Position numbers and translations under genes: made by a program. From Clostridia bacterium (GTDB taxonomy: Bacteria > Bacillota > Clostridia > Christensenellales > UBA1242), in NCBI GenBank assembly GCA_017453125.1, contig JAFTKS010000010.1, forward strand, positions 1 through 64,000: a stretch of DNA of 64,000 nucleotides. Reading direction: 5' to 3'. Shown here one piece after another: positions 1-64,000 of this stretch (its first letter is position 1; the number at the start of each line of letters is the position of its first letter). The notes under the pieces were generated by a model that saw nothing but the letters and a program-made list of their open reading frames with translations, was not told where the DNA came from and did not search any database.

Positions 1-1
1 A

Positions 2-433
2 AAAACAAAAGAAAATATTGAATATGTCAACAATTTATTGCAGAAATACAATCTGTGGGATTTTAGAAACGTTTATCCTCGACAATTATCAGGAGGAATG
101 AGACAAAGAGTTGCATTAATTCGCACACTTGCTCTGCACCCATCACTTCTACTACTTGACGAAGCATTCAGTGCACTTGATTATCAAACACGACTTGATG
201 TCTGTGACGATGTATATAAAATTATCAAAAGTGAAGGATTAACTGCAATTTTAGTCACTCACGATATAAGCGAAGCAATATCAATGAGCGATAAAATTTT
301 AATTCTTTCCAAACGCCCTGCAATTGTTAAAAAAGAACTACTTTTGGATATAAATGGAACAACACCATTCGAAAAGAGAGAATCTATTGAAGCGAAAAAA
401 TACTTTGATTTGATTTGGAGAGAACTACAGTGA
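2..433 (+). CDS. ABC transporter ATP-binding protein, SsuB/TauB type (5' truncated by window edge)
   Basis: The reading frame is open back to base 2, so the gene begins outside the window; the TTG at 38 is internal. The visible part carries the ABC signature (QLSGGMRQR), Walker B (LLLLDEAFSAL), the D-loop and the H-loop (LVTHDISEA). Walker A and the Q-loop lie upstream. The pattern is that of the nitrate/sulfonate/taurine ATPase family that energises import through a BPD-type permease. The stop TGA at 431-433 overlaps the GTG start of the permease gene, so the two are translationally coupled. The substrate cannot be told: sulfonate, a thiamine-pyrimidine precursor or bicarbonate are all possible, and the binding protein is not in view. 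Confidence 0.92.
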   Translation, partial: KTKENIEYVNNLLQKYNLWDFRNVYPRQLSGGMRQRVALIRTLALHPSLLLLDEAFSALDYQTRLDVCDDVYKIIKSEGLTAILVTHDISEAISMSDKILILSKRPAIVKKELLLDINGTTPFEKRESIEAKKYFDLIWRELQ

Positions 434-1236
434 AAAAAGAGATATCAAGAGAATTCAAAACTTATCTTAGAAAGAAAAGAACACACAAAACAATCGTATT
501 AATTATTCAGATTGGTTTACTTGTAGCTTTAATTTCATTATGGGAAATTCTAGCACAAAGAGGAATAATTGACACATTTATACTTTCGTCCCCTAGCAGA
601 ATTATAAAAACCATTGGTGACCTTTACTTGTCTGGTAGTCTTGCATTGCATATATTCACAACTTTGAATGAGGCTCTAATTGGTTTTGCCATCGCAACCA
701 TTGGTGGATATATTATTGCAATAATTCTATGGTGGAACGAAACATTAAGAAAAATTCTTGATCCATATATTGTAGTTCTAAACTCACTTCCAAAAATTGC
801 ACTAGGCCCTATTATTATAATTTGGGTAGGTGTCGGAACATCTGCCATCGTTACAATGGATATACTCATTATGATTGTGATATCTATCATTACTATGCTC
901 AATGCTTTTAGCCAAATAGAATCTAGCAAAATTATGGTACTCAAAAGTATGGGAGCAAACAAGTTTCAAATACTATTCAAATTAATAATTCCCGGCTCTT
1001 TAAAGGAATTTATTAGTCTTTTAAAAATTAATGTCGGACTTACTTGGGTAGGAACTATTATGGGAGAATATTTGGTTAGCAAAGCAGGTCTTGGATATTT
1101 GATTATTTATGGCAGTCAAATATTTAATCTAGACCTTGTGATGACGGGCACAATTCTACTTTGTATTCTTGCAACCCTTATGTACTTTATTGTTGCAATT
1201 ATTGAAAAAATTGTTAATAAAAGATTTAACAATTAA
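430..1236 (+). CDS. ABC transporter permease, SsuC/TauC type
   Basis: Inner-membrane subunit of about 268 residues with roughly six membrane spans (BPD_transp_1 fold). The cytoplasmic EAA-type loop that contacts the ATPase is seen as SMGANKFQILFKLIIPGSL around residues 170-190. The frame can extend to a TTG at 415, but GTG at 430 is preferred: a GGAG lies 9 nt upstream and the start overlaps the ATPase stop (GTGA). Partner of the preceding ATPase in a nitrate/sulfonate/taurine-family importer. A terminator follows at 1243-1270. Family assignment is firm; the substrate is unknown. Confidence 0.9.
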   Translation: MKKEISREFKTYLRKKRTHKTIVLIIQIGLLVALISLWEILAQRGIIDTFILSSPSRIIKTIGDLYLSGSLALHIFTTLNEALIGFAIATIGGYIIAIILWWNETLRKILDPYIVVLNSLPKIALGPIIIIWVGVGTSAIVTMDILIMIVISIITMLNAFSQIESSKIMVLKSMGANKFQILFKLIIPGSLKEFISLLKINVGLTWVGTIMGEYLVSKAGLGYLIIYGSQIFNLDLVMTGTILLCILATLMYFIVAIIEKIVNKRFNN

Positions 1237-2225
1237 GATTTGAAGAATAGGTTTCGGCCTATTCTTTTTTCTTTTACAAAAGATACCAAAACCATCAATA
1301 TTCCAAGTATCCCCGTAATTAAATATGCATATCTTACAAGATAAGTAAATCCTATTGACCCCATAAAAAGTCCTAAAGAAAGCACTAAAAGAACGGATAC
1401 AGTCTTCTCTTTTATAAAATTATTCAAATAATTTGCAAGTACAAAAACATTTGAAATAAGAGTTGTAAACAAACCAAAATAAACACAAACTCTCATACCA
1501 ATTCGCAAAGCAATATTTTCTTTTGCTAGCATTATATTGGGCAAAGTATACCCTTCTGCACCAGACGCAACGATTGCCCTTCCGACAAAAACAAATACAC
1601 TCCCTATGATAAGACTAGTGATTAATGAGATTATAACTTTTTGTCGAGTAGTATAATTCTTACCTATTTCCAAGGCAAACATTCCAAGAGAGACAATATT
1701 GATAAAAACATAAACCACACCATCAAAAAGGCCATCAAATTCCGATGATTTCACAACCGAGTCAAATCCAGAACTGGATACTACCAACAAGAAAATTAGC
1801 ATTAATGGCACTACAATAATATTAATTTTTGTAAGAAGACTTCCCCCTCTTTTTAAAGCAAAAAAACACAAAATAATTGTTGTTGCAAGCATTAAAAAGA
1901 TACTAATATTCAAGTCTTCTGCCAAAGCAATAGTTCCTGCAAACATTGACGAGATAATTATAAGAACGCTAATGGACAATAAAATATTTAATAATGGAAA
2001 CAACTTTCCAAAATATCTTTTTGAAAACATATCAAAACTACAAATTTTCTCTGAAAGTAAAAGAAAAAATAGAGTTAATAAAAAAAACAACACTACTGCA
2101 CAACCAATTCCAGCATAGCACAGACTTCCATTCTGACAGAAATATTCTGCAATTTCCCTACCAGAAACAAATCCGCCACCCATAAAACACCCCAGTAGCA
2201 AACAAACACAACCGATTATTTTCAT
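1233..2225 (-). CDS. YkvI-like integral membrane transporter
   Basis: A 330-residue protein with about ten predicted membrane spans. The N-terminal GGGFVSGREIAEYF matches the glycine-rich GAGFASGQEI motif near the start of Bacillus YkvI, an APC-superfamily-like membrane protein of unknown substrate. The gene converges on the ABC permease and overlaps its last 4 bases. No Shine-Dalgarno is seen before the ATG; a TATAAT lies only a few bases upstream (2230-2235), so the message could be leaderless. Moving the start downstream would delete the first transmembrane helix, so this ATG is kept. The transport role is inferred from the family. Confidence 0.75.
   Translation of the reverse strand: MKIIGCVCLLLGCFMGGGFVSGREIAEYFCQNGSLCYAGIGCAVVLFFLLTLFFLLLSEKICSFDMFSKRYFGKLFPLLNILLSISVLIIISSMFAGTIALAEDLNISIFLMLATTIILCFFALKRGGSLLTKINIIVVPLMLIFLLVVSSSGFDSVVKSSEFDGLFDGVVYVFINIVSLGMFALEIGKNYTTRQKVIISLITSLIIGSVFVFVGRAIVASGAEGYTLPNIMLAKENIALRIGMRVCVYFGLFTTLISNVFVLANYLNNFIKEKTVSVLLVLSLGLFMGSIGFTYLVRYAYLITGILGILMVLVSFVKEKRIGRNLFFKS
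1243..1270 (+). terminator. Rho-independent terminator of the ABC operon
   Basis: A 9-bp stem (AAGAATAGG / CCTATTCTT) with a 6-nt loop, followed by a T-run. It lies inside the 3' end of the convergent YkvI-like gene, so the last codons of that gene double as the terminator. Confidence 0.8.
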
Positions 2226-2259
2226 ATTAATTATATATGAAAATTATTAAATTTTTAGA

Positions 2260-2298
2260 AGAAAAAGCGTGAACTAGAAATTTACTTCTAATCCACGA
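2260..2298 (-). terminator. Rho-independent terminator of the 2304-4084 operon
   Basis: On the minus strand a 12-bp stem with two G-T wobbles (CGTGGATTAGAA / TTCTAGTTCACG) is followed by CTTTTTC, just downstream of the stop at 2304. Confidence 0.7.
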
Positions 2299-2303
2299 CT
2301 TAT

Positions 2304-3233
2304 TTATTTTTTATTTATATCAATTTCTTTATTCAGCGATACAAATCCACCACTAGATTTGTTTGTAATATTTTTTGGAGTATTGGGAGTTGCCTTTGTT
2401 TCACTTCTTACAAGAATATGCGAACCAGACTTGTTATGATGGCTCATTTGTGCTTTTGCATTACCAAGAGCCACAAGTTCTTCATACTGACTTTTCTTAG
2501 CTCTACCATTCTTAATAACACTATATGGTATATACATAAGATACGCAATACCCAAAACAAGTACAAATAATGGAATAACATTGACAAACGGAATTGGAAT
2601 CAATTTTGAAACCCAACTTACAAACACATCATAATTCTCTCCCATTGTACCAAAATAATCTGCGTGAACTCCAAGTGTTGTAAATCTAAATATTACATTT
2701 ATAATATGCACAACCCCTACAACAATAATAAAGTTATAGAAAGCATTGAAAACATCTTTGAGTTCTACAAACTCCTCACTCCAAATCATTTTCAATACAC
2801 AATATGCTATTATAAATCCGCATAATAGAAAATATGAAATTACCGCCAAAGACGTGCTATTACATTGCAAATAAAAGTTTGGAACCAAAAATAATCCTAT
2901 CAAACATAGCGGACTAGATAAAAAATATCCAAATTTGACCCAGTTGAGACTTTTTCTGATTTCGGCAAATACCATAAGATATACAAATACGTGAATAGGA
3001 TTGAATGGTAAATTGTCGCCGATTTTGACGCCCTCAACCATAAATCTACCTACACTCTCAACAACTACTAGTACTCCACATAGTACAAGTAGCGCAATTG
3101 ACACAATTCTTTGTTTATCAGAATCCAACTTTCTCAAAAACAATATGCACACAACACCTATAGCAAGTGCTAGTATCAAATAAATAAAATGCGGAGCACC
3201 AAACAATTTAAATAATGCACACAAATTTCCCAT
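2304..3233 (-). CDS. YwaF-like (TIGR02206-type) integral membrane protein
   Basis: A 309-residue protein with about six or seven hydrophobic spans and a hydrophilic C-terminal tail of about 60 residues rich in Lys, Ser and Asn. The spacing of helices and the LPFNPIHVFVYL segment resemble the YwaF/TIGR02206 family, whose function is unknown; the match is by eye and not certain. Start ATG at 3233 has AAAAGGAAG upstream. It follows the 279-residue gene by 11 nt and shares its promoter at 4196-4224; a terminator follows at 2260-2298. Confidence 0.6.
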   Translation of the reverse strand: MGNLCALFKLFGAPHFIYLILALAIGVVCILFLRKLDSDKQRIVSIALLVLCGVLVVVESVGRFMVEGVKIGDNLPFNPIHVFVYLMVFAEIRKSLNWVKFGYFLSSPLCLIGLFLVPNFYLQCNSTSLAVISYFLLCGFIIAYCVLKMIWSEEFVELKDVFNAFYNFIIVVGVVHIINVIFRFTTLGVHADYFGTMGENYDVFVSWVSKLIPIPFVNVIPLFVLVLGIAYLMYIPYSVIKNGRAKKSQYEELVALGNAKAQMSHHNKSGSHILVRSETKATPNTPKNITNKSSGGFVSLNKEIDINKK

Positions 3234-3244
3234 AATTCTTCCTT

Positions 3245-4084
3245 TTATTTAGTTACTAATCTAATACCGTTATTTTGAATTTCTACGTCTGCATTTATAC
3301 AATCGATAAATACATTCATTATTGATACAACATAACTATTTGTAAAAACAGATATATCAAGCAACGAATTCTTGTTAATAGTCTCGACAATTTCGTCATT
3401 AAGTTTTTTTTCGACTTGGTTCAATTGAATGTACTCACCCACACTCGCTAAGTCCTCATTCAAAATATCCAAACAAGACACTGTAGTGACATATACCTGT
3501 GGAAGTTCTGTTCCCGCTATCAAAAAAGACAAATCCATTTTTATAATAGTTTTCAAATAAGCCTGAGTATCTTCCCAATAAATATCAATAAACAATAGTT
3601 GCAAATAATCCTCGTATTCATCGCCTTCAGTCATTTTACTAACAAGAGCACATAATTCATTTTCTTTCAAATCTATATTTGAAGATATTGCAACCTCTTT
3701 GCTATTTAATTTATCCACATCAACTGAATCGTTAACAATTAATTTTCCCAAACCTCCAGCAACAAGTTTGTCTCTAGCCATACTCCAATCAACAATATCA
3801 ACCGCATCATCAAACAACTCTTTCTCGTCTACACTTTTAGTTAATGCGGTCTTCATTTCGTCAGTAATACCAATAATATTATCCCAACTATACGAGGGAG
3901 GAACATCTCCAGTACCCCTACAACAAAATGCCACACTACCAATCATCAATCCAATTACGAATATAATGCCAAAAACTTTGTACGCCACTTGTTCTTTTGT
4001 CTTAGGATGTTTCTTTGATTGTTTTCGTTCTTTTTTAAGTTGTTTCTTTTGCTCTCTGTGTTCTTGCCAAAATTCTTTTATCAT
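3245..4084 (-). CDS. hypothetical single-pass membrane protein
   Basis: 279 residues. A very basic, Lys/Gln-rich cytoplasmic head (residues 1-35) is followed by one membrane span (about 37-55) and an acidic extracellular domain of about 220 residues. No known family is recognised. It is the first gene of a two-gene minus-strand operon with the YwaF-like gene and is served by a good promoter (4196-4224), giving a leader of about 100 nt. No clear Shine-Dalgarno precedes the ATG, so the start is less certain than the gene. The pair may form a small envelope module; that is inference. Confidence 0.7.
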   Translation of the reverse strand: MIKEFWQEHREQKKQLKKERKQSKKHPKTKEQVAYKVFGIIFVIGLMIGSVAFCCRGTGDVPPSYSWDNIIGITDEMKTALTKSVDEKELFDDAVDIVDWSMARDKLVAGGLGKLIVNDSVDVDKLNSKEVAISSNIDLKENELCALVSKMTEGDEYEDYLQLLFIDIYWEDTQAYLKTIIKMDLSFLIAGTELPQVYVTTVSCLDILNEDLASVGEYIQLNQVEKKLNDEIVETINKNSLLDISVFTNSYVVSIMNVFIDCINADVEIQNNGIRLVTK

Positions 4085-4195
4085 TTAACAAACAACAAAT
4101 AAAAAGCGATAATCAAACCACATACGAACACAAATCCCAAAATCTTTCTTAACAACTTAAACACACCAAAAACATCTCCAAAACATTATATAAAA

Positions 4196-4224
4196 AGTAT
4201 ACTTTTTATTAATTTTATTGTCAA
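4196..4224 (-). promoter_or_regulatory. sigma-A-type promoter for the 4084-2304 operon
   Basis: Minus strand: TTGACA (4219-4224), a 17-nt spacer, TATACT (4196-4201). The -35 is the perfect consensus. Confidence 0.75.
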
Positions 4225-4304
4225 ATCAAAAAAGCATATAGTTAATTATCTCCACAATATCAATTCATTACAAAAAGAATTTATTTTTTATTTGGAAATT
4301 ATTA

Positions 4305-4333
4305 TTGACATTAATTGCGATATCGTTTAAAAT
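4305..4333 (+). promoter_or_regulatory. tRNA-Arg promoter
   Basis: TTGACA at 4305-4310, a 17-nt spacer, TAAAAT at 4328-4333. It ends 21 bases before the tRNA. Confidence 0.8.
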
Positions 4334-4354
4334 AATTAAGTCTAAATTGAATAT

Positions 4355-4431
4355 GCACTGTTAGCTCAATTGGATAGAGCGTTGGTCTACGGAACCAAAG
4401 GTTAGGGGTTCGACTCCCTTACGGTGCACCA
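4355..4431 (+). tRNA. tRNA-Arg (anticodon ACG)
   Basis: A complete cloverleaf of 77 nt: acceptor stem GCACTGT/ACGGTGC, D arm GCTC/GAGC, anticodon stem TTGGT/ACCAA with loop CTACGGA (anticodon ACG, read as ICG, decoding CGN), T arm AGGGG-TTCGACT-CCCTT. CCA is encoded at 4429-4431. It has its own promoter and a terminator at 4446-4473. The 3' part, from the T-loop through the terminator, is repeated 175 bp downstream (4586-4652). Confidence 0.97.
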
Positions 4432-4445
4432 ATCAAGTATAATAC

Positions 4446-4473
4446 GAACCCAAGTTTTTAGGGTTCTTTTTTT
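4446..4473 (+). terminator. tRNA-Arg terminator (first copy)
   Basis: Stem GAACCC/GGGTTC, 9-nt loop, seven Ts. Its near-copy lies at 4621-4648. Confidence 0.85.
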
Positions 4474-4477
4474 ATTT

Positions 4478-4606
4478 AAGGGAGTCCGGCTTCGCCGTTC
4501 AAGACAATCTCTTGTCTTGAGAACCCCTAACAAGTTAGGGAAGGTATTCGGGACCCCTACCCGAAGATTGACGCTTCGCTTAATGCGACTCCCTTACGGT
4601 GCACCA
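4478..4606 (+). repeat. tRNA-linked multi-hairpin element carrying a tRNA-Arg 3'-end copy
   Basis: This noncoding block lies between two copies of the tRNA-Arg terminator. AAGGGAGTC at 4478-4486 is the antisense of the T-arm 3' strand and pairs with GACTCCCTT at 4587-4595, which continues into a perfect copy of the acceptor 3' strand plus CCA (4596-4606). Inside are consecutive hairpins: 4487-4497 with a TTCG-type loop, 4499-4520 (TCAAGACAA/TTGTCTTGA), 4525-4540 (CCCTAAC/GTTAGGG, both strands matching T-arm sequence) and 4547-4565 (TTCGGG/CCCGAA). The whole is an antisense T-arm followed by a sense T-arm, each interrupted by hairpins. A comparable block follows tRNA-Ser at 25721-25801. Function unknown. 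Confidence 0.8.
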
Positions 4607-4652
4607 ATCAAATATAATATGAGCCCAAATTTTTGGGTTCTTTTTTTATTTT
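4586..4652 (+). repeat. direct repeat of tRNA-Arg 3' end plus terminator
   Basis: This block repeats 4411-4477 with only four substitutions, all transitions, and one single-base deletion. It covers the T-loop end, acceptor 3' strand, CCA, the following A/T stretch and the terminator. The terminator stem is kept as GAGCCC/GGGTTC (one G-T pair). A duplicated tRNA 3' end resembles attL/attR flanks of an integrated element, but the enclosed segment is only about 110 bp. Confidence 0.85.
4621..4648 (+). terminator. second copy of the tRNA-Arg terminator
   Basis: GAGCCC/GGGTTC stem followed by seven Ts; it closes the hairpin element. Bases 4653-4800 after it are A/T-rich and show no gene. Confidence 0.75.
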
Positions 4653-4801
4653 TCTTTTGTTACTATTTATAATTATTTTGAAGTAAAAATATAAAAATAT
4701 TTTCTTTAAATTCCATCATATTATCTAGTTCATAAAAAGAACAAACAACACTTACCAAAATATTATTTTTCATATCTATTATATACAACGGCATAATTTA
4801 A

Positions 4802-4831
4802 TTAACTTTCTAAAATAAATTATGGTATAAT
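4802..4831 (+). promoter_or_regulatory. probable promoter of the SDR gene
   Basis: TATAAT at 4826-4831 with a weaker TTAACT at 4802-4807 (18-nt spacer), 43 bases before the ATG. Confidence 0.5.
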
Positions 4832-4873
4832 ATTAATTATTAATAATTTCAATTGCAATCAAAAAGGAAATTT

Positions 4874-5770
4874 ATGAACATAGAAAAATGGATAAAAACC
4901 AATTGTAATACACTAAAAGGCAAAAGGGTTGTTATAACTGGCGCCACAGGTGGACTTGGCAAAGAAATTTGCCAAATTCTTGCTAGCCTTGAGGCAGACA
5001 TAACTCTTGCTTGTAGAAATCAAACACTTGCAGACAAATTGAAAACAGAATTAATTTCAGCTTACCCAAATTGTAATATTGAATTTGTTCCCCTAGACTT
5101 TAGCAATAAGCAAAGTGTAGACAAATGTCTACAAGAATTAAAAAAGTACAACGGCATAGACATACTTATAAACAACGCAGGTGTATATAATGTACCTATT
5201 AAAGTTCTTGATTCGGGATATAATAATATTTTTCAAATCAACTTTGTTTATACTTACTACTTTACAAAACAACTGTTGCCTGAACTTGAGAAAAAACAAG
5301 GCTCGACCTGCATTACTCTTGGTAGCATTGCTCACAATTATTCAACTTTGGATACAGATGACATAGACTTCTCCACTAGAAAAAAACCAAGCAAAATATA
5401 TGGTAATTCAAAAAGATTTCTTATGTTCTCTCTATACGAATTATTCAAAGAATCAAAAGTTAGCCTAGCTATAGTACACCCTGGTGTAACACTAACAAAT
5501 ATGACCAACCATTACCCCAAAGCAATCAATTGGCTTGTAAAAATTGGTATAAAAATATTTTTTCCAAGCCCACAAAAAGCCGTTCTTAACGTAATTTTTG
5601 GCACTTCGCATAATACTCCATATATGTACTGGATTGGCCCTGCAATTTTTAATATTTGGGGACAGCCAAAAATCAAAAAATTAAAAACGTGCACACAAGA
5701 AGAAAGTCTTCAAATATATAATATTTCAGAAAACATATATCAAAACATCAACAAAAAAAGCAAGGAATAA
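4874..5770 (+). CDS. short-chain dehydrogenase/reductase (SDR) family oxidoreductase
   Basis: 298 residues, Rossmann fold. The N-terminal nucleotide motif is TGATGGLG, followed by NNAG, the catalytic Ser in GSIAHN and the YGNSK active-site Tyr/Lys. Overall layout resembles the retinol-dehydrogenase/WW-oxidoreductase-like SDRs (about 300 residues) acting on a hydrophobic alcohol or ketone with NAD(P)H. The frame extends to a TTG at 4853, but ATG 4874 with AAAAAGGAAA just upstream is chosen. Monocistronic: it has its own promoter and ends inside a bidirectional terminator whose loop contains the stop codon. The substrate is unknown. Confidence 0.9.
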   Translation: MNIEKWIKTNCNTLKGKRVVITGATGGLGKEICQILASLEADITLACRNQTLADKLKTELISAYPNCNIEFVPLDFSNKQSVDKCLQELKKYNGIDILINNAGVYNVPIKVLDSGYNNIFQINFVYTYYFTKQLLPELEKKQGSTCITLGSIAHNYSTLDTDDIDFSTRKKPSKIYGNSKRFLMFSLYELFKESKVSLAIVHPGVTLTNMTNHYPKAINWLVKIGIKIFFPSPQKAVLNVIFGTSHNTPYMYWIGPAIFNIWGQPKIKKLKTCTQEESLQIYNISENIYQNINKKSKE

Positions 5771-5784
5771 TTCCTTGCTTTTTA
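5755..5784. terminator. bidirectional terminator shared by two convergent genes
   Basis: An 11-bp stem (AAAGCAAGGAA/TTCCTTGCTTT) has the SDR stop TAA as its 3-nt loop. The T-run overlaps the stop of the minus-strand gene ending at 5782. Confidence 0.85.
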
Positions 5785-6297
5785 TCTTTCTAATTCTTCG
5801 TCTTTGCCTTGTACTTTGCTAAAGTTGTCATAATCCAATTCTCTGAATCTTACCCTATGCAAGTCTTCAATAGTGCCTAAGATGATTCCCATAGAATCCT
5901 CTACAACTTGCATTTCTTCTTCTGTAAATTGTTCCAATTCAACAACATCATTTATAGCCTCTGCTAGAACTACTTTGCACGCAGGCGAAACGTGATCATA
6001 CAACACCCTACACAAAGTACCATTGCAATATTTGAATTCAAACATTGACTGAATATGAGACAATACTTTTTGATCTATACTTCCATTGTTCTTTCCATTG
6101 CTCAATCTTTGAAGAGCACTTGCATAAATCAAGTTAATTTTTTCCGTTGGCAAACTTCCAAGAAATGGTTTCTTAACTCTAGAATTATGCTCCATATCAT
6201 AAATTAATTTGTAAGAATACACGTCTTCTGAACCTTGCAAAAAACAATCTCTCACATAAGCTACACTTGCAGAAATATTATTTCCAACACTTCCCAT
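5782..6297 (-). CDS. hypothetical protein, about 171 residues
   Basis: A soluble, mostly helical, acidic protein with no signal peptide or membrane span; no family recognised. The ATG at 6310-6312 opens the frame but has no ribosome site. The ATG at 6297 has GGGGGT 7 nt upstream and is preferred, so the first five codons of the longer form are probably leader. A strong promoter (6340-6368) drives it alone, and it ends in the bidirectional terminator. Good codon continuity and a dedicated promoter and terminator make it a real gene. Confidence 0.75.
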   Translation of the reverse strand: MGSVGNNISASVAYVRDCFLQGSEDVYSYKLIYDMEHNSRVKKPFLGSLPTEKINLIYASALQRLSNGKNNGSIDQKVLSHIQSMFEFKYCNGTLCRVLYDHVSPACKVVLAEAINDVVELEQFTEEEMQVVEDSMGIILGTIEDLHRVRFRELDYDNFSKVQGKDEELER

Positions 6298-6339
6298 ATT
6301 TTTTACCCCCATAATAAAAGTGCTTTTATTTACATATAT

Positions 6340-6368
6340 ATTATACTATATAATAACAGCGATTTCAA
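6340..6368 (-). promoter_or_regulatory. promoter of the 171-residue hypothetical gene
   Basis: Minus strand: TTGAAA (6363-6368), a 17-nt spacer, TATAAT (6340-6345). Confidence 0.75.
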
Positions 6369-6434
6369 TATGTTTTGAAAAATTTTTTCACAATAAAAAG
6401 AGTCAGATTTAAGGGAAATGCCACTCAAAATTAT

Positions 6435-6462
6435 TTGACTTGATTATATTTTTCGATATAAT
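6435..6462 (+). promoter_or_regulatory. rubrerythrin promoter
   Basis: TTGACT (6435-6440), a 16-nt spacer, TATAAT (6457-6462). The -10 lies in an AT-only palindrome (ATATAATTATAT, 6456-6467). A PerR-type site would be expected for this gene family, but the AT richness makes the palindrome weak evidence. Confidence 0.7.
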
Positions 6463-6525
6463 TATATTAGGTAGAAATTATCTACAAATTCACTAAAAAG
6501 GATAATACAAATTATGGGAGATACT

Positions 6526-7065
6526 ATGAAAAACAAATATTCTGGAACAAGAACTGAAGAAAACCTAAAAACAGCTTTTGCTGGAGAAAGCCAAGCTAGA
6601 AACAAATATACTTATTTTGCTTCAGTTGCAAAAAAAGAAGGTTACGAGCAAATCTCTGCCCTATTCCTAGCAACTGCTGATAACGAAAAAGAACACGCAA
6701 AAATGTGGTTCAAAGAATTGGGAGAGTTGGGCAACACTGCTGAGAATCTAAGCGCTGCTGCAGATGGCGAGAACTACGAATGGACAGATATGTATGACGA
6801 ATTTGCAAGAGTTGCTGACGAAGAAGGATTCTCTGAACTTGCAGCAAAATTCAGAGGCGTTGCAGAAATTGAAAAACATCACGAAGAAAGATATAGAGCT
6901 CTTCTTAATAATGTTGAGACAAAATCTGTATTTAAAAAATCTGAAGTAAAGGTTTGGGAATGTAGAAATTGCGGACACATTTGTGTTGGTACTAAGGCTC
7001 CTGCACTTTGTCCAGTATGTGCACATCCACAAGCATACTTTGAACTTCAAAAAGCAAATTATTAA
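6526..7065 (+). CDS. rbr: rubrerythrin
   Basis: A 179-residue cytoplasmic non-haem iron protein that reduces hydrogen peroxide in anaerobes using electrons from NADH via rubredoxin-type carriers. The N-terminal ferritin-like four-helix domain carries the diiron ligands ([30 protein letters not shown] and [10 protein letters not shown] regions). The C-terminal rubredoxin domain has two CxxC pairs (CRNC and CPVC). An ATG at 6514 is also in frame, but GGGAG before ATG 6526 and the usual family start (MKNKYSGT) favour 6526. It is monocistronic and ends at a terminator shared with the convergent lipoprotein gene. PerR control is typical for the family but not proven here. Confidence 0.96.
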
Positions 7066-7103
7066 TACTTTTATTAACAATTTGCATAGTATTATTTACA
7101 AAC

Positions 7104-7133
7104 AAAAAAACCTACTAATTAGTAGGTTTTTTT
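7104..7133. terminator. bidirectional terminator between rubrerythrin and lipoprotein genes
   Basis: A perfect 16-bp palindrome (CCTACTAATTAGTAGG) flanked by A7 and T7. The end of the lipoprotein gene lies inside it. Confidence 0.85.
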
Positions 7134-9742
7134 ACGTAATATACACTGCTAGAATCAACTGAATACAAATCCACACTTTGATATTTTGCATATACTTTGT
7201 ATAGCTTATTGTTATACTCAATTTCTATCTCGTTACCAGCAATATCTCTAAGCAAACAATCTTCAGAGATTTTCACATACTCCTCTCCTACCTTATGGTA
7301 GAAGTCAAAGTCTAGACTGTGGTCACTAGCAATTAAATAATATATATCACTAGTACTTCCAAAAGTTATATCTTTTGCAGCAGTTGACTTTGTAAACTCA
7401 TCGATTACCACAAAACTAGAGTAATCTTTGAATGCAACATCATTTGTTATAAGTATAGCATCTTTATACGAATCAATAAATTGAAGTTGATTAAAATCTA
7501 CGTTTGCTTTTCTTAAGTTCTTTTGTTGTAAATCAAAATGTACACTAATACTATATCCTGTTTTTACATAAGGACCTTCTGTCACTGTCTTTTGAGTATA
7601 CAAATCTATATCTTGCATTGAAATATATCCAGTATATTCCTGACCCTGAAAATTATATCGATACTCATTTCCTGGATCGTTACCCTCTACAAGAACATTT
7701 AAATTTTCAATTTTTGAATAATACAAAGGATCTTGCAATTTCCCATATATATCAACATTTATATTCTTATAAGTTGCTATCCTATTATTTGAATCAATAA
7801 TGTATTCATATCCACCGCTAGTAATTATCGGACCATTTTCATCGGTTTTTACTTGTAAAACTTCTGGAGTATAAAAATACGAGAAGTCGGCACCTTTTCC
7901 GTGCAAATCCAAAAAGCCATAGTTTCTATTTTCTCTTAATTTAACTAAACCTGTATCATCTCCCACAACCTCATTAACATAAACTTCTGTATTATAATTA
8001 TGATTAATTGTATATAAATCACTATCATAGAATGTTGGACAAAATACCTCGGTATATAAAAACTTATGATTCAATCTTAAAGTATCAACAGAGCTTGGTT
8101 CTGCTTGAACATAAAGAATAGCATTTCCTGTTTGATATTCAACTGTTTGCCCATCAACCACACCTAAATTTGACAAAACGAATCTATCCTGAAATTCATC
8201 AAGCAATGCCTTATTAATTCTAATTATCTTGTATCCTACATTTTCTTCTTCTGACAAATACGATTCAACAACACAATCATTCACACCCTTATAAGAATCT
8301 GAATTTTCTTTTGAATTATATATAACAGAATAAGGATTGTTGAGTACATTTTGTTTTTCTTCTTGTAACAAATTAAAGTTTAAAATCTGAGACAACTGAT
8401 AAGATGATTTTACTTTTATATATATTTCATCAGAAAGTAAATCTTTTTCTCTCTCGGTCAAATACAAATCCTGAGACTTATCCTCTCCTAAATAAATATT
8501 ATAAGCATCATATCTATTTAGATACTGATAAACTTGTTCTGAATTGGTTTGTTGATAATACTGAGGATTTTCTGCGTCTTTAAGTTCAACAACACCTTTC
8601 CCCTTATTTAATTCTACAAACAAACCATTTTCGTCATTGATGAAGTTTCCCTTGTCATCTTTTACAAATGTGCCTTCGTCAGACTTCTCAAAGTCAATAT
8701 CTATTCGTTTTAGATTAACGGTTTTAGTTTCGTTGTTTTCTGAAAATTGAACTTGCTCCATATTAGCACTTTCAACATATTCGTCAGTTGTTGGTGCAAA
8801 AACCTCTATTGAAAGCAAATCACTGTTGTATTTTGATTGATTAGTTAGTATTGTAAACTTATTTTCGTTATCCTCTATAACAAAACCCTTGCTCTCTTGG
8901 TACCCAGGAACATTCTTTTGCAATGAAATATCTTCTTGAATTTTGCCAATATAATACAAACGTGAAGCTGACTGAACAAAACCTTCATAATGGCGATTGT
9001 AATATTGATTTCCCCTAAGTGCAACATCGTAATGTGCATAAGACAACGCTCCATCTTGGGCTTGATTGACTTCTGGAGTAAAATCTGTAATCTCTGAATA
9101 GAAAGAATCTATTTCTCTATGTGACGCACTCATATAACAAACAATAATATACTCACCATAATCAACAATTGCAGAAGGTCTTTCCGCGTCAATTGTTCTA
9201 GTTTTCAAGATTTTATCACTATCTAGAACTCTTAAATCTTCAACATCTTTTTCATCAATAGTAAGCAGAGTGATATTTGAATCATATTCTCCCCAAACTT
9301 CTGTTGCTTTCTTTGTTTTTTCTATAATATCTTTCGAAAAATTAATTGCAAATTGTTGTTTTTTTACACTAGTCATATCAAATACAATTTCAATATCGGT
9401 TACAAGCCTTTTGAAAGAATATGCAATTGTCTTGTCTATAGTATATCTATGTTCTTCTTTTTCAAGAGTTTTGGCATCTGTAGTAGTGAACGCCAAGGGC
9501 TTTTTGTTCCAAGTAGCCGTCATTCCCTCGTCTGTATAGCCTTCAGGAATCACGAATTTCAAGTCAAAGCCTGTTCCAATTTCAATCTCTTGAGTATAAG
9601 ATTCTACACCCATATTAGGATCAACATTTTGAAAGACAACTTTTACTTCTATCATTTTTGGTCCACAACACGCAGATAAAAAACCTGCTACAATTAACAG
9701 AAATAACATTGAACATATTTTTAAAATGTTTTTCTTTTGCAT
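7115..9742 (-). CDS. large surface lipoprotein of unknown function (about 875 residues)
   Basis: The N-terminus has a Lys-rich n-region, a hydrophobic stretch and a lipobox (FLSACC), so the protein is predicted to be lipid-anchored on the outer face of the membrane. The remaining 845 residues are rich in Asp, Glu, Tyr and Asn, with a beta-rich look and no recognised domain. Around residues 355-385 is an acidic run with repeated FVKDDKGNF / FINDENGLF-like units. The frame extends to 9787, but ATG 9742 is chosen because GAGGAAAATGGT precedes it and the signal peptide starts there. It shares a terminator with rubrerythrin. Similar large orphan lipoproteins are common in gut Clostridia; function is unknown. 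Confidence 0.88.
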   Translation of the reverse strand: MQKKNILKICSMLFLLIVAGFLSACCGPKMIEVKVVFQNVDPNMGVESYTQEIEIGTGFDLKFVIPEGYTDEGMTATWNKKPLAFTTTDAKTLEKEEHRYTIDKTIAYSFKRLVTDIEIVFDMTSVKKQQFAINFSKDIIEKTKKATEVWGEYDSNITLLTIDEKDVEDLRVLDSDKILKTRTIDAERPSAIVDYGEYIIVCYMSASHREIDSFYSEITDFTPEVNQAQDGALSYAHYDVALRGNQYYNRHYEGFVQSASRLYYIGKIQEDISLQKNVPGYQESKGFVIEDNENKFTILTNQSKYNSDLLSIEVFAPTTDEYVESANMEQVQFSENNETKTVNLKRIDIDFEKSDEGTFVKDDKGNFINDENGLFVELNKGKGVVELKDAENPQYYQQTNSEQVYQYLNRYDAYNIYLGEDKSQDLYLTEREKDLLSDEIYIKVKSSYQLSQILNFNLLQEEKQNVLNNPYSVIYNSKENSDSYKGVNDCVVESYLSEEENVGYKIIRINKALLDEFQDRFVLSNLGVVDGQTVEYQTGNAILYVQAEPSSVDTLRLNHKFLYTEVFCPTFYDSDLYTINHNYNTEVYVNEVVGDDTGLVKLRENRNYGFLDLHGKGADFSYFYTPEVLQVKTDENGPIITSGGYEYIIDSNNRIATYKNINVDIYGKLQDPLYYSKIENLNVLVEGNDPGNEYRYNFQGQEYTGYISMQDIDLYTQKTVTEGPYVKTGYSISVHFDLQQKNLRKANVDFNQLQFIDSYKDAILITNDVAFKDYSSFVVIDEFTKSTAAKDITFGSTSDIYYLIASDHSLDFDFYHKVGEEYVKISEDCLLRDIAGNEIEIEYNNKLYKVYAKYQSVDLYSVDSSSVYYVKKPTN

Positions 9743-9819
9743 ACCATTTTCCTCTTCATTAGATTTTTGACAAAGAAATACTTTCAAAATTTTGATGTAG
9801 TATTACTTGAAATACTTTT

Positions 9820-10449
9820 TTATAAAACAACTTGTTTTTTGGAATGAAGAATATAATAACCTTTATCTCTATCCCAGACTTCACAATTCCCAAAAAGATT
9901 TGTTAAATACTTTTTCAAAGAATCCGCTCCGAGATTTTTCTTAATAACAAGAGTCAATGTCCCCTTATTTTCCAAATGCGAAAACGCGCCATCAACGAAC
10001 TCAAGCAAATACTTTTTACCAGCCTTAATTGGAGGATTTGAAACCACGTGAGAATAAGTATCAATATTTCCCTCAAACATATTCCCACAAGTAATATTAT
10101 CTAGTTTGATTGATGTTTTATTAAGAACTGCATTATGTTTAGCAAGGTCTACCGCCGTTTCATTAATATCGCAAAGATAATATTCGGCGGATATATTCTT
10201 ATCTAAAAGTATAGCAATAGTGCCATAACCACAACACATATCCATTATTTTGCCACCAAAAATATCTTTGTTTTCAATTATGTTCTTTACAAGAACCTTA
10301 CTTCCGTAATCAAGTTCTTTTTTACTAAAAACATCTGAACAACTTTTGAAAGTGTACAAAACACCCTCAAACATCTCTTTGAATTCAAAGTATTCAGATT
10401 CATTATGTTTCGTGGTTACAAAATAGTGTCTTAAATTATTTTCGTTCAA
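9820..10449 (-). CDS. class I SAM-dependent methyltransferase, RsmC-like (MTS family)
   Basis: A 209-residue cytoplasmic methyltransferase. Motif I is MDMCCGYGTIAI, and the catalytic NPPI motif is SNPPIKAGKK, as in the RsmC/RlmG guanine-N2 rRNA methyltransferases and their short Firmicute homologues (YbxB type). It probably methylates 16S rRNA, but short forms have not all been tested. Its start overlaps the end of cysS by 14 nt, so it is the third gene of the MarR-cysS operon. In Bacillus the ybxB homologue sits near rpoB, so this linkage to cysS is different. Confidence 0.85.
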   Translation of the reverse strand: MNENNLRHYFVTTKHNESEYFEFKEMFEGVLYTFKSCSDVFSKKELDYGSKVLVKNIIENKDIFGGKIMDMCCGYGTIAILLDKNISAEYYLCDINETAVDLAKHNAVLNKTSIKLDNITCGNMFEGNIDTYSHVVSNPPIKAGKKYLLEFVDGAFSHLENKGTLTLVIKKNLGADSLKKYLTNLFGNCEVWDRDKGYYILHSKKQVVL

Positions 10450-11866
10450 TTTTATATCCTTCTTTTGAATCTATAATCACATATCCAAGTTCAGCAATTT
10501 CATTCCTATACTTATCTGCACTAGCCCAATCTTTATTTTGTTTTGCTTCCCATCTTTTCTTTGCTAAATCTTCAATATTCTGAGGAATAGATTCTTCTTC
10601 CTTTTCTTCCACTTCAGCAACCGCAAAATCCAAGCCAAGGACTTCTTCGCCTAGTCTAGATACAAAATAATTTATCTCTTTGAGCAAACTCAAGTCTTTT
10701 GATTCAACTGCTTTTGAAATGAACTTCGTAATTTTATTAAATTCAACAAGTGCCACAGGTGTATTAAAATCTTCGTTCATTGCGCCAACAAACGAATCAT
10801 AAACGCCTTTTAGTTCAGCATTAGAAATATCAGACTTTTCTTCTCCCACAAGTTTTCTAACAGAGGAAACAAACTCTCTTAATTTCAAGAACTGTTTGTT
10901 TGCTAGAGCCAAACCTTCATCACTGAAGTCAACAGCTGACCTATAATGAAATTGCAAGATAAAGAAACGAACAACTTGAGGAAGATACTTTGCAAACAAA
11001 TCAGGAAGTGTAATAAAGTTTCCAAGAGACTTACCCATCTTTGTTCCATTAACAGTAACCAAACCATTATGCATAAAATAATTCATTGGCAAATGTCCAT
11101 TAACAATATCCGCCTGTGCACATTCACACTCGTGATGAGGGAAAATATTGTCTATTCCACCACCGTGAATATCAAAGCGATCTCCTAGGAATTTCTTTCC
11201 AAGAGTGGTACATTCTATATGCCAACCAGGGCAACCCATTCCCCAAGGGGACTTCCATTGCATAAGAGTACCCTTGTCAACACTTTTCCACAAAGCAAAA
11301 TCTGCAGGATTTCTTTTGTCGTCAGCAACTTCAATTCTCTCACCGCTAACAGCGTCTTCTAGTCTTCTATTTGATAATTGCCCATAACTAGTGTACTTAT
11401 GAACATCAAAATACACATTGCCCTCGTCAGTCACATAAGCATAGCCTTTGTCTAAAATATCCTGAACTGTTTCTATCATATCTTGAACAAAACCCGTAGC
11501 CCTACAAGAAATACTTGGTCTAAGAACATTCAGCTGATCCATACTTTTGAAATATTCAACTTCATATTTGTATGCAATTTCATATGCGTCCAATTGTTCA
11601 AGTCTGGCTTGTTTTACAATTTTGTCCTCTCCACTATCTCCATCGCCAACTAAGTGACCTACATCAGTAATATTTTGAACATATTTTACTTTATATCCAA
11701 GAAACTTAAAGAAACGGAAAATAGTATCAAAATTGATATAACTCTTCGCGTGTCCTAAATGTGGCATTCCATATACAGTTGGTCCACATACATACATTCC
11801 AACCCTACCCTCAACTACAGGCTTAAATTCTTCTTTCTTTCTTGTAAATGTATTATATAATTTCAT
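10436..11866 (-). CDS. cysS: cysteinyl-tRNA synthetase
   Basis: A 476-residue class I synthetase that charges tRNA-Cys. The HIGH motif is PHLGH and the KMSKS loop is KMGKS. Zinc ligands are in MYVCGPTVYG, GWHIECT and HHECECAQ. The GGGIDNIFPHHE core is intact and length is normal. The C-terminal anticodon-binding part ends around residue 476. It starts 14 nt inside the end of the MarR-type gene and overlaps the methyltransferase by 14 nt, so it lies in a three-gene operon whose promoter carries a perfect repressor palindrome. No T-box leader is present, which is notable because T-box control of cysS is common in Firmicutes. Confidence 0.97.
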   Translation of the reverse strand: MKLYNTFTRKKEEFKPVVEGRVGMYVCGPTVYGMPHLGHAKSYINFDTIFRFFKFLGYKVKYVQNITDVGHLVGDGDSGEDKIVKQARLEQLDAYEIAYKYEVEYFKSMDQLNVLRPSISCRATGFVQDMIETVQDILDKGYAYVTDEGNVYFDVHKYTSYGQLSNRRLEDAVSGERIEVADDKRNPADFALWKSVDKGTLMQWKSPWGMGCPGWHIECTTLGKKFLGDRFDIHGGGIDNIFPHHECECAQADIVNGHLPMNYFMHNGLVTVNGTKMGKSLGNFITLPDLFAKYLPQVVRFFILQFHYRSAVDFSDEGLALANKQFLKLREFVSSVRKLVGEEKSDISNAELKGVYDSFVGAMNEDFNTPVALVEFNKITKFISKAVESKDLSLLKEINYFVSRLGEEVLGLDFAVAEVEEKEEESIPQNIEDLAKKRWEAKQNKDWASADKYRNEIAELGYVIIDSKEGYKIERK

Positions 11867-12278
11867 TTTGCTCTCCTTTAACTAGTTTCAACAATTTATC
11901 AATTGCATCATTCAATTCCTGCTCATCACAACTACAATTTTTGAAAAATTCCGATTTCAAACTACACTTATAATTTTGCAATTGATTCTTTCCCATATCA
12001 GAAATGGTATAAAACACATTTTTTGTATTATCGGCGTTTTTGTATGTAATAATCAGCCCCTCTGCACACATACCCTTCAACAGATTTGCCAAATTACTTT
12101 TCGCCATACCAAGTGCACCAATCAATTCGCTAGGCGTACAATCTTTCTTTTCGAGCAAAAACAAAACCTTTGTCTTATTAGAAAAGAATAACTCTTTGCT
12201 AGCAGTTTTTTGAGAAAAGCCCTCACAGAAATTCATTAATGCAATTCTTAATTCTATTATTCTGTCACAGATGTCCAT
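11853..12278 (-). CDS. MarR-family transcriptional regulator, Cys-rich
   Basis: About 141 residues, winged-helix MarR fold: CTPSELIGALGMAKSNLANLLKGM forms the helix-turn-helix region around residues 48-71, followed by the wing. Seven cysteines (at 5, 19, 48, 72, 106, 116 and 118 when counted from the GTG at 12281) is unusually many and could allow thiol or metal sensing. The start may be GTG 12281 or ATG 12278; AGGAG lies upstream of both. The gene is first in the operon with cysS and the methyltransferase. A perfect 18-bp palindrome overlaps its own promoter, so autorepression is likely. The ligand is unknown. Confidence 0.85.
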   Translation of the reverse strand: MDICDRIIELRIALMNFCEGFSQKTASKELFFSNKTKVLFLLEKKDCTPSELIGALGMAKSNLANLLKGMCAEGLIITYKNADNTKNVFYTISDMGKNQLQNYKCSLKSEFFKNCSCDEQELNDAIDKLLKLVKGEQNEII

Positions 12279-12312
12279 CACACAAAACTCCTAGATAGTA
12301 TTTTCGTACCCC

Positions 12313-12330
12313 AATAACTTATAAGTTATT
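12313..12330. promoter_or_regulatory. putative MarR operator (perfect 18-bp palindrome)
   Basis: AATAACTTATAAGTTATT reads identically on both strands. It starts within the -10 hexamer and covers the transcription start, about 35 bp before the MarR gene. Position and symmetry are those of a repressor site. Confidence 0.7.
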
Positions 12331-12356
12331 GTATCATAACAACATTTTTTATGCAA
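12328..12356 (-). promoter_or_regulatory. promoter of the MarR-cysS operon
   Basis: Minus strand: TTGCAT (12351-12356), a 17-nt spacer, TACAAT (12328-12333). Confidence 0.75.
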
Positions 12357-12530
12357 TCACTTCTAATCGAAAGAATTAAAAAAATATCTACAATTCTTAT
12401 AAACTTGATTAAATGATTTTATTTTATCCAAAAAATGTATTATACTAAGAATGATGATATTCTATGTCGTTTAATATTCTTAATTAAAGAATAGATTTGA
12501 CAAATAATTTATATGAAAAATGGAGAAAAA

Positions 12531-13928
12531 ATGAGAAAAACAAAAATCGTCGCAACACTTGGCCCTGCAACCAATAATTATAAAGCATTGAAGAGCATTA
12601 TTCTAAATGGTGCAAATGTTATTAGAATTAACTTTAGCCACGGCGACACCGAACAACACCAAGAATCAATAAACCTAATCAAACAAATAAGAAACGAACT
12701 TAGACTACCTGTTGCAATTATGGTAGACACAAGAGGCCCAGAAGTTAGAGTAAAAACTTTTGAAGGTGGAAGCGGTATATTGAAAAAGAATTCAACTTTC
12801 ACTCTTTATGGCTACAAAAAAGAAGGCTCAAACGAAGGTGTATCTGTAAGCGAACCAAAATGCCTTGCCAGCTTGAAAAGAGGCTCTGTAATTCTAGCTA
12901 ACGACGGATTAATTCAATTGAATGTTCTTGAAAACAAAGGCTATGAAGTTGTATGTAAGGTTGTGTCGGGCGGAGTACTAAGTAACAACAAAGGATTGAA
13001 CTTTAAAAACACACCGCTTAATCTACCTTATATCGGAGAAAAAGACAAAGCAGACCTTATCTGGGCATTTAAAAACGAATGCGATATCGTTTCTGCAAGC
13101 TTTGTAAACTCTGCAGATGATATTCGTGAACTCAAAAAATTGATGCTTGCAAACCACTACTCTTGTAAAATTATTTCAAAAATAGAAAGCAATTCAGGAA
13201 TCAAAAATATTCAAGAAATATTGGAAGTATCTGATGGAATAATGGTAGCAAGAGGAGACCTTGGCGTAGAAATCCCTCCAAGCAAACTTCCAAAAATCCA
13301 AATGGACCTTATCAATTCTGCAATCGAAAAAGGAAAAACTGTAATAGTTGCAACAGAAATGCTTGAAAGTATGATTTCAAAACCAAGACCAACAAGAGCA
13401 GAAACAATTGACGTAGCAAACGCAGTATATAATGGCGCGTCTGCCGTTATGCTATCTGCTGAAACCGCTGTCGGTGCATATCCAGACAAAGCAGTAAAAA
13501 CAATGGCGGATATTTGCTCTCAAGCAGAAAAAGACATTTCTTACAAAAAACGTTTCTTTGAAACTGTTTTCAATACCACAGACATAACCGATGTGCTTAG
13601 CCACAGTGCTACAAACTGTGCATTCAAATTAGGCACAAAAGCAATTGTTCTATATACAGACTCTGGAAAGACTGCTAGTATGATTACAAGATACAAACCA
13701 AACTGCCCTATCATTGCAATCACAGACAATCCACAAACATTCAATAGTCTTAGCATTGAATGGAATGTAATTCCAGTTTACACAAAAATTGCAGGTATTG
13801 ACATATTCAATCTTGCAACTACAATTGTTAAGAATTCAAAAATCGCTAAAACCAACGACTTAATAATCGTAACCACGGGTACAACTGACAAGCTTAACAA
13901 CGTTATGAAAGTTTGTGAAATCGATTAA
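12531..13928 (+). CDS. pyk: pyruvate kinase
   Basis: A 465-residue glycolytic enzyme converting phosphoenolpyruvate and ADP to pyruvate and ATP. The core motifs are present: KIVATLGPAT at the N-terminus, MVDTRGPEVR, the active-site KIES lysine, VARGDLGVEI and the ATEMLESM / PRPTRAE stretch. The A, B and alpha/beta C domains account for the full length; the extra C-terminal PEP-utiliser-like domain of Bacillus pyruvate kinase is absent. The frame reaches back to ATG 12513, but ATG 12531 with GGAG 6 nt upstream matches the family start. It is monocistronic and ends at a strong terminator. Confidence 0.97.
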   Translation: MRKTKIVATLGPATNNYKALKSIILNGANVIRINFSHGDTEQHQESINLIKQIRNELRLPVAIMVDTRGPEVRVKTFEGGSGILKKNSTFTLYGYKKEGSNEGVSVSEPKCLASLKRGSVILANDGLIQLNVLENKGYEVVCKVVSGGVLSNNKGLNFKNTPLNLPYIGEKDKADLIWAFKNECDIVSASFVNSADDIRELKKLMLANHYSCKIISKIESNSGIKNIQEILEVSDGIMVARGDLGVEIPPSKLPKIQMDLINSAIEKGKTVIVATEMLESMISKPRPTRAETIDVANAVYNGASAVMLSAETAVGAYPDKAVKTMADICSQAEKDISYKKRFFETVFNTTDITDVLSHSATNCAFKLGTKAIVLYTDSGKTASMITRYKPNCPIIAITDNPQTFNSLSIEWNVIPVYTKIAGIDIFNLATTIVKNSKIAKTNDLIIVTTGTTDKLNNVMKVCEID

Positions 13929-13943
13929 CATAGTTTTTAATCA

Positions 13944-13976
13944 AAAAAAGAACATTTTTAAAAATGTTCTTTTTTT
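13944..13976. terminator. bidirectional terminator after pyk
   Basis: AAAAGAACATTTTT paired with its complement, flanked by an A-run and T7. It can also serve the nucleoside hydrolase operon on the minus strand, which stops at 14031. Confidence 0.8.
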
Positions 13977-14030
13977 ATTAAATATCGCAAAATAAAGGGC
14001 TTTATGTTACCTTTGCATAGTAAGTAAAAA

Positions 14031-14939
14031 TTACTCCATCGAAAACAAATCTTCGAGAATTTCGCCATTTGCCTCGGCTGGATTCTTCAAAGAAATATAA
14101 TAATTCTTTGCATCAGGATTCTCTTTCAAGAAACACTCACCATCTTTCTTTCCATCAAGTGTCACATTTACATCACAAGGCACAAAATCATATAATTCTG
14201 GTTTTACAATAGAATAAACTGTATGCAAATCAAAAATCGATACTAGTGATGGATCTCTCCACTCATATAGTCCGTCAATAATACTTTGAATCATTATCTG
14301 AATATCATTTTTGGCATTTGCTGATGCAAATATACTTTTCTTTAGTCTCGAATTATGTCCCAATTCCATTGGATTAATTGTCATTGGAATTCCACTCATA
14401 GAAACAATCTTGAACGCATCAGGATCAAAGAATGCATTAAATTCAGCATATGGACGAACATTTCCAATACCATTAATAGAGCCAATCATTGCATAAATTC
14501 TCTCTATCTTCGAAACAACATCAGGATGAGTTTGAATCAACTTGGCAATATTTGTTTGAGGACCTATAACAATAAGATTCATCTTTTCTTTCGAATCACA
14601 AATTGTCTTGTACATAACCTCGACAGAATCTTCTTCATATGGATAATTCTGCTCTGGAATTTGATAATTACCAAGACCACCTACCCCGTGAACATCTTCC
14701 GCTGTTTCTGGGTGAACCACTTTCAAAGGTTTTCCAATTCCCTTTGCCACTTTAACACCATTGAAAAACTTCTCAGCAAAAAATTGGATATTTTTTGTAG
14801 TAATATCAATTGGAGTATTTCCCGCAGATGCACTAATTAATTTCAAATCGAATATTTCTTTGTTTTGATACATAATTAGCATTGCCAAAGCGTCGTCAAT
14901 TCCAGGATCACAATCTAATATAACTGGCATTTTTTTCAT
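14031..14939 (-). CDS. inosine/uridine-preferring nucleoside hydrolase family protein
   Basis: A 302-residue cytoplasmic hydrolase that splits the N-glycosidic bond of nucleosides into base and ribose. The N-terminal calcium-binding signature DCDPGIDDA is intact, followed by GAGNTP-equivalent SAGNTP, the GPQTNIA segment and the later FNAFFDPDA motif. Start ATG 14939 has AAGGAG upstream and overlaps the ribokinase stop by 4 bases (ATGA). The pair therefore works as a salvage unit: nucleoside to ribose, then ribose to ribose 5-phosphate. The exact base preference cannot be told. Confidence 0.93.
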   Translation of the reverse strand: MKKMPVILDCDPGIDDALAMLIMYQNKEIFDLKLISASAGNTPIDITTKNIQFFAEKFFNGVKVAKGIGKPLKVVHPETAEDVHGVGGLGNYQIPEQNYPYEEDSVEVMYKTICDSKEKMNLIVIGPQTNIAKLIQTHPDVVSKIERIYAMIGSINGIGNVRPYAEFNAFFDPDAFKIVSMSGIPMTINPMELGHNSRLKKSIFASANAKNDIQIMIQSIIDGLYEWRDPSLVSIFDLHTVYSIVKPELYDFVPCDVNVTLDGKKDGECFLKENPDAKNYYISLKNPAEANGEILEDLFSME

Positions 14940-15865
14940 AGTTCCATCTCCTTCAAACCATTTATTTTTATTTTATTTGATTTTATATATTTTTCAACTT
15001 GTTTCATTGTAGGCATTCCCGTTTGTGCACCAAGTTTTGTGGTTTTTAACCCTGCACAAACATTAGCAAATGTAATTGCATCTGCAAATTCAAGCCCACC
15101 ATTAATCGCAACCATAAACGAACCTAAGAACGTATCTCCTGCACCTGTTGTATCCACTACGTCAACACTTATTGCAGGAATATTAAATACTTCTTTTCCA
15201 TCTGAATAATAACAACCTTGAGAACCTTTTGTAAGTATAACTTTGAAAGGATATTTCTTGAGCACTTGATCGGCAGTCTTGCAGGACTTATCAACATACC
15301 CAATTTCTATCTCATTAACCACAACATAAGTAGCGTTATCAAATAGTTCCTTTGGATAGTCCTTGATTGGAGACGGATTAAGAACAAACTTAATATTATT
15401 ATCTTTGCATATCCTACTCGCCAAAAGCAACGACTCCACAGGAATTTCGAACTGACCACCAATAATTGAGCATTCTTTTATTCTAGATGTGAATTTTTTA
15501 ATATAAGCACTATCCAGCCTACTATTAGCACCAGGCACTACTATTATTTGATTGTTCTTATTTGAAACAACAATGTTAGCAAACCCACACTTTTCGTTCT
15601 TTATCTGTTTTACGGCAGTTATATGCACTCCCTCTTGTTGAAGATTTGCAATAGAATTTTTGCTAAACATATCATCTCCAACACAAGCAAAAAGCGTAGT
15701 ACTCGCACCTAATCTAGCAGACGCCACAGCCTCATTAGCACCCTTTCCACCAAAAGATATAAGAAAATCATCACCAATTATTGTCTCTCCAACTTTAGGC
15801 AAGTTTTTTGTCTGACTCACTATATCTACATTTACACTACCAATAACACCAATTTTTTTTCTCAT
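14936..15865 (-). CDS. rbsK: ribokinase (PfkB family)
   Basis: 309 residues. The PfkB signatures are clear: GGKGANEAVASARLGA near residue 40 and DTTGAGDTFLGSF with the catalytic Asp near residue 250. The N-terminal GSVNVDIV is typical of ribokinase, which phosphorylates D-ribose at O5 with ATP. AAAGGAAATGTT precedes the ATG. It is first in a two-gene operon with the nucleoside hydrolase, which supplies the ribose. Confidence 0.92.
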   Translation of the reverse strand: MRKKIGVIGSVNVDIVSQTKNLPKVGETIIGDDFLISFGGKGANEAVASARLGASTTLFACVGDDMFSKNSIANLQQEGVHITAVKQIKNEKCGFANIVVSNKNNQIIVVPGANSRLDSAYIKKFTSRIKECSIIGGQFEIPVESLLLASRICKDNNIKFVLNPSPIKDYPKELFDNATYVVVNEIEIGYVDKSCKTADQVLKKYPFKVILTKGSQGCYYSDGKEVFNIPAISVDVVDTTGAGDTFLGSFMVAINGGLEFADAITFANVCAGLKTTKLGAQTGMPTMKQVEKYIKSNKIKINGLKEMEL

Positions 15866-15964
15866 AACATTTCCTTTATTTTTGATTTTATCATAATTAT
15901 ATGATTTATCAAAACAAATAATTATTATTGGTACTTAAGAAATTGCATTTCAAAACGACTACAT

Positions 15965-15991
15965 AAAAAAAGAGGACAAATCCTCTTTTTA
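15965..15991 (-). terminator. terminator of the spoIIR-sleB-ypeB operon
   Basis: Minus strand stem AAAGAGGA/TCCTCTTT with a 4-nt loop, followed by T-rich sequence just past the ypeB stop. Confidence 0.8.
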
Positions 15992-15997
15992 TAAAAA

Positions 15998-17320
15998 CTA
16001 CATCAACAAATCCCCTGAACTAGTACTAATAACACGCATAATATTAACTTCCTTTCCCGTATTGCTATCTATATAAATATAATAGGTATAATCATTCCAT
16101 TGGCAAATAAATTCATACGCAGAAATCTCCCCAACATATTTATCTGGTATTATACACAAATTTCTTTCTGTAACCTCAAGGACATCGTTTAGAGTCTCCA
16201 TAGCATCAAGCAATCCAACTGATTGTGTAAAATCTCTTGATGTATGGTTTGTTGCATAACTAGTAGCCTCCCAACCAACAACCAATCCTAACGACAAGTC
16301 AACCTTTACTTTAATCAAGTCACTATAATAAATAACGTGATTTACAATAGGTGCAAGATTAACATACATTACATTTCCAACTCTTTGATTCCACACAGCA
16401 TACATATTAGGAATACCCATATCACTAGCAAAGGTTTCTGCAAGTTCAACACCATCATCAGAGGTCAACATCACACCACCATTACCATTTCCAAAAGCAG
16501 TAATTGATAAAATAAATCCACCCCTTTTCGAAACGGTTACATACAAATCAATATCGCCTTTGACATCAAAATTGTACGTATCAAACTTACCTGAAGATTC
16601 ACCAATATAATAAATAGAGAAACCAGTAAAAAGACTATGGAGATTTTCCTCAATTTGTTCTCTTGTGTATATAGTATCAGAAAGCCCACTAACTTCTGGA
16701 TTCAAAGCGCTATCGGAAAACGGTCCATCATAGATAAGACTAGGAATATTTGTACCCGAACTTTCCGAATCCACAATCCCCGCCGAGAACGACGACCCCT
16801 CTTCATTATCAAAATCAATATCATCTAGTATACTATAATCATAAGACAATTTTTGCATATACAAATTAAGATCATATTGAACTTCTCTAACCTTAGAATA
16901 AATACTATTCAATTGTCCATAATCATCATTACTTATGCTTTTCCCTTGATAATTACTCTGTAATAAACTATAAGCAAAACCACCGGCAGTATTTAACAAA
17001 CTATTTATTTCTGTCAATTTACTAATACTTATTGGCAGTACATTGATATTATTTACCCCAAGCCTACACGAATCATATACGCTAGACAACAACTCTCTTT
17101 GAGAGTCAATACTAGAAGTTGCAACAATTTTTGATAGATTAACTTCTAGATTATTAACATTATCCACCATTTCATAAAAACTCTTCATATATGAATTTTC
17201 TAGTTGGGTTTTGTAAGTTTTTGACGTCGCCACAAAACTCAAAAACAAGCACAAGAAAACCACTGTAGCCGTTGCAAAAATAGTAGTCAACACAGCAAGA
17301 GTATTAATCTTTTTTCTCAT
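15998..17320 (-). CDS. ypeB: germination protein YpeB
   Basis: 440 residues. An N-terminal uncleaved membrane anchor (about 8-30) is followed by a helical region and C-terminal PepSY-like repeats (for example DLYVTVSKRGGFI and VDLSLGLVVGWEATSY), the layout of YpeB. YpeB keeps the cortex-lytic enzyme SleB stable and correctly placed in the spore until germination. AGGAGGTTTT lies before the ATG. It follows sleB by 8 nt, the usual sleB-ypeB pairing. Expression in the forespore (sigma-G) is known for the family; no such promoter is seen directly upstream because the operon begins with spoIIR. Confidence 0.93.
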   Translation of the reverse strand: MRKKINTLAVLTTIFATATVVFLCLFLSFVATSKTYKTQLENSYMKSFYEMVDNVNNLEVNLSKIVATSSIDSQRELLSSVYDSCRLGVNNINVLPISISKLTEINSLLNTAGGFAYSLLQSNYQGKSISNDDYGQLNSIYSKVREVQYDLNLYMQKLSYDYSILDDIDFDNEEGSSFSAGIVDSESSGTNIPSLIYDGPFSDSALNPEVSGLSDTIYTREQIEENLHSLFTGFSIYYIGESSGKFDTYNFDVKGDIDLYVTVSKRGGFILSITAFGNGNGGVMLTSDDGVELAETFASDMGIPNMYAVWNQRVGNVMYVNLAPIVNHVIYYSDLIKVKVDLSLGLVVGWEATSYATNHTSRDFTQSVGLLDAMETLNDVLEVTERNLCIIPDKYVGEISAYEFICQWNDYTYYIYIDSNTGKEVNIMRVISTSSGDLLM

Positions 17321-17328
17321 AAAACCTC

Positions 17329-17976
17329 CTAGATAGCAAACACGTGTTTACCAATAGTCACAACAGTCTGCCTGCTAAAAATCCAACTAGAACTAGCCGT
17401 CTGAGGATTGTAATAATACAAACTTCCATACGACGGATCCCAACCATTCAAAGCATCTGTTGCCGCCTGATAACTAGCAGCCTCGGGTTCAAGATTGATC
17501 TGCCCATCGTGAACTGCAGTAAACGCCCAAGGTTGATAAATAACACCATAAATTGTGTCTGGAAAATCTGGACTAGCCACTCTATTCAAAATTACAGCAC
17601 CGACCGCAACCTTTCCAACATAACTTTCACCCCTAGCCTCTGCGTGTATACACTTGGCCAATAGATACAAGTCATTACTTTCCTGTTGCGTCATATAAAT
17701 GCCCAAGGCATTAGCCGTAACCCCTCCAACAGCTCCCGAAACATAGATGCCATTATCTGCCTGAAACTCCTTTATTGCAACAACTGTCAAGTCATCATAA
17801 TTTCCGTTAATCTCTCCATCATAGTACCCTAATTCCTTGAGCCTTGTTTGAACCTCTATCATATGAGTATCATACGCATACACACTACCCTTTCTGCCAA
17901 CACACAAACACATAATCATACCAGCAAGGACCACAATACAACACACTAATGAAAAATATTTTTTATAACTTATCAT
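17329..17976 (-). CDS. sleB: spore cortex-lytic enzyme SleB
   Basis: About 215 residues: a signal/anchor segment (about 5-33), an N-terminal peptidoglycan-binding domain (VQTRLKELGYYDGEINGNYD, about 42-95) and a C-terminal Hydrolase_2 lytic transglycosylase domain starting at LLAKCIHAEARGESYVGK with the catalytic Glu in HAEARGE. It degrades cortex peptidoglycan containing muramic lactam during germination. The frame can begin at GTG 17985, which overlaps the spoIIR stop (GTGA); ATG 17976 has GGGTGAG upstream, so either is possible. It is coupled to ypeB downstream. Confidence 0.94.
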   Translation of the reverse strand: MISYKKYFSLVCCIVVLAGMIMCLCVGRKGSVYAYDTHMIEVQTRLKELGYYDGEINGNYDDLTVVAIKEFQADNGIYVSGAVGGVTANALGIYMTQQESNDLYLLAKCIHAEARGESYVGKVAVGAVILNRVASPDFPDTIYGVIYQPWAFTAVHDGQINLEPEAASYQAATDALNGWDPSYGSLYYYNPQTASSSWIFSRQTVVTIGKHVFAI

Positions 17977-17981
17977 AACAC

Positions 17982-18494
17982 TCACCCAAAAAATTTATTT
18001 ATCAATTCTAATAATTTACTTTTATATCGAATCTGCGATCCCTCAACATCTTCTCCAACAAAGCACAACGGCGGATACGCAACACACCACCAATTATCAC
18101 CCTTTGCCTCACCCAATTCTAAAATCAATGCATCATAATAATCGGCAGGAAAAGTTGTTCCATCATAATCCCTAGTTGGAAAATATTCATTTCTAATTTC
18201 AGCATTCGACAAATACTCAAAACCCCAATCACTCAATATCTCATCAGCCACCATCTCGATACCCAAAAGATTTTCACTTAATGCCAACTTGACCTCTTTG
18301 GAATTATTACAACTAGCAATAATTGGAGTTATGTAATTTATCACACCATCACGCACCGCCATTTTTACCTCTTGATCACTTTTTAGATTAGAATTAGCCC
18401 TAATATGTATTCTTATTACAGACGAAGTATCGCTACACCCACACAACACAACACTCAACACAAACGCTAATAAAACACTCCAAATTTTTCTCAT
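17982..18494 (-). CDS. spoIIR: stage II sporulation protein R
   Basis: 170 residues with an N-terminal signal sequence whose end (LCGCS) could act as a lipobox. SpoIIR is made in the forespore and signals across the septum to SpoIIGA to activate sigma-E in the mother cell. Family landmarks are present: RIHIRANSNLKSDQEVKMAVRD, FPTRDYDGTTFPADYYDA and GEAKGDNWWCVAYPPLCF. AAGGAG precedes the ATG. It overlaps sleB and heads a three-gene unit with sleB and ypeB. In Bacillus, spoIIR is separate and sigma-F-driven while sleB-ypeB is sigma-G-driven, so the fusion into one unit is noteworthy. Confidence 0.95.
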   Translation of the reverse strand: MRKIWSVLLAFVLSVVLCGCSDTSSVIRIHIRANSNLKSDQEVKMAVRDGVINYITPIIASCNNSKEVKLALSENLLGIEMVADEILSDWGFEYLSNAEIRNEYFPTRDYDGTTFPADYYDALILELGEAKGDNWWCVAYPPLCFVGEDVEGSQIRYKSKLLELINKFFG

Positions 18495-18595
18495 ACCAAA
18501 TACTCCTTGCTTTAATTATTAACTTAAAAACCTGATTAATAACAATGTCTGGCATTATTTAAAAAAGTATTACATACAAAAATGTCGAATATCTT

Positions 18596-18632
18596 CAAAA
18601 AAAAGACGAGGATTCAAAAATACAATCCTCGC
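18596..18632 (-). terminator. terminator of sipL
   Basis: Minus-strand stem CGAGGATT/AATCCTCG, then a run of eight Ts. Confidence 0.8.
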
Positions 18633-18642
18633 CCATATTCAA

Positions 18643-20160
18643 CTATTCAAACATTATAACGTTTGGTTTATAAACAACCAGTTTATCTCCCGCTTTTACA
18701 GGTAATTCAACATCTGGATTTTGTTCAAGAATCAATTCTTGAGAAACACCAATGTCCTTTGCAATATCCCAAACGTTTTGCCCTGGCTTTACAACATACA
18801 CAAACAAAGAACAATCTTCTACTGGTTTTTCTTCACCAACAGACACTTGTGTAATTGCACAAACACCTTTTTCTGCATAAGTATCTGCATACACACCAAG
18901 TTCAGCAGACACCTCTATTTCTTTTCCACGTTTACTTCTTGCGCTTAAATTTTCCAAACAGATTGTTACTACGTTCGCAATCTTTCCACTCGATTTTTCC
19001 TCAACAGAAAACGGCATTTCAACCTGTACAGAGGTTATGTCTGATGTTTCTTTACTGTAATATATAACAGTAACATTTGCGACTCCCTCGACACAAACCC
19101 TGTCTCCAACAACCTTGCTTGATGCTAAAATCAAATTATTGGTCGAAACACCTACAATCTCATCAATAAAAGGCGATGAATCCAAAATACTGGCAGTCCC
19201 GCTAATATTATCCTTAAAGCAAACAAACCCATTGCTTGAGATTGTTTCAAAATTTTCGCAAGTGATTGACATATAGTTCTTTTCCAAATACACATCATCA
19301 ACAATTTCCAATTTGTTTTCCGAGAAGACATAACCAGTATAAACCAGAGGAATATTTATATTTACATTTACCGCACCATCTTCCACCAATGTTGTTACAC
19401 GAATTTCATTTGAAACAATACCAACCAAAGATTGAACTATTGAATCTGTAACAACACCATCAAACGCAACTTCCCTACTGAAGTCAACACTATAATATCT
19501 TGTGTTTATGTCTTCAACCGACTCTCCCGATTTATAGCAAACATCAAAACCGACTTTCCCAGAAACAATGATAAAATTATCTCTAGCAATAATTTCACCC
19601 AAAGAAACACAAGGCGTTACCATAAAAACAGACAAAGCATCTTTGATTGAAAAATCGGAAGAAACATCAAACTTTTCATAAGCCTTACCCAAATATGAAC
19701 AAAAACATATATCTTTAGTTAGAATATGCCCATCTTCACCCGACATTCCTGTCAAGACAGAAACCTCTTTGTTTTCAATCACATCAATATTAGTCTCAAC
19801 AATCGCTACTACTTTAATTCCCCCAGAAACAACCGAACTAGAAACATCTACTACACAACTAGAAACAATTAGCTCTCCGCAAACCTCACCGTCGGACAAA
19901 AACGAATCTTTAAATTCAGCCGTATAATCACTTGCCAACACTCCAGCAATATTATAAACAGCCTGAAAATTAACCATTCCGACAAAAGAAACTTCTCTGC
20001 CATTACACTCATAAGATATCACACTGGACTTTGCTCCCACCGTATACACTTGCGACACATCTCCGTCATTGGTTGGTAACTTTATTTCAACCACAGATTG
20101 GGTACTTCCGAGGTTTCTTCTTACACTACTAACCACCTTTGTAAAATTTGGTTCAAACAC
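18643..20160 (-). CDS. sipL: SipL-like spore morphogenesis protein (SPOCS/DUF3794 plus LysM)
   Basis: 505 residues: about three SPOCS (DUF3794) repeats over residues 30-440 and a C-terminal LysM domain (VYVVKPGQNVWDIAKDIGV, about 455-500). This is the layout of Clostridioides SipL, which binds the spore-coat ATPase SpoIVA through its LysM domain and is needed to encase the forespore; clostridia use it in place of SpoVM. No signal peptide is present, as expected for a mother-cell cytosolic protein. Start is GTG 20160 after GGGGGTTGAGAAG. It is transcribed alone, between two terminators. DUF3794-LysM proteins also occur as paralogues, so sipL is the best but not the only reading. Confidence 0.85.
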   Translation of the reverse strand: MFEPNFTKVVSSVRRNLGSTQSVVEIKLPTNDGDVSQVYTVGAKSSVISYECNGREVSFVGMVNFQAVYNIAGVLASDYTAEFKDSFLSDGEVCGELIVSSCVVDVSSSVVSGGIKVVAIVETNIDVIENKEVSVLTGMSGEDGHILTKDICFCSYLGKAYEKFDVSSDFSIKDALSVFMVTPCVSLGEIIARDNFIIVSGKVGFDVCYKSGESVEDINTRYYSVDFSREVAFDGVVTDSIVQSLVGIVSNEIRVTTLVEDGAVNVNINIPLVYTGYVFSENKLEIVDDVYLEKNYMSITCENFETISSNGFVCFKDNISGTASILDSSPFIDEIVGVSTNNLILASSKVVGDRVCVEGVANVTVIYYSKETSDITSVQVEMPFSVEEKSSGKIANVVTICLENLSARSKRGKEIEVSAELGVYADTYAEKGVCAITQVSVGEEKPVEDCSLFVYVVKPGQNVWDIAKDIGVSQELILEQNPDVELPVKAGDKLVVYKPNVIMFE

Positions 20161-20204
20161 CTTCTCAACCCCCTAAATTTTAAATTCTAAAATACTATAT
20201 TAGT

Positions 20205-20240
20205 CAAAAAAAAGAAATATGACTACAATATCATATTTCT
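20205..20240 (-). terminator. terminator of the InlB-repeat gene
   Basis: Stem AGAAATATGA/TCATATTTCT followed by eight Ts on the minus strand; it overlaps the stop codon region at 20239. Confidence 0.8.
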
Positions 20241-22026
20241 ATAAATCCAATTGCCAACCAGCATATAAAATCATATAAAAATCAGTAATACCCTCAAACT
20301 TCTCAGACGATTCTTCATCAACAACAGTATTTACTTCTACTAATTTTACAAACCAACCCGCAAACTTATATCCGTATTTTGTTGGAGTTGGCAACAACAA
20401 TTCCTCGCCCTCAACAATAACAACTTCTGTTATATCTAAGATTCCACCATTTGCAATCAACTTAACCCTAGCCACATTCTTGCTATAATCTCCCAAAATT
20501 TCAACTAGACCATCATCATTGGAAACATCTTGAATAATCGAATTAACAAGAACCTCTGAACCTATTCTCCAACCACCAAACGATTCATCTTCAACTAATG
20601 TTGTAATGTTTGTAATTTGCAACGATTCAATATCTTTTATTTTGATATTTGCATCATCAACATAAATCCAACTACCATATGCAAACTTACCATAACTAAC
20701 ACCATCAACATACACGCTATACGAATTCAAAACAACGCCATCTATAACAACCTGCATATCACTAGTTATATTTTCAAACACGAATTCGTCATCATTTTTC
20801 ATTGGATACACATAATTGCCATCAGATATTGCATAAACAGAAACACTCGAATTACTGTATGCACTTGACAATGAAATTTTAAAAGATACACTATCTCCAT
20901 AATTTTTCTGAATAGTTTTACTTGCTGTCCAATACTCATCATCAACACTTATAACATACATTCCGTTACTTTTTGGCAAGGTTATTTGATAGACATCTTC
21001 TTGCCAAACAAGAATTAACGATAAGTCTTCTTTTACAACAAATTCTTCAGAATAATATCTTCCTGCAGAATCCTTGATGCCCACCAGACTAAACCCAGCA
21101 CGCTCAAATTTAGGGAATTCCAAACTTTGTCCGTGCAATACAGAATAAACAGAAATCTCTCCATCATTATTATAAGTTATATTATATTTATTAATAGATA
21201 TATTATCTATATAAATAACAACATCTTTAGAAAAATCGGATAATTTAATATTATACAAGTTACCACTTTTTGAAAAATTCAAAACACCACAAGTTGAAGT
21301 AATTGTAACATTAGACTTGTTTACGCTCTCATTTAGAACAAGCTGGATTTCTAAAGGCCTATCAATGCTAGCAAGACCATCTTCAAGTCCTAAAATTTCA
21401 TATTCATTCATATTTGCAAGAATAGAAACATTTACAAAAACAGACTCAAACTTAGGTACCAAATAAATAGTTTCGCCATCATCTACAGAACTAAAATCAA
21501 AATCTTTTAACGCATAAACATTATCACCATTTTTGATTTGCCAATCTGAGAAAATGCAATCAGATTTATTAGGATTTTCTATAAAAACAACGCCAGTTGA
21601 TGTTTCAAGCATTAAACCATCGTCAACAATTTTTATAGTGTTTTTTGAATTTAACGAATATAACATATCGTTATAAGACAAAACGAATGAGTTCTCTACC
21701 CATTTAGCATAGAATGTTATTTCTTCTTCTACAAACATATCCTGAGTCACAAAGTTGCTACCTTTCATATCTAGCGACCAACCCACAAATTCATATCCTG
21801 CTTTTTCAGGATTCTCAGGGAACACAATCTTTTGACCTTTGTAATAAGTTTGAACTATAACATCATCAACGTCTTTCACATATTCCACTCTATAGGTTGC
21901 TACCAATGGCGATTTTTGTATAGCAAAACTTATAGCAAAAATAAGTGATAAAACCACTATAATTGCAATTGTAGATATAATTAATTTAGTTTTTTTTGAG
22001 CAACACCACGATGTAATTTTTTCCAC
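20239..22026 (-). CDS. membrane-anchored InlB B-repeat (Listeria-Bacteroides repeat) surface protein
   Basis: 595 residues. A cytoplasmic basic head and one uncleaved membrane span (about 15-37) are followed by an extracellular part. Beta-grasp InlB B-repeats are seen near residues 45-110 (ending GWSLDMKGSNFV...TFYAKWVE) and at the C-terminus (LPTPTKYGYKFAGWFVKL...YAGWQLDL); degenerate copies lie between. Such repeats usually act as spacers or ligand-binding modules at the cell surface. No sortase motif is present. Start is GTG 22026 after AAAAGGACGAGAA. A good promoter lies at 22092-22120, leaving a 5' leader of about 60 nt with two small hairpins. Confidence 0.85.
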   Translation of the reverse strand: MEKITSWCCSKKTKLIISTIAIIVVLSLIFAISFAIQKSPLVATYRVEYVKDVDDVIVQTYYKGQKIVFPENPEKAGYEFVGWSLDMKGSNFVTQDMFVEEEITFYAKWVENSFVLSYNDMLYSLNSKNTIKIVDDGLMLETSTGVVFIENPNKSDCIFSDWQIKNGDNVYALKDFDFSSVDDGETIYLVPKFESVFVNVSILANMNEYEILGLEDGLASIDRPLEIQLVLNESVNKSNVTITSTCGVLNFSKSGNLYNIKLSDFSKDVVIYIDNISINKYNITYNNDGEISVYSVLHGQSLEFPKFERAGFSLVGIKDSAGRYYSEEFVVKEDLSLILVWQEDVYQITLPKSNGMYVISVDDEYWTASKTIQKNYGDSVSFKISLSSAYSNSSVSVYAISDGNYVYPMKNDDEFVFENITSDMQVVIDGVVLNSYSVYVDGVSYGKFAYGSWIYVDDANIKIKDIESLQITNITTLVEDESFGGWRIGSEVLVNSIIQDVSNDDGLVEILGDYSKNVARVKLIANGGILDITEVVIVEGEELLLPTPTKYGYKFAGWFVKLVEVNTVVDEESSEKFEGITDFYMILYAGWQLDL

Positions 22027-22091
22027 TTCTCGTCCTTTTACCTAGTCGATAATTGTCGAAAATGCCTTTTCGGGCAAAAACGGCAAGAATG

Positions 22092-22120
22092 AGTATACCA
22101 CCAAAAAAAACACAAGTCAA
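22092..22120 (-). promoter_or_regulatory. promoter of the InlB-repeat gene
   Basis: Minus strand: TTGACT (22115-22120), a 17-nt spacer, TATACT (22092-22097). Confidence 0.7.
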
Positions 22121-22182
22121 ACAAAAAACAAAGCTAAATTTTCAAAACTTTCTAAAATTTTAAATTGTACAAAAATAAATTT

Positions 22183-22764
22183 TTATTTTTTAAAAAATTT
22201 TTGAAAAATTTTTACAGAACCATCTTTTAGAAAATTAAGATTTTTATTTGAGACGGATAACTTATACTGCTTATCTCCAACCTCAATTTCTCCTTTATAA
22301 AAAATCCTAACCTCTCCACCCTTACCTTCCTCCGTCTCATAGACGATATCGTAAAAACTATAACCCATAATATTTAGCAAGGGATTAACATAAAAAATAT
22401 TATTCTTAACATACACAATCCCAATAAAAACAAGAATAACAATAAACACACATACCGAACAAAGTTTGGATAAATCAAAAGCCAAAGCCAACAGAACAAA
22501 AAGAGAAAAATAATTTAAGAAATGCTGGTCAGTAATATTTTTCTTTGAAACCACCCTAATCGTTTCTATAGACCTTTCCCCACTATGAATTATTACAACC
22601 AAACCAATAATACCAACAAGCATCAAAGCAAAAAGAAACACCAATACACACGTATTAGTAATATTGAAACTCAAGTTACCATTGATTAATTCAACTACTA
22701 GATTTATTAAAAACAATACATACATAGGAACAAACGCAGATATATACAAAATTATTTTTGACAT
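22183..22764 (-). CDS. hypothetical four-span membrane protein (KwaA-like topology)
   Basis: 193 residues. Four hydrophobic spans fall at about 5-27, 38-60, 86-102 and 103-118. A C-terminal cytoplasmic tail of about 70 charged residues follows. The ITDQHFLNYFSLFVLLALAF segment between spans 2 and 3 looks conserved in character. Size and topology resemble KwaA, the membrane sensor of the Kiwa anti-phage system, but there is no KwaB partner nearby and the resemblance is by impression only. No ribosome-binding site is visible; an AT-rich stretch with TATAAT abuts the ATG. It is monocistronic. Confidence 0.7.
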   Translation of the reverse strand: MSKIILYISAFVPMYVLFLINLVVELINGNLSFNITNTCVLVFLFALMLVGIIGLVVIIHSGERSIETIRVVSKKNITDQHFLNYFSLFVLLALAFDLSKLCSVCVFIVILVFIGIVYVKNNIFYVNPLLNIMGYSFYDIVYETEEGKGGEVRIFYKGEIEVGDKQYKLSVSNKNLNFLKDGSVKIFQKFFKK

Positions 22765-22871
22765 ATTATATAATTATCAAAAATAAAAGTATTTATAATT
22801 AAAAATTAAAGACAATGTAATTAATATGTAGATTATTGTCAATTTATTGTAATGTTTTGTCAATTATATTG

Positions 22872-22928
22872 TGGTTTTATAGCAATTTTTCTAAAACCAA
22901 CATATTTTACTAAAACCAACAATATAAT
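22872..22928 (+). promoter_or_regulatory. tspO upstream region with three half-sites and a -10
   Basis: TATAAT at 22923-22928 lies 5 bp before the ATG, with no good -35. TAAAACCA occurs at 22892-22899 and 22911-22918, within 12-nt direct repeats CTAAAACCAACA (22891-22902, 22910-22921). The inverted form TGGTTTTA is at 22872-22879. Spacing of 19-20 bp is about two helical turns, as for a regulator bound on one DNA face. Confidence 0.45.
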
Positions 22929-22933
22929 TTAAT

Positions 22934-23404
22934 ATGAATACAAAACAATCAAAAACATTAAAAATTATAATAACAATCATAAGCATCATAATTGTTGCAG
23001 TACTAGGAAGCGTATTTGTCCAATTAGGGTCAGAGTGGTTCAATAGCCTTGTCAAACCCTCACAATGGATTCCCAATTTTCTAATCCCAATTGTGTGGTC
23101 TATTATATACATTACATTTGGAATTGTTCTAAGCATTTGGATTAGCAACTCAAGAATTCCTATCGGTACTATTATCTTGCTTATCATTAATGGTATTTTA
23201 AACGTATTATGGTGTTTAACATTTTTTACACTACAATTAACATTTATAGGAAATATTGTAATCGTCTTTAATCTTATAAGCAGTATAACTCTATTTATTC
23301 GTATTTATAAATCAAATCAATTCTACGCAATACTGACCGCAATATATCCTATTTGGCTATGCCTTGCAACAACATTAAATTTAGCAATTTGGATACTTAA
23401 CTAA
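22934..23404 (+). CDS. tspO: TspO/MBR family tryptophan-rich sensory protein
   Basis: 156 residues with five membrane spans. Conserved TspO/MBR landmarks are WFNSLVKPSQWIPNFLIPIVW in the first loop to helix 2, ILNVLWCLTFF in helix 3, and the closing YPIWLCLATTLNLAIW. TspO proteins bind porphyrins and other tetrapyrroles and act in stress responses; the role in clostridia is unclear. The ATG lies only 5 bases after a TATAAT, so the message may be leaderless or start elsewhere. It ends in a bidirectional terminator shared with the GH13 gene. Confidence 0.88.
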   Translation: MNTKQSKTLKIIITIISIIIVAVLGSVFVQLGSEWFNSLVKPSQWIPNFLIPIVWSIIYITFGIVLSIWISNSRIPIGTIILLIINGILNVLWCLTFFTLQLTFIGNIVIVFNLISSITLFIRIYKSNQFYAILTAIYPIWLCLATTLNLAIWILN

Positions 23405-23437
23405 AAAAGTACTAAGAAAATTTCTTAGTACTTTTTT
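23403..23437. terminator. bidirectional terminator between tspO and the GH13 gene
   Basis: A 14-16-bp stem (AAAAAAGTACTAAGAA and its complement) flanked by A and T runs. Confidence 0.85.
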
Positions 23438-23474
23438 AATATATCATAATCTTAATTATTTCAATTATTCAACA

Positions 23475-24782
23475 TTAACACTCAATGATTAAGATAGAAT
23501 ATCCCGACACCACAATTGGATTTGAAAAAGATATTTTCATATTTGTTAATAAATCCACGCCTTCCCCAACTCCAAAGTTCAAGTCAAAAGCATAATCTGA
23601 TTCTGAAGCATTTAACAAAACAACAACTCTTTTCTCATTCAAAGTTCTTTCAAAAGCATATTGATGATTTGTAATATGCAAATTTTTGAAACCTCCATAA
23701 GAAAGAACTGGATTTTCAATCCTTATCTTGCATAGTTGCGACACAAACTTTGAAACATCATTAAAAATTGGAGATTCTACCTTAGGTCTTAGACTAGCAT
23801 CTGTGCCCTGTTGTTTTTCGCCCAATATTCCCCACTCGCTACCATAGTAAATACAAGGAATTCCAGGCATAGTCATAAGCAACCCAAACGCAAGGTTAAG
23901 GTGATTAGGATTTTTTAATGCACTCGCAATTCTTGACACGTCGTGATTTTCAATAAACGAAACCATATTCTTTCCAGTATACAAACACCAAGACTCAGAA
24001 CCAAATTGCCTATTCAACGAGTAACTAATTTCAAACATATTCATTTCGTTCAATGACGAATATACACCTTTATAACACTCATAATTGGTTGCACTATGAA
24101 GCATTTCATTATTCACAATCGTATTATAATCTCCGTGAATCACTTCTCCCAGTAAAAAGAACTCAGGATTTTTGCTTGAAACAAATTGTCTCAATTCTTT
24201 CATAAAGTTTTTATTCAACATATACGCAACATCAAGCCTTAGTCCATCTATTTGAAACTTTTCTATCCACAAACCAATACACTTTAACAAATAGTTTTTC
24301 ACATCAGGATTATCCAAATTTAGTTTTACAAGTTCATAATGGCCTTCCCAACCCTCATAATAAAAACCATCATTATAGTTGCTATTACCATCAAAATTAA
24401 TATAGAACCAATCTTTATATATCGAGTCTCGTTTGTTTTTCTGAACATCGGCAAATGCAAAAAACTCTCTACCAACGTGATTAAAAACTCCATCAATAAT
24501 CACCTTGATTCCGTGATTATGCAATTCTTTGCAGAGTACAGCAAAATCATCATTAGTACCCAACCTGCAATCCAATTGAGCATAATCTTTTGTATCATAT
24601 CCGTGTGTAGAACTTTCAAAAATAGGACAAAAATACACCATATTAATATTCATCTTTTTCAAATGGTCAATATGTTCAATAATTTTTAAAATTCTATGCT
24701 CCAATTTTCCATCATTCTTTTCTGGAGCTCCAAGATACCCTAACGGATAAATTTGATATATCACACTTTCATCAAACCACAT
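23475..24782 (-). CDS. GH13 alpha-amylase family glycosyl hydrolase (cyclomaltodextrinase/neopullulanase-like)
   Basis: A 435-residue cytoplasmic (beta/alpha)8 enzyme without signal peptide. The four GH13 regions are intact: DGVFNHV (about 98-103), GLRLDVAY with nucleophile Asp184, GEVI with acid/base Glu213, and FIENHD with transition-state Asp281. The C-terminal 80 residues form the usual beta domain. The start YQIYPLGYLGAP and the PIFESSTHGYDTKDY segment resemble small intracellular maltodextrin-degrading enzymes; the substrate is probably a short alpha-glucan taken into the cell. It stands alone, with no sugar transporter next to it, so no operon clue to substrate exists. Confidence 0.92.
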   Translation of the reverse strand: MWFDESVIYQIYPLGYLGAPEKNDGKLEHRILKIIEHIDHLKKMNINMVYFCPIFESSTHGYDTKDYAQLDCRLGTNDDFAVLCKELHNHGIKVIIDGVFNHVGREFFAFADVQKNKRDSIYKDWFYINFDGNSNYNDGFYYEGWEGHYELVKLNLDNPDVKNYLLKCIGLWIEKFQIDGLRLDVAYMLNKNFMKELRQFVSSKNPEFFLLGEVIHGDYNTIVNNEMLHSATNYECYKGVYSSLNEMNMFEISYSLNRQFGSESWCLYTGKNMVSFIENHDVSRIASALKNPNHLNLAFGLLMTMPGIPCIYYGSEWGILGEKQQGTDASLRPKVESPIFNDVSKFVSQLCKIRIENPVLSYGGFKNLHITNHQYAFERTLNEKRVVVLLNASESDYAFDLNFGVGEGVDLLTNMKISFSNPIVVSGYSILIIEC

Positions 24783-24901
24783 AGTTTCTCCTTATGATGT
24801 TTTTTACATTATAACTATTAGATTTTTCAAAGTCAACAAAACAAAAAACCTCACCTAAAATTAAGCGAAGTTTTAATACCGTATATTTTAAAAACGCATC
24901 T

Positions 24902-25489
24902 CTACATTCCAAGTTCCAAATCAATATTAGAATCAAATTTAGAGTTCTTCACATCTTCTTCAAGTGTAATTACTGGAATTTGCTTTAAATCAATACCATA
25001 TTGTTTATATATTTTATCAACATCCGTAGTTACCATTTGAGAATAATCTATATCCAATTTTTTACAAAGAGCAACAATTGCATTTTCAGACTCAGCCTCA
25101 AACTCAACATACGCGGGAATTCTTGGCCAAAAGTCAATATCTATTTCAACATCGTCTAGAAGATATCTAATTCGCCTATTCTCTTGTTTACTTCTAGCAA
25201 AATAACCCAACTTATTCAACAATTCATCAGTTGTATCGAAATCCGATACCACAATCTCACATTCTTTTGTACCATCAATTCGAGAATTTCCAATTTCTTT
25301 GATAGTCAAAGTGGTTTCCATACCATTTGTTCTTAGCCTTATCCAACTATTTTCTTGAACAGGATTGAAATCATAACAATGTCTAGCCTGAATCCAATCA
25401 CCAACAAAAGTTGCATTGTTCTTCTTCAAGTTTTCAATAAACCTAACCACATCAACATTTAAAAGTCTACATTCAATTTCCGTTTTCAT
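24902..25489 (-). CDS. CYTH domain protein (class IV adenylate cyclase-like)
   Basis: 195 residues. The N-terminal EIECR fits the ExExK/R signature of CYTH enzymes. Later strands (WIRLRT, LTIKEI, ECEIVV, RRIRYLL, VEIDIDFWP, YVEFEAES) supply the charged tunnel lining of the triphosphate tunnel fold. Members include class IV adenylate cyclases, thiamine triphosphatases and inorganic triphosphatases; which activity applies here cannot be told. The frame opens at TTG 25501, but ATG 25489 with GGAG upstream is used. The last 20 residues are an acidic extension. Monocistronic. Confidence 0.85.
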   Translation of the reverse strand: MKTEIECRLLNVDVVRFIENLKKNNATFVGDWIQARHCYDFNPVQENSWIRLRTNGMETTLTIKEIGNSRIDGTKECEIVVSDFDTTDELLNKLGYFARSKQENRRIRYLLDDVEIDIDFWPRIPAYVEFEAESENAIVALCKKLDIDYSQMVTTDVDKIYKQYGIDLKQIPVITLEEDVKNSKFDSNIDLELGM

Positions 25490-25546
25490 ACTCGACTCCA
25501 ATTTCTTTTTATAAAATGATTATATCAAAACACATTACATTTTACA

Positions 25547-25580
25547 ATAAAAAACTCTTGCCTACAAAAACAACAAGAGT
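25547..25580 (-). terminator. terminator upstream of the CYTH gene
   Basis: Minus-strand stem ACTCTTG/CAAGAGT with T6 after it. It would end any transcript running through the tRNA-Ser downstream region (25581-25800). That region also contains the inverted pair AATATGG/CCATATT (25596-25680), but no gene is seen there. Confidence 0.65.
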
Positions 25581-25720
25581 CAAAATTTAACAAATATGGA
25601 GAATACTTATTACCGAATAAAAAAACAAAACCTGATGTATTGAAAAAACAATTTCCACCATATTCTCAAAGTTCACTATGATAAAACCCTAGACAGACAA
25701 AGTGTGCAAAATTTGTGACA

Positions 25721-25801
25721 GAGTCGGAGAGATTCGGAGCCGAGCAAAGCGAACGCCCTCGTATAAAAATACGAGTACACTGAAAGAGTGAGAATCTCTC
25801 C
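25721..25801 (-). repeat. tRNA-linked multi-hairpin element carrying a tRNA-Ser 3'-end copy
   Basis: In tRNA-sense (minus) orientation, GGAGAGATTC, the antisense of the tRNA-Ser T-arm 3' strand, begins just after the tRNA terminator (25792-25801). It pairs with GAATCTCTCC at 25726-25735, which continues into CGACTC of the acceptor. The 16 nt at 25721-25736 are identical to tRNA positions 25853-25868. Between the arms are hairpins at 25778-25790 (CACT/AGTG) and 25758-25775 (CTCGTAT/ATACGAG) and a GC-rich segment with TTCGCTTTGC. The plan equals that of the element after tRNA-Arg. The copy ends degenerate (CTGTCACA in place of CCGCCA). Confidence 0.75.
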
Positions 25802-25806
25802 AAAGT

Positions 25807-25841
25807 AAAAAAATAGTAAAACGAAAAAGTTCGTTTTACAT
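25807..25841 (-). terminator. tRNA-Ser terminator
   Basis: A 10-bp stem (GTAAAACGAA/TTCGTTTTAC) followed by ATTTTTTT on the minus strand, 8 bases after the tRNA. Confidence 0.85.
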
Positions 25842-25847
25842 ATTACT

Positions 25848-25938
25848 TGGCGGAGTCGGAGAGATTCGAACTCTCGTGCCGATTACTCGACAAACGCATT
25901 TCGAGTGCGTCCCGGTACGACCACTTCGGTACGACTCC
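25848..25938 (-). tRNA. tRNA-Ser (anticodon CGA)
   Basis: 91 nt, class II. Acceptor GGAGTCG/CGACTCC, anticodon stem ACGCA/TGCGT with loop CTCGAAA (anticodon CGA, codon UCG), a long variable arm (TGTCGA/TCGGCA) diagnostic of serine, T arm GAGAG-TTCGAAT-CTCTC, discriminator G and encoded CCA (25848-25850). Confidence 0.97.
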
Positions 25939-25952
25939 AGAAAGACTATTTC

Positions 25953-25981
25953 AGTTTAACACGTAATCGAATTTTTGTAAA
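25953..25981 (-). promoter_or_regulatory. tRNA-Ser promoter
   Basis: Minus strand: TTTACA (25976-25981), a 17-nt spacer, TAAACT (25953-25958). Confidence 0.6.
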
Positions 25982-26046
25982 GTCAAATTGAAATGTCTTT
26001 TTATAATTTTACTTGTATTAATTTGTAAACCTGATATTCAATATTA

Positions 26047-26110
26047 GCAAAGTACTTTGCAAATTTAATAAAATCTATTATTTTAGTACATTTTTAATAC
26101 TTTGCAAAGT
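26047..26110. repeat. pair of palindromes sharing TACTTTGCAAA
   Basis: GCAAAGTACTTTGC (26047-26060) and ACTTTGCAAAGT (26099-26110) are both perfect palindromes. They share the direct repeat TACTTTGCAAA with a 45-bp period. They lie in the 245-bp A/T-rich gap between tRNA-Ser and the next gene's stop; no gene is seen there. Confidence 0.5.
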
Positions 26111-26183
26111 TCCACTATTAATACGAGTCATTTTGATATTTTGACAGAATTGGAACTTGATTGTATACAAATTTTAAAAAAAT

Positions 26184-27491
26184 TTATTGTTCCATTTCTT
26201 GTGAATTTTCTATATCTTTCATTATCTTATCTTTATGATACGACATTCTTCCAGCATACATAATAGCATCATAGGACGAATTTTTGTCTGGGTTTACAAA
26301 ATCTTTGAGAGACAATCTCCCCTTGTTAACATTATTTGACACCCCTCCAACACCAGTATAATAACAACCCGCTGCAATATTCTGCATCACACTTTTATAT
26401 TCAGAGTCTGACATATTATTTCTATCAATACCCAATTTTTGACACAACGAAGAACCCTCATAAAGATAATGTTCTTCCATCCATTGAAATAATCCGACAG
26501 TATAGCATTCTGCAAGGAACGGATTGTGTCGAGGGTCTTTTTCGCCATCAATATTAAGCAAATTCTCAAACTCGGTATTATCACTATGTCTTGAATAAAA
26601 TTCGTAAATATCTCTAGCAACATATTTCAAACACTGAGTCATTCCCTCTGCATTCTTCTCTTCTGGTCTATCTCTAAGTTCTCCAAGTGCACGGCCATTC
26701 TCATCTTCTACCCTGAATGTAGACTCATTCATTGCAATTGCCGCAATGAACTCTGGAGTAATCCAATCGGCGATATATTTATCATCTATCTGTCCCGTTT
26801 TCAAAGAACCCTTATTTGCAAAATCTTCTTCCATAAGTTTAATTGCTAGTTCTGCATTTTCAAGAACTTTTTCTTGTGGGCAAAACAACCAAGTTTGTCC
26901 AGCATACTTACCATAATAGCAATAATCCTTGTATTGCAAAGCCTCTTGCATAGTCCATTCGTCTACAACAGGTTCTTGCGTCTCAGGAATAACCACTTCA
27001 TCATCAATAATTGTAGTACCAACATTGCCTGGGTCAACAATATTTCCAGAATGAATAGTGTCTGAAGCAACAGGTGGGTCATTATCTATTGGTTTTTCAG
27101 CACCATCACCACCACGTCCTCCGACTCCGTTTAGTGCAGTATACAGCATAATTGCAGACAAACCAACAGCACCAACACCAATACCCAATTTTTTGAAGAA
27201 CTCTTTTCCAGCCTTAGTGAGTTTTATTTTTTTTCTTTTATTATGTTTTTTCTTTGGGCTTGGTTTTGTTGTTGTCTTTCTTTGTGCAGTATTTCCTTTA
27301 CCGTTCTTCTCCTTATATGTTTTTCCTGCTGGATTAGAGCTGGCTTTTTGTGAAGCAACATCTTTACGTTGAGAAGACAATTGAGAAGGCGATCTCATTG
27401 GACGACTTTGAGCATCTTGATTTTGAACTCTTGATTGCTGTTTCCTAACAATCAAATCGTGATAAATTTCCCAATCTTCATCAAATGACAT
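26184..27491 (-). CDS. membrane-anchored lytic-transglycosylase-like protein
   Basis: 435 residues. A highly basic, low-complexity cytoplasmic head of about 95 residues (Gln/Ser then Lys/Arg-rich) precedes one membrane span (about 102-120), an extracellular Asp/Pro/Val linker and a C-terminal domain (about 225-430). The domain has IAAIAMNESTFR with a candidate catalytic Glu, GMTQCLKYVARDIYEFY, CYTVGLFQWMEE and GCYYTGVGGV, the order seen in lysozyme/SLT-like folds. A role in cell-wall cutting is inferred; the match is motif-level. It starts 10 nt after the rsmI stop, at the end of the holB-ricT-trmN6-rsmI operon. Confidence 0.65.
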   Translation of the reverse strand: MSFDEDWEIYHDLIVRKQQSRVQNQDAQSRPMRSPSQLSSQRKDVASQKASSNPAGKTYKEKNGKGNTAQRKTTTKPSPKKKHNKRKKIKLTKAGKEFFKKLGIGVGAVGLSAIMLYTALNGVGGRGGDGAEKPIDNDPPVASDTIHSGNIVDPGNVGTTIIDDEVVIPETQEPVVDEWTMQEALQYKDYCYYGKYAGQTWLFCPQEKVLENAELAIKLMEEDFANKGSLKTGQIDDKYIADWITPEFIAAIAMNESTFRVEDENGRALGELRDRPEEKNAEGMTQCLKYVARDIYEFYSRHSDNTEFENLLNIDGEKDPRHNPFLAECYTVGLFQWMEEHYLYEGSSLCQKLGIDRNNMSDSEYKSVMQNIAAGCYYTGVGGVSNNVNKGRLSLKDFVNPDKNSSYDAIMYAGRMSYHKDKIMKDIENSQEMEQ

Positions 27492-27501
27492 AATTTTCTC
27501 C

Positions 27502-28302
27502 TTAGTTGTTTATTATATCCTTATAAATATCTGATTTTTTTCTTCCTGTTAATTTTGCTATAACCTTGCTAGCATCGGTTTTTGATAGTCCCAAATCCAA
27601 TAAAGCTTGTAATTTATCATCAATCTTTTCGGGCGTTACACTTTCAAGATTCGGTTTGTTTACAAGAACTACAAACTCACCCTTTAAAGTATTTTTGTAT
27701 CCTTCTTGAAGTGAGGAAAACGACACTTCTTCAAACTTTTTACTAATCTCTCTTACAAAACAAACCTCTCTATCCCCTAATACATTATGCATATCTTTTA
27801 TATCTTCCAAAAGAGAATGAGGAGAACAATAAAAGATAAGAACGGAATTAATTTTTGAAAAATCTTCAAGAATTTTATTCTTTTTTGAATTATTATCTGG
27901 CAGAAAACCAACAAATGTGAATGGAGGTTCATAACCACTAAGAACAAATGCGTTGACCAGAGCTGACGGTCCCGAAATAACCGTATACGGCAAATCATTA
28001 CTTTGACAAAGCTTAACAAGAATATTCCCTGGATCACTTATTCCCGGCATTCCAGCATCACTTATAATAGCAATATTTTTGCCATCTAGCAAATCTTTGA
28101 CAATCTTTTCACCCGACTGATTCTCATTAAATTTATGATAAGAAACAAGAGGCTTGTGAATATTATAGTTATCCAAAAAAACTTTGCTAGTACGCGTATC
28201 TTCGCAAGCGATATAGTCAACACTTTCTAGTACCTCAATTGCTCTATGTGTAACTTCTTTCAAATTACCAATTGGGGTTGCAACTAAATATAACATAATC
28301 AC
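27502..28302 (-). CDS. rsmI: 16S rRNA (cytidine-1402-2'-O)-methyltransferase
   Basis: 266 residues, tetrapyrrole-methylase fold. LYLVATPIGNL near the N-terminus, ACEDTRTS, SYHKFNENQ, ISDAGMPGISDPG and the ISGPSALVNAFVLSG stretch are diagnostic of RsmI, which methylates the ribose of C1402 in the decoding centre. The start may be ATG 28302 or 28296; the first overlaps the trmN6 stop by 4 bases. It follows trmN6 and ricT as in Bacillus yabB-yazA-yabC, but yazA (GIY-YIG) is absent. Confidence 0.95.
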   Translation of the reverse strand: MIMLYLVATPIGNLKEVTHRAIEVLESVDYIACEDTRTSKVFLDNYNIHKPLVSYHKFNENQSGEKIVKDLLDGKNIAIISDAGMPGISDPGNILVKLCQSNDLPYTVISGPSALVNAFVLSGYEPPFTFVGFLPDNNSKKNKILEDFSKINSVLIFYCSPHSLLEDIKDMHNVLGDREVCFVREISKKFEEVSFSSLQEGYKNTLKGEFVVLVNKPNLESVTPEKIDDKLQALLDLGLSKTDASKVIAKLTGRKKSDIYKDIINN

Positions 28303-28967
28303 ACAAGCGAAATAGTCATTCCGCTCTTTCCTCCTTTTTTTGCTTTCAACATAATAATATTTGCACCCTTGTCACTTCGTCTTATCTTCAATTCTTTTGG
28401 CTCTATTCCGTACTTTCGCAAATTAACAATCAAATCCGCCAATCGCTCTTCTTTATTGATAGTATAAAAGACTCCACCAAATTTAAGAAGTCGACTTGCC
28501 TCTTTCACAATTTCTTCGAGCGTTACTGTCAACTCGTGTTTTGCAATTGCAATGCTTTGATTTTCATTCAGCTTGGTAGCTGTTCCACATTTCTTATAAG
28601 GAGGATTGCACACAACGCAATCGGCTTTCCCTGTGCCCAATTTTTGCGAAATTCCCTGAAGGGGACTATTAATAACTTCTATGTCTGTAATCTTGTTGTA
28701 TTCAAGAGTTCTTCTAGACATATCTGCCAAATTCTCTTGTAGTTCTACAAGGTATGTCTTTTTAAAACGACTTTTGTAATGTGCCAAGATACCTATCACA
28801 CCACTACCACTACATAAATCAATGAGAACTTCGCCTCGCATAACTTTTACATAATTTGCCAGAGCAATCGAATCGCTTGTAAAACAATAACCATCAATTT
28901 CTTGAATTATTTGTAAATTATTAAATTGTAAATCATCTAAGCGTTCATTACTTTTTATTTCTATCAT
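28299..28967 (-). CDS. tRNA1(Val) (adenine-37-N6)-methyltransferase family protein (TrmN6/YabB)
   Basis: 222 residues, class I SAM methyltransferase. Motif I is LIDLCSGSGVIGIL and the catalytic motif is NPPY (CNPPYKKCGTA), typical for N6-adenine methylation; the N-terminal LDDLQFNNLQIIQ resembles Firmicute YabB. The frame is open to 29042, but that extension lies inside ricT and the family begins near MIEIKSNERLDDL, so ATG 28967 is used (20-nt overlap with ricT). The position between ricT and rsmI supports the assignment. Confidence 0.9.
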   Translation of the reverse strand: MIEIKSNERLDDLQFNNLQIIQEIDGYCFTSDSIALANYVKVMRGEVLIDLCSGSGVIGILAHYKSRFKKTYLVELQENLADMSRRTLEYNKITDIEVINSPLQGISQKLGTGKADCVVCNPPYKKCGTATKLNENQSIAIAKHELTVTLEEIVKEASRLLKFGGVFYTINKEERLADLIVNLRKYGIEPKELKIRRSDKGANIIMLKAKKGGKSGMTISLV

Positions 28968-29904
28968 TATTTTTGTTTTTCTTAAATTTATTAAATTTCT
29001 TTTTATTGTCGAACTTCTTGTTGTTTTCTTGTTCTGGGTCAAAATTTAATTTAGTATCTTCTTTTCGCGTTTCTTCTTTCTTTTTTTCTTGTTTTTTACC
29101 TTGTTCTGGAACAAGTTTTGGCAATACCTCTATTTCATCAAGAGCATATTCCGAAACTTTGATTTCGTTATCCAGCTCTAGTTTTACAGTAACCTTTTGT
29201 TTCAACAAATTGTTATACACAACTGAACCAATACCATCAGAAGTTTTGACCCTTGCATTTAATTTTGGCATCTTAGTCGAAATTTCAGAATAAAAATCAT
29301 TTTCATACGCCAAACAACACATTAGTCTTCCGCATATTCCACTTATTTTTGTAGGATTTAATGAGAGACCTTGTGTTTTTGCCATTTTTATACTTACTTT
29401 ATCAAAATCGTTCAAGTATTTCTTGCAACAACACTCCTTGCCGCAGAAACCAATGCCTCCAACAATTTTTGCCTGATCTCTAATCCCAATTTGTTTCAGT
29501 TCAATCCTTAATCGTAATTGCCCAGCCAAATCTTTAACAAGTTCCCTAAAGTCAACCCTATCTTCGCACACATAACTAATAATTACTTTCGTCCCATCTA
29601 GAGTAAATGAAACATCAACAATCTTCATATCTAAATTGTATTTACGAATCAAGTCATTTGCAATCTTAGTGATTTTGGGTTGTTGTTTTTTTAATTCATC
29701 AGCATTTTTCAAGTCCTCATCAGTGGCCTTGCGAATAATTTTTTTCACATCTCCATTTTCAGACTTTGCAGAAGTACACACTTGTGCAATTTCAATACCC
29801 CTTATAGATTCTACAACAACATAATCGCCATCTTGTATCTCTAAGTTTGTTTCAACTTCGTAAACTTTGCCACCATCAACAAACTTAACGCCTACTTTAA
29901 ACAT
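28948..29904 (-). CDS. ricT: PSP1 domain protein RicT (YaaT)
   Basis: 318 residues. The PSP1 core and its cysteine-rich motifs are present: GGIGFCGKECCCKKYL and ISGICGRLMCCLAYE. In Bacillus, RicT with RicA and RicF forms an iron-sulfur complex that activates RNase Y processing and affects sporulation and competence. The C-terminal 60 residues are an extra Lys/Glu/Asn-rich tail. The start overlaps the holB end by 13 nt. In Bacillus yabA follows; here it is missing and trmN6 follows directly. Confidence 0.93.
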   Translation of the reverse strand: MFKVGVKFVDGGKVYEVETNLEIQDGDYVVVESIRGIEIAQVCTSAKSENGDVKKIIRKATDEDLKNADELKKQQPKITKIANDLIRKYNLDMKIVDVSFTLDGTKVIISYVCEDRVDFRELVKDLAGQLRLRIELKQIGIRDQAKIVGGIGFCGKECCCKKYLNDFDKVSIKMAKTQGLSLNPTKISGICGRLMCCLAYENDFYSEISTKMPKLNARVKTSDGIGSVVYNNLLKQKVTVKLELDNEIKVSEYALDEIEVLPKLVPEQGKKQEKKKEETRKEDTKLNFDPEQENNKKFDNKKKFNKFKKNKNNDRNKK

Positions 29905-30857
29905 AAAAATTTTACCTCCAATATATCTAGCAACATTCTATCCACCACACCCGTCAAATTACAATTAAATTCCAATTTGCCATATATTTGACAAAGTACA
30001 CTTGTAATAGACCTAATAGCATCGGCAGAATATATTTTTTTTAAAGATTCGATATCTATCTTTCTATCTTTGAAATTTATCTTTCCAGTTTCACAAACCG
30101 CAACATCTCTTAGAATTGAAATCAACGTATCCACAAAGAACACAAAGTCTTTCTTAAGTGCAAGAATCTTGCTACTAAACTTCAAAATATCAGCACTTGA
30201 CCTAAGTTCCAATAAGCATTCAAAAGCAAGTTCAACAATTTTCTTTGTATCCCCACCACTTAATTTGAGTGCAGTTGCAATACTTCCCCCAGAAACACTA
30301 GCAACACTTTGACTATCCTTAATTTTCATTCCAGTCAAAAATTCAGCCAACGTTTCTACATCAAGAAGATTCTCAGTGATTGACTTGACCCTACTCTGAA
30401 TAGTTGGCAACACATTGCCCGAATTAGAACACGTCAAAACAAATATCACATTCATTGGTGGCTCTTCGAGAGTTTTTAGTAATTTATTCTGAGCCTGAAC
30501 AGTTGCTTTGTCAAAATTATTAAGAATATACACTTTGAACTGCCCATCCATTGGACGCTGAATCGAATCAGATACAATTTCATTAATGTCTTCAACAACA
30601 ATTGACTTGCCGTCTTTTGGACAAATTTTCAAGTCAACCATATTGCTATGTTCAACTTTAATACAATTATTACATTTCAAGCAAGGTGTTTGCTCAGACT
30701 CGCAAAAAATCTCCTTAGCAACAAGCATAGCAAAATGCTCCAAAACATATGTATCAGAACATTCCAACATATATGCGTGAGAAAGCATACCTCTTGCTTT
30801 ATCAAGAGAGACAATCCTATGTGTCTGTGATTTTAAGTAAATATCTACAATTTCCAT
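29892..30857 (-). CDS. holB: DNA polymerase III delta' subunit
   Basis: 321 residues, clamp-loader AAA+ fold. A zinc-binding module (CESEQTPCLKCNNC, about 53-66) follows the first helices, then KVYILNNFDKATVQAQNKLLK and TLEEPP, which are typical of delta'. Walker A is absent, as expected for delta', which does not hydrolyse ATP. It opens the clamp-loader ring with tau and delta. First gene of the holB-ricT-trmN6-rsmI group; it runs divergently from veg. Confidence 0.93.
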   Translation of the reverse strand: MEIVDIYLKSQTHRIVSLDKARGMLSHAYMLECSDTYVLEHFAMLVAKEIFCESEQTPCLKCNNCIKVEHSNMVDLKICPKDGKSIVVEDINEIVSDSIQRPMDGQFKVYILNNFDKATVQAQNKLLKTLEEPPMNVIFVLTCSNSGNVLPTIQSRVKSITENLLDVETLAEFLTGMKIKDSQSVASVSGGSIATALKLSGGDTKKIVELAFECLLELRSSADILKFSSKILALKKDFVFFVDTLISILRDVAVCETGKINFKDRKIDIESLKKIYSADAIRSITSVLCQIYGKLEFNCNLTGVVDRMLLDILEVKFLCLK

Positions 30858-30963
30858 AAAATTATTTTAACATATTTTTTTAACTAACACAACCTGCGTT
30901 CTACAAATTATCTAGAATAAAAAGCATTTTTCTACACAAACTAGCAATAAAAAGGAGTCAAAT

Positions 30964-31200
30964 ATGAAAAGGAATACAAACATTGCCGACATAAAAGACA
31001 AAGTCGAAAAACTTAAAGGTCAAAACATTTCCCTCAAAATCAACAAAGGCAGAAACAAAATTGTTGCTCTTACTGCTATAATTGACCAAGTATACCCAAG
31101 TATGTTTATCATTAATCCAACAAGCCAAGTATCTCTCGATAGAAAAAGTTACTCTTATAGTGATGTACTATGCGGAGATGTAAAATTTGTAGAAGAATAG
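30964..31200 (+). CDS. veg: Veg family protein
   Basis: 78 residues, small SH3-like beta-barrel. The sequence NISLKINKGRNKIVA, YPSMFIINP and SYSYSDVLCGDVKF follows the pattern of Bacillus Veg (GKRIMLKANGGRKK, YPSVFVV, SYSYADVL). Veg stimulates biofilm genes in Bacillus; its mechanism is not settled. AAAAAGGAGTC precedes the ATG. It is monocistronic and ends at a bidirectional terminator. Its closeness to holB-ricT and metG-tatD-rsmA is the Firmicute gene neighbourhood. Confidence 0.93.
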   Translation: MKRNTNIADIKDKVEKLKGQNISLKINKGRNKIVALTAIIDQVYPSMFIINPTSQVSLDRKSYSYSDVLCGDVKFVEE

Positions 31201-31229
31201 TGATTTTTTCAAGTTTGAATAGCACTCAA

Positions 31230-31256
31230 AAAAAATAGCCCATTGGGCTATTTTTT
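31230..31256. terminator. bidirectional terminator after veg
   Basis: AAAAATAGCCC paired with GGGCTATTTTT through a 3-nt loop, flanked by A and T runs; it overlaps the stop of the minus-strand gene. Confidence 0.85.
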
Positions 31257-32241
31257 ATTCAGATGCATCTGATGCTCCACAATTAGCACAAGAATTTTCT
31301 CCGTTTTTAAGTTCGCTTCCACAATATCTACATTTCTTTGTTGTTGCATTAGCCGAACCACTCTTTGCCTTTCTATATTTATACAAATCTTTAGCCAACG
31401 CTTCTATTTTCTTTGAGTAAATTGCATTAATTACTACACCAGCAACAATTGCCGAACCGCACAATACAAATATAACAGTGAAAATATTTGAAGTTCTTTT
31501 TGCGATTGGATACTCGCCATCATCTTTGTAGTCATAATTCTTGAAATCCATAGGAATAGAATCAGTCCAATATGATGTTGGATATTCATCTACTGCAAGT
31601 TTGATAATATCCCCCTCTTCATATGAAAGAGCTGTTGCTGTATCATACACACTATATGTTTCGCCGTCAACTTTTGTACCACCATCATCCTCAGTATAAA
31701 AATAATATTCAATATAATATTTATCCACATCTGAATCAAGAATTTTTGTCGCACGCTTGAAATGTCCATCAACAATCAATTTGTCATTTGCCTCTGCGGT
31801 AGCAATCATTTGATGATAATACTCATAATCTTTCTTAATCGTTCTAACAGTCATAAATGCACCTGAAACAAACATAACAAAAGTAAAAATAATTGCAGGT
31901 ATTGCAAAGAACAAAAGTACTGTAGCAATCGTTTTCTTCCCCTCGTACTTTCTAATCTGTTTCAAATGTTCTTGACCTTCTGGTGTCAAAGCCTCCATTG
32001 CTTGGTCCACACTGCTATAATCTTGTCCATCATCATAAGACGAAGTACCTCTATGCCAAGGAGAGCCTCCTATGTATATACTGGTTCTACTTCTATGATA
32101 ATGATGTGGTCTACTAGAGTGACTAATGCTAGAAGAATGAAGACTACTTCTTCTTCCTACACTGCTACCACTTCTACTGCTACTACTTCTGCTGAATCCT
32201 CCACTTCTATGAGAACCGCCCGATCTTCTTCCTGATGGCAT
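31255..32241 (-). CDS. Ser/Arg/His-rich two-span membrane protein with C-terminal zinc ribbon
   Basis: 328 residues. Residues 1-60 are low-complexity Ser/Arg/Gly/His. Membrane spans lie near 105-130 and 255-278, with an acidic, Tyr-rich extracellular domain between them. The C-terminus is a zinc ribbon (CRYCGSELKNGENSCANCG), so both ends face the cytoplasm. Similar zinc-ribbon membrane proteins are common and uncharacterised in Clostridia. The basic head might bind nucleic acid or acidic lipid, which is inference. It precedes the ASCH gene stop by 16 nt on the transcript and may be co-transcribed with it. Confidence 0.75.
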   Translation of the reverse strand: MPSGRRSGGSHRSGGFSRSSSSRSGSSVGRRSSLHSSSISHSSRPHHYHRSRTSIYIGGSPWHRGTSSYDDGQDYSSVDQAMEALTPEGQEHLKQIRKYEGKKTIATVLLFFAIPAIIFTFVMFVSGAFMTVRTIKKDYEYYHQMIATAEANDKLIVDGHFKRATKILDSDVDKYYIEYYFYTEDDGGTKVDGETYSVYDTATALSYEEGDIIKLAVDEYPTSYWTDSIPMDFKNYDYKDDGEYPIAKRTSNIFTVIFVLCGSAIVAGVVINAIYSKKIEALAKDLYKYRKAKSGSANATTKKCRYCGSELKNGENSCANCGASDASE

Positions 32242-32257
32242 TTTTATCCTCCTAAAT

Positions 32258-32596
32258 TTAAATTAGTTCCATTTTGAATGCAACTACACCATATTTTTTC
32301 TCATCTTCTTTTGAATATATGGTTCGATAGAACCTTGCTACCTGTGCTGCGTTTTTATTATCAAATCCAACACTGGAAAGACTCAAAGTCATAGCCATTT
32401 GTTCAAAAGTTTCGAATCTTTTAACGTCAACAACCTTCACGATTACACCATCGATTAGTTCAGGCATTTTTTTGAAAATAATACTATCTCCAACGCCTAT
32501 TTTTTGTCTCTTTTCATCGTGAAGACGCACTTCATATATTTTTTTACCAGACTTAACTTGATCAAAAAATTCTGGTTTCAATTTCATAATAAACAT
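32258..32596 (-). CDS. ASCH domain protein
   Basis: 113 residues, PUA-like ASCH fold: MKLKPEFFDQVKSGKKIYE, VRLHDEKRQKIGVGDSIIF and the C-terminal YGVVAFKM are typical. ASCH domains bind RNA or modified nucleosides; some are RNA hydrolases or deaminating amidohydrolases. The frame can start at GTG 32605, but that codon overlaps the GAGGT ribosome site; ATG 32596 is preferred. No specific function can be given. Confidence 0.85.
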   Translation of the reverse strand: MFIMKLKPEFFDQVKSGKKIYEVRLHDEKRQKIGVGDSIIFKKMPELIDGVIVKVVDVKRFETFEQMAMTLSLSSVGFDNKNAAQVARFYRTIYSKEDEKKYGVVAFKMELI

Positions 32597-32677
32597 AAAA
32601 TCCACACCTCTATTATGATAACTTATTTTTTATTTTACAACATAAAATAAACAAATGTCAAACAACAAAGAGGAATT

Positions 32678-33193
32678 TTAAACAATTCGACAAATAAAAC
32701 AACTAAAAATAGCCCCAATAAAGTTTGCAAGTATCCCTACCGGAATAGCATATCTAAACTTGTCTACTTTAGTTTTACTAAAATACACTGCAGTAATATA
32801 AAATATCGCCTCGCTACAACCAGCAATGCAACAACCCGCTCTTGCTAGATAGCTATCAACACCATATGTAGCAAAGATATCTTCAAGCAAAGCAAGGCTA
32901 CCACAACCCGTAAAATTCTTCAGGATAACCAATTGAGATAGTTCTTTTGGAATTCCAAAAAATTCAAAAAATGGAGCAACAAAATCAGAAAATAAAACAG
33001 CTAGTCCACTTACATTAAAAACCTCAACTGCTATAAATATAGCAACAATATATGGAAAAGATGTCAAGACAATATCAAATGAACTTTTTGCACCAACAAC
33101 GAAACTGTTGTATGTATTATTCTTTTTGATTAGGCTATAGAAAATAAGCAACATTATCAGACTTGGAATTATGTAATTACTCATACCTAACAC
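32678..33193 (-). CDS. spmB: spore maturation protein B
   Basis: 171 residues, about four to five spans, nucleoside-recognition (Gate) fold. SpmB landmarks include SFPYIVAIFIAVEVFNVSG and LKNFTGCGSLALLEDIF. With SpmA it is needed for proper dehydration of the spore core. Its start overlaps the spmA end by 7 nt. The start may be M1 or M4 (MSNYIIPSL). Confidence 0.92.
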   Translation of the reverse strand: MLGMSNYIIPSLIMLLIFYSLIKKNNTYNSFVVGAKSSFDIVLTSFPYIVAIFIAVEVFNVSGLAVLFSDFVAPFFEFFGIPKELSQLVILKNFTGCGSLALLEDIFATYGVDSYLARAGCCIAGCSEAIFYITAVYFSKTKVDKFRYAIPVGILANFIGAIFSCFICRIV

Positions 33194-33753
33194 CTATCCT
33201 TGAATATTTTGCCACATAATTTAACAAGCAATATACCCACCAATGTATTTACAGACGTGGCTAAGAATGTAGGTATGATTATATCTGACGGAGCTGTACT
33301 TCCCGCCATCACACGCAACCCCACAACAGTTGTTGGTATAAGTTGCAAACTAGTCGCATTCAAAATCAAAATCATTATCATGGCACTAGTGGCATACCTA
33401 CTCCCCTTATCAAGGCCAGAGATAGCATTAATTCCACTAGGCGTACTCGCATTCCCCATTCCAAGCAAATTACTAGTTAGATTGATAGATATTTGGTTCT
33501 TGGTATAATCGTCTGTTTTCCCAACAAGTAATCGAATAAGAGGATTGAATAGTTTGCTTAATTTTTGGTCTAGTCCCGTCTCTTCAACAATCCTCAATAT
33601 TCCTAGCCACACAGCATAAATTCCCCATAACTTTAAAGAAAGCGAAATAGCCTTGCTCCCACCATCCAAAATTGACGTCATTGCTATATCTACATTATTT
33701 ACAAGCAACAACCCTAGCCCTACTAGCATTACACCCGTCCAAACCAAATTCAT
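33187..33753 (-). CDS. spmA: spore maturation protein A
   Basis: 188 residues, multi-span Gate-fold protein. SNLLGMGNASTPSGINAI in the middle and the LNATSLQLIPTTVVGLR stretch are diagnostic. Together with SpmB it promotes spore-core dehydration and heat resistance. The frame extends to 33795, but ATG 33753 with GAGG 5-8 nt upstream matches the family start (MNLVWTGVMLV). It is divergent from metG. Confidence 0.94.
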   Translation of the reverse strand: MNLVWTGVMLVGLGLLLVNNVDIAMTSILDGGSKAISLSLKLWGIYAVWLGILRIVEETGLDQKLSKLFNPLIRLLVGKTDDYTKNQISINLTSNLLGMGNASTPSGINAISGLDKGSRYATSAMIMILILNATSLQLIPTTVVGLRVMAGSTAPSDIIIPTFLATSVNTLVGILLVKLCGKIFKDRC

Positions 33754-33819
33754 ACACACCTCAATAATGCGTTTTGCCCCTAAAAAACAAAACAAACTCT
33801 TTACAAATATAAATTAATA

Positions 33820-33848
33820 TTGTAAAATTATATGTATTACGAGATAAT
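33820..33848 (+). promoter_or_regulatory. promoter of metG-tatD-rsmA
   Basis: TTGTAA (33820-33825), a 17-nt spacer, GATAAT (33843-33848). The leader is only about 30 nt, so there is no room for a T-box. Confidence 0.6.
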
Positions 33849-33883
33849 TTAAGAATGCTTAAATCAATATGAGGTAAAAAGAT

Positions 33884-35836
33884 ATGAAAAACGACAAAAC
33901 TTATTATATTACAACACCTATTTACTACGCTAGCGGAAGACTAACCGTTGGTCATTGCTTCAGTACAGTACTTGCAGATATTTGTGCCAGATTCTACAGA
34001 CTCAATGGTCACGATGTTTTCTACGCAACAGGTAGCGACGAACACGGATTGAAAATTGCTAAGGTTGCCAAAGAACACAATATGACACCTCAACAATTTG
34101 TAGATAAGACTGTTGATGAATTTAAATATATTTGGGAGAAACTCCATATCAGTTATGATAAATTTATAAGAACCACAGACAAACATCACGTTAAACTTGT
34201 AGAAGACGTATACAACAAACTTTTTGAAAGTGGCGATATTTATCTTTCTGAATACGAGGGTCTTTATTGTGTACCTTGCGAAACATTCTATACAGAAAGC
34301 CAATTGGTTGACGGCAAATGCCCAGACTGTGGTAGACCAGTGGAAAAGACAAAAGAAGAAAGTTACTTCTTCAAAATGAGTAAGTACCAGAAATTCCTTG
34401 AAGAACACTTTGAGAAGAACCCAAACTTCCTAGTACCAGAAAGCAGAAAAAACGAAATTTACAACAACTTTATCAAACCAGGTATCCAAGACCTTTGTGT
34501 ATCTAGAACAACATTTGATTGGGGTGTTAAACTTCCATTCAACGACAAACACGTAGCATATGTGTGGATAGATGCTCTACTTAATTATCTATCTGTTCTT
34601 GGATATGGCGGAGAAAACCAAGCAGACTACGAAAAGTTCTGGCCTTGTAACGTTCATATCGTTGGAAGAGACATTTCTAGATTCCACTGCATTATTTGGC
34701 CAATTCTTCTTAAAGCACTTGACCTACCTCTACCAAAGCAAATTCACTCTACTGGATTCATAACTCTCAAAGGCGATAGAATCAGTAAGTCAAAAAGCAA
34801 CGGATTCAATCCTCTTACACTTGTAGATAAGTATGGCGCAGATGCTCTTAGATATTACCTTGCAAAAGAAGGCCCAATTTTCAACGATATCCCTTATACT
34901 GCAGAACAATTTATTAATACAATTAATTCAGACCTTTGTAATGACCTTGGAAATCTTGTAAGTAGAACACTTGCTATGATTACCCAATACAACGGAGGCA
35001 CAATCCCTGCTCCAAAAGTTAAGGACGAAGAAGAATCAAATATCATTCGCACCTGCAACGAAATTCTTGCTAAATGTCAAGAATTAATGAGTGAGCAAAA
35101 AGTAAATGATACAATCAATGCTATTTTTGCCGTTATAAGACAAGCCAACAAATACATTGACATCACAGAGCCTTGGAAATTGAGCAAAGACCCTAGTAAG
35201 AAAGAAAAACTAGATACAGTTCTATATACTCTAAGCGAAACAATTCGTATTTGTACTACACTTCTTCAAGCATTTATGGTTGAAACTCCTGCAAAAATCT
35301 TTGAGAAATTCGGATTTGGCAAAGACAAACAAACTTTTGATAGCATCAAAGAATTTTCTTTTGATAATCACGGAAATACTGTTAACAAAGGCGACAACTT
35401 ATTCCCAAGACTTGATGTAAAGAAAGAAATTGAATTCTTGGACACACCAACTGTTGCAGTAGAGAAAAAAGTTGAAGAAAAAGAAGAAAACAAAGCAAAT
35501 ACTGTTGAGTTTGTAACAATTGACGAATTTGCAAAAACAAAATTACTAGTAGGAAAAATTATTAATAGCGAAAGAGTTGAAGGCGCAGACAAACTCCTTA
35601 AAAACACCGTAAAAATCGGTAACGAAACAAGAACTATTTGTAGCGGAATTGCAAAATATTATAAACCTGAAGATATAATTGGAAAGTCTGTTGTAGTTGT
35701 ATCAAACCTACCTCCAAGAAAACTAAGAGGTATCGAAAGTCAAGGAATGTTGCTTTGTGCAGTTGATGAAGAAAAAGATGAATTGAGTCTAGTAACAATC
35801 GACCGCCCTATCGCAGATGGCAGTGAGGTTTGTTAA
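33884..35836 (+). CDS. metG: methionyl-tRNA synthetase
   Basis: 650 residues, class I synthetase, MetG1 type. The HIGH-equivalent is TVGHCF, the zinc knuckle is CVPC...CPDC (about 127-147), and the KMSKS loop is RISKSKSNG. A C-terminal EMAP/OB tRNA-binding domain (about 545-650; TIDEFAKTKLLVGKI, SNLPPRKLRGIESQGM) is fused. It charges initiator and elongator tRNA-Met. GAGGTAAAAAGAT precedes the ATG. The stop overlaps the tatD start (TAATG), and rsmA follows in the same way. Confidence 0.98.
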   Translation: MKNDKTYYITTPIYYASGRLTVGHCFSTVLADICARFYRLNGHDVFYATGSDEHGLKIAKVAKEHNMTPQQFVDKTVDEFKYIWEKLHISYDKFIRTTDKHHVKLVEDVYNKLFESGDIYLSEYEGLYCVPCETFYTESQLVDGKCPDCGRPVEKTKEESYFFKMSKYQKFLEEHFEKNPNFLVPESRKNEIYNNFIKPGIQDLCVSRTTFDWGVKLPFNDKHVAYVWIDALLNYLSVLGYGGENQADYEKFWPCNVHIVGRDISRFHCIIWPILLKALDLPLPKQIHSTGFITLKGDRISKSKSNGFNPLTLVDKYGADALRYYLAKEGPIFNDIPYTAEQFINTINSDLCNDLGNLVSRTLAMITQYNGGTIPAPKVKDEEESNIIRTCNEILAKCQELMSEQKVNDTINAIFAVIRQANKYIDITEPWKLSKDPSKKEKLDTVLYTLSETIRICTTLLQAFMVETPAKIFEKFGFGKDKQTFDSIKEFSFDNHGNTVNKGDNLFPRLDVKKEIEFLDTPTVAVEKKVEEKEENKANTVEFVTIDEFAKTKLLVGKIINSERVEGADKLLKNTVKIGNETRTICSGIAKYYKPEDIIGKSVVVVSNLPPRKLRGIESQGMLLCAVDEEKDELSLVTIDRPIADGSEVC

Positions 35837-36609
35837 TGTTAATCGACACTCACGCCCACCTAACCGATGACAAGTACGAAAATACTTTAGACAGTATTGT
35901 TCAAAACTTTGAAAACGACAAAATTGAGAAAGTTTTCACTGTCGCATACAATCGTCAAAGCATTCTCGACGCGGTTAAACTTGCCGAAAAGTATGAGAAA
36001 ATATATGCCATTATTGGCATTCACCCAGACGAAGTTAATGACTACAGTGAAGAAACAAAGCAATTATTATTAGACTATGCCAAACACCCTAAGGTAGTAG
36101 CAATTGGCGAAATCGGGCTAGATTATCACTACGAAGGTTACGACAAAGCAAGACAAAAAGAAGTATTCGTTGAACAATTAAAAATTGCCAATCAAGTCGG
36201 ATTACCTGTATCTATCCATAATAGAGACAGCATTGGCGATTGTTTAGATATTCTCAAAGAAAACAAACACTTACTTACAAACGGCGGAGTTATTCACTGC
36301 TTTAGTGAAAGTGTAGAAATCTACAAAGAAATAAAAAAACTTGGTCTCAAAATCGCTTTTGGCGGAACACTTACTTTCAAAAATAGCGTTCAAGCCCCTA
36401 AAGTTTGTGAGATAGCAGATATGGAAGATATTCTTCTTGAAACCGATTGTCCATACCTTGCCCCACACCCTTATAGAGGGACTATAAACGAACCCAAAAG
36501 AACTAGTCTTGTTGCACAAAAAATTGCTGAAATTAAGCAAATTAGTTATGATACAGTAGTTGAAAAAACCACCGAAAATGCACTAAATTTATTTAAAAAG
36601 GCTAAATAA
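35836..36609 (+). CDS. tatD: TatD family metal-dependent deoxyribonuclease (YabD)
   Basis: 257 residues, TIM-barrel metal hydrolase. Metal ligands are seen in LIDTHAHL, GEIGLDYHY, SIHNRDS, GVIHCFSES and LLETDCPY. TatD enzymes are 3'-5' DNA exonucleases. The ATG shares its A with the metG stop (TAATG), and the TAA stop shares its last A with the rsmA start. A TTG at 35830 is in frame but not needed. metG-tatD-rsmA is the standard Firmicute order, here without rnmV between tatD and rsmA. Confidence 0.95.
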   Translation: MLIDTHAHLTDDKYENTLDSIVQNFENDKIEKVFTVAYNRQSILDAVKLAEKYEKIYAIIGIHPDEVNDYSEETKQLLLDYAKHPKVVAIGEIGLDYHYEGYDKARQKEVFVEQLKIANQVGLPVSIHNRDSIGDCLDILKENKHLLTNGGVIHCFSESVEIYKEIKKLGLKIAFGGTLTFKNSVQAPKVCEIADMEDILLETDCPYLAPHPYRGTINEPKRTSLVAQKIAEIKQISYDTVVEKTTENALNLFKKAK

Positions 36610-37436
36610 TGAGTAATTTAGATATTTTAAATGCACACAATTTTAAATTTAATAAAGCCTATGGTCAGAACTTTATCTTTGATACAAACTTTCTAAAGTC
36701 TATAATTGACAAATCTGATATCGATGGCAAAGATGTGCTAGAAATTGGACCAGGAGCAGGCACGCTCACATCAATCATTGCCGATACAGCAAACAAGGTT
36801 GTCTCATATGAGATAGATACAAATCTAAAACCAATCTTGGAAGAAAACCTAAAAAATTATAATAATGTCGAAATCAAGTTCGGTGACATTATGAAATTTT
36901 CAATTGAAGACATAGAAAGCAATTTTGATGGAAACTATGTTATGGTTGCAAACCTACCCTACTACATCACAACTCCTATAATTTTCAAATTCTTAGAAAA
37001 TGCAACTAGACTAACGTCAATGATAATTATGGTTCAACTTGAAGTTGCCGAAAGACTTGTTGCTAAGGCAGGAACAAAAGATTATGGAGCAATAACTCCA
37101 GCAATAGACTATAGAGCAGATGCCAAAATTATCAAAAAAGTCAACAGAACAATGTTTACGCCAGTTCCAAACGTAGATAGTGCTATTGTAAAAATAGATT
37201 TTAATAATAAAAAATTTGATATAAAAAACACAAAAGTCTTAGACGACACAATCAAAAGTGTTTTCGCAATGAGAAGAAAGACAATTGAAAACAACTTAAA
37301 AACATCATTTAGACTTTCTAGCGAAATTGTTAACGAAATCATTGCAAAAGCAAATATAAAACCCTCTTCTAGAGGCGAAACACTAAACACTCAACAACTA
37401 GTTGAACTTGCAAACATAATAAATGATTACTTATAG
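36609..37436 (+). CDS. rsmA: 16S rRNA (adenine-1518/1519-N6)-dimethyltransferase
   Basis: 275 residues. Class I SAM fold: VLEIGPGAGTLTSIIA is motif I, and NLPYYITTPI is the NLPY catalytic motif of KsgA/RsmA. YGQNFIFD near the N-terminus and the C-terminal helical domain (AMRRKTIENNLK) are typical. It dimethylates two adjacent adenosines near the 3' end of 16S rRNA, a late 30S assembly step. It is the last gene of the operon, followed by a strong terminator. Confidence 0.97.
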   Translation: MSNLDILNAHNFKFNKAYGQNFIFDTNFLKSIIDKSDIDGKDVLEIGPGAGTLTSIIADTANKVVSYEIDTNLKPILEENLKNYNNVEIKFGDIMKFSIEDIESNFDGNYVMVANLPYYITTPIIFKFLENATRLTSMIIMVQLEVAERLVAKAGTKDYGAITPAIDYRADAKIIKKVNRTMFTPVPNVDSAIVKIDFNNKKFDIKNTKVLDDTIKSVFAMRRKTIENNLKTSFRLSSEIVNEIIAKANIKPSSRGETLNTQQLVELANIINDYL

Positions 37437-37472
37437 AAAAAAGGCAACACAATACCACGTGTTGCCTTTTTT
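37435..37472. terminator. bidirectional terminator after rsmA
   Basis: AAAAAAGGCAACAC / GTGTTGCCTTTTTT with an 8-nt loop; it also ends the minus-strand accessory operon. Confidence 0.88.
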
Positions 37473-38451
37473 AGTTTTCAAGTTGATACTCTTTGGTCCC
37501 TACAAAAGTATATGTATCAAAAAACTCCTTATCAAGAAGTATTGTTGTTGCTTTTACATTATCACCGACTAACGACCTGTCCCTAAGAGCGTTAATACTT
37601 TTTTTCTCCATACCAGAAACATTACCACATTGAATCCCAAAACTTTCTTTCAATGAATCAACAAACCCGCCTGTATATCTTGGAATTTCAAGAAAAGCAT
37701 AATACACTTGCATCTTACCACCATCATTTAATCTAGACTTTCCAAGACTATCTACAGTACTGAAAAAATTATTAGTTTCAATATAATCGGAAATATTTGA
37801 TAATACTATTAAGTCATACTTACCTCTAGATTTCTTGTCAAAATCATTAAAGGCAGAATTTATAAAATTAATTTTGCAACTAGATAAGTTGTTTCTCAGT
37901 GTTTCATATACAGTCATAGACTTTAAATAATTAACAAATTTTCTATCATTAATTGCAAAATTATTGTGAACCATATTATTAACAATCGTTTCCCTAATTT
38001 TCGGTTCATATTCAAGCATTGCATTGTCCCAAAACTCTCTTGATTTTGGACTTAAATCGTTACACACCTTCCAATAATACCTATGTTTGAAGATATTCTC
38101 TTTTGTTAAATAATCCATAAATTCAAACATAGACAGATTTTTTATTGCCGCAATTTTCAATTCAATAAACGGCTGAGACAAAATATTGGCATCTATCAAA
38201 ACCACAGCCCTACACCCTTTGCAAACAAACTCAAACAATTGATCTCCACTACTACCAACTGTCAACACCCGCTTACCTCGCAAGTCCATTCCAGCATATA
38301 CATCTGCAATGTTTTCGTTACTATACGGATATACTTTTGCAATAGTTGCATTGTTATCAGCATCGTATGGATAACTAATAGTCGAATCAAAAAATAGTTT
38401 TTCTAATGCAACATTAAAATATTTATTTGGCTTATTTTTTTCGTAGCCCAT
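37471..38451 (-). CDS. DUF3419-like (methyltransferase-fold) protein
   Basis: 326 residues. VLTVGSSGDQLFEFVCKG looks like a class I methyltransferase motif I, and VVLIDANILSQPFIELKIAA follows as in DUF3419/BtaA-related proteins common in gut Firmicutes. BtaA makes betaine lipids, but a role for these short relatives is not known. A later motif is YDLIVLSNISDYI (motif IV-like). The frame opens at 38496, but ATG 38451 with AAGGAAGGTATT upstream removes overlap with the preceding gene. It is the last gene of a three-gene unit. Confidence 0.7.
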   Translation of the reverse strand: MGYEKNKPNKYFNVALEKLFFDSTISYPYDADNNATIAKVYPYSNENIADVYAGMDLRGKRVLTVGSSGDQLFEFVCKGCRAVVLIDANILSQPFIELKIAAIKNLSMFEFMDYLTKENIFKHRYYWKVCNDLSPKSREFWDNAMLEYEPKIRETIVNNMVHNNFAINDRKFVNYLKSMTVYETLRNNLSSCKINFINSAFNDFDKKSRGKYDLIVLSNISDYIETNNFFSTVDSLGKSRLNDGGKMQVYYAFLEIPRYTGGFVDSLKESFGIQCGNVSGMEKKSINALRDRSLVGDNVKATTILLDKEFFDTYTFVGTKEYQLEN

Positions 38452-38470
38452 AATACCTTCCTTTGCTTCA

Positions 38471-38944
38471 TTATTTTTCACAATCAAACTCTTCATCTTT
38501 TAAATTATTTATATCACTAAAAAACATTATTCCAAAAGACTCAAAATTGATTCTTTCTGACAATCTTTTTGAATCTAAAGTCGCACTTTTAAGATATTTT
38601 TTATTCATATATTTGGTTGGCATTTTGAATTCAACCACTTCATCCAAACCAATATCACACCCTTTACAATCATAATATCCCTTTCCTATACCTTGAATCA
38701 AAATATATATAGGAATATCAAATTCGCCCACATAAAAATTTTCAGGAGAATCATTTTTTAAAGAACAAATTCGAAAAACATCTTCTTTATTTTTGAAAAA
38801 GTGAAGATACTTCACGCCTTTTTTATACGAATGTGAATTAACTCTTTTCATTAAAGATTTATCATATTTGCTACCTAGTTCAGAATAATTTTCTGCCTGT
38901 AAATTCTGCAGTTCCGACTCTGACATATATCTATAAACCTTCAT
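38471..38944 (-). CDS. hypothetical protein with YRYMS N-terminus
   Basis: 157 residues, soluble. It begins MKVYRYMSESELQNLQ, a pattern that opens many small proteins of ADP-ribosyltransferase-like character. KKGVKYLHFFKNKEDVF, the GEFDIPIYILIQGIGKGYYD stretch and VVEFKMPTKYM follow. No catalytic triad can be assigned, so this is a hint only. Its start is 15 nt after the LRR gene stop and its end is 19 nt before the DUF3419-like start, so all three are co-transcribed. Confidence 0.65.
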   Translation of the reverse strand: MKVYRYMSESELQNLQAENYSELGSKYDKSLMKRVNSHSYKKGVKYLHFFKNKEDVFRICSLKNDSPENFYVGEFDIPIYILIQGIGKGYYDCKGCDIGLDEVVEFKMPTKYMNKKYLKSATLDSKRLSERINFESFGIMFFSDINNLKDEEFDCEK

Positions 38945-38959
38945 TTTCCCCCACTTTTA

Positions 38960-40873
38960 TTATTTTTGCATTTCATTTTCTTTCGAAACAAATAATGAAA
39001 TTAATTTTTTCAAAACACTTTCTTTCGGCTGTTGAGTTACTTTTTTAAATATTGCTTTACGTTTTGGATGAGTCTTTAACCACATACTTCCATCAATAAC
39101 TAAACCATTGTCCATATTTATCTCCTTCAACCCCACATTCGCATATAGAAACATACTCCCACATTTTTTTAATTTTGGAGCATTAAAATTTTCCAATTCT
39201 CGATTGTAAGAAATAAAGCCATCTCCCACACTTATAAGTTCTGGAAATGTTAGAGTCCTCAAACTATAATTATTTTTTAGAAAATACGAACCAATAGTTT
39301 TCACAGAAGGCATTGAAAGAACTTCCAAACACTCATTATTTCTCAAAAAATTATCCTCTATGTATTCAACATTAGGCAAATTTAAAGTCGTTATAACATT
39401 ATCCTCTGGCAAGAAATTATCCCCAATACTTTTCAAATTCGGAGCATTAAATTCTTTCAGACAACGATTATAATTAAGGAAACAATCCCCAACACTCTCC
39501 ACACTTGGCAAATCCAGCCTGTCTAACCCTTCATTAAAATTGAAAAAGTTATTACCTATTTTCTTTAATTTAGGAGCTTTGAAATTTTTAAACCCCTGTA
39601 AGTTTGCCATAAAAAAATCTCCGACTTCTTCTAAATTTTGAATATTCATACTTTTAATATTTTGAATAAGCCCATACAAAAAATCATCGCCGACTAATTT
39701 TAAACTTGGAGAATTTAATATATCCAAAAAAGAAACAACTCGCAAAAAATTATTACCAACCTTTGTTACATTTGGAATATTTATTTCTTTTAAATATTTA
39801 TTACTATACAAAAAGTTATTATCTATTGATGTAATAGTTTCATTATCATAACCAATTATTCTATTACATTTATCAACAACTACACTAAAACTATTACCAT
39901 CATTTTTTGTGATAACCAATACTTTTTTATCATCTGCAAGTTTTTTTATATCTATTTTCTTTACATCTTGAAATTCATCCAAAAACGAATCTCTATTATG
40001 TGTAAGAGAGCCCAACATACACAACATTTTGTTTGTGGATTTATTTAATAAGAAATAATCGATCAATTCATACTTACATTTATCATATTGTCTTGCTTCA
40101 CCATTTTCAATAACATAATTATCTGCACAATAATAGACATTATTTATTTCATAATTGTATTTGTAATATTTACCATTATTGTCTTGTACATAATTATCAA
40201 GTTCTAGTGTTGTATCGCCAGATTTACGTATATTATTGATTCCATAATGCTTCATAAAACTTTTTGTAAGTCCTGGACAAATGTTCTCTAAATTATTTCC
40301 AAATGTTGCGTCTGGGTTGCTAACTGTATGATTATATCTATTCTTAATAGACAACCACCCGTTTCCCTTTGAAAATTGCAACGAAATCACGCTAGTTCCA
40401 TACTCATCTTGTCTCTGAGGCTTTTTAAAGTCTTCTCGCTTTATTTCTTGAGCATTTTTCTTAACCGCAAAAAATATTCGATAATTATCTATTCTATAAG
40501 GATCTCGAAAAGTACATAAAGCTTCCTTATCTGTATAATATTTCACAAAAGACTTGACGTCTTCATCTGATTTACATTCAAAAAGTGTATATCCTACTTT
40601 CTCAAATAGTTCTTCTGGAGTTGAGATATTTTCATCAAAAGCAAATCGCTTTTCTTTTGGTGTTTCGAACTTTTCATATATATAATTTACGAAATCTACT
40701 AAACTATACTGTTTTACTAAATCTTCATACAGCATATGATTAGGAGCAAAATTCTCAAGAAGAATACGTAATAACTCTCCCTCTTTTCCAAGAATGACAG
40801 GAAAAAACTCTCTGCACATTTTTGCAAAGTCTTCGCCATACAACTTCTTTATTTTCTTTAATTCCCCATTCAT
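38960..40873 (-). CDS. cytoplasmic leucine-rich repeat (BspA-like) protein
   Basis: 637 residues, no signal peptide or membrane span. Residues 1-300 are an uncharacterised domain, and about 345-610 hold at least ten repeats of 22-23 residues with the pattern IxNVTKVGNNFLRxxxxLxxLNxPxL, e.g. DLPSVESVGDCFLNYNRC and NLPNVEYIEDNFLRNNEC. This is the BspA-type LRR found on many surface proteins, here apparently intracellular. A strong promoter (40903-40931) with GGGG before the ATG drives it and the two genes after it. A role as sensor or adaptor is inferred from the fold. Confidence 0.75.
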   Translation of the reverse strand: MNGELKKIKKLYGEDFAKMCREFFPVILGKEGELLRILLENFAPNHMLYEDLVKQYSLVDFVNYIYEKFETPKEKRFAFDENISTPEELFEKVGYTLFECKSDEDVKSFVKYYTDKEALCTFRDPYRIDNYRIFFAVKKNAQEIKREDFKKPQRQDEYGTSVISLQFSKGNGWLSIKNRYNHTVSNPDATFGNNLENICPGLTKSFMKHYGINNIRKSGDTTLELDNYVQDNNGKYYKYNYEINNVYYCADNYVIENGEARQYDKCKYELIDYFLLNKSTNKMLCMLGSLTHNRDSFLDEFQDVKKIDIKKLADDKKVLVITKNDGNSFSVVVDKCNRIIGYDNETITSIDNNFLYSNKYLKEINIPNVTKVGNNFLRVVSFLDILNSPSLKLVGDDFLYGLIQNIKSMNIQNLEEVGDFFMANLQGFKNFKAPKLKKIGNNFFNFNEGLDRLDLPSVESVGDCFLNYNRCLKEFNAPNLKSIGDNFLPEDNVITTLNLPNVEYIEDNFLRNNECLEVLSMPSVKTIGSYFLKNNYSLRTLTFPELISVGDGFISYNRELENFNAPKLKKCGSMFLYANVGLKEINMDNGLVIDGSMWLKTHPKRKAIFKKVTQQPKESVLKKLISLFVSKENEMQK

Positions 40874-40902
40874 ATTTTAACCCCATAATATCTATTATAA
40901 AT

Positions 40903-40931
40903 ATTATATCATAGTATATTGAGAATTTCAA
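40903..40931 (-). promoter_or_regulatory. promoter of the LRR operon
   Basis: Minus strand: TTGAAA (40926-40931), a 17-nt spacer, TATAAT (40903-40908). Confidence 0.75.
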
Positions 40932-40934
40932 TAG

Positions 40935-40980
40935 GCAAAAAAAAGTGCTACGCGCGAGGGAGTTAGACTCGCATGTAGCA
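40935..40980 (-). terminator. terminator of the small-RNA candidate
   Basis: Two-tier stem: TGCTAC/GTAGCA (40946-40951, 40975-40980) and GCGAG/CTCGC (40954-40958, 40968-40972), then eight Ts on the minus strand. Confidence 0.8.
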
Positions 40981-41019
40981 ATAAAAAAGGAGTTATTTAT
41001 AATCAATATTTCTATTGAC
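40937..41019 (-). ncRNA. candidate small RNA of about 80 nt upstream of the LRR operon
   Basis: On the minus strand a strong promoter (41026-41055) should start a transcript near 41019. It has no usable reading frame with a ribosome site, and it ends at a terminator hairpin (40946-40980) plus U8 at 40937-40944. The unpaired leader contains AACUCCUUUUUUA and the hairpin loop contains UCUAACUCC; both CUCC segments are complementary to AAGGAG-type ribosome sites used by genes in this window. A second promoter downstream serves the LRR gene, so the unit is self-contained. It could instead be an attenuated leader. Confidence 0.5.
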
Positions 41020-41025
41020 AATTCT

Positions 41026-41055
41026 ATTATATCAAACAGGGTTCAAGCAGGTCAA
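41026..41055 (-). promoter_or_regulatory. promoter of the small-RNA candidate
   Basis: Minus strand: TTGACC (41050-41055), an 18-nt spacer, TATAAT (41026-41031). Confidence 0.7.
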
Positions 41056-41208
41056 GAATTTTTGATAGCAAATTAAAAAATTAAAACACAAATACTCTTC
41101 TACAAAATTTGTTTTTAAAAGACAAAAACAAAAGGAATTTTCACAAACTGAACCAATCAAATAATATATATAAATAGTATAATTATAAAAAAATCAAAGG
41201 AGTAGACA

Positions 41209-42273
41209 ATGAACACTCTTAAAAAAACTATCTTCTTATCCAACAATGAAAAAAGTAAAAGTATGGGAATTGTAACACTTGAAAAAAGAAACTCAAGTAT
41301 TTTTGGGACACTTAAAGTTTATCAAAACTACCCAAACAGTAATTACATACTAGGCATAAAAAACGAGGATAAAATAGTTAAACAAAATGTAAACCTAGAG
41401 ACAAATTCATACAACTTCATACTCAACGAAAATATAGACCTAAATAAAAATATCGGATGCGTACTTTTGGAAAGTAATGCTACAAAATTTGAACCAATCA
41501 TTTGGGGAAGTCAGCGTAGCGATAGTTTCAAAAGCAGTATTCTAAACTCTCTACGCGAAAGTGTGAACAAACTCAATTTGAACAAATCAGAACATATTCA
41601 AATCAATCAACAATCAATAGTTCAAAATGAAAACGTAACACCTTTGACATTAGAAAATTCTGACACAGAAGAAAATAATGTTTACCAAGAAAGTATCTCC
41701 GATTTACTTAAACAAAACGAAAATCAAGACGTGGCCATTCACCCCTTTTCTAATATAACCGCACAAGATATTTCAACGCTATCCCAAATCCAATTGGACG
41801 AAGAAATAATGAACGAAAATACTCTTGAAAAATCAGATATAGCAATCGCATCAACAGCATCACTTTTCGAAACAGAAGAAAGTGAATTAAACGATATAAT
41901 CGATAGAAACATTAACAAAGAAAGTCTTCAAAACAATAGTCACGAATTTTATGATATGATTGCAGAACAACTTGACGACCTTTTTGAAAAATATCCAAAA
42001 GAACCAAATCTTGAAAAACTAATAGACAATAGCAAATGGATTAAGATTGATTCAGATTATGACAACAAATACTATGTTGTTGGCATTATTTATAACAATA
42101 ATGACGTTAAATATGTTTGTTACGGAGTTCCTGGAAGCTTTCAAAACGAACCACCTAGAGAAATGATACCATATAGTCAATGGTTCCCAACAAATCCACA
42201 GAACCCACATACTGAGGGATATTGGGTAATGTACCAAGACGCAGACACTGGGGAAAATATCTTTCTTAGCTAA
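41209..42273 (+). CDS. hypothetical protein, 354 residues, two domains joined by an acidic linker
   Basis: Residues 1-110 look beta-rich (MGIVTLEKRNSSIFGTLKVY, NYILGIKNEDKIV, IGCVLLESN). Residues 115-250 are an Asn/Gln/Glu/Ser-rich linker. The C-terminal 100 residues (WIKIDSDYDNKYYVVGIIY, YVCYGVPGSF, GYWVMYQDADTGENIFLS) form a second compact domain. There is no signal peptide or membrane span. No named family is recognised; two-domain proteins with this plan seem frequent in clostridial genomes. AAAGGAGTAGACA precedes the ATG, and the gene is monocistronic. Confidence 0.8.
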   Translation: MNTLKKTIFLSNNEKSKSMGIVTLEKRNSSIFGTLKVYQNYPNSNYILGIKNEDKIVKQNVNLETNSYNFILNENIDLNKNIGCVLLESNATKFEPIIWGSQRSDSFKSSILNSLRESVNKLNLNKSEHIQINQQSIVQNENVTPLTLENSDTEENNVYQESISDLLKQNENQDVAIHPFSNITAQDISTLSQIQLDEEIMNENTLEKSDIAIASTASLFETEESELNDIIDRNINKESLQNNSHEFYDMIAEQLDDLFEKYPKEPNLEKLIDNSKWIKIDSDYDNKYYVVGIIYNNNDVKYVCYGVPGSFQNEPPREMIPYSQWFPTNPQNPHTEGYWVMYQDADTGENIFLS

Positions 42274-42298
42274 AAACAAAAATTAATTTTCGCAAAAA

Positions 42299-42359
42299 AA
42301 GAATGCTATGATTTAATATACTTTTTATAATTATATTAAAGTCAACGCATTCTATTTTT
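42299..42359. terminator. long bidirectional terminator-like hairpin
   Basis: Nested stems AGAATGC/GCATTCT and TTTAATATA/TATATTAAA with A-run and T-run flanks between two convergent genes. Confidence 0.6.
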
Positions 42360-42649
42360 TACATTTCTTCCATATCAAAGCCGATATGACTTCTTAGAAC
42401 AGGATTCACAATCTCCTCATCATCAGCCTCAACAGCTGGACGGAATTTCGCAGCAACTTCTAGATAAGAATCTTCTCCCATATCAACACCTGCTACTCTT
42501 CTCAATTCTTTCAATTCTCTTTCAATCAAATACTTTTGATTATCCAAAGATCTGTACATACAAGATATTGAAGAATACTCCCTCATTTTTATCTTGATTC
42601 TGTCAAGTTCCTTTTCTAATTCTGCAACTCTTTTTTCTAATCTATCCAT
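42359..42649 (-). CDS. small coiled-coil protein
   Basis: 96 residues. Residues 1-50 are heptad-patterned (MDRLEKRVAELEKELDRIK, IERELKELRR); the rest is acidic with a VNPVLRSHIGF tail. No family recognised. It sits alone between a terminator and the suf pair. Codon pattern and a GGGGG ribosome site before the ATG support it. Confidence 0.65.
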   Translation of the reverse strand: MDRLEKRVAELEKELDRIKIKMREYSSISCMYRSLDNQKYLIERELKELRRVAGVDMGEDSYLEVAAKFRPAVEADDEEIVNPVLRSHIGFDMEEM

Positions 42650-42810
42650 AATATACCCCCTAATGATTAGATCAGTTTAACACAGAAATTTCTCATCGTC
42701 AATACCAAATTAAAATTTAATTTAAAAAATTTTTCAAACACACTTAATCAACAATTATATTTGTCTTTTTAAACAAATATTCAATCAAACAAAATCCTTA
42801 TTAGAAGATA

Positions 42811-42845
42811 AAAAAAATCCTTGTCCGTTAAGACAAGAATCCTTT
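42811..42845 (-). terminator. terminator of the Fe-S assembly pair
   Basis: Minus-strand stem with core CTTGTC/GACAAG and a run of seven Ts; it overlaps the final codons of the SufBD-like gene. Confidence 0.65.
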
Positions 42846-43742
42846 TATTATCAACTCCTCAGCCTCTTTCTCACATAGTCCAAGTGTCATAAGTTTTATT
42901 AATTGTTCGCCTGCAATTTTGCCAACCACTGCCTCGTGAACCAATTTGGAATCAACATCTTCGGCAAGTATTTCGGGAGTCGCAGAAATTTTGGCTTTGT
43001 CCATAATTATAGCATCACATTCAACGTGACCAAAACATTCAGCCCTACCTACAACACTACTAAAGAATGATTGATAACTTTCGTCTCTAGCAACACTTCG
43101 GCTGACAACATCTGCCGAAGAATCTTTGCCAACCAGCTCAACTCTGAATTTTGATTTTGCTACCTGATTTTCGCTAGTTAGAATTTTTTCTTTGATAACT
43201 AATTTTGCTTGTTTTTCAAGAGTTGCAAACGTCTCTCTTTCAGAATATGAGACCCCTCCTAATTGCGTAGTTTCCATCGTCAATTCGGATCGCTCTCCCA
43301 TTTCAATTTCGGTCACAGGATTCATAACCTTTTCAGCCCCTGAGCCAACACCAATATGTTTCTCTACATATCTTACCTTTGCCCCCTCTTCTAGATGGAA
43401 TCTATGAATACCATCGTGACTGCTTTTTGAATCCCCTGTATTATGAATTCCACAACCTGCAACTATCAAAACATCAGAATTCTTTCCAATATAAAAATCG
43501 TTATAAACCAATTCCTCAATTCCCGACTTTGAAATTATGACAGGAATGTGTACCGATTCATTTTTGGTATTTTCCTTGATATAAATATCAATGCCATTAC
43601 CTTCACCCTTTGGAATTATTTGAATATTCTCAGTTGAATTAACTTGAACACCTTTGCCATTCTCTCTAATACTAAATGCCCCACTAGGAATTTGATGCAA
43701 ATCGGACACAGCAAGTAACAAATCTTTCTCTATGGTTCCCAT
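42828..43742 (-). CDS. SufB/SufD-family Fe-S cluster scaffold protein (short, SmsB-like)
   Basis: 304 residues, right-handed beta-helix core of SufBD. Landmarks: VHIPVIISKSGIEELVYNDF near the N-terminus, GIHNTGDSKSSHDGIHRF, the C-terminal GHVECDAIIMDKAKISATPEI stretch and KLVHEAVVGKIAGEQLIKLM. It is shorter than classical SufB (about 470) and has only SufC as partner, which matches the two-gene SMS minimal system described in anaerobes and archaea. ATG 43742 is chosen over 43769 because AAAGGGGG lies upstream and it overlaps the sufC stop (TAATG). Confidence 0.88.
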   Translation of the reverse strand: MGTIEKDLLLAVSDLHQIPSGAFSIRENGKGVQVNSTENIQIIPKGEGNGIDIYIKENTKNESVHIPVIISKSGIEELVYNDFYIGKNSDVLIVAGCGIHNTGDSKSSHDGIHRFHLEEGAKVRYVEKHIGVGSGAEKVMNPVTEIEMGERSELTMETTQLGGVSYSERETFATLEKQAKLVIKEKILTSENQVAKSKFRVELVGKDSSADVVSRSVARDESYQSFFSSVVGRAECFGHVECDAIIMDKAKISATPEILAEDVDSKLVHEAVVGKIAGEQLIKLMTLGLCEKEAEELIIKGFLS

Positions 43743-44461
43743 TATTCGTCCCCCTTTAACTTTGCACAAACCCTAATCGACTTCACTTGTGGAAGAATCT
43801 CGGTCGCATTACCAATCATTGAAACTTCAGCATTATCCATCACAACAATTCTATCTGCAATACCCATTATTTTTTCTTGATGCGAAATAATGATATTTGT
43901 TCCACCCTCGTCTTTATTTTCATTGAATGCGGATATTAAACCATCAAAACTCCACAAATCAATACCAGCCTCTGGTTCATCAAACAAATTGAGTTCAGCA
44001 CCCCTTGCAAAAGTTGTAGCAATCTCAATCCTTTTCAATTCCCCACCAGAAAGACTATCGTCAAGTTCGCGATTTATGTAATCCCTCGCACACAAACCCA
44101 CTTTAGACAAATAATTACACACTTCCATAAGTTTTGAATTGGTCTTTTGTGCAGTAGTCAATAAATCATTAACCTTCAAACCTTTGAATCTTACAGGTGT
44201 TTGAAAGGCATAAGCAATCCCTAATTTTGCCCTATCCGAAATGGTCATTTCTGTTATATCAACATCATTGAAATATATCTTTCCTGAAGAGACAGGAATA
44301 ATACCCATAATAACTTTCATAAGAGTACTTTTTCCACTACCATTATGACCTGTTATAATAATTGTTTCGCCCTTTGCAACTTCAAAAGACACATTTTTTA
44401 AAATATATCTCTCTTTGCCATTTTCTTCAATCTTGTAACTTACATTTTCGAGTCTTAGCAT
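43742..44461 (-). CDS. sufC: Fe-S cluster assembly ATPase SufC (SmsC-like)
   Basis: 239 residues, soluble ABC ATPase. Walker A GHNGSGKST, Q-loop YAFQTPVRFKGL, signature LSGGELKRIEIA, Walker B LFDEPEAGID and the switch ISHQE are all present. It powers shape changes of the SufBD scaffold during Fe-S cluster assembly. It is the first gene of the pair with the SufBD-like gene. No sufS, sufU or sufA is nearby, which is typical of the minimal type. Confidence 0.94.
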   Translation of the reverse strand: MLRLENVSYKIEENGKERYILKNVSFEVAKGETIIITGHNGSGKSTLMKVIMGIIPVSSGKIYFNDVDITEMTISDRAKLGIAYAFQTPVRFKGLKVNDLLTTAQKTNSKLMEVCNYLSKVGLCARDYINRELDDSLSGGELKRIEIATTFARGAELNLFDEPEAGIDLWSFDGLISAFNENKDEGGTNIIISHQEKIMGIADRIVVMDNAEVSMIGNATEILPQVKSIRVCAKLKGDE

Positions 44462-44575
44462 TTTTGCTCCTTATTTTTTTATCTCCCCTAGTATATATCA
44501 TATTTCAAAATTTTACTACTATTTTTTGAAATTTTCTAGCCCTCTTATAACTTTTACATCACCCAACAGGATAAT

Positions 44576-44614
44576 TGCAAAACATTTTGCAGTCAACGTT
44601 TTTTATGTTAAAAT
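44576..44614 (+). promoter_or_regulatory. promoter of the RluA gene with overlapping palindrome
   Basis: TTGCAG (44587-44592), a 16-nt spacer, TAAAAT (44609-44614). The 16-nt dyad TGCAAAACATTTTGCA (44576-44591) covers the -35 in the divergent space between sufC and this gene. Confidence 0.5.
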
Positions 44615-44634
44615 GCTTATAAGTAGGAGCAATT

Positions 44635-45504
44635 ATGAAATTCAAAGCAACTCAATCTTCAAACTTAATAAAGACAATTATTCACAACATACAAGGACTC
44701 AGTTTTTCGTCTGCACAAAAAGCAATGCGCCTAGGCAATATCAAAGTTAATGGAAAGCGCACGAAACAAAATATTCAAATCAATATTGGCGATGAAATTG
44801 ATATTTATGAAATTAAAAAATCAAAACCCAATATTCCTATTGTTTATGAAGACGAAAACATAATCATAATCAACAAGCCAGCAGGAATAGAATGTGCTAC
44901 AAGAGACAAGTCATCAGAAAACACATATTCACTTGAAGAAATTTTCGAGGACAAAAACGCAATTGTTGTACACAGGCTTGACAGGCTCACAGAAGGACTG
45001 GTAATTCTGGCTAGAAACAAAAATATTGCAAAACTTTTTGAAGAAATATTTAGAACAAGACAAGTCCAGAAAAAATATTTAGCAGGAGTCTATCACATAC
45101 CACAAAGCGAAGGAGTCAAAACCGCATACTTACTTAAAAACAGCAAGACCGCTTTGGTTACTATCTCAGACACACCAAAAGAAAATTACAAAGAAATAAT
45201 TACAGAATTTTATATTCAAAACAAACTAAAAGACTACGCAATTATTGATATCACGCTACACACAGGAAGAACCCATCAAATTCGTGGGTATTTTGCACAT
45301 ATCGGAAACCCAATAATTGGAGATGATAAGTATGGCAGAAACTCCAAAAACACACCCCTCAAAACAAGTTACAAAGGATACCATCTTACTGCATACAAAT
45401 TAGCATTTAATATAAAACACAAAGATTTGGAATACTTGAACAAATTAGAATTTGAAATTACACCATCTTGGAAACAATCTTTATTAGAAAATACCAACAA
45501 TTAA
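44635..45504 (+). CDS. RluA-family RNA pseudouridine synthase
   Basis: 289 residues: an N-terminal S4 RNA-binding domain (about 15-65, MRLGNIKVNGKR) and a pseudouridine synthase domain. The catalytic Asp is in HRLDRLTEGLVILA; the usual TSG is TEG here. RTHQIRGYFAHIGNPIIGD marks the RluA family. It converts specific uridines in rRNA or tRNA, and the exact target cannot be told from sequence. AGGAGC precedes the ATG. Confidence 0.94.
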   Translation: MKFKATQSSNLIKTIIHNIQGLSFSSAQKAMRLGNIKVNGKRTKQNIQINIGDEIDIYEIKKSKPNIPIVYEDENIIIINKPAGIECATRDKSSENTYSLEEIFEDKNAIVVHRLDRLTEGLVILARNKNIAKLFEEIFRTRQVQKKYLAGVYHIPQSEGVKTAYLLKNSKTALVTISDTPKENYKEIITEFYIQNKLKDYAIIDITLHTGRTHQIRGYFAHIGNPIIGDDKYGRNSKNTPLKTSYKGYHLTAYKLAFNIKHKDLEYLNKLEFEITPSWKQSLLENTNN

Positions 45505-45543
45505 AAAACACCCATTCCTCCAATAAAATTTGTATGAACAAAC

Positions 45544-45580
45544 AAAAAAATTCATAAGAATATTCTTATGAATTTTTTCT
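45544..45580. terminator. bidirectional terminator after the RluA gene
   Basis: Palindrome AATTCATAAGAATATTC continued by its complement, flanked by A7 and T6. Confidence 0.8.
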
Positions 45581-45582
45581 TT

Positions 45583-47295
45583 TTACCACAAATCGTTATA
45601 GTTCTTTGGATATATCTTGATATCAATTCCTTGAGCCTTTAGATTTGTTCTAGCTGTTTTTACTGCCTCTGCAGATTTATTGTTATATACATTTTCATCT
45701 AGATTCAATTTGTCATAAATAAAATTGAAAATTGATTTGTTAGATTCTGGAGTTGTCATTGTTGTACACAAAAGTCTCAACAATTCAGCATCGCTAATAT
45801 TATCAATATTGTTTTCTTCTACAATATTCTTTGCAGTACCTGCGTGGAAGATGATATGGATTCCATATGAACTAACAATATAATTCATACTTCCTTCGCC
45901 TTTTACTTCTACTCCATCAATTTCAATACCCTTTTCCAAAGCTCTTACACCATCAGCAAAAGGTTTAACCATTTGATCTTTGACAGAAGTATCAATATTA
46001 ACAACATAGTCAAATTCACTATTCATAATACCAGGGTCATCATTAAAGACATAAATCAATTCATTGAATTGTGTTGCTCTTTCTTTGAGAGTTGCTCCAT
46101 TTACATGATTATAAACGTAATCTAGAACATTATTCTCACCAACCAATGCATTCCAAGTATAAGTCTCACCATTCAATTCGAATGTAGTCTTTGTTTGATT
46201 AACTATTGTTTGAAGTCTTGCCTTGTAAACTTCATTCAATTTTTTCTTTTCGTCAGCCTCTGAGCCATCATCTGTAATACCATATTCGGTATTCAAATCA
46301 GTAATTTGTGCTTTCTGAGCCTCTGTAAAGTTAATAAGAATATGTTTTACATTAATATACTCATTTCCACTATTTGGATGGAAGTATACGTACTCGCTAG
46401 ATGCACTTTGCATTGCAGTATGATATTGAGATTTATCTACTGAATACAATTCTTTATAAGACTTATATTGATTCTTGTAATATTCAAGAACTGTTTCTAC
46501 ATCAACAGGAAGATTTGCAAAGAAATCTTTCTCATACTTATCCATATACTTGTCTTGTTTGTATAATTCAAACAATCTGTCTTCTTCATAACGAAGAACC
46601 TCTGACTCTGCTTGACTTCTACCCTCTGCCTTTGCACGATCTTGTAATGCTTTGATATATCTTGCCCAAGCCTCATCAGAAACTTTTTGGTCAGTACGAA
46701 TTTGCATAGACTTATTGAAGTGGTCTGTTATCTTCAAGTCTCCAACATTAACTGGTGTAGTCTCTTCTTCTACTCTAAATACTACATTACCGTCCTCATC
46801 TGCTTGATCAGGAGCATAATATGTCGTAGGAGCATATTCCTCTTCTGTATCTCTAAGAGTTTCTATTTCCGACTCTTCCTCAGTTTCAACTACCATATCC
46901 CATTCTTCTCTTACTTGAGCCTCATAAGAAAATATAGAGTTTTGCATATAGTCAAAAACTTGTCTTTTGATTTCTAATTCTTCTGGTTCAGAAATTTCGA
47001 ACTTTGGATTCTTCTTAATTTCTTCAAGAAGTAGCCAGTTATCAACCATATTATTAATTGTAAGTTTCATAGACTCTTCAATTGAATAACCATATTGTTG
47101 ATTGTATTGATAACCATAATTACTGAAAGCCTCGATAAGATCTTTCTTATAAAATTCCTTATCTCCTACAGTTGCTACAACTTCGTTATAGTATCTATAT
47201 TTATCTATCTCTAACCAACTGCAACCTGTTAAACAAACTAAACACAATGTTAAACAACAAGCAATTGTGAGAATCTTCTTTATAATTTTTTTCAT
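45583..47295 (-). CDS. PrsA/SurA-like peptidyl-prolyl isomerase lipoprotein
   Basis: 570 residues. The signal peptide ends in a lipobox (VCLTGC), so it is lipid-anchored outside the membrane. An N-terminal SurA-like helical chaperone region (VVATVGDKEFYKKDLIEAF) is followed by an acidic insert (about 140-190) and a C-terminal parvulin-type domain (VKHILINF ... SYGIHIIF). It should help fold secreted proteins. It is larger than Bacillus PrsA (about 290) because of the long central helices and acidic insert. It lies downstream of mfd, separated by 112 nt. Confidence 0.82.
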   Translation of the reverse strand: MKKIIKKILTIACCLTLCLVCLTGCSWLEIDKYRYYNEVVATVGDKEFYKKDLIEAFSNYGYQYNQQYGYSIEESMKLTINNMVDNWLLLEEIKKNPKFEISEPEELEIKRQVFDYMQNSIFSYEAQVREEWDMVVETEEESEIETLRDTEEEYAPTTYYAPDQADEDGNVVFRVEEETTPVNVGDLKITDHFNKSMQIRTDQKVSDEAWARYIKALQDRAKAEGRSQAESEVLRYEEDRLFELYKQDKYMDKYEKDFFANLPVDVETVLEYYKNQYKSYKELYSVDKSQYHTAMQSASSEYVYFHPNSGNEYINVKHILINFTEAQKAQITDLNTEYGITDDGSEADEKKKLNEVYKARLQTIVNQTKTTFELNGETYTWNALVGENNVLDYVYNHVNGATLKERATQFNELIYVFNDDPGIMNSEFDYVVNIDTSVKDQMVKPFADGVRALEKGIEIDGVEVKGEGSMNYIVSSYGIHIIFHAGTAKNIVEENNIDNISDAELLRLLCTTMTTPESNKSIFNFIYDKLNLDENVYNNKSAEAVKTARTNLKAQGIDIKIYPKNYNDLW

Positions 47296-47407
47296 TTTGC
47301 CCCTCTAGTTATAATTGTACTTATCTATTTTACTATAATAATATCCAAATTGCAAATAAAATTTACAAAAGAAATGATTTATCAATAGATTTTTCCCAAT
47401 TTTTCTT

Positions 47408-50400
47408 TCATTCTACAATCCCAAATACAAAATTCAATACCTGGTCAAAAGGATTTTCTTGCAAATTCAACTTCAACTCCAATATTGGTGCTTTCTCAAT
47501 ATTCAACGAAAGATCCTCTCTCACAGACAACAAATCAATAATTTTCTTTGTCAAGTTTTCCTTTGATTCGAAATATATCTTGGTTAACTTATTGATGGAA
47601 ATCCTCTCAACGCCCATTTGCGAAAGGATATTCTTGATAAGTGCAATCTTGCATAGTGCCATCAATTCTTCAGGCACTGTTCCCCAATTTTCTTCGATTC
47701 TCGTCACAACATTTTCTAGATTCTCCAAAGAATTGATTCTAGAAATATCCCTATAAAGCGACATTCTGTGATGAGAACTTTTGATGTAATCATAAGGCAA
47801 ATACGCAGAAAATCCCGTCTCAACTTTGATATTTGTAACCCTTGAAACATCTTCCCCTTTTAGTTCTTTCACACTCTCACTAAGTAGATTTACATACATA
47901 TTATAGCCTATTTTTTCTATATGTCCGCTTTGTTCTGCGCCTAATAAACTTCCTGCACCCCTTATCTCGAGGTCTCGCATAGCAATCTTGAACCCACTTC
48001 CCATTTGAGAAAATTCTTTGATTGCTTGCAATCTTTTGTAGGCGGTTTCTGTAAGAAGTTTCCTATTATCAAAAGTAAAATACGCATACGAAGATTTGTC
48101 CGAACGACCAATCCTGCCTTTTAATTGATATAATTGAGACAATCCTAACATATCAGAATTAATAACAATAAGAGTATTTGCATTCGGCAAGTCTACACCA
48201 TTTTCAATAAGTGTTGTTGCAACAAGTACTTGTGTTTTTCCAGAATAAAGTGCAAAGATTTCTTTTTCAAGTTCGCTCTCCGACATTTGTCCGTGTGCCA
48301 CAGATACAACCGCATCAGACACCATCGCCCTAATCTTTGATGCAAAATTATAGATTTTTTCCACCCTATTATAAATAATTAAGACCTGCCCATCTCTTGC
48401 TAGTTCTCTTTCAATTGCTGTTTTTAACAAAGAATCACTATACTCTATAACCTGAACATCACTAGGAATTCTTTGAACTGGAGGTGTTTCAATAACAGAA
48501 ATATCTCTAACACCCATCAACGACATATTAAGCGTCCTAGGAATTGGAGTAGCGCTAAGAGTCAGAACATTTATATTCTTTTTCATATTCTTAATTTTTT
48601 CTTTGTCAGCAACACCGAATTTCTGTTCCTCATCTAAAATAAGCAACCCAAGATTCTTATAATTAATTGAAGAAGATAATAATTTGTGTGTACCACACAA
48701 CATATCTATCTTTCCGTCTTGAAAATCTTTTTTTATCTTCTCCACATCTTTGGCATTCCTAAGTCTATTCAACACCTCAACTTTAACACCAAAGTTTGTC
48801 ATTCTTGATTTTGCAGTATTGAAATGTTGTTCACTAAGAATAGTGGTTGGACACAAAAACACAACTTGTTTCCCTGCAAGAATAGTCTTGAACGCTATTC
48901 TAAGAGCGACTTCTGTTTTCCCAAACCCGACATCGCCACAAACAAGCCTATCCATAACCTTGCCATCTTGCATATCTTGTTTGCAATCATTTATCGCTTT
49001 CAATTGATCGGCAGTTTCGTCAAATCCAAAACTTTTCTCAAAAGACACCTGCATATCTTCGTCTTGAGAATACTTGTATCCTTTCAAATTCATTCTATCT
49101 CTATACAAGGCAATCAAATCAAAAGCAATCTTTTTAACTGCAGATTTGATTTTTTCTTTCGTTTTTGCAAACTCAACACCACCAATTTTATTAACTTGTG
49201 GTGCTTTGTCCGAGCCTATATACTTGCTTAGTTGATTTAAATTTTCAACAGGAAGATATACTTTATCATTATTTTTGTATTCAATGACAACATAATCTCG
49301 TTGAACAGTACTAATATTCAATGTTTTGACACCCAAACATTTTCCTACACCGTGAAAATTATGAACAACATAATCTCCTTCTGTTGGAACCTCCCCGTCA
49401 AAAAAGCCCTGTTCTATTTGTTTTACAACCCGTTTTGCCCTACCAAACAAACTATCAAAGGAAATGACAGCCAGCTTCTCTTCTGGAAGGATTATATCTA
49501 AAGGATATTTTTTAATTACAATATTTATTGAGCCCAGCTGACACATTGTCATTCTAGAAGCAACAACCGCAGACATTCTATTTTCAGATAGTATAGCGTT
49601 CAATTTATTACCTTGCTCATTGTTTCCCGCACATAGAATCACAGTATATCCCTGCTTTCTATAATTAGCAATGTCCAATAGCAAAACATTATTGTGACCA
49701 TTATAATTAACCGAAGGCAAAGTACGAATACTATAAACTTTCTGAGGTTGAAATATTCTATTATTCTGTTGAATATAGTGAAATGCAAGCAAAGTAAAAG
49801 AAGGAGCAAACTTCAAATAATCCTTTATTGTATTTTTTCTAACTCCGAGAACCTTATTCAATGTTGAATTCTCAATACGTAATTCATAGTCTTTGATGTT
49901 CTGCTCCAAGTTATCATAAATTGCTTTCGCTCCATCAAAAACAATAATTCCATTATCAACAAAATCAAATATTGAGGAATTGATATTTTTATCGAAAGCA
50001 ATAAGCCTATAGTCTCTAAACTCAGTCTCGGTTAAAGCATAGAACAAATCATCTTTTTTTAATTTATTATCGGAATAATATGATTCAATATCACAAGGCC
50101 TAACATTGTAATATTGATTTGAAAGCACATCAACACTTTCTAGTTCGCTAGTGGTAAGAAGAGTAATTGGATTGTAAAGTCGTATACTTTCAACAACATC
50201 AAAATCAGTCATTATTCTTGTAGGATTTCCTAATAGAGGATAAACATCAATAACATCTCCGTGTAAAGAATATTCACCCTTATTGCTCACCAAGTCCACT
50301 CGAGAATAACCCATCTGTGTGAGCGTTCTAGAAAACTCTGACACATTAAGTTCTTGACCTTTTGAAACGCAAATTTTTTTGATATCCTCAGGTCTTGGAA

Positions 50401-50740
50401 ATTTTGCAGAAAGAACATTTGGTGTAAGAACAATAGTATCAAGTTGACCACTATTCAGTCCAGACAAAATTTCTAGGATTTTTTCTGGAGACTCAAATTC
50501 GGACGATAATGGATTTATAAAGTCTTGCAACACAATCGACCTTCTTCCCAAATCCAACAACTTCTCATTAATAGCACTTGCCTTCTCCAAATTTTCTGCC
50601 ACATAAAAAAGGAATGCACTATCTTCTACTAGTGCAAGTTTTTCCCCAATATTAAGACCAAAAACACTGCAATTTTCGCCGTTTTCCACACTTTGCATAA
50701 GACTATGAAAATTGCCCTTTCTCAAGTACTTTTCTAGCAT
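47408..50740 (-). CDS. mfd: transcription-repair coupling factor
   Basis: 1110 residues. Order of domains: N-terminal UvrB-like region, RNA-polymerase interaction (CarD-like) domain with EGDYVVHNFHGVGKC, the ATPase motor with Walker A CGDVGFGKTEVALR and DEEQ box, helicase motifs (TLSATPIPRTLNMSLMGVRD), the C-terminal helicase lobe (GRIGRSDKSSYAYF) and the TRCF C-terminal domain. Mfd pushes stalled RNA polymerase off damaged DNA and recruits UvrA. It starts 1 nt after the pth stop; pth-mfd is the standard Firmicute pairing. Slightly shorter than the usual 1150-1180. Confidence 0.97.
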   Translation of the reverse strand: MLEKYLRKGNFHSLMQSVENGENCSVFGLNIGEKLALVEDSAFLFYVAENLEKASAINEKLLDLGRRSIVLQDFINPLSSEFESPEKILEILSGLNSGQLDTIVLTPNVLSAKFPRPEDIKKICVSKGQELNVSEFSRTLTQMGYSRVDLVSNKGEYSLHGDVIDVYPLLGNPTRIMTDFDVVESIRLYNPITLLTTSELESVDVLSNQYYNVRPCDIESYYSDNKLKKDDLFYALTETEFRDYRLIAFDKNINSSIFDFVDNGIIVFDGAKAIYDNLEQNIKDYELRIENSTLNKVLGVRKNTIKDYLKFAPSFTLLAFHYIQQNNRIFQPQKVYSIRTLPSVNYNGHNNVLLLDIANYRKQGYTVILCAGNNEQGNKLNAILSENRMSAVVASRMTMCQLGSINIVIKKYPLDIILPEEKLAVISFDSLFGRAKRVVKQIEQGFFDGEVPTEGDYVVHNFHGVGKCLGVKTLNISTVQRDYVVIEYKNNDKVYLPVENLNQLSKYIGSDKAPQVNKIGGVEFAKTKEKIKSAVKKIAFDLIALYRDRMNLKGYKYSQDEDMQVSFEKSFGFDETADQLKAINDCKQDMQDGKVMDRLVCGDVGFGKTEVALRIAFKTILAGKQVVFLCPTTILSEQHFNTAKSRMTNFGVKVEVLNRLRNAKDVEKIKKDFQDGKIDMLCGTHKLLSSSINYKNLGLLILDEEQKFGVADKEKIKNMKKNINVLTLSATPIPRTLNMSLMGVRDISVIETPPVQRIPSDVQVIEYSDSLLKTAIERELARDGQVLIIYNRVEKIYNFASKIRAMVSDAVVSVAHGQMSESELEKEIFALYSGKTQVLVATTLIENGVDLPNANTLIVINSDMLGLSQLYQLKGRIGRSDKSSYAYFTFDNRKLLTETAYKRLQAIKEFSQMGSGFKIAMRDLEIRGAGSLLGAEQSGHIEKIGYNMYVNLLSESVKELKGEDVSRVTNIKVETGFSAYLPYDYIKSSHHRMSLYRDISRINSLENLENVVTRIEENWGTVPEELMALCKIALIKNILSQMGVERISINKLTKIYFESKENLTKKIIDLLSVREDLSLNIEKAPILELKLNLQENPFDQVLNFVFGIVE

Positions 50741-50741
50741 A

Positions 50742-51296
50742 TTAAAATCTTGTAATATCTATTCCTTCTACTGTTTTTCTTTCTATAAATTTTTCTATAA
50801 CTTTGGATACAACCTCAAACTTAGATTGCAAGTCTTCGAGTTTTTGTTGTGGAATTTTGCTCAATACAAAAGTCGCCAAATCCATTTTTTCTGGACGCCC
50901 TGCACCAATTCTAATACGAGGAAAATCTGTACCGATTCTTCCTACAATATCTCTAAGTCCATTATGTGTTCCTGCGCTACCTTTTGACCTTAAGCGCAAA
51001 TCCCCAAATGGCAAATCTATATCATCAGACAAAACCATAATTTGTGACAAATTCAATTTGAGCATATGCACCATTTCTTCAACACTCTTCCCACTTAGGT
51101 TCATAAACGTTTCGGGTTTGAGCAGAATCACCTTTTCGCCACCAATTACACCTTCTGCAACTTTGCCTGAATATTTGTTTTTAGAGAATGTTAGGTTGTG
51201 TTTTTCAGCAAAATAATCTAGCGCCATAAAGCCTAGATTATGAACAGTCTTCTCATAAGTCTTTCCTGGATTCCCCAACCCTATTATTGCTATCAT
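50742..51296 (-). CDS. pth: peptidyl-tRNA hydrolase
   Basis: 184 residues. GLGNPGKTYEKTVHNLGF carries the catalytic His19, LLKPETFMNLSG and SDDIDLPFGDLRLRSKGSAG hold the other conserved residues, and GTHNGLRDIV follows. It recycles tRNA from peptidyl-tRNA dropped by ribosomes. The start overlaps the preceding GlmU-like gene by 44 nt, and mfd follows directly. Confidence 0.97.
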   Translation of the reverse strand: MIAIIGLGNPGKTYEKTVHNLGFMALDYFAEKHNLTFSKNKYSGKVAEGVIGGEKVILLKPETFMNLSGKSVEEMVHMLKLNLSQIMVLSDDIDLPFGDLRLRSKGSAGTHNGLRDIVGRIGTDFPRIRIGAGRPEKMDLATFVLSKIPQQKLEDLQSKFEVVSKVIEKFIERKTVEGIDITRF

Positions 51297-52161
51297 CTTC
51301 TTCTCCTAGTACTTCATTTGCTTTGAGTTTGCTACCCGCTGTCAAATGATAATTATATATTTTGCAACTCGAACCAATCAAACAATTTTCTCCAACAAGA
51401 GAATTTTTAATTTCGCAAAATGATGAAACATACACCCCATTAGCAAGAATTGAACCTTCCACAACACTACCACTCAAACAACATTCTTTGCCAATTTTTG
51501 ATTGTTCTATTACATTATTTTCTTTTAGTATAACATTTTGGGATATAACCGTTTTTCCCTTAAGGCTATTGTTGGGATATATTACTACTCCTTTATCAAT
51601 ATCTACCTCAGGTTCTATATATACCGATGATGGTTTCTTGATTTCCACACCATTACTAATATGAAATGAATTAACCCTATCCTGCAAAACATCTTCTGCA
51701 AATTTAAATTGCTTTTTATTTTCTACAATATAGAAACTTTCCAAATCCTGCGAGTAAACACTATCTACTTGAGGAGTTTCTGCCTTTGACAAATATTCAT
51801 TATTAAAAACATAACCAACAGGCAATTTGCATAATTGGATATTTTTGTATTTGCAATACTCACAAATATTTGTAATGGTATCTTTTGTAATTAATGGAAT
51901 ATTATCTAGTAATACAATTGTATAATCAAAAGAATCATCTGCTTGCGATTTTACAAATTCCAAGATATTTTCATCATTATATTTTTTTGCTTTTACGTCC
52001 AAGCCCTCACAGGCAAAAGCAATCCAATCAACAAAACCTCTACCCAATATTTCTTTTTTGAAACTTTTTGAAGAGGTATTGGTAATCAATATTATTACTT
52101 GAAACTTAAAATTATTTTTTATCCCTTTGAAATTGATTTTTAGTTTTTCTTGAACTTTCAT
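51253..52161 (-). CDS. degenerate GlmU-like protein with left-handed beta-helix
   Basis: 302 residues, much shorter than GlmU (about 455). The N-terminal part (about 15-165) has the shape of a nucleotidyltransferase but lacks the GxGTRM pyrophosphorylase signature; the expected site reads IILITNTSSKSFKKEI. The C-terminal part (about 185-285) has hexapeptide turns (VVIYPNNSLKGKTVI, VVEGSILANGVYVSSF, IGSSCKIYNYH). It occupies the slot that glmU (gcaD) has upstream of pth in Bacillus, so it is probably a decayed or repurposed paralogue. AGGAGAAAAA precedes the ATG inside the tadA end. Confidence 0.7.
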   Translation of the reverse strand: MKVQEKLKINFKGIKNNFKFQVIILITNTSSKSFKKEILGRGFVDWIAFACEGLDVKAKKYNDENILEFVKSQADDSFDYTIVLLDNIPLITKDTITNICEYCKYKNIQLCKLPVGYVFNNEYLSKAETPQVDSVYSQDLESFYIVENKKQFKFAEDVLQDRVNSFHISNGVEIKKPSSVYIEPEVDIDKGVVIYPNNSLKGKTVISQNVILKENNVIEQSKIGKECCLSGSVVEGSILANGVYVSSFCEIKNSLVGENCLIGSSCKIYNYHLTAGSKLKANEVLGEEDDSNNRVGESRKDL

Positions 52162-52597
52162 TTTTTCTCCTCAAGCCTCTAAAAAACTCTGAAAGCAATG
52201 CCTCACATTCTTGATTCTTTATCCCACCCAAAATCTCGCATTTATGGTTAAATTTATTATTTGTTGCTAGTTCAGATGTGCCATACCTCAAATCTTTGGC
52301 TCCATATACAATTCTAGAGATTCTAGCGCTAAGAATTGCTCCCATACACATAAGACAAGGCTCTTTGGTAATATATATGACAGCATCATCAAGTCTATAA
52401 CGCCCTAATTTTTTCCCCGCCTTATTTATAGCCAAAATCTCAGCGTGAGCAGTTACATTATTAGTTTTCTCTTTTTGATTATATGCTTTTGCGATAATCT
52501 GATTATTCATAACCACCACCGCACCAACAGGCACGTCTTCGGACTTTATGGATTTTTTTGCCTCATTGATTGCAATAGCCATCATTTCTTCGTCCAT
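52112..52597 (-). CDS. tadA: tRNA-specific adenosine deaminase
   Basis: 161 residues, cytidine-deaminase fold. Zinc site: HAE (His51, Glu53) and PCLMC (Cys81, Cys84). It converts A34 of tRNA-Arg(ACG) to inosine; that very tRNA is encoded at 4355-4431. ATG 52597 with AGTAGG upstream is preferred to GTG 52603. The C-terminal tail is basic and overlaps the next gene by 50 nt. Confidence 0.95.
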   Translation of the reverse strand: MDEEMMAIAINEAKKSIKSEDVPVGAVVVMNNQIIAKAYNQKEKTNNVTAHAEILAINKAGKKLGRYRLDDAVIYITKEPCLMCMGAILSARISRIVYGAKDLRYGTSELATNNKFNHKCEILGGIKNQECEALLSEFFRGLRRKNESSRKTKNQFQRDKK

Positions 52598-52603
52598 AAA
52601 CAC

Positions 52604-53074
52604 CTACTTATGATAAAGAATATTATTTGAAATACAACAAGCCCTATATATCTGCTCAAGCAACATAACTCTGAATAATTGATGAGGAAAAGTCATATGA
52701 CTCACACTTAATCGCATATGCGCTTTTGACTTGATACTTTCACTCAAACCATAACTACCACCAATAACAAACGTGATGGTATCATTACCAAGAGATGCCG
52801 AATCAATCATTTGAGAGAATTGCACACTATCCAATTCCTTGCCGTGAATATCCATCACAACAACAAAACCCTTAAGATACTTTTCAATACTTGCACCCTC
52901 TTTTACAAGAGCCCTTGATATAAGTGCGTCATTCAATGCTTTTGGGAGTTTTTCTTCAGCAATAGTTATAATATTGATTGTATGAAATCTAGATATACGC
53001 TTCGTGTACTCCTTACAAGCCTCAACCAAATATTTTTCTTTCAAGTCTCCAACTGCAACAATATTTATCTTCAT
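52604..53074 (-). CDS. rlmH: 23S rRNA (pseudouridine-1915-N3)-methyltransferase
   Basis: 156 residues, SPOUT methyltransferase: MKINIVAVGDLKEKYL at the start, VIGGSYGLSESIKSKAHMRLS forms the knot, and FPHQLFRVMLLEQIYRA ends it. It methylates pseudouridine 1915 in helix 69 of 23S rRNA. The frame is open to 53137, but the 156-residue form begins at ATG 53074, which overlaps the stop of the CPBP protease gene by 1 base. Confidence 0.96.
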   Translation of the reverse strand: MKINIVAVGDLKEKYLVEACKEYTKRISRFHTINIITIAEEKLPKALNDALISRALVKEGASIEKYLKGFVVVMDIHGKELDSVQFSQMIDSASLGNDTITFVIGGSYGLSESIKSKAHMRLSVSHMTFPHQLFRVMLLEQIYRACCISNNILYHK

Positions 53075-54213
53075 CAGAACAGCCCCCACATATAAGTAAA
53101 TATTGTCACAACTACACCCATAGCAATTGCTCCCCACATAAACAGCATATCCATATGTTTTGGGGCATATCTGCTTTTTTCTTTTGGCATAACTATATCA
53201 ATCGGATTATCCAATGCCTTATAATCCAAATTAAGCAATGTACTATTTTCCAACAAATCTCTTATAGCCTCGTGTTCTGCACTTACGTGAATTGGTTGAT
53301 TTCTAGAAAAAATCGACACTTTCATATATGCTTTATCTATAGCTTTATTGACCTTACTTACAATTGTCCTTTTATAAAGCAACCATATTAATAAACACAA
53401 CAAAGCAACCACAACAACCATTACCACACAGCTTATTATAAATATCAAAGTTGTATTTCCTGCTAGTAGCATTCTCTGTAGTCCACTCAAGACATCTCCA
53501 AACACCCAACCACGTGCAGACGCAAAGTCTAAATAAGTACTAATTGCATTGTTCACAAAGTGGATAATAATAGCAGGATATATATTCTTTGATACAACCG
53601 CAACAAACCCAAGAATTAGACCAATTACAAATGCGTACGATACTTGTTGCACATTGAAATGTAGCAAAGCAAATAACAAAGAAGAAATCACAATTGCTTT
53701 CTTAAAGCCCATATGTTTAATCCCTTGTAAAACTAGTCCCCTATGCAAGAACTCCTCACAAAAAGCAGGACAAACAGCAACCAAGAACAACTGCAAAAAG
53801 AAATTCCCAATTGAATAATCAAAATCACCACCACCGCTTGAAAATCTATAGCCAGTGAAAGTTAAAATACCATTGAAAAGTGATGACACTGCAACGTTAA
53901 CAAAAAAGCAAAGAATACCAATTGCTATACTTATAAACACAACAACCACACTAATTTTGGAATAATTGAAGTGCTCAAAAGTTTGTCTTGGCGTAACCTT
54001 AAGAAATTTCATATATAAAACAAACGGAATTATAAAAAGCAAAACCAACTGAATAACTATTGTAAAAATTATATCCCCCCATTTGCCTTGCGGAAGAACG
54101 CCATCAATACTAGACAACACTCTTACAAGACAAAAGAGCGCCATACAAATATAATATATGGCAAAAACTTTGAATATTGATTTTTTGTTTCCCTCTACAG
54201 TATAGTATTTCAT
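53074..54213 (-). CDS. CPBP family intramembrane metalloprotease (second of two)
   Basis: 379 residues, about eight spans. The CPBP/Abi motifs are EEFLHRG (EExxxR), LLFALLHFNVQQVSYAFVIG (the His-containing segment) and HFVNNAIS. Such membrane proteases process CAAX-like or peptide substrates. A long cytoplasmic tail after the last spans is present. It lies 11 nt after its paralogue and is coupled to rlmH. The substrate is unknown. Confidence 0.88.
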   Translation of the reverse strand: MKYYTVEGNKKSIFKVFAIYYICMALFCLVRVLSSIDGVLPQGKWGDIIFTIVIQLVLLFIIPFVLYMKFLKVTPRQTFEHFNYSKISVVVVFISIAIGILCFFVNVAVSSLFNGILTFTGYRFSSGGGDFDYSIGNFFLQLFLVAVCPAFCEEFLHRGLVLQGIKHMGFKKAIVISSLLFALLHFNVQQVSYAFVIGLILGFVAVVSKNIYPAIIIHFVNNAISTYLDFASARGWVFGDVLSGLQRMLLAGNTTLIFIISCVVMVVVVALLCLLIWLLYKRTIVSKVNKAIDKAYMKVSIFSRNQPIHVSAEHEAIRDLLENSTLLNLDYKALDNPIDIVMPKEKSRYAPKHMDMLFMWGAIAMGVVVTIFTYMWGLF

Positions 54214-54224
54214 CTATCTTCCTT

Positions 54225-55301
54225 TTAACCTGCAAAACCGCTAATTGTATTAATCAACCAAATACAACCAATGAGAACAAAGCAAGCAATCATAAATACT
54301 CTTTCATTATACGCAAGAGCCTGCCACATTCCTTTTAGTCCAAGTTTCTTTGGTTCTTCTTCAGGCTCATCAACCTTCTGCGATTTTTTCTTTCTTGACA
54401 TTTTCACATCATAACGGAAGAAATTTTTGTTTCTTAGATACTTCAAAACCCAGAAAAGAATTCCAACAAGAGCCACACCCAATAAGAAAATACAAATTGG
54501 GAAAACCATACTATAAAAATTGTAATACACCATATTCTGCCCATTCAAATAGGACACAATATCAAAACAACTAAACACAAGCACCAACGCATTGCTCAAA
54601 AAGTGCAATATAATAGAATAAACAATTGAACCACCTACACAAGCAAGGTACCCAAGCATTATACCTACAATCAATTGATATGCTGTTTGCTGTAATGAGC
54701 CGTGCATCAAAACAAACAAAATAGTTGAGAAAAATATTGCAACAAAACCATTGAACTTGCTCATAATGGCATTCTGAATAACACCTCTAAAAACTATCTC
54801 CTCAGCAATCGCAGGTAGCAAAGCATAGATAAGCAAGCCCAAAGCAAAATATCCTAGGCTTGATTGCATTTTTCCTTGTAACGGAATAGTATTATCAGCA
54901 TAATATCCCAATTCCATAAAGCCATACTCAATAAGATTCACTATCGGAGTGAATAAGAAAATAGAAATAATCGCAAGAACTATTGCAACAGAAATAGGCA
55001 ACAAACTAATTGGCTGACCATCAGAAAATGCGTATTTGCATTTAATCTTCTTTACCTTGTTATAAATCAAGAAAAACGAAATAAAAACAACTGGTGGCAA
55101 AACAAAAGACAATGCTTGACAAGTTTCTGTTGCATAAAGCTCAGAACTAGACATTCCCTTTGAACCTGCAACAATACTAACAATCATCATATAAACTAGT
55201 GTTGCGCCAAAATATGTTACCACAAGAAAAAAGAAAAACTTAAAAGCATCTAGCACGCTATACGTATTCCCTTTTTCTATCTTGAAATTCTTTTTACTCA
55301 T
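54225..55301 (-). CDS. CPBP family intramembrane metalloprotease (first of two)
   Basis: 358 residues with about eight spans. EEIVFRGVIQNAIM, FVLMHGSLQQTAYQLIVGI and HFLSNALVL give the CPBP active-site residues. The C-terminal tail is Lys/Glu-rich before a final hydrophobic segment. The tandem pair probably arose by duplication; the two share layout but have diverged widely. A promoter is at 55368-55396. Confidence 0.88.
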   Translation of the reverse strand: MSKKNFKIEKGNTYSVLDAFKFFFFLVVTYFGATLVYMMIVSIVAGSKGMSSSELYATETCQALSFVLPPVVFISFFLIYNKVKKIKCKYAFSDGQPISLLPISVAIVLAIISIFLFTPIVNLIEYGFMELGYYADNTIPLQGKMQSSLGYFALGLLIYALLPAIAEEIVFRGVIQNAIMSKFNGFVAIFFSTILFVLMHGSLQQTAYQLIVGIMLGYLACVGGSIVYSIILHFLSNALVLVFSCFDIVSYLNGQNMVYYNFYSMVFPICIFLLGVALVGILFWVLKYLRNKNFFRYDVKMSRKKKSQKVDEPEEEPKKLGLKGMWQALAYNERVFMIACFVLIGCIWLINTISGFAG

Positions 55302-55367
55302 TTCTTCTCCTCAGTCAATCTTTCAACCAACTGAATTTACAAACAATTTAAATATATTTATATATTT

Positions 55368-55396
55368 AGAATACATTATTTTTTTAATATAATCAA
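55368..55396 (-). promoter_or_regulatory. promoter of the CPBP-rlmH-tadA group
   Basis: Minus strand: TTGATT (55391-55396), a 17-nt spacer, TATTCT (55368-55373). Confidence 0.6.
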
Positions 55397-55427
55397 GTTT
55401 TTCAAGAAATTTATTGCTGTTCTCAAC

Positions 55428-55472
55428 AAAAAATAGACATTATTTCCGCTTTTTATCAAGAAATAACGTCTA
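55428..55472 (-). terminator. terminator of the HtrA-like gene
   Basis: A 13-bp stem with one mismatch or wobble (TAGACGTTATTTC/GAAATAATGTCTA), then T6 on the minus strand. Confidence 0.75.
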
Positions 55473-55494
55473 TAAAAATCCTACCGATTCAATT

Positions 55495-56511
55495 TTAGTT
55501 TAATTTTGTCTTTGCTTTATACAAAATTCCATCTTTAATATATTCAATATACACAGTATCCGAAGAGGTAAGTTTATAAAGCTCGTCTTTCAAATCTAGT
55601 GTATTTTTTATCTTTCTATCATTAAATTTTATAATAATAGATGCCTCCGCCACCCCACATTCTTTCAACGGACTCTGAGAAGAAACATCTAAAACATAGA
55701 ACCCCTCTTCCGATATGTTTTTATCATAATAATTTGCAATTTCACTATCAAAGCCATATACGCCAAGATACGGAATTTGATAGTTAATATTTTCAACAAA
55801 ACTCTGAAGAAGACTCTCAAAACTCTTGCTTGGAATAGCAAAACCAATTCCTTCTCCACCACTTATTTTAAGAGTATTAATCCCAACAACCTCACCTTTT
55901 GAATTCAACAGAGGCCCTCCTGAATTTCCTGGATTTAAGCTTGCATCGTGTTGAATAAGATTCTGCATATATCCCTCTCCACTCACTGAATCAACCTTGA
56001 GTGTCCTATTCAGTGCACTTACTATTCCTTTTGTAAAAGAGTGTGTAAGTGTAAGGCTAAGTGGAGTTCCCACAGCCAACACATCTTGCCCTACAGAAAG
56101 GTCGTCACTACTGCCAATATTCAAGTATGGCAAACTTTTGCTACTTTGTATAATCGCCAAATCCAGCACAGGATTATTATAAACAACACTTGCGCGAGCA
56201 GTAGTTTTATTAGCCAGATACACCTCTATATAATCACAATCACTAATAACGTGTGAATTTGTTAGTATGTATCCATTTTCAGAAACGCAAACACCACTTC
56301 CTACCGATTCTCCAACTGAAGATATTCCACTAATTCCTACAATTGCAGGCTCGACCGCAGATGCAATTTCTATTGTATCTGTTGTTTGAGACACAGTTAT
56401 CAACCTACTTTCCAAAGGTACTGCATCATCTTCTTTTGAAACAGAAAACTCACACCCCGTAGACAAAAATAACGAAACAAAAAGCATCAACAAACCAAAA
56501 ATTTTTTTCAT
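55495..56511 (-). CDS. HtrA/DegP-like serine protease lipoprotein with PDZ domain
   Basis: 338 residues. The signal peptide ends at lipobox LSTGC (Cys20), so the protease is lipid-anchored outside. The S1C triad is His87 (TNSHVIS), Asp117 (LDLAII) and Ser197 (NPGNSGGPLL). A C-terminal PDZ domain (about 245-335; GFYVLDVSSQSPLKECGV) selects substrates. It should act on misfolded envelope proteins. The walJ gene 39 nt upstream on the transcript matches the Firmicute habit of placing yycJ (walJ) next to htrC-type proteases. Confidence 0.93.
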   Translation of the reverse strand: MKKIFGLLMLFVSLFLSTGCEFSVSKEDDAVPLESRLITVSQTTDTIEIASAVEPAIVGISGISSVGESVGSGVCVSENGYILTNSHVISDCDYIEVYLANKTTARASVVYNNPVLDLAIIQSSKSLPYLNIGSSDDLSVGQDVLAVGTPLSLTLTHSFTKGIVSALNRTLKVDSVSGEGYMQNLIQHDASLNPGNSGGPLLNSKGEVVGINTLKISGGEGIGFAIPSKSFESLLQSFVENINYQIPYLGVYGFDSEIANYYDKNISEEGFYVLDVSSQSPLKECGVAEASIIIKFNDRKIKNTLDLKDELYKLTSSDTVYIEYIKDGILYKAKTKLN

Positions 56512-56550
56512 AAAAAAACCACCTCCTAATTTCTAGTAGATGGCTATGAT

Positions 56551-57336
56551 TTAATTAATTACAAATATAGGTCCTACCCCATTTGGCTTTGCAATATCTA
56601 GTTTGATATTCACATTTGGTTCCACACCATTTGATTGTAAATAATCACAAATTGTACTGTAGCAAAGTGCAGGAGTATTATTCTCTTCACTGAGGTGAGC
56701 AAACAAAACTTGTCTTACATTATGTTGAGCAAGTTCAAGTACTACTTTTGCCGAACTAATATTACTTAAATGTCCACGGTCACTAAGTATTCTCTGTTTC
56801 AAAACAGGAGGATACTTTGTACTCGCAAGAACCATTTTTTCGTCGTGATTCGCCTCTAGAATAACCAATCTACTATCATATAGTCTTTCAACTATTGCCT
56901 TAGTAGTATGCCCCAAATCTGTAACAATACTTATTTTATTTGAATTTTCTGAAATATTATATCCTACACAACAAACATCGTGACAAACCTTGAACGAAGA
57001 AACTTTGAAATTCCCTATCTTAAATTCTGCATCAGCAAACCTAGAAACACATAGGCTTGAAATTTTGGTTTTCTTAAGAACACCATCAACAGAATCATAA
57101 TGACAATAAATGGGAACATCATATTTGCGCACCAATGACAAAATTCCTTTTGTGTGGTCAGAGTGCTCGTGAGAAATAAGAACACCAATAATGTTCTCCA
57201 TCGACAACTTCAATCTTTCAAACTTCTCTTCCAAATCTTTGAGGGTAATTCCCATATCGACAAGCAAAATTTCATTTTCACCATATATCGCTGTACAATT
57301 CCCCTTTGAAGAACTCGCTAATGAACAAACTCTCAT
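56551..57336 (-). CDS. walJ: MBL-fold metallohydrolase WalJ (YycJ)
   Basis: 261 residues. Metal-binding motif SHEHSDHTKG, then VTDLGHTT, LEANHDEKM and the GHLSNISSA segment. YycJ/WalJ is a 5'-3' exonuclease-like protein linked to cell-wall control and mismatch repair in Bacillus. Here the walRK genes are not adjacent, but the htrA-like gene is, as in the yyc cluster. Confidence 0.92.
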   Translation of the reverse strand: MRVCSLASSSKGNCTAIYGENEILLVDMGITLKDLEEKFERLKLSMENIIGVLISHEHSDHTKGILSLVRKYDVPIYCHYDSVDGVLKKTKISSLCVSRFADAEFKIGNFKVSSFKVCHDVCCVGYNISENSNKISIVTDLGHTTKAIVERLYDSRLVILEANHDEKMVLASTKYPPVLKQRILSDRGHLSNISSAKVVLELAQHNVRQVLFAHLSEENNTPALCYSTICDYLQSNGVEPNVNIKLDIAKPNGVGPIFVIN

Positions 57337-57338
57337 AA

Positions 57339-57884
57339 TTACTTTCCTTGTAATGCCCTATATACGGCACCAGCATCTCCACCCAAATATTGAATAATAG
57401 TAAGAGCAAATTCCATAGCTGTATCTGGACTTTGACTTGTTATAATATTATCAGCAACAACACAAGGACTATCAACAAACTCTCCACTCAAACCCACCAT
57501 CAAACTTTCTGACGGATAACACGTAGCCTTCTTTCCATCAAGAATTCCCGTAGCAGAAAAAACAAGAGATGGAGTCGCACAAATGCCTGCAATCAATTTC
57601 CCTTTTTCTGCATACTCGGAAATAATTTTCAATACTCCCTCGTCTTCAGATAGTGCCGTTGCATTCCCCATACCACCAACAAGAACAATACCATCAAAAT
57701 CCAAACAACCATAATAATCAAAAACATCATCACACGTAATAGTAATTCCGTGTGCACCTGTTATTTGCATATTTCTAAGCCCCATCACTTCAACAGCAAC
57801 ACCAGCACGTCTCAACAAATCAATAACAGTAACAGCCTCCAACTCTTCAAAACCCTCAGCCAATATAATTGAAATATTCTTCAT
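57339..57884 (-). CDS. DJ-1/PfpI family protein
   Basis: 181 residues, class I glutaminase-like fold. Nucleophile-elbow Cys102 is in AGICATPSLVF; Glu14/Glu15 are in EGFEELEA. DJ-1 family members include deglycase-like and chaperone-like stress proteins; the activity of this member is not known. ATG 57884 with GAGG upstream is preferred to 57896. It lies 2 nt before walJ on the same transcript. Confidence 0.92.
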   Translation of the reverse strand: MKNISIILAEGFEELEAVTVIDLLRRAGVAVEVMGLRNMQITGAHGITITCDDVFDYYGCLDFDGIVLVGGMGNATALSEDEGVLKIISEYAEKGKLIAGICATPSLVFSATGILDGKKATCYPSESLMVGLSGEFVDSPCVVADNIITSQSPDTAMEFALTIIQYLGGDAGAVYRALQGK

Positions 57885-57960
57885 ACATAACCTCATCTTT
57901 ATGTCAATTTCACATAGTTTTATGTCAAATAATACAAATTAATTTGCATTATTTGCATTT

Positions 57961-58659
57961 TTAGAAAGTTAATACACCTTTGCAAATTACAATATCTTCA
58001 CGCTTAATCCAAAACACCACACGTCCATTTCCCACTCTAGTATACAATCTTAAAACATCTCCACTAACACACTCAGATATATAGTGAATTTCAAATTCTT
58101 TGATTTTTAAATCTTCAAAAAACTCAAGAGGTAACGTTGACAACATAAGTCTAACATATTCAACATTATTAACGTGTTTATAAAAGTCCAAGTGAGAAAG
58201 ATTAACAATAACCTCTCTAACAAAATCAGACTCAACACAATCGTCCACCAACTTTTGAAATCTAATTTCAGTTGTTTTTGTAGCCTCAATGTCTTCTGGA
58301 AGAGCAGTAGAACCAATCACTCGTAGAGAACGTGACGACGCATCCATTGCACACATTTCTTGTACACATTCCGCAACGAGACCAACACTATCAGATACAA
58401 CCGCAGACAGCCCAAGCTTTACTTTTCCAATTGACGAGAACTCAGTTTTAACACTAAACAAATCAAGCCAATTAAGAAATCTATGAAACAATATTTTTGT
58501 TTTCGTAAGAACAAAAAAACAATTACACTTCGGAACCATAGACAACCCGTCGCAATCTATTTGCTTAAAAAACTCGCACATATTATCTTGCACCACAGTT
58601 AGTGCAGGAACAAGACCCAACTGACAATTCACATCAGTCAAAGACGCCTCAACCTTCAT
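57961..58659 (-). CDS. acyl-ACP thioesterase family protein
   Basis: 232 residues with two hotdog domains. The N-terminal half keeps the WLDLFSVKTEFSSIG-type strands; the second has DFYKHVNNVEYVRLML, the DxNxHVNN motif of acyl-ACP thioesterases. It hydrolyses acyl-ACP to free fatty acids. The ATG at 58683 is also in frame; GGAAAGGAAG before ATG 58659 and the usual family start favour the shorter form, but this is not certain. It heads the small group with DJ-1, walJ and the HtrA-like protease. Confidence 0.88.
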   Translation of the reverse strand: MKVEASLTDVNCQLGLVPALTVVQDNMCEFFKQIDCDGLSMVPKCNCFFVLTKTKILFHRFLNWLDLFSVKTEFSSIGKVKLGLSAVVSDSVGLVAECVQEMCAMDASSRSLRVIGSTALPEDIEATKTTEIRFQKLVDDCVESDFVREVIVNLSHLDFYKHVNNVEYVRLMLSTLPLEFFEDLKIKEFEIHYISECVSGDVLRLYTRVGNGRVVFWIKREDIVICKGVLTF

Positions 58660-58837
58660 CTTCCTTTCCAATACATTAATCATACAACAACCATATTTCC
58701 CTTAATAATTTAGAGCAACAAATTTGCATTTATATTGTATCAAACATTTCAAAAAAAACATAGCAAATGTAACCACAAAATCTCCCTTTTCATAAAATAT
58801 AAATAGACTAATTTCCCATATAAAAAGAAGGTGGTTT

Positions 58838-59899
58838 ATGAAAACACTAAGCATTTGTATGATTGTAAAAAACGAAGAACAAACCCTTGAAAGAATTCTT
58901 AAACAAGCACAACAATTTGCAGATGAAATAATTATTGTAGATACAGGTTCTATAGACTCAACCATTTCTATTGCGAAAAAATATACAGACAAAATATTCA
59001 CTTTTGCTTGGTGCGACGATTTTTCAAAAGCAAGAAACTTTTCTCTTAGCAAAGCAACCAAAGATTATTCTATGTGGCTTGACGCAGACGACAATATCTC
59101 AAATGAAAACATTCTTAAAATCCAAAAGCTCAAAGAATCTCTTTCTGCAGATATTTATATGTGCAAATATATTATCAACAGCAACAATTCTTCATTTCAA
59201 TTTTATAGAGAGAGAATCTTTAAAACTTCCCTAAGACTCAAGTTTGAAGGATTTATTCACGAGGCCATTCCTCTTTCAGGAAATATCCAATACACAGACA
59301 TAGAAGTTGAACATAAAAAAGAAAAACCAAACGACCCCAAAAGAAATTTTAACATTTATAAAAAAGCACTCTTAAAAGGAATACAATTTAACCCCCGAGA
59401 ACAATATTACTTCTCTAGAGAGCTGTATTATTTAGGCAAATACACACAATGCATTACAAACTTAAAAAAGTACTTCAAAATGCACGACTCTTTCATTCCA
59501 AACATCATTGGCGCTTATACCATTATTGCAGATTGCTATATAAAAAAGAACCAGCATAACCTTGCAAAAAAAGAATTATTAAAAATCATCTATCAACACC
59601 CACCAACAGCTGAAATATGCTGTAAACTTGCCCATTGTTACGAAAACGAAAGAAATATTAACCTTGCTATCTTTTGGTACAAATGTGCCCTCAATGCCCC
59701 ACAAAACACCTTGGGCTTTGAGTATGCAGAATACAGAAACCTTATTCCCAATATAGAACTTTCTAGACTACTATATCATTCTGACAAAACAGCCGCCAAA
59801 CATTATCATCAACAAGCGAAACAAGAAAATCCCAACCACCCCTCAGTTATTTATAACGAACAATTTTTCAACAAATCAACCCACAATCCCAACCAATAG
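58838..59899 (+). CDS. family 2 glycosyltransferase with TPR tail
   Basis: 353 residues. The GT-A core begins SICMIVKNEEQTLERIL, with IIIVDTGSIDSTISIA and the metal-binding LDADD. A helical region from about 185 to 330 contains TPR-like repeats. The layout resembles the SunS-type/Firmicute GT2-TPR family, which glycosylates peptides or surface proteins; the acceptor is unknown. AGAAGGTGG precedes the ATG. It is monocistronic, divergent from the thioesterase gene, and ends in a bidirectional terminator. Confidence 0.9.
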   Translation: MKTLSICMIVKNEEQTLERILKQAQQFADEIIIVDTGSIDSTISIAKKYTDKIFTFAWCDDFSKARNFSLSKATKDYSMWLDADDNISNENILKIQKLKESLSADIYMCKYIINSNNSSFQFYRERIFKTSLRLKFEGFIHEAIPLSGNIQYTDIEVEHKKEKPNDPKRNFNIYKKALLKGIQFNPREQYYFSRELYYLGKYTQCITNLKKYFKMHDSFIPNIIGAYTIIADCYIKKNQHNLAKKELLKIIYQHPPTAEICCKLAHCYENERNINLAIFWYKCALNAPQNTLGFEYAEYRNLIPNIELSRLLYHSDKTAAKHYHQQAKQENPNHPSVIYNEQFFNKSTHNPNQ

Positions 59900-59928
59900 A
59901 AATAGCCCTAAGAACAAATAAGATAACA

Positions 59929-59961
59929 AAAAGACTTTATCTCTGTTGATAAAGTCTTTTA
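59929..59961. terminator. bidirectional terminator after the GT2 gene
   Basis: AAAAGACTTTATC/GATAAAGTCTTTT with a 6-nt loop. Confidence 0.8.
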
Positions 59962-59973
59962 TTGCCAACCATA

Positions 59974-61026
59974 TTATACTTTGTTTTTTCTCTTCAAAAA
60001 ACAAAGCAAGCCAGCCATAAAGAATATTATAGTCAAAGCCATTAGTATTAAAAATAATATACAGTGAATATTATTTTCAAGCACCCCACCCACCTTCCAA
60101 TTACAAAAGTCTGCTTTAAAAATATTTGCTTGATTTATTTCTTCTTGCATATCAACATTATCAACTTTTATAAAAGGAACTATAAAATATAAAACATCTA
60201 TTAAGAATAATATAATACTTGTTTTTAATAGTCGATTAACCTTTAAAAACCTAACCGCAAACAATAAATTTAGAAATAAATACACAGCAACAACTATCGG
60301 TAATGCTATTCTTAAATACCAATTGTTTTCTGCATATCCATTTGCAACGGTAAACAAATATACAACAGATAAAAGAATGTTAAGCATAACAAAATCTATT
60401 CCAAATGAAACAAAATCATTAAACTTATTTATTTTTGAAAAAATATTATATTTTGAAATGTAAATCGGCACAAATACCGCAACAAACCCAAACAACACCG
60501 CAACAAAAGCAATCCAAAACCAATTTCCCCTTGAATACAAGCAACACACACCCAACAATAAGCACAAAGCCAAAAACATTGATGTTGGCAACAAAATTAG
60601 TTTGTGTTTTTTAATAAGTTTTGGAAGGTTTGTAAATGAAAAGGCAAGCAGTAATGCAGACAGCACAATCCAGAACCAAGTCAACCCCTTATTAATTGCC
60701 AAATCACAAATAAAACAAGGAATAAGAGCCACAGCATAAGATATATAGAAAAACAAACTCCACGAAAAACTCAGTGTTCTCCATTTCTTTGCTTGTTTCT
60801 TATCCTCTCTTGCCTGCTTATCAATACTTGCCGTTATCAGTTCGTGTTCAGAAACTTCTAATATTTCCGACAATAAAGGCAATAACGTTATATCCGGATG
60901 AGCAATATTCTTCTCCCACTTGCTAACCGCAGATTCCGACACAAAGAGTTTTTTTGCTAAATCTTTTTGCGTTAAACTTTTTTCTTGACGTTTTTGTTTT
61001 AAAAATTCACCAAAACTATTTTTCAT
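59974..61026 (-). CDS. XRE-family regulator fused to a multi-span membrane domain
   Basis: 350 residues. An N-terminal XRE helix-turn-helix (FGEFLKQKRQEKSLTQKDLA, SESAVSKWEKN, about 5-62) is followed by about eight membrane spans. Such membrane-bound XRE proteins are frequent in Clostridia; none of their signals is well known. The frame opens at 61074, but ATG 61026 with AGGAGATTGTT upstream is used. A dyad (ACTTGAA/TTCAAGT) at 61101-61119 could be its own operator. Confidence 0.85.
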   Translation of the reverse strand: MKNSFGEFLKQKRQEKSLTQKDLAKKLFVSESAVSKWEKNIAHPDITLLPLLSEILEVSEHELITASIDKQAREDKKQAKKWRTLSFSWSLFFYISYAVALIPCFICDLAINKGLTWFWIVLSALLLAFSFTNLPKLIKKHKLILLPTSMFLALCLLLGVCCLYSRGNWFWIAFVAVLFGFVAVFVPIYISKYNIFSKINKFNDFVSFGIDFVMLNILLSVVYLFTVANGYAENNWYLRIALPIVVAVYLFLNLLFAVRFLKVNRLLKTSIILFLIDVLYFIVPFIKVDNVDMQEEINQANIFKADFCNWKVGGVLENNIHCILFLILMALTIIFFMAGLLCFLKRKNKV

Positions 61027-61373
61027 AACAATCTCCTGTAAATTCACATAGATTATAACATAAGAATTAAACATCTGTATTAGTTTTTAACAAATTTGGT
61101 ACTTGAAAATTATTCAAGTTGCAAAATGAATACATTGTCACATCTAAGCAGATACTTGTTGTAACACAAATATTCCAATATCAACAAAAACAAAGTCTAC
61201 ACAAATACCAACTAAACGCAAAATTATATTATCCCACATCAATGTCATTTTCTTATATCAAGTTCCATTTACTTCACAACATAGACACAAAAAAAGAGAA
61301 CTAGATTTATTCCAATTCTCTTTTTTATACTAATTTTCAACAATCAGCAATAAACAACATATCTTGTTTGTTT
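61027..61373. other. intergenic stretch upstream of the XRE gene
   Basis: 347 bp without a gene. It holds a possible -10 (TATAAT) for the XRE gene, a 19-bp dyad (61101-61119) and the terminator of the MBG gene. Short frames inside it are AT-rich and lack ribosome sites. Confidence 0.6.
61289..61326 (-). terminator. terminator of the MBG-repeat gene
   Basis: AAAGAGAA/TTCTCTTT stem with a 15-nt loop region, flanked by A and T runs; about 50 bp past the stop at 61374. Confidence 0.7.
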
Positions 61374-64000
61374 TTAGCCAACATTGTAATTTTCCATTTC
61401 TGGAGCATCTGCAGACTTCTTTGCTTTGTGCTTTTTCACAAGTTTTACAGTAACAATTGATGCGGACACGATAGTAACCACACCCAATACCATTGACAAC
61501 CAGAACCACAAAGGTAGAGGCTCTTTGTCTCTTGCCAAAATATATGTGTCTGTAATATTATCTACCTTAAACTCATAATAACCATCTACAACATTTACCA
61601 AAATTTGTCTAACAGAATTATTTTCGCCTAATTGATATACATATACCGAATCAAGACCTTCTTTTGCTTTTACCTTGACAGTATATATATTATCATCATC
61701 TTCTGTAACATTAGCAAATGTACAAGCAGACACCAATACTTTATCATTAAACTTGCCCTTTAATGAAGTTTCAACAAGTTCCAAATTTGCCACTGAAGAA
61801 TCGAATGTTGCATCTGAACTTTCTATTACGCTACTAGCATCACTAGACTCTTTCTTAAACGATTTTGCAATACTTAAAACACCCGAAGTTGTACAATCAT
61901 AATTTGGACTACTTGAAGTAATTGTAAAACGATATTCGCCTACCTCTTGTGGCAACACATCGCCTTCAAATTTAAACACAATATCATCAAGAGAAAGTCC
62001 AGACATTGTATTATAATCAAATTCTGGGAATTTAATATTTCCATCGTAAACAAACTTATTTTCTGCAAGAGTTAAGTAAACACTTTGTTTCTCAACCACA
62101 ACATCAACAACTTCGCTCTTTGCTGGATTGTAATTCTCATTTCCATCAAATATCATTTGTACTTGATAAGTTCCCGCATTCAACATACCTTCAACTTCAA
62201 GACCATTTGACTTGTATACTACATTTACCTCAAATGGGAAATTTGAAGAATCTATAAAGTTCATAGTTCCCGAATACACAAAACTTTGAGCTCTCAAATA
62301 TGGAACAATTGTTGCCTTTACAATTTCATACACTCCGTCTACACATTCCGAAATATAATAATTTTCAGAATCAATAGACACGCAAGTAATATTATACAAA
62401 CCAACATCACTTCCCATCTCTCTTTCCAATTCCACAGCAAGACTATCGTCAAACTTTAGTCCCTCTATCAAATAAGAAAGGTCTTCTTCAATATCTCCAT
62501 ACACTTGAGTAACATTTTCTATAATTATAACAACGCCAGCAGGTTTAATTGTTAAAACAGCAGGAGTGAAGTCTATTATATAGTTAGGATTATAAAGGGA
62601 ACCTAAACTAATATTGTACACACCAACACTTTCTCCACTTTCTCTATTAAGAGCTCCAGACAAAGTGTCTCCACTTACCAATCCCGAAACTTCATATTTT
62701 AAGTCATCGCTTTCGCCATAAACTTTTTCTACATCTGTTGCATTAACAGAAATTAATTTTTTACCTATTGTATAAGTACCATTGTTAACTTGTACTATAT
62801 TATAATTAGCGCTTGACAAAGTACCAATCGAAATTGTGTATTGACCAACATCACTTCCCATCTCTCTTTCAAGACAACCAGAGAATTGAGAATAGTCAAC
62901 ATCAATATCTGTTGTGTATGTCAACACTTCTTCATTTCCATATATTGTGTCAATATTATCAATATTAATGACAATATCTCTAGGATTGATTGTCAAATAA
63001 CCTTTCATATAAATTATATTATAATTATTATTAGAAAGGCTTGATTCGATTTCATACACACCTACATTCTCATTTAATTCTCTTGTTAGAGAACCTTCCA
63101 AAACGTCTGAACCAACAAGACTACTATCATATAATCTATAGGTAAATTCAGGATCCAAATCCCCATAAGTTTTTTCAAAAGAATCGGCAAGAACTATAAT
63201 TTTTCGAGGAAGTATTTTGAAATACTCTTCGGTATAGTCAATAACGTAATTACTATCAAAATTATGCTCTTTCATCAAAATCAAATATTCGCCAACATTT
63301 TCTCCAGAGCCCCTTTCAAGAATCGCCTCAAACGAAACACCCTCAGGAACACCCTCAACCGAATACTCTAGAGACACAGGGTCTTCATCGCCATATATCT
63401 TTTTCTGACCGCTAAGAGCCTCAATATAAACCTTAATTGGAGTAATCTCAACCTGGACACTACCACTACCTGTGAACGCAAACTCATCAACCTTCCAAGT
63501 AATTTCATATACGCCAGCGTCTTTTAAAACTGAAACCTCTCCATTCTTCTTTATTTCAAAGAGAATTTGAACATCGGACTCAGTATTGGTTGTGTACAAC
63601 AATTCTTGAGAGTCCACAAACGGCAAGTACTCAAAAGTCACTTTGTCAAAACTTAAATTAACAATGTAATCATAGCAAACATCAATTACAATATCTTCTT
63701 TAACTATGATTTCAACATAATCTTCTACAAACTCAAGATTCTCACCATTGATTTTTAAAGTTCCTCTTTGACAACCATCAAGCATACTAAAATTAACTCT
63801 TATTGTTTCTCCATAGAAAGCTCTATAACCATCATCAGTATCAAATGTAGTAGGTTTAATAACCTCTATTGTACAATTGGTATTACTAATATTAATTGCA
63901 TATCTATTTGTATTAATCTCAATAGTTTTTGTTACAACTTCGGAAGTATTACCCGCCTCATCTATAACAACAAACTTCAAAGTATGAATACCATCAGCAA
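61374..64000 (-). CDS. MBG-repeat surface protein with C-terminal membrane anchor (5' truncated by window edge)
   Basis: The frame is open past 63980 to the window edge (...ADGIHTLKFVVIDEAGNTS), so the start is outside; the TTG at 63980 is internal. At least 874 codons are visible. An Ig-like region is followed by five or more MBG beta-grasp repeats of about 75 residues, each with a YGD/YGE/YGN turn (KKIYGDEDP, EKTYGDLDP, DTIYGNEEV, EKVYGESDD, TQVYGDIEE) and the end pattern VGxYxI. Two MBG-like units of another type follow, then an acidic Ser-rich linker, a beta domain and one membrane span near the C-terminus with a Lys-rich tail. It is a cell-surface protein, probably adhesive; function is unknown. 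Confidence 0.85.
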   Translation of the reverse strand, partial: ADGIHTLKFVVIDEAGNTSEVVTKTIEINTNRYAINISNTNCTIEVIKPTTFDTDDGYRAFYGETIRVNFSMLDGCQRGTLKINGENLEFVEDYVEIIVKEDIVIDVCYDYIVNLSFDKVTFEYLPFVDSQELLYTTNTESDVQILFEIKKNGEVSVLKDAGVYEITWKVDEFAFTGSGSVQVEITPIKVYIEALSGQKKIYGDEDPVSLEYSVEGVPEGVSFEAILERGSGENVGEYLILMKEHNFDSNYVIDYTEEYFKILPRKIIVLADSFEKTYGDLDPEFTYRLYDSSLVGSDVLEGSLTRELNENVGVYEIESSLSNNNYNIIYMKGYLTINPRDIVINIDNIDTIYGNEEVLTYTTDIDVDYSQFSGCLEREMGSDVGQYTISIGTLSSANYNIVQVNNGTYTIGKKLISVNATDVEKVYGESDDLKYEVSGLVSGDTLSGALNRESGESVGVYNISLGSLYNPNYIIDFTPAVLTIKPAGVVIIIENVTQVYGDIEEDLSYLIEGLKFDDSLAVELEREMGSDVGLYNITCVSIDSENYYISECVDGVYEIVKATIVPYLRAQSFVYSGTMNFIDSSNFPFEVNVVYKSNGLEVEGMLNAGTYQVQMIFDGNENYNPAKSEVVDVVVEKQSVYLTLAENKFVYDGNIKFPEFDYNTMSGLSLDDIVFKFEGDVLPQEVGEYRFTITSSSPNYDCTTSGVLSIAKSFKKESSDASSVIESSDATFDSSVANLELVETSLKGKFNDKVLVSACTFANVTEDDDNIYTVKVKAKEGLDSVYVYQLGENNSVRQILVNVVDGYYEFKVDNITDTYILARDKEPLPLWFWLSMVLGVVTIVSASIVTVKLVKKHKAKKSADAPEMENYNVG

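Follow-up and report, generated by a model that had tools for sequence, protein, structure and literature searches.

Probable tRNA-linked repeats tailored to their own tRNA genes in a Clostridia bacterium

We analyzed a window of 64,000 nucleotides of Clostridia bacterium DNA (the whole stretch presented above) and found that the unit downstream of its tRNA-Arg(ACG) gene is very probably a tRNA-linked repeat (TLR) by the published positional definition, with the plan of the Escherichia coli lysQ/lysV and tyrT repeats and a different hairpin module. We read the unit, with middling confidence, as a DNA-level repeat made by tRNA duplication plus a hairpin module rather than as a dedicated RNA; the strongest competing reading is an RNA role. 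TLRs are more than a peculiarity of E. coli: in this gut-type Clostridia bacterium, roughly one tRNA gene in three has its own. Their presence in a small-genome genus without Hfq and CsrA makes the general phenomenon separable from the E. coli rRNA-operon case, and the units follow testable building rules (a T-loop joint, a tailored antisense, a shared module, and a copied terminator). They also carry a warning for annotation, since a copy of a tRNA 3' end need not be an integration scar.

Architecture of the unit after tRNA-Arg(ACG)

The tRNA-Arg(ACG) gene (4355 to 4431; ARAGORN; Rfam RF00005, 65 bits) follows a promoter-like site, TTGACA-17-TAAAAT (4305 to 4333), that agrees with 11 of 12 consensus bases and is a consensus match only. 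These features and all those of the unit are on the forward strand. The tRNA's own terminator, read from the sequence as GAACCC...GGGTTC plus a T-run (4446 to 4476), recurs at 4621 to 4652, so that the unit (4478 to 4652) is located between two terminators. A consensus scan of the unit found no promoter-like site inside it. The unit begins immediately 3' of the first terminator's T-run with AAGGGAGTC (4478 to 4486), the antisense of the T-stem 3' strand, which is predicted to form the outer closing stem P1 with GACTCCCTT. Insert A (4487 to 4520) sits at the T-loop of this antisense copy and consists of two perfect hairpins, CGGC-ttc-GCCG and TCAAGACAA-tctc-TTGTCTTGA. The antisense of the T-stem 5' strand, GAACCCCTAAC, then occupies 4521 to 4531 and contributes positions 4525 to 4531 to hairpin P2 with GTTAGGG (4534 to 4540), the sense T-stem 5' strand. 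Insert B, or module B (4541 to 4585), is a 45-nt genus-specific hairpin module at the T-loop of the sense copy with the layout GTA[N]TCGGG...CCCGA[N']..ATTGACGC..GCTTAATG. It is followed by a perfect 21/21-nt copy of the tRNA 3' end, from C56 to CCA (4586 to 4606), and by the copied tRNA trailer with the second terminator (4607 to 4652; stem 4621 to 4640). The 3'-end copy plus terminator constitutes a 67-nt direct repeat with 85% identity.

The antisense T-arm, hairpins, 3'-end copy, and second terminator described in the initial annotation are thus all present, and we agree that the element is tailored, noncoding, and multi-hairpin. Its picture of an inverted T-arm pair around hairpins holds in that both arms are present, but each copy is interrupted at the T-loop, and the arms do not simply flank the hairpins. 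An ordinary integrase scar, which the annotation had also discounted, is insufficient to explain the unit: the inverted T-arm is present and a coding element is absent.

Compared with dinucleotide shuffles, the block folds strongly both as RNA (z −4.9) and as DNA (4476 to 4594; z −4.2). The predicted single-strand fold has a closing stem and several hairpins, and in it the antisense arm pairs with the unit's own sense copy. This fold bears on the proposal that the unit is a tRNA decoy, an antisense regulator, or a maturation or charging sensor of the cognate tRNA. The antisense T-arm does match the cognate tRNA, but it would already be occupied, the 3'-end copy has neither the acceptor 5' strand nor an intact T-arm, and many tRNAs have no unit. 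We found nothing in support of the decoy and charging sensor suggested earlier and regard this group of roles as very improbable.

Units cut to their own tRNA recur in the genome and its relatives

The tRNA-Ser(CGA) gene (25848 to 25938, reverse strand) has a second unit (25716 to 25801, reverse strand) with an antisense T-arm (25785 to 25801), hairpins, and an imperfect 19/21-nt 3'-end copy (25716 to 25736). This copy, which the initial annotation had mentioned, is real but degenerate, and a second terminator is not clearly recognizable. Units cut to their own tRNA accompany 12 of the 35 tRNAs of this genome by a partial-copy score whose cutoff is attained by about 1% of mismatched tRNA/flank pairs. 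The tRNAs with downstream units were operon ends in all listings for this genome. Tandem units occur at Gly, Ile, Lys, Met, and Leu, and a single unit occurs at Arg.

The suggested search of related genomes found the block in relatives. Genomes from other genera of the family (G019, G021, and G022) have downstream units, as does G037 from another family; G051, also from another family, has weaker ones with different starts, and none were found in G036. In most cases, the downstream copy begins at C56, 21 nt before the end of the CCA, a fixed joint seen in tRNAs for Tyr, Ile, Gly, Arg, Met, Leu, Ser, Asn, Trp, Val, Thr, and Lys across several genera and two families. From species to species, the sense copy changes along with the acceptor sequence of its own tRNA. 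Among 27 units, 18 had an antisense that fit its own tRNA better than other tRNAs at p<0.05 (combined p 6e-18, with related units among the 27 not independent). The units contained 62 hairpins, nearly all of them Watson-Crick, versus 6.2 in mononucleotide shuffles. These genomes are MAGs, one per species, in which arrays often break contigs, and several of the counts include related sequences. Some arrays in relatives stop at contig ends or contain runs of N, as might be expected of an assembly misjoin of two tRNA copies. However, the same anatomy occurs at many tRNAs in independent genomes and on complete E. coli chromosomes, and a misjoin cannot create the antisense and module sequence of the unit. 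We give this explanation, raised in the initial annotation against its own proposal, practically no chance.

Module B is shared between different tRNAs of the genus

A looser pattern for the second half of module B gave 23 matches in 13 genomes of the genus, 22 of them where the module joins a tRNA 3'-end copy, and the module is common to different tRNAs within the genus. The sole match in the genus without a tRNA 3' end after it (L209; G004:C16:8422-8446) looks like chance. The strict module pattern matched only the window in an order-wide scan because the module varies. Matches in a GTDB contig scan came mainly from rumen "Clostridiales" MAGs (SIG384, SIG393, and SIG395) and one rabbit-gut type MAG, at tRNAs, the animal sources being taken from isolate names. 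The base position of the first stem was paired in 15 of 15 segments (T-A in 4, G-C in 5, and C-G in 6). We counted these pairs in hand-made segments, as MAFFT misaligned the variable loops; the segments were picked by eye, and a permutation count gives no clean probability. The covarying pairs show structure that is selected or maintained, and an RNA role fits them equally well.

The unit shares its plan with the TLRs of E. coli

TLRs are a repeat type of E. coli that has been on record since 1978. The family name covers 22 repeats at ten loci in E. coli K-12 (PMC8144298). Each has 18 to 19 bp of identity to the 3' end of the upstream gene and lies in a tRNA or rRNA operon, with one to five copies per locus, and TLRs are given as having no known function (PMC8144298). 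The window unit has 21/21 nt of 3'-end identity together with the operon location and a copy number in that range. The initial annotation had missed this known class (E. coli TLRs/RtT). We found nothing on TLRs outside Enterobacteriales in the open-access papers searched.

The lysQ/lysV TLRs resemble the window unit step by step, with an intrinsic terminator, an antisense T-arm (GATTCGAACCTGC), the sense T-stem 5' strand (GCAGGTT), GC-rich T-loop hairpins, the T-stem 3' strand to CCA, and a second terminator copy. They differ in the start of the copy, which lies 18 rather than 21 nt from the end, and in their module (ACGGCCCGAAGGGCGAGCGAAGCGAGTC), which is unrelated to module B. A common module is found in the E. 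coli arg, lys, and rrnB repeats; this E. coli-type module, CGTTGC..GCAACGGCCCGAAGGGCGAG, is not in the window unit, where module B is a different sequence. In the lysT operon of NC_000913 (L233), the spacers of lysT, lysW, lysY, and lysZ are short TLRs in which the T-arm supplies a closing stem of just five bases, which indicates that a long antisense T-arm is optional. The 178-bp tyrT repeats, or RtT (RF00391), are likewise tandem and variable in copy number, with an antisense T-arm, a split sense T-arm, T-loop hairpins, and the tRNA 3' end; unlike the window unit, they have no intrinsic-terminator pair and are transcribed inside the operon. Rfam RF00391 gave no match above its gathering threshold in the window or at the tRNA-Gly and tRNA-Met arrays L018 and L034, versus four matches in the E. 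coli control. The unit does not qualify as RtT by Rfam, and it has an unrelated module; going by these sequences, the plan that it has in common with the E. coli TLRs could have arisen twice.

A structured small RNA is the main rival reading

The rRNA-operon TLRs rrA, rrB, and rrF also lie between two terminators and end in a 3'-end copy of the upstream RNA gene. All three are transcribed and processed, and their RNAs bind both Hfq and CsrA in vitro; the rrB TLR is a processed RNA of 173 nt (PMC8144298). By this example, the window unit would give rise to a structured small RNA when transcription reads through the tRNA terminator and stops at the second one, with the 3'-end copy acting as a processing signal and closing stem. 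The flanking terminators around a unit without a promoter of its own, the strong fold, and the covarying module B stems are consistent with such an RNA. In contrast to the window unit, rrA, rrB, and rrF follow 5S rRNA, and the two proteins that they bind, the sole reported partners, are absent here: neither the Hfq nor the CsrA family was found in any of nine genomes of the genus. The partners reported from E. coli therefore cannot account for these units, and even in E. coli the tRNA-operon TLRs were rated unlikely CsrA binders (PMC8144298). The hairpin sequences, moreover, vary between species at the same tRNA, and G-U pairs are not in excess over A-C in the hairpins. We consider the small RNA reading rather unlikely.

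No enzyme accounts for a mobile cassette

Several features would suit a cassette-like element that targets the tRNA gene and is mobilized by a site-specific recombinase working on tRNA arms. As with integrative elements, tRNA 3'-end direct repeats surround the unit and the tRNA is restored; the joints fall in the T-loop or anticodon loop, and units form arrays. The antisense lies on the sense T-arm in a strand-specific foldback, and the folded strand might rebuild a T-arm duplex as integron attC sites rebuild the core site. We find the cassette improbable. Unlike integrative elements and attC sites, the unit has no coding element and no recombinase, and its antisense is tailored per tRNA. We saw no transfer of a unit to another tRNA. 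The genome holds no suitable enzyme, only two PF00589 proteins (a Xer-like recombinase beside lexA and one integrase) and one ordinary IS200 transposase. The PF00589 proteins scored at best 51.6 as an integron integrase against a cutoff of 265. The single Y1 enzyme belongs to the IS200 type (145.6 bits; RAYT model, 36.6 against a cutoff of 80), and it is missing in G004, G005, and G006, which carry module B. We identified no recombinase or transposase in the genus genomes that would serve all carriers. The earlier suggestion of a mini mobile element holds in a weak sense only: units vary in presence and copy number in E. coli, but no mobilizing enzyme was identified.

REP/REPIN elements with RAYT are, like the unit, short, hairpin-rich, noncoding, and multicopy, whereas the unit is tied to tRNA loops. 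We rejected an IS200/REP origin, as the one IS200 transposase is missing in several carriers. We likewise rejected phage carriage; a pattern scan of IMG/VR contigs gave one unrelated match, due to chance. The Xer-like tyrosine recombinase (L107:1441-2496; G000:C8:64658-65197) is the only such enzyme present in most genomes of the genus. It adjoins lexA and miaA and has an in-frame TAA here that is absent from the intact copies in relatives, either a sequencing error or a real loss. The 464-aa tyrosine integrase (L108; G000:C12:117625-118176) lies about 1 kb from tRNA-Arg(CCT) and is likely part of an integrated element.

A DNA-level repeat is the preferred reading

In the preferred reading as a DNA-level repeat, template switching at the palindromic T-arm would have partially duplicated the tRNA gene's 3' portion, one piece being inverted, and a hairpin module would have been joined at the T-loop. 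The unit would carry its own tRNA end and terminator and leave an intact tRNA gene in front, so that it would be tolerated. Recombination between the tRNA-end/terminator direct repeats could then expand or contract the array, and the module may have been copied between tRNA loci. The unit would have no dedicated RNA function. The observations that favor this reading include the direct repeats, the tandem arrays, the constant C56 joint, the antisense cut to each tRNA, the module common to several tRNAs of the genus, the mostly Watson-Crick hairpins, and the lack of Hfq and CsrA. Interior mismatches in the units were GT 6 and AC 6, versus GT 5 and AC 0 in the adjacent terminators, a nonsignificant difference (Fisher p 0.10) in the direction expected of palindromes of DNA rather than of sense-strand RNA. 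In an earlier version of this comparison, the tRNA positive control failed. Against the DNA-level reading, template switching alone leaves the module and the joint at a single nucleotide unexplained, and the covarying stems of module B and the processed rRNA-operon TLRs of E. coli count against it too.

RtT matches were present in 4655 of 5426 E. coli genomes, at 1 to 9 places each. Strain MS 16-3 has both tRNA-Tyr genes intact and cleanly lacks the units between them (about 178 bp) and after them (about 175 bp). This absence and the change in unit number are consistent with units being lost or gained when tRNA-end repeats recombine. Eighteen RtT-like places in the E. coli genomes were on plasmids.

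Mirror units lie upstream of some tRNA genes

At the tRNA-Arg genes of G020, G022, G030, and G032, the copy is located upstream of the gene. These mirror units consist of the promoter region and tRNA positions 1 to 42 (partly split), an insert that frequently begins TGCTCG or TGCTTG, and the antisense of t37 to t49. They have no CCA end, which further weakens the small RNA reading, and a 3'-processing role would not account for them. We found no earlier description of the mirror form in the open-access papers searched. Tentatively, TLRs may be one case of a general class of bacterial tRNA-arm repeats in which T-loop-joint 3'-end units and undescribed upstream mirrors with an anticodon-loop joint are made by a common activity that links hairpin modules to tRNA loops.

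Partial copies lie on both sides of tRNA-Ser(TGA) at L041, the upstream one being the 5' end with an antisense D-arm and the downstream one the anticodon-to-variable-arm part. At L034:832-930, Rfam RF02896 (Staphylococcus sRNA 774) matched above threshold upstream of and overlapping a tRNA-Met gene, and this family may be a tRNA-flank artifact.

What the first reader, a model, noticed from the sequence alone, without database searches (positions are those of the whole stretch)
25715..25847. A second element of the same plan after tRNA-Ser
On the minus strand, tRNA-Ser(CGA) is followed by its terminator and then by antisense T-arm, hairpins and sense T-arm continuing into the acceptor. The 16 nt at 25721-25736 equal tRNA positions 25853-25868. 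The arms match this tRNA and not tRNA-Arg, so the element has adapted to its neighbour. This copy ends degenerate where the CCA should be. Both tRNAs in the window carry such an element, which makes coincidence unlikely.
Basis: seen in the sequence. Interest (0 to 1): 0.7.

Follow-up and report, generated by a model that had tools for sequence, protein, structure and literature searches.

The report
tRNA-anchored hairpin cassette arrays
In a family of small-genome Clostridia, many tRNA genes are followed by short hairpin units that copy and mirror part of that same tRNA, sometimes in rows and sometimes with genes between them, which looks like an unrecognised way of stacking movable gene cassettes behind tRNA genes.

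Summary
Behind tRNA-Ser(CGA) come a terminator, a 10-nt antisense T-arm piece, hairpins and a 16-nt copy of the tRNA 3' half (0 of 2000 shuffles reach 16 nt). It is one of a large family. In eleven genomes of the family, 56 of 326 examined tRNA genes carry such a unit: 0 of 133 inside tRNA runs, 56 of 193 at the end of a run. A genome of another family in the order has 0 of 28. Antisense parts match the tRNA in front strictly best in 18 of 32 units, 1.1 expected. Units form tandem arrays, differ in type at the same tRNA between species, also follow tmRNA, and at several loci bracket a gene. Copies usually begin at T-loop base C56. I read them as recombination ends of integron-like cassettes inserted at tRNA T-loops and folded as single-stranded DNA. 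They are not integrons: no attC R box (0 of 42), no integron integrase found. In one genome with units the only candidate enzyme among the families searched is a XerS-like recombinase. Insertion is inferred from two displaced terminators; movement was not observed and the enzyme is a guess.

The parts
25848..25938 (-). tRNA-Ser(CGA), the anchor gene; its T-loop is the inferred insertion point
   Evidence: ARAGORN; genome search
25806..25837 (-). intrinsic terminator directly behind the tRNA
   Evidence: coordinates
25792..25801 (-). antisense of the T-arm 3' half (RT'), GGAGAGATTC
25776..25791 (-). first hairpin (CACTCTTTCAGTG)
   Evidence: fold
25758..25775 (-). second hairpin CTCGTATTTTTATACGAG
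   Evidence: fold
25739..25757 (-). conserved type-D core GGCGTTCGCTTTGCTCGGC; close versions also behind tRNA-Ser(CGA) in G012 and G009 and behind tRNA-Thr in G003, G007, G001
25721..25736 (-). copy of the tRNA 3' half from T-loop C56 (RT), 16 nt identical, CCA end decayed
4355..4431 (+). tRNA-Arg(ACG), anchor of the first element
4446..4473 (+). terminator behind tRNA-Arg
   Evidence: sequence
4477..4486 (+). RT' antisense T-arm 3' half
4487..4520 (+). two hairpins (X) inserted exactly between the two antisense halves
4521..4531 (+). LT' antisense T-arm 5' half
4534..4540 (+). LT sense T-arm 5' half
4547..4584 (+). conserved type-A core, two hairpins (P5 4547-4565, P6 4567-4584)
4586..4606 (+). 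copy of the tRNA 3' half with CCA, 21 nt identical from C56
4621..4648 (+). second, slightly different copy of the terminator
   Evidence: sequence

Best explanation
Each unit is the recombination end of a cassette inserted into the T-loop of a tRNA gene, at or next to C56. A cassette consists of a replacement tRNA 3' half with CCA, an optional gene, a terminator, and a hairpin unit. Insertion rebuilds the tRNA with the cassette's 3' half and pushes the old 3' half and terminator downstream, where they decay, as in the window. The unit folds so that antisense and sense T-arm pieces pair and imitate the double-stranded T-arm with hairpins looped out at the crossover, as integron attC sites imitate a double-stranded site. 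Repeated insertion or duplication gives tandem arrays. Shown: anatomy, cognate fit, precise copy start, arrays, patchy exchange of types, genes between units, displaced terminators at two loci. Inferred: recombination, folded DNA (bottom strand) as the active form, a host XerS-like recombinase as the enzyme, and how a unit's arms come to fit a new tRNA.
For: Copy begins exactly at C56 (21 nt from the 3' end) in 23 of 42 first units. In Arg, both Met and Gly of G000 the two antisense halves meet at the same bond, with two hairpins inserted there. Occupancy 0 of 133 inside tRNA runs, 56 of 193 at run ends. Gene between two near-identical units at G005 tRNA-Ser(GGA) (235-252 aa, CBS match) and G000 tRNA-Ser(TGA) (GNAT acetyltransferase, opposite strand); gene between a unit and a partial unit at G012 tRNA-Leu(TAG). 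Old terminator displaced: G005 Ser(GGA), sequence after the last copy matches the unit-free G000 locus and the first terminator does not; G005 Asn, last terminator matches the first one of G003. Same tRNA, different unit type in different species, and mixed types in one array. A unit with matching arms follows tmRNA in G004. P5 closing pair is G-C in 4, T-A in 3, C-G in 5 of 12 aligned units, no mismatch (read). Bottom-strand bias: G..A loops 22 against 5 of 67 hairpins, odd pairs A-C 10 against G-T 3. G013 has units but one tyrosine recombinase (XerS-like) and no RVT_1, resolvase or Y1 transposase match.
Against: No excised circle or strain-level gain or loss was seen. Units within an array are mostly near-identical even around a gene, so tandem duplication plus ordinary insertion of the gene is possible. 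Several array-end terminators are copies of the first one (Arg, Lys), which duplication explains as well. Insertion of a cassette with a foreign 3' half would break a different tRNA, so spread between tRNAs needs an unexplained arm-conversion step. 14 of 32 units do not match their own tRNA strictly best. The XerS-like gene of G000 has an in-frame TAA, and G024, which has no units, carries such a protein too. Loop and wobble counts come from related sequences and are not independent. Seven of 14 seed units have an RNA-fold z-score weaker than -3 on at least one strand.
Confidence: 0.5

Rival explanations
1. The units are a non-autonomous, gene-free mobile satellite of tRNA 3' ends (like a MITE or REP), moved by an unidentified enzyme; genes between units arrived by other means.
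For: Most arrays carry no gene; unit types are shared between tRNAs and genomes and are patchy; G009 has a large serine recombinase with methyltransferases next to a unit, so other elements do land there.
Against: Where genes occur at G005 Ser and G000 Ser they sit between copy and terminator of a unit, the cassette order; no candidate enzyme in G013 among the families searched except the Xer-like one.
Confidence: 0.25
2. The unit works as RNA: read-through from the tRNA makes a structured transcript whose antisense arms act on the cognate tRNA or its precursor, or regulate a following gene like a T-box.
For: Arms complementary to the cognate tRNA; strong predicted folds in several units, for example z -5.7 and -6.4; a terminator precedes each unit.
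Against: Each unit pairs with itself, leaving the arms closed; no Rfam family other than tRNA reaches its gathering score; loop and wobble bias points to the strand opposite to the tRNA; species without a detected unit at the same tRNA are common.
Confidence: 0.12
3. By-product of replication errors: palindromic template switching at the T-arm and tandem duplication, without dedicated recombination.
For: Near-perfect palindromes and homogeneous tandem copies; T-arms are themselves inverted repeats.
Against: Conserved cores shared by units of different tRNAs, the usual start at C56 and compensatory pairs need selection or common descent.
Confidence: 0.08
4. The unit is an IS110-type bridge RNA whose guides happen to fit tRNA T-arms.
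For: Split guides on both sides of a fixed crossover.
Against: No Transposase_20 match in G000; all four guide pieces pair with each other inside the unit, and the order RT' LT' LT RT is not the bridge-RNA order (recalled).
Confidence: 0.05

Closest known systems
Integron gene-cassette arrays and attC sites (and CALINs, arrays without integrase)
   Same: Arrays of cassettes with a hairpin recombination-type site at the 3' end, sequence-variable and structure-conserved, folded site imitates a double-stranded site, crossover near the 3' arm, genes optional.
   Different: Anchor is a tRNA (or tmRNA) T-loop, not attI; arms are copies of the tRNA; no GTTRRRY box at the junction; extra hairpins looped out at the crossover; many anchors per genome; no IntI found.
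tRNA-targeting integrative elements and tycheposons
   Same: Use of the tRNA 3' half as site, tRNA rebuilt by the incoming copy, displaced partial tRNA at the far end.
   Different: Units of about 130-250 bp without recombinase gene, internal antisense T-arm with hairpins, tandem arrays. Tycheposon features are recalled; only a search listing was seen.
IS110 bridge RNA
   Same: Target-matching pieces on both sides of a crossover within a structured stretch.
   Different: No transposase in G000, pieces pair with each other, tRNA 3' half duplicated.
REP/REPIN hairpins moved by Y1 (RAYT) transposases
   Same: Short palindromic non-coding units spread in a genome.
   Different: Found only behind tRNA and tmRNA genes here, arms fitted to each tRNA, no Y1 transposase match in G013 and G022, which carry units.

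Membership tests
Integron / attC | IntI integrase (TIGR02249) in the genome | tested here: not met
   Only the four proteins named were scanned; the G005 and G013 Xer-like proteins score 63.9 and 71.9 bits against a cut-off of 265. G013's single PF00589 protein is one of them. Other genomes' recombinases were not all scanned.
Integron / attC | R'' and R' boxes (RYYYAAC, GTTRRRY) with crossover in R' | tested here: not met
   GTTRRRY within 10 nt of the junction in 0 of 42 first units. Box consensus recalled.
Integron / attC | array of gene plus site cassettes | tested here: inconclusive
   Gene between units at a few loci; most units lack a gene.
Integron / attC | bottom strand is the folded, recombining strand | tested here: inconclusive
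   Loop and wobble bias favours the bottom strand but the sequences are related; no recombination assay possible.
IS110 bridge RNA | DEDD/Transposase_20 recombinase | tested here: not met
   0 matches in G000; not searched in relatives.
REP/RAYT | Y1 transposase in the genome | tested here: not met
   No PF01797 match in G013 or G022, one each in G000 and G012.
Retroelement | reverse transcriptase | tested here: not met
   PF00078: 2 in G000, 0 in G012, G013, G022, all of which carry units.
Known structured RNA | match to an Rfam family at gathering score | tested here: not met
   Only a tRNA in the window; only tRNAs above gathering score in six unit-bearing loci.
tRNA-targeting tyrosine-recombinase element | own integrase gene | tested here: not met
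   No recombinase recognised among the cassette ORFs listed; Pfam on six of them found only GNAT and CBS.
Xer/dif | dif-like site recognised by the XerS-like protein | not tested
   No dif search was made.

The most novel reading that the evidence does not exclude
A second, independent kind of integron: tRNA and tmRNA T-loops serve as many attI-like platforms per genome, the attC-like site is recognised by shape and by its fit to the tRNA rather than by a sequence box, and a single host Xer recombinase does the work in place of a dedicated integrase.
Probability: 0.3. Interest if true: 0.88.

Novelty: new variant of a known kind. Interest (0 to 1): 0.72.

Why it matters
Integrons are generally treated as one system with one enzyme and one kind of folded site (general knowledge). 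A system that stacks cassettes behind many tRNA genes, with sites shaped after the tRNA, would be a separate solution to gene capture in small anaerobes, would bear on how attC sites arose, and would give a natural test of whether an ordinary Xer recombinase can act on folded single-stranded DNA. Even as a gene-free satellite, elements that copy and mirror their own tRNA are unusual.

Tried and rejected
Rfam at gathering and relaxed thresholds: only tRNAs above gathering score. IS110, reverse transcriptase (54), resolvase (55), Y1 (56): none explains G013. Viral contigs: no match to two core patterns. Longest single antisense match as a cognate test was too blunt because T-loops are alike (19 of 42 and 11 of 32 strictly best); I then used a two-piece chain over a longer stretch of the tRNA (18 of 32); both are reported. 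Comparison of array ends with unit-free relatives gave mostly no signal; several loci called empty by the tail test still hold decayed units (G003 Asn, and probably G001 and G006 Ser(TGA)), so the test undercounts and the G003 Asn comparison is between two occupied loci. Some loci matched the first terminator instead of the last. Defence-family scan of four cassette proteins gave only a weak match for the GNAT protein. Literature: nine counted searches listed nothing that describes such units; the term toRNAdo returned only weather papers among the 20 listed. The library lacks preprints and most subscription papers.

Full report
What is in the window. On the minus strand tRNA-Ser(CGA) (25848-25938) is followed by a terminator, a 10-nt antisense piece of its T-arm, hairpins, and a 16-nt copy of its own 3' half that starts at T-loop base C56 and decays at the CCA. 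In 2000 dinucleotide shuffles the 16-nt sense match was never reached; the 10-nt antisense match was reached 15 times. The tRNA-Arg(ACG) element at 4477-4606 is fuller: antisense 3' half, two hairpins, antisense 5' half, sense 5' half, two hairpins, sense 3' half with CCA, and then a second copy of the terminator.

How general it is. I listed tRNAs of G000 (37), of six relatives (212 matches, about 150 listed) and of five more (182 matches, about 150 listed), and fetched stretches around most of the listed ones. A unit was counted if the tRNA's 3' tail recurred 90-420 nt downstream (13 nt, at most one mismatch, or an exact 13-mer seven bases further in) and was not the end of a real tRNA or an intact T-arm. 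Occupied/tested: G000 10/35, G012 8/23, G005 2/30, G004 8/29, G006 6/32, G009 2/37, G003 6/32, G001 2/24, G013 4/27, G022 6/28, G020 2/29, and G024 of another family 0/28. Tails of other tRNAs gave almost no hits in the earlier version of the test. Beyond these twelve genomes only one or two tRNAs each were seen; G007, G019, G021 and G032 had units, thirteen others none. G032 belongs to another family of the order. The test misses decayed units and in G000 missed tRNA-Trp and one Met seen by eye, so the numbers are low estimates; lower-scoring tRNAs, many of them Leu and Ser, are under-sampled. None of 133 tRNAs followed by another tRNA carried a unit; 56 of 193 at the end of a run did.

Anatomy. 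In 23 of 42 first units the copied tRNA part is exactly 21 nt, beginning at C56; the rest range from 13 to 20. In the G000 units first dissected, the two antisense halves meet at the same bond, C56|R57, in Arg, both Met and Gly; Trp and Leu split four or five bases away, Ile uses the anticodon arm instead, and Asn keeps the antisense arm unsplit. Predicted folds close a stem from the antisense and sense 3' halves with several hairpins inside in most units; RNA z-scores for 14 seed units range from about -7 to -0.5, and seven of the 14 are weaker than -3 on at least one strand, G019 Arg the weakest. Among 12 type-A cores that I chose for alignment (A2 units and one long unit left out), the closing pair of the main hairpin is G-C in 4, T-A in 3, C-G in 5, with no exception (read).

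Fit to the tRNA. Using two collinear antisense pieces, the unit's own tRNA scored strictly highest in 18 of 32 units with at least five other tRNAs to compare; 1.1 would be expected. A cruder single-piece measure gave 11 of 32. The window's Ser unit scored 16 against at most 12. One G013 unit behind tRNA-Thr fits tRNA-Arg(ACG) better (19 against 16), which may mark a move between tRNAs. A unit with fitting arms also follows the tmRNA gene of G004, so the T-arm, not decoding, is what counts.

Mobility. The same tRNA carries different unit types in different species: tRNA-Ser(CGA) has type D in G000, G012 and G009, other types in G004 and G006, and none in G005. tRNA-Thr(CGT) has types A1, A2, B, D or none (types assigned by simple motifs of mine, some units untyped). 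Arrays can mix types (G007 Thr, G012 Asn, G006 Met). At two loci the order of terminators points to insertion upstream of the old 3' half: at G005 tRNA-Ser(GGA) the sequence after the last copy matches the unit-free G000 locus while the first terminator does not, and at G005 tRNA-Asn the last terminator matches the first terminator of G003, itself occupied. Other comparisons were silent or matched the first terminator. Decay of the last copy, as in the window, fits the same order.

Genes. At G005 tRNA-Ser(GGA) a gene of 235-252 codons (CBS match) lies between two near-identical units; at G000 tRNA-Ser(TGA) a GNAT acetyltransferase lies between two, on the opposite strand; at G012 tRNA-Leu(TAG) a 276-aa gene lies between a unit and the 3' part of another. 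At the first two, the gene sits between the tRNA copy and the terminator of the second unit. G000 tRNA-Asn has a 143-aa gene before a degenerate copy. At G009 tRNA-Ser(CGA) about 8 kb with a large serine recombinase and two methyltransferase-like ORFs (the latter named by eye) separates two unit copies, the second at a contig end; that looks like an ordinary integrative element beside a unit.

Enzyme. G013 carries four units, and of the families searched it has one PF00589 protein and no RVT_1, resolvase or Y1 match. That protein, next to a LexA-like ORF (named by eye), is closest to XerS (189 bits against a cut-off of 267). Every genome of the family among the ten searched has a high-scoring PF00589 protein of this kind by score, and so does G024, which lacks units; G030 has none. 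So the enzyme is a candidate by elimination only, and its presence does not predict units. The G000 copy has an in-frame TAA.

Strand. Of 67 distinct hairpins, loops read G..A on the bottom strand in 22 and on the top in 5; terminators gave 3 and 5 of 25. Single odd pairs were A-C in 10 and G-T in 3. Both lean to the strand opposite the tRNA, as for attC, whose bottom strand is bound by integron integrases (abstract and passages of PMC3053210). Many of these hairpins are related, so this is a hint.

Verdict. The units work like attC-type ends of cassettes anchored at tRNA T-loops, but they are not members of the integron family: the box motif and, as far as tested, the integrase were not met. 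Nine literature searches found no description (see Tried and rejected). PMC4792948 was seen as abstract and outline only.

Noticed in passing
L082 (G000:C8), minus strand, ORF 1858-2496 and beyond: The Xer-like recombinase of this genome, beside lexA-like and miaA-like ORFs, has an in-frame TAA that the relatives' copies lack; assembly error or recent loss.
   Followed up: partly
L236 (G009:C4) 679-8956: About 8 kb element with a Ccr-like large serine recombinase, two methyltransferase-like ORFs and an isochorismatase-like ORF (last three named by eye) sits between two copies of the tRNA-Ser(CGA) unit.
   Followed up: partly
L072 (G004:C18) 1058-1408 and downstream: tmRNA gene followed by a type-A unit with arms fitting the tmRNA T-arm.
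   Followed up: yes
G000:C5:2388-3140 and C2:1538-2296: Two reverse-transcriptase domains in very long open frames (over 1200 aa), not classified.
   Followed up: no
window 20239-22026 minus: 595-aa ORF with repeated GYEFVGW...YAKW segments that look like InlB-type surface repeats (recalled, no search).
   Followed up: no
L075 (G012:C9), near 830-975 of the minus strand: Truncated tRNA-Thr-like 3' end followed by a shortened unit, apparently the far end of a larger integrated element.
   Followed up: no
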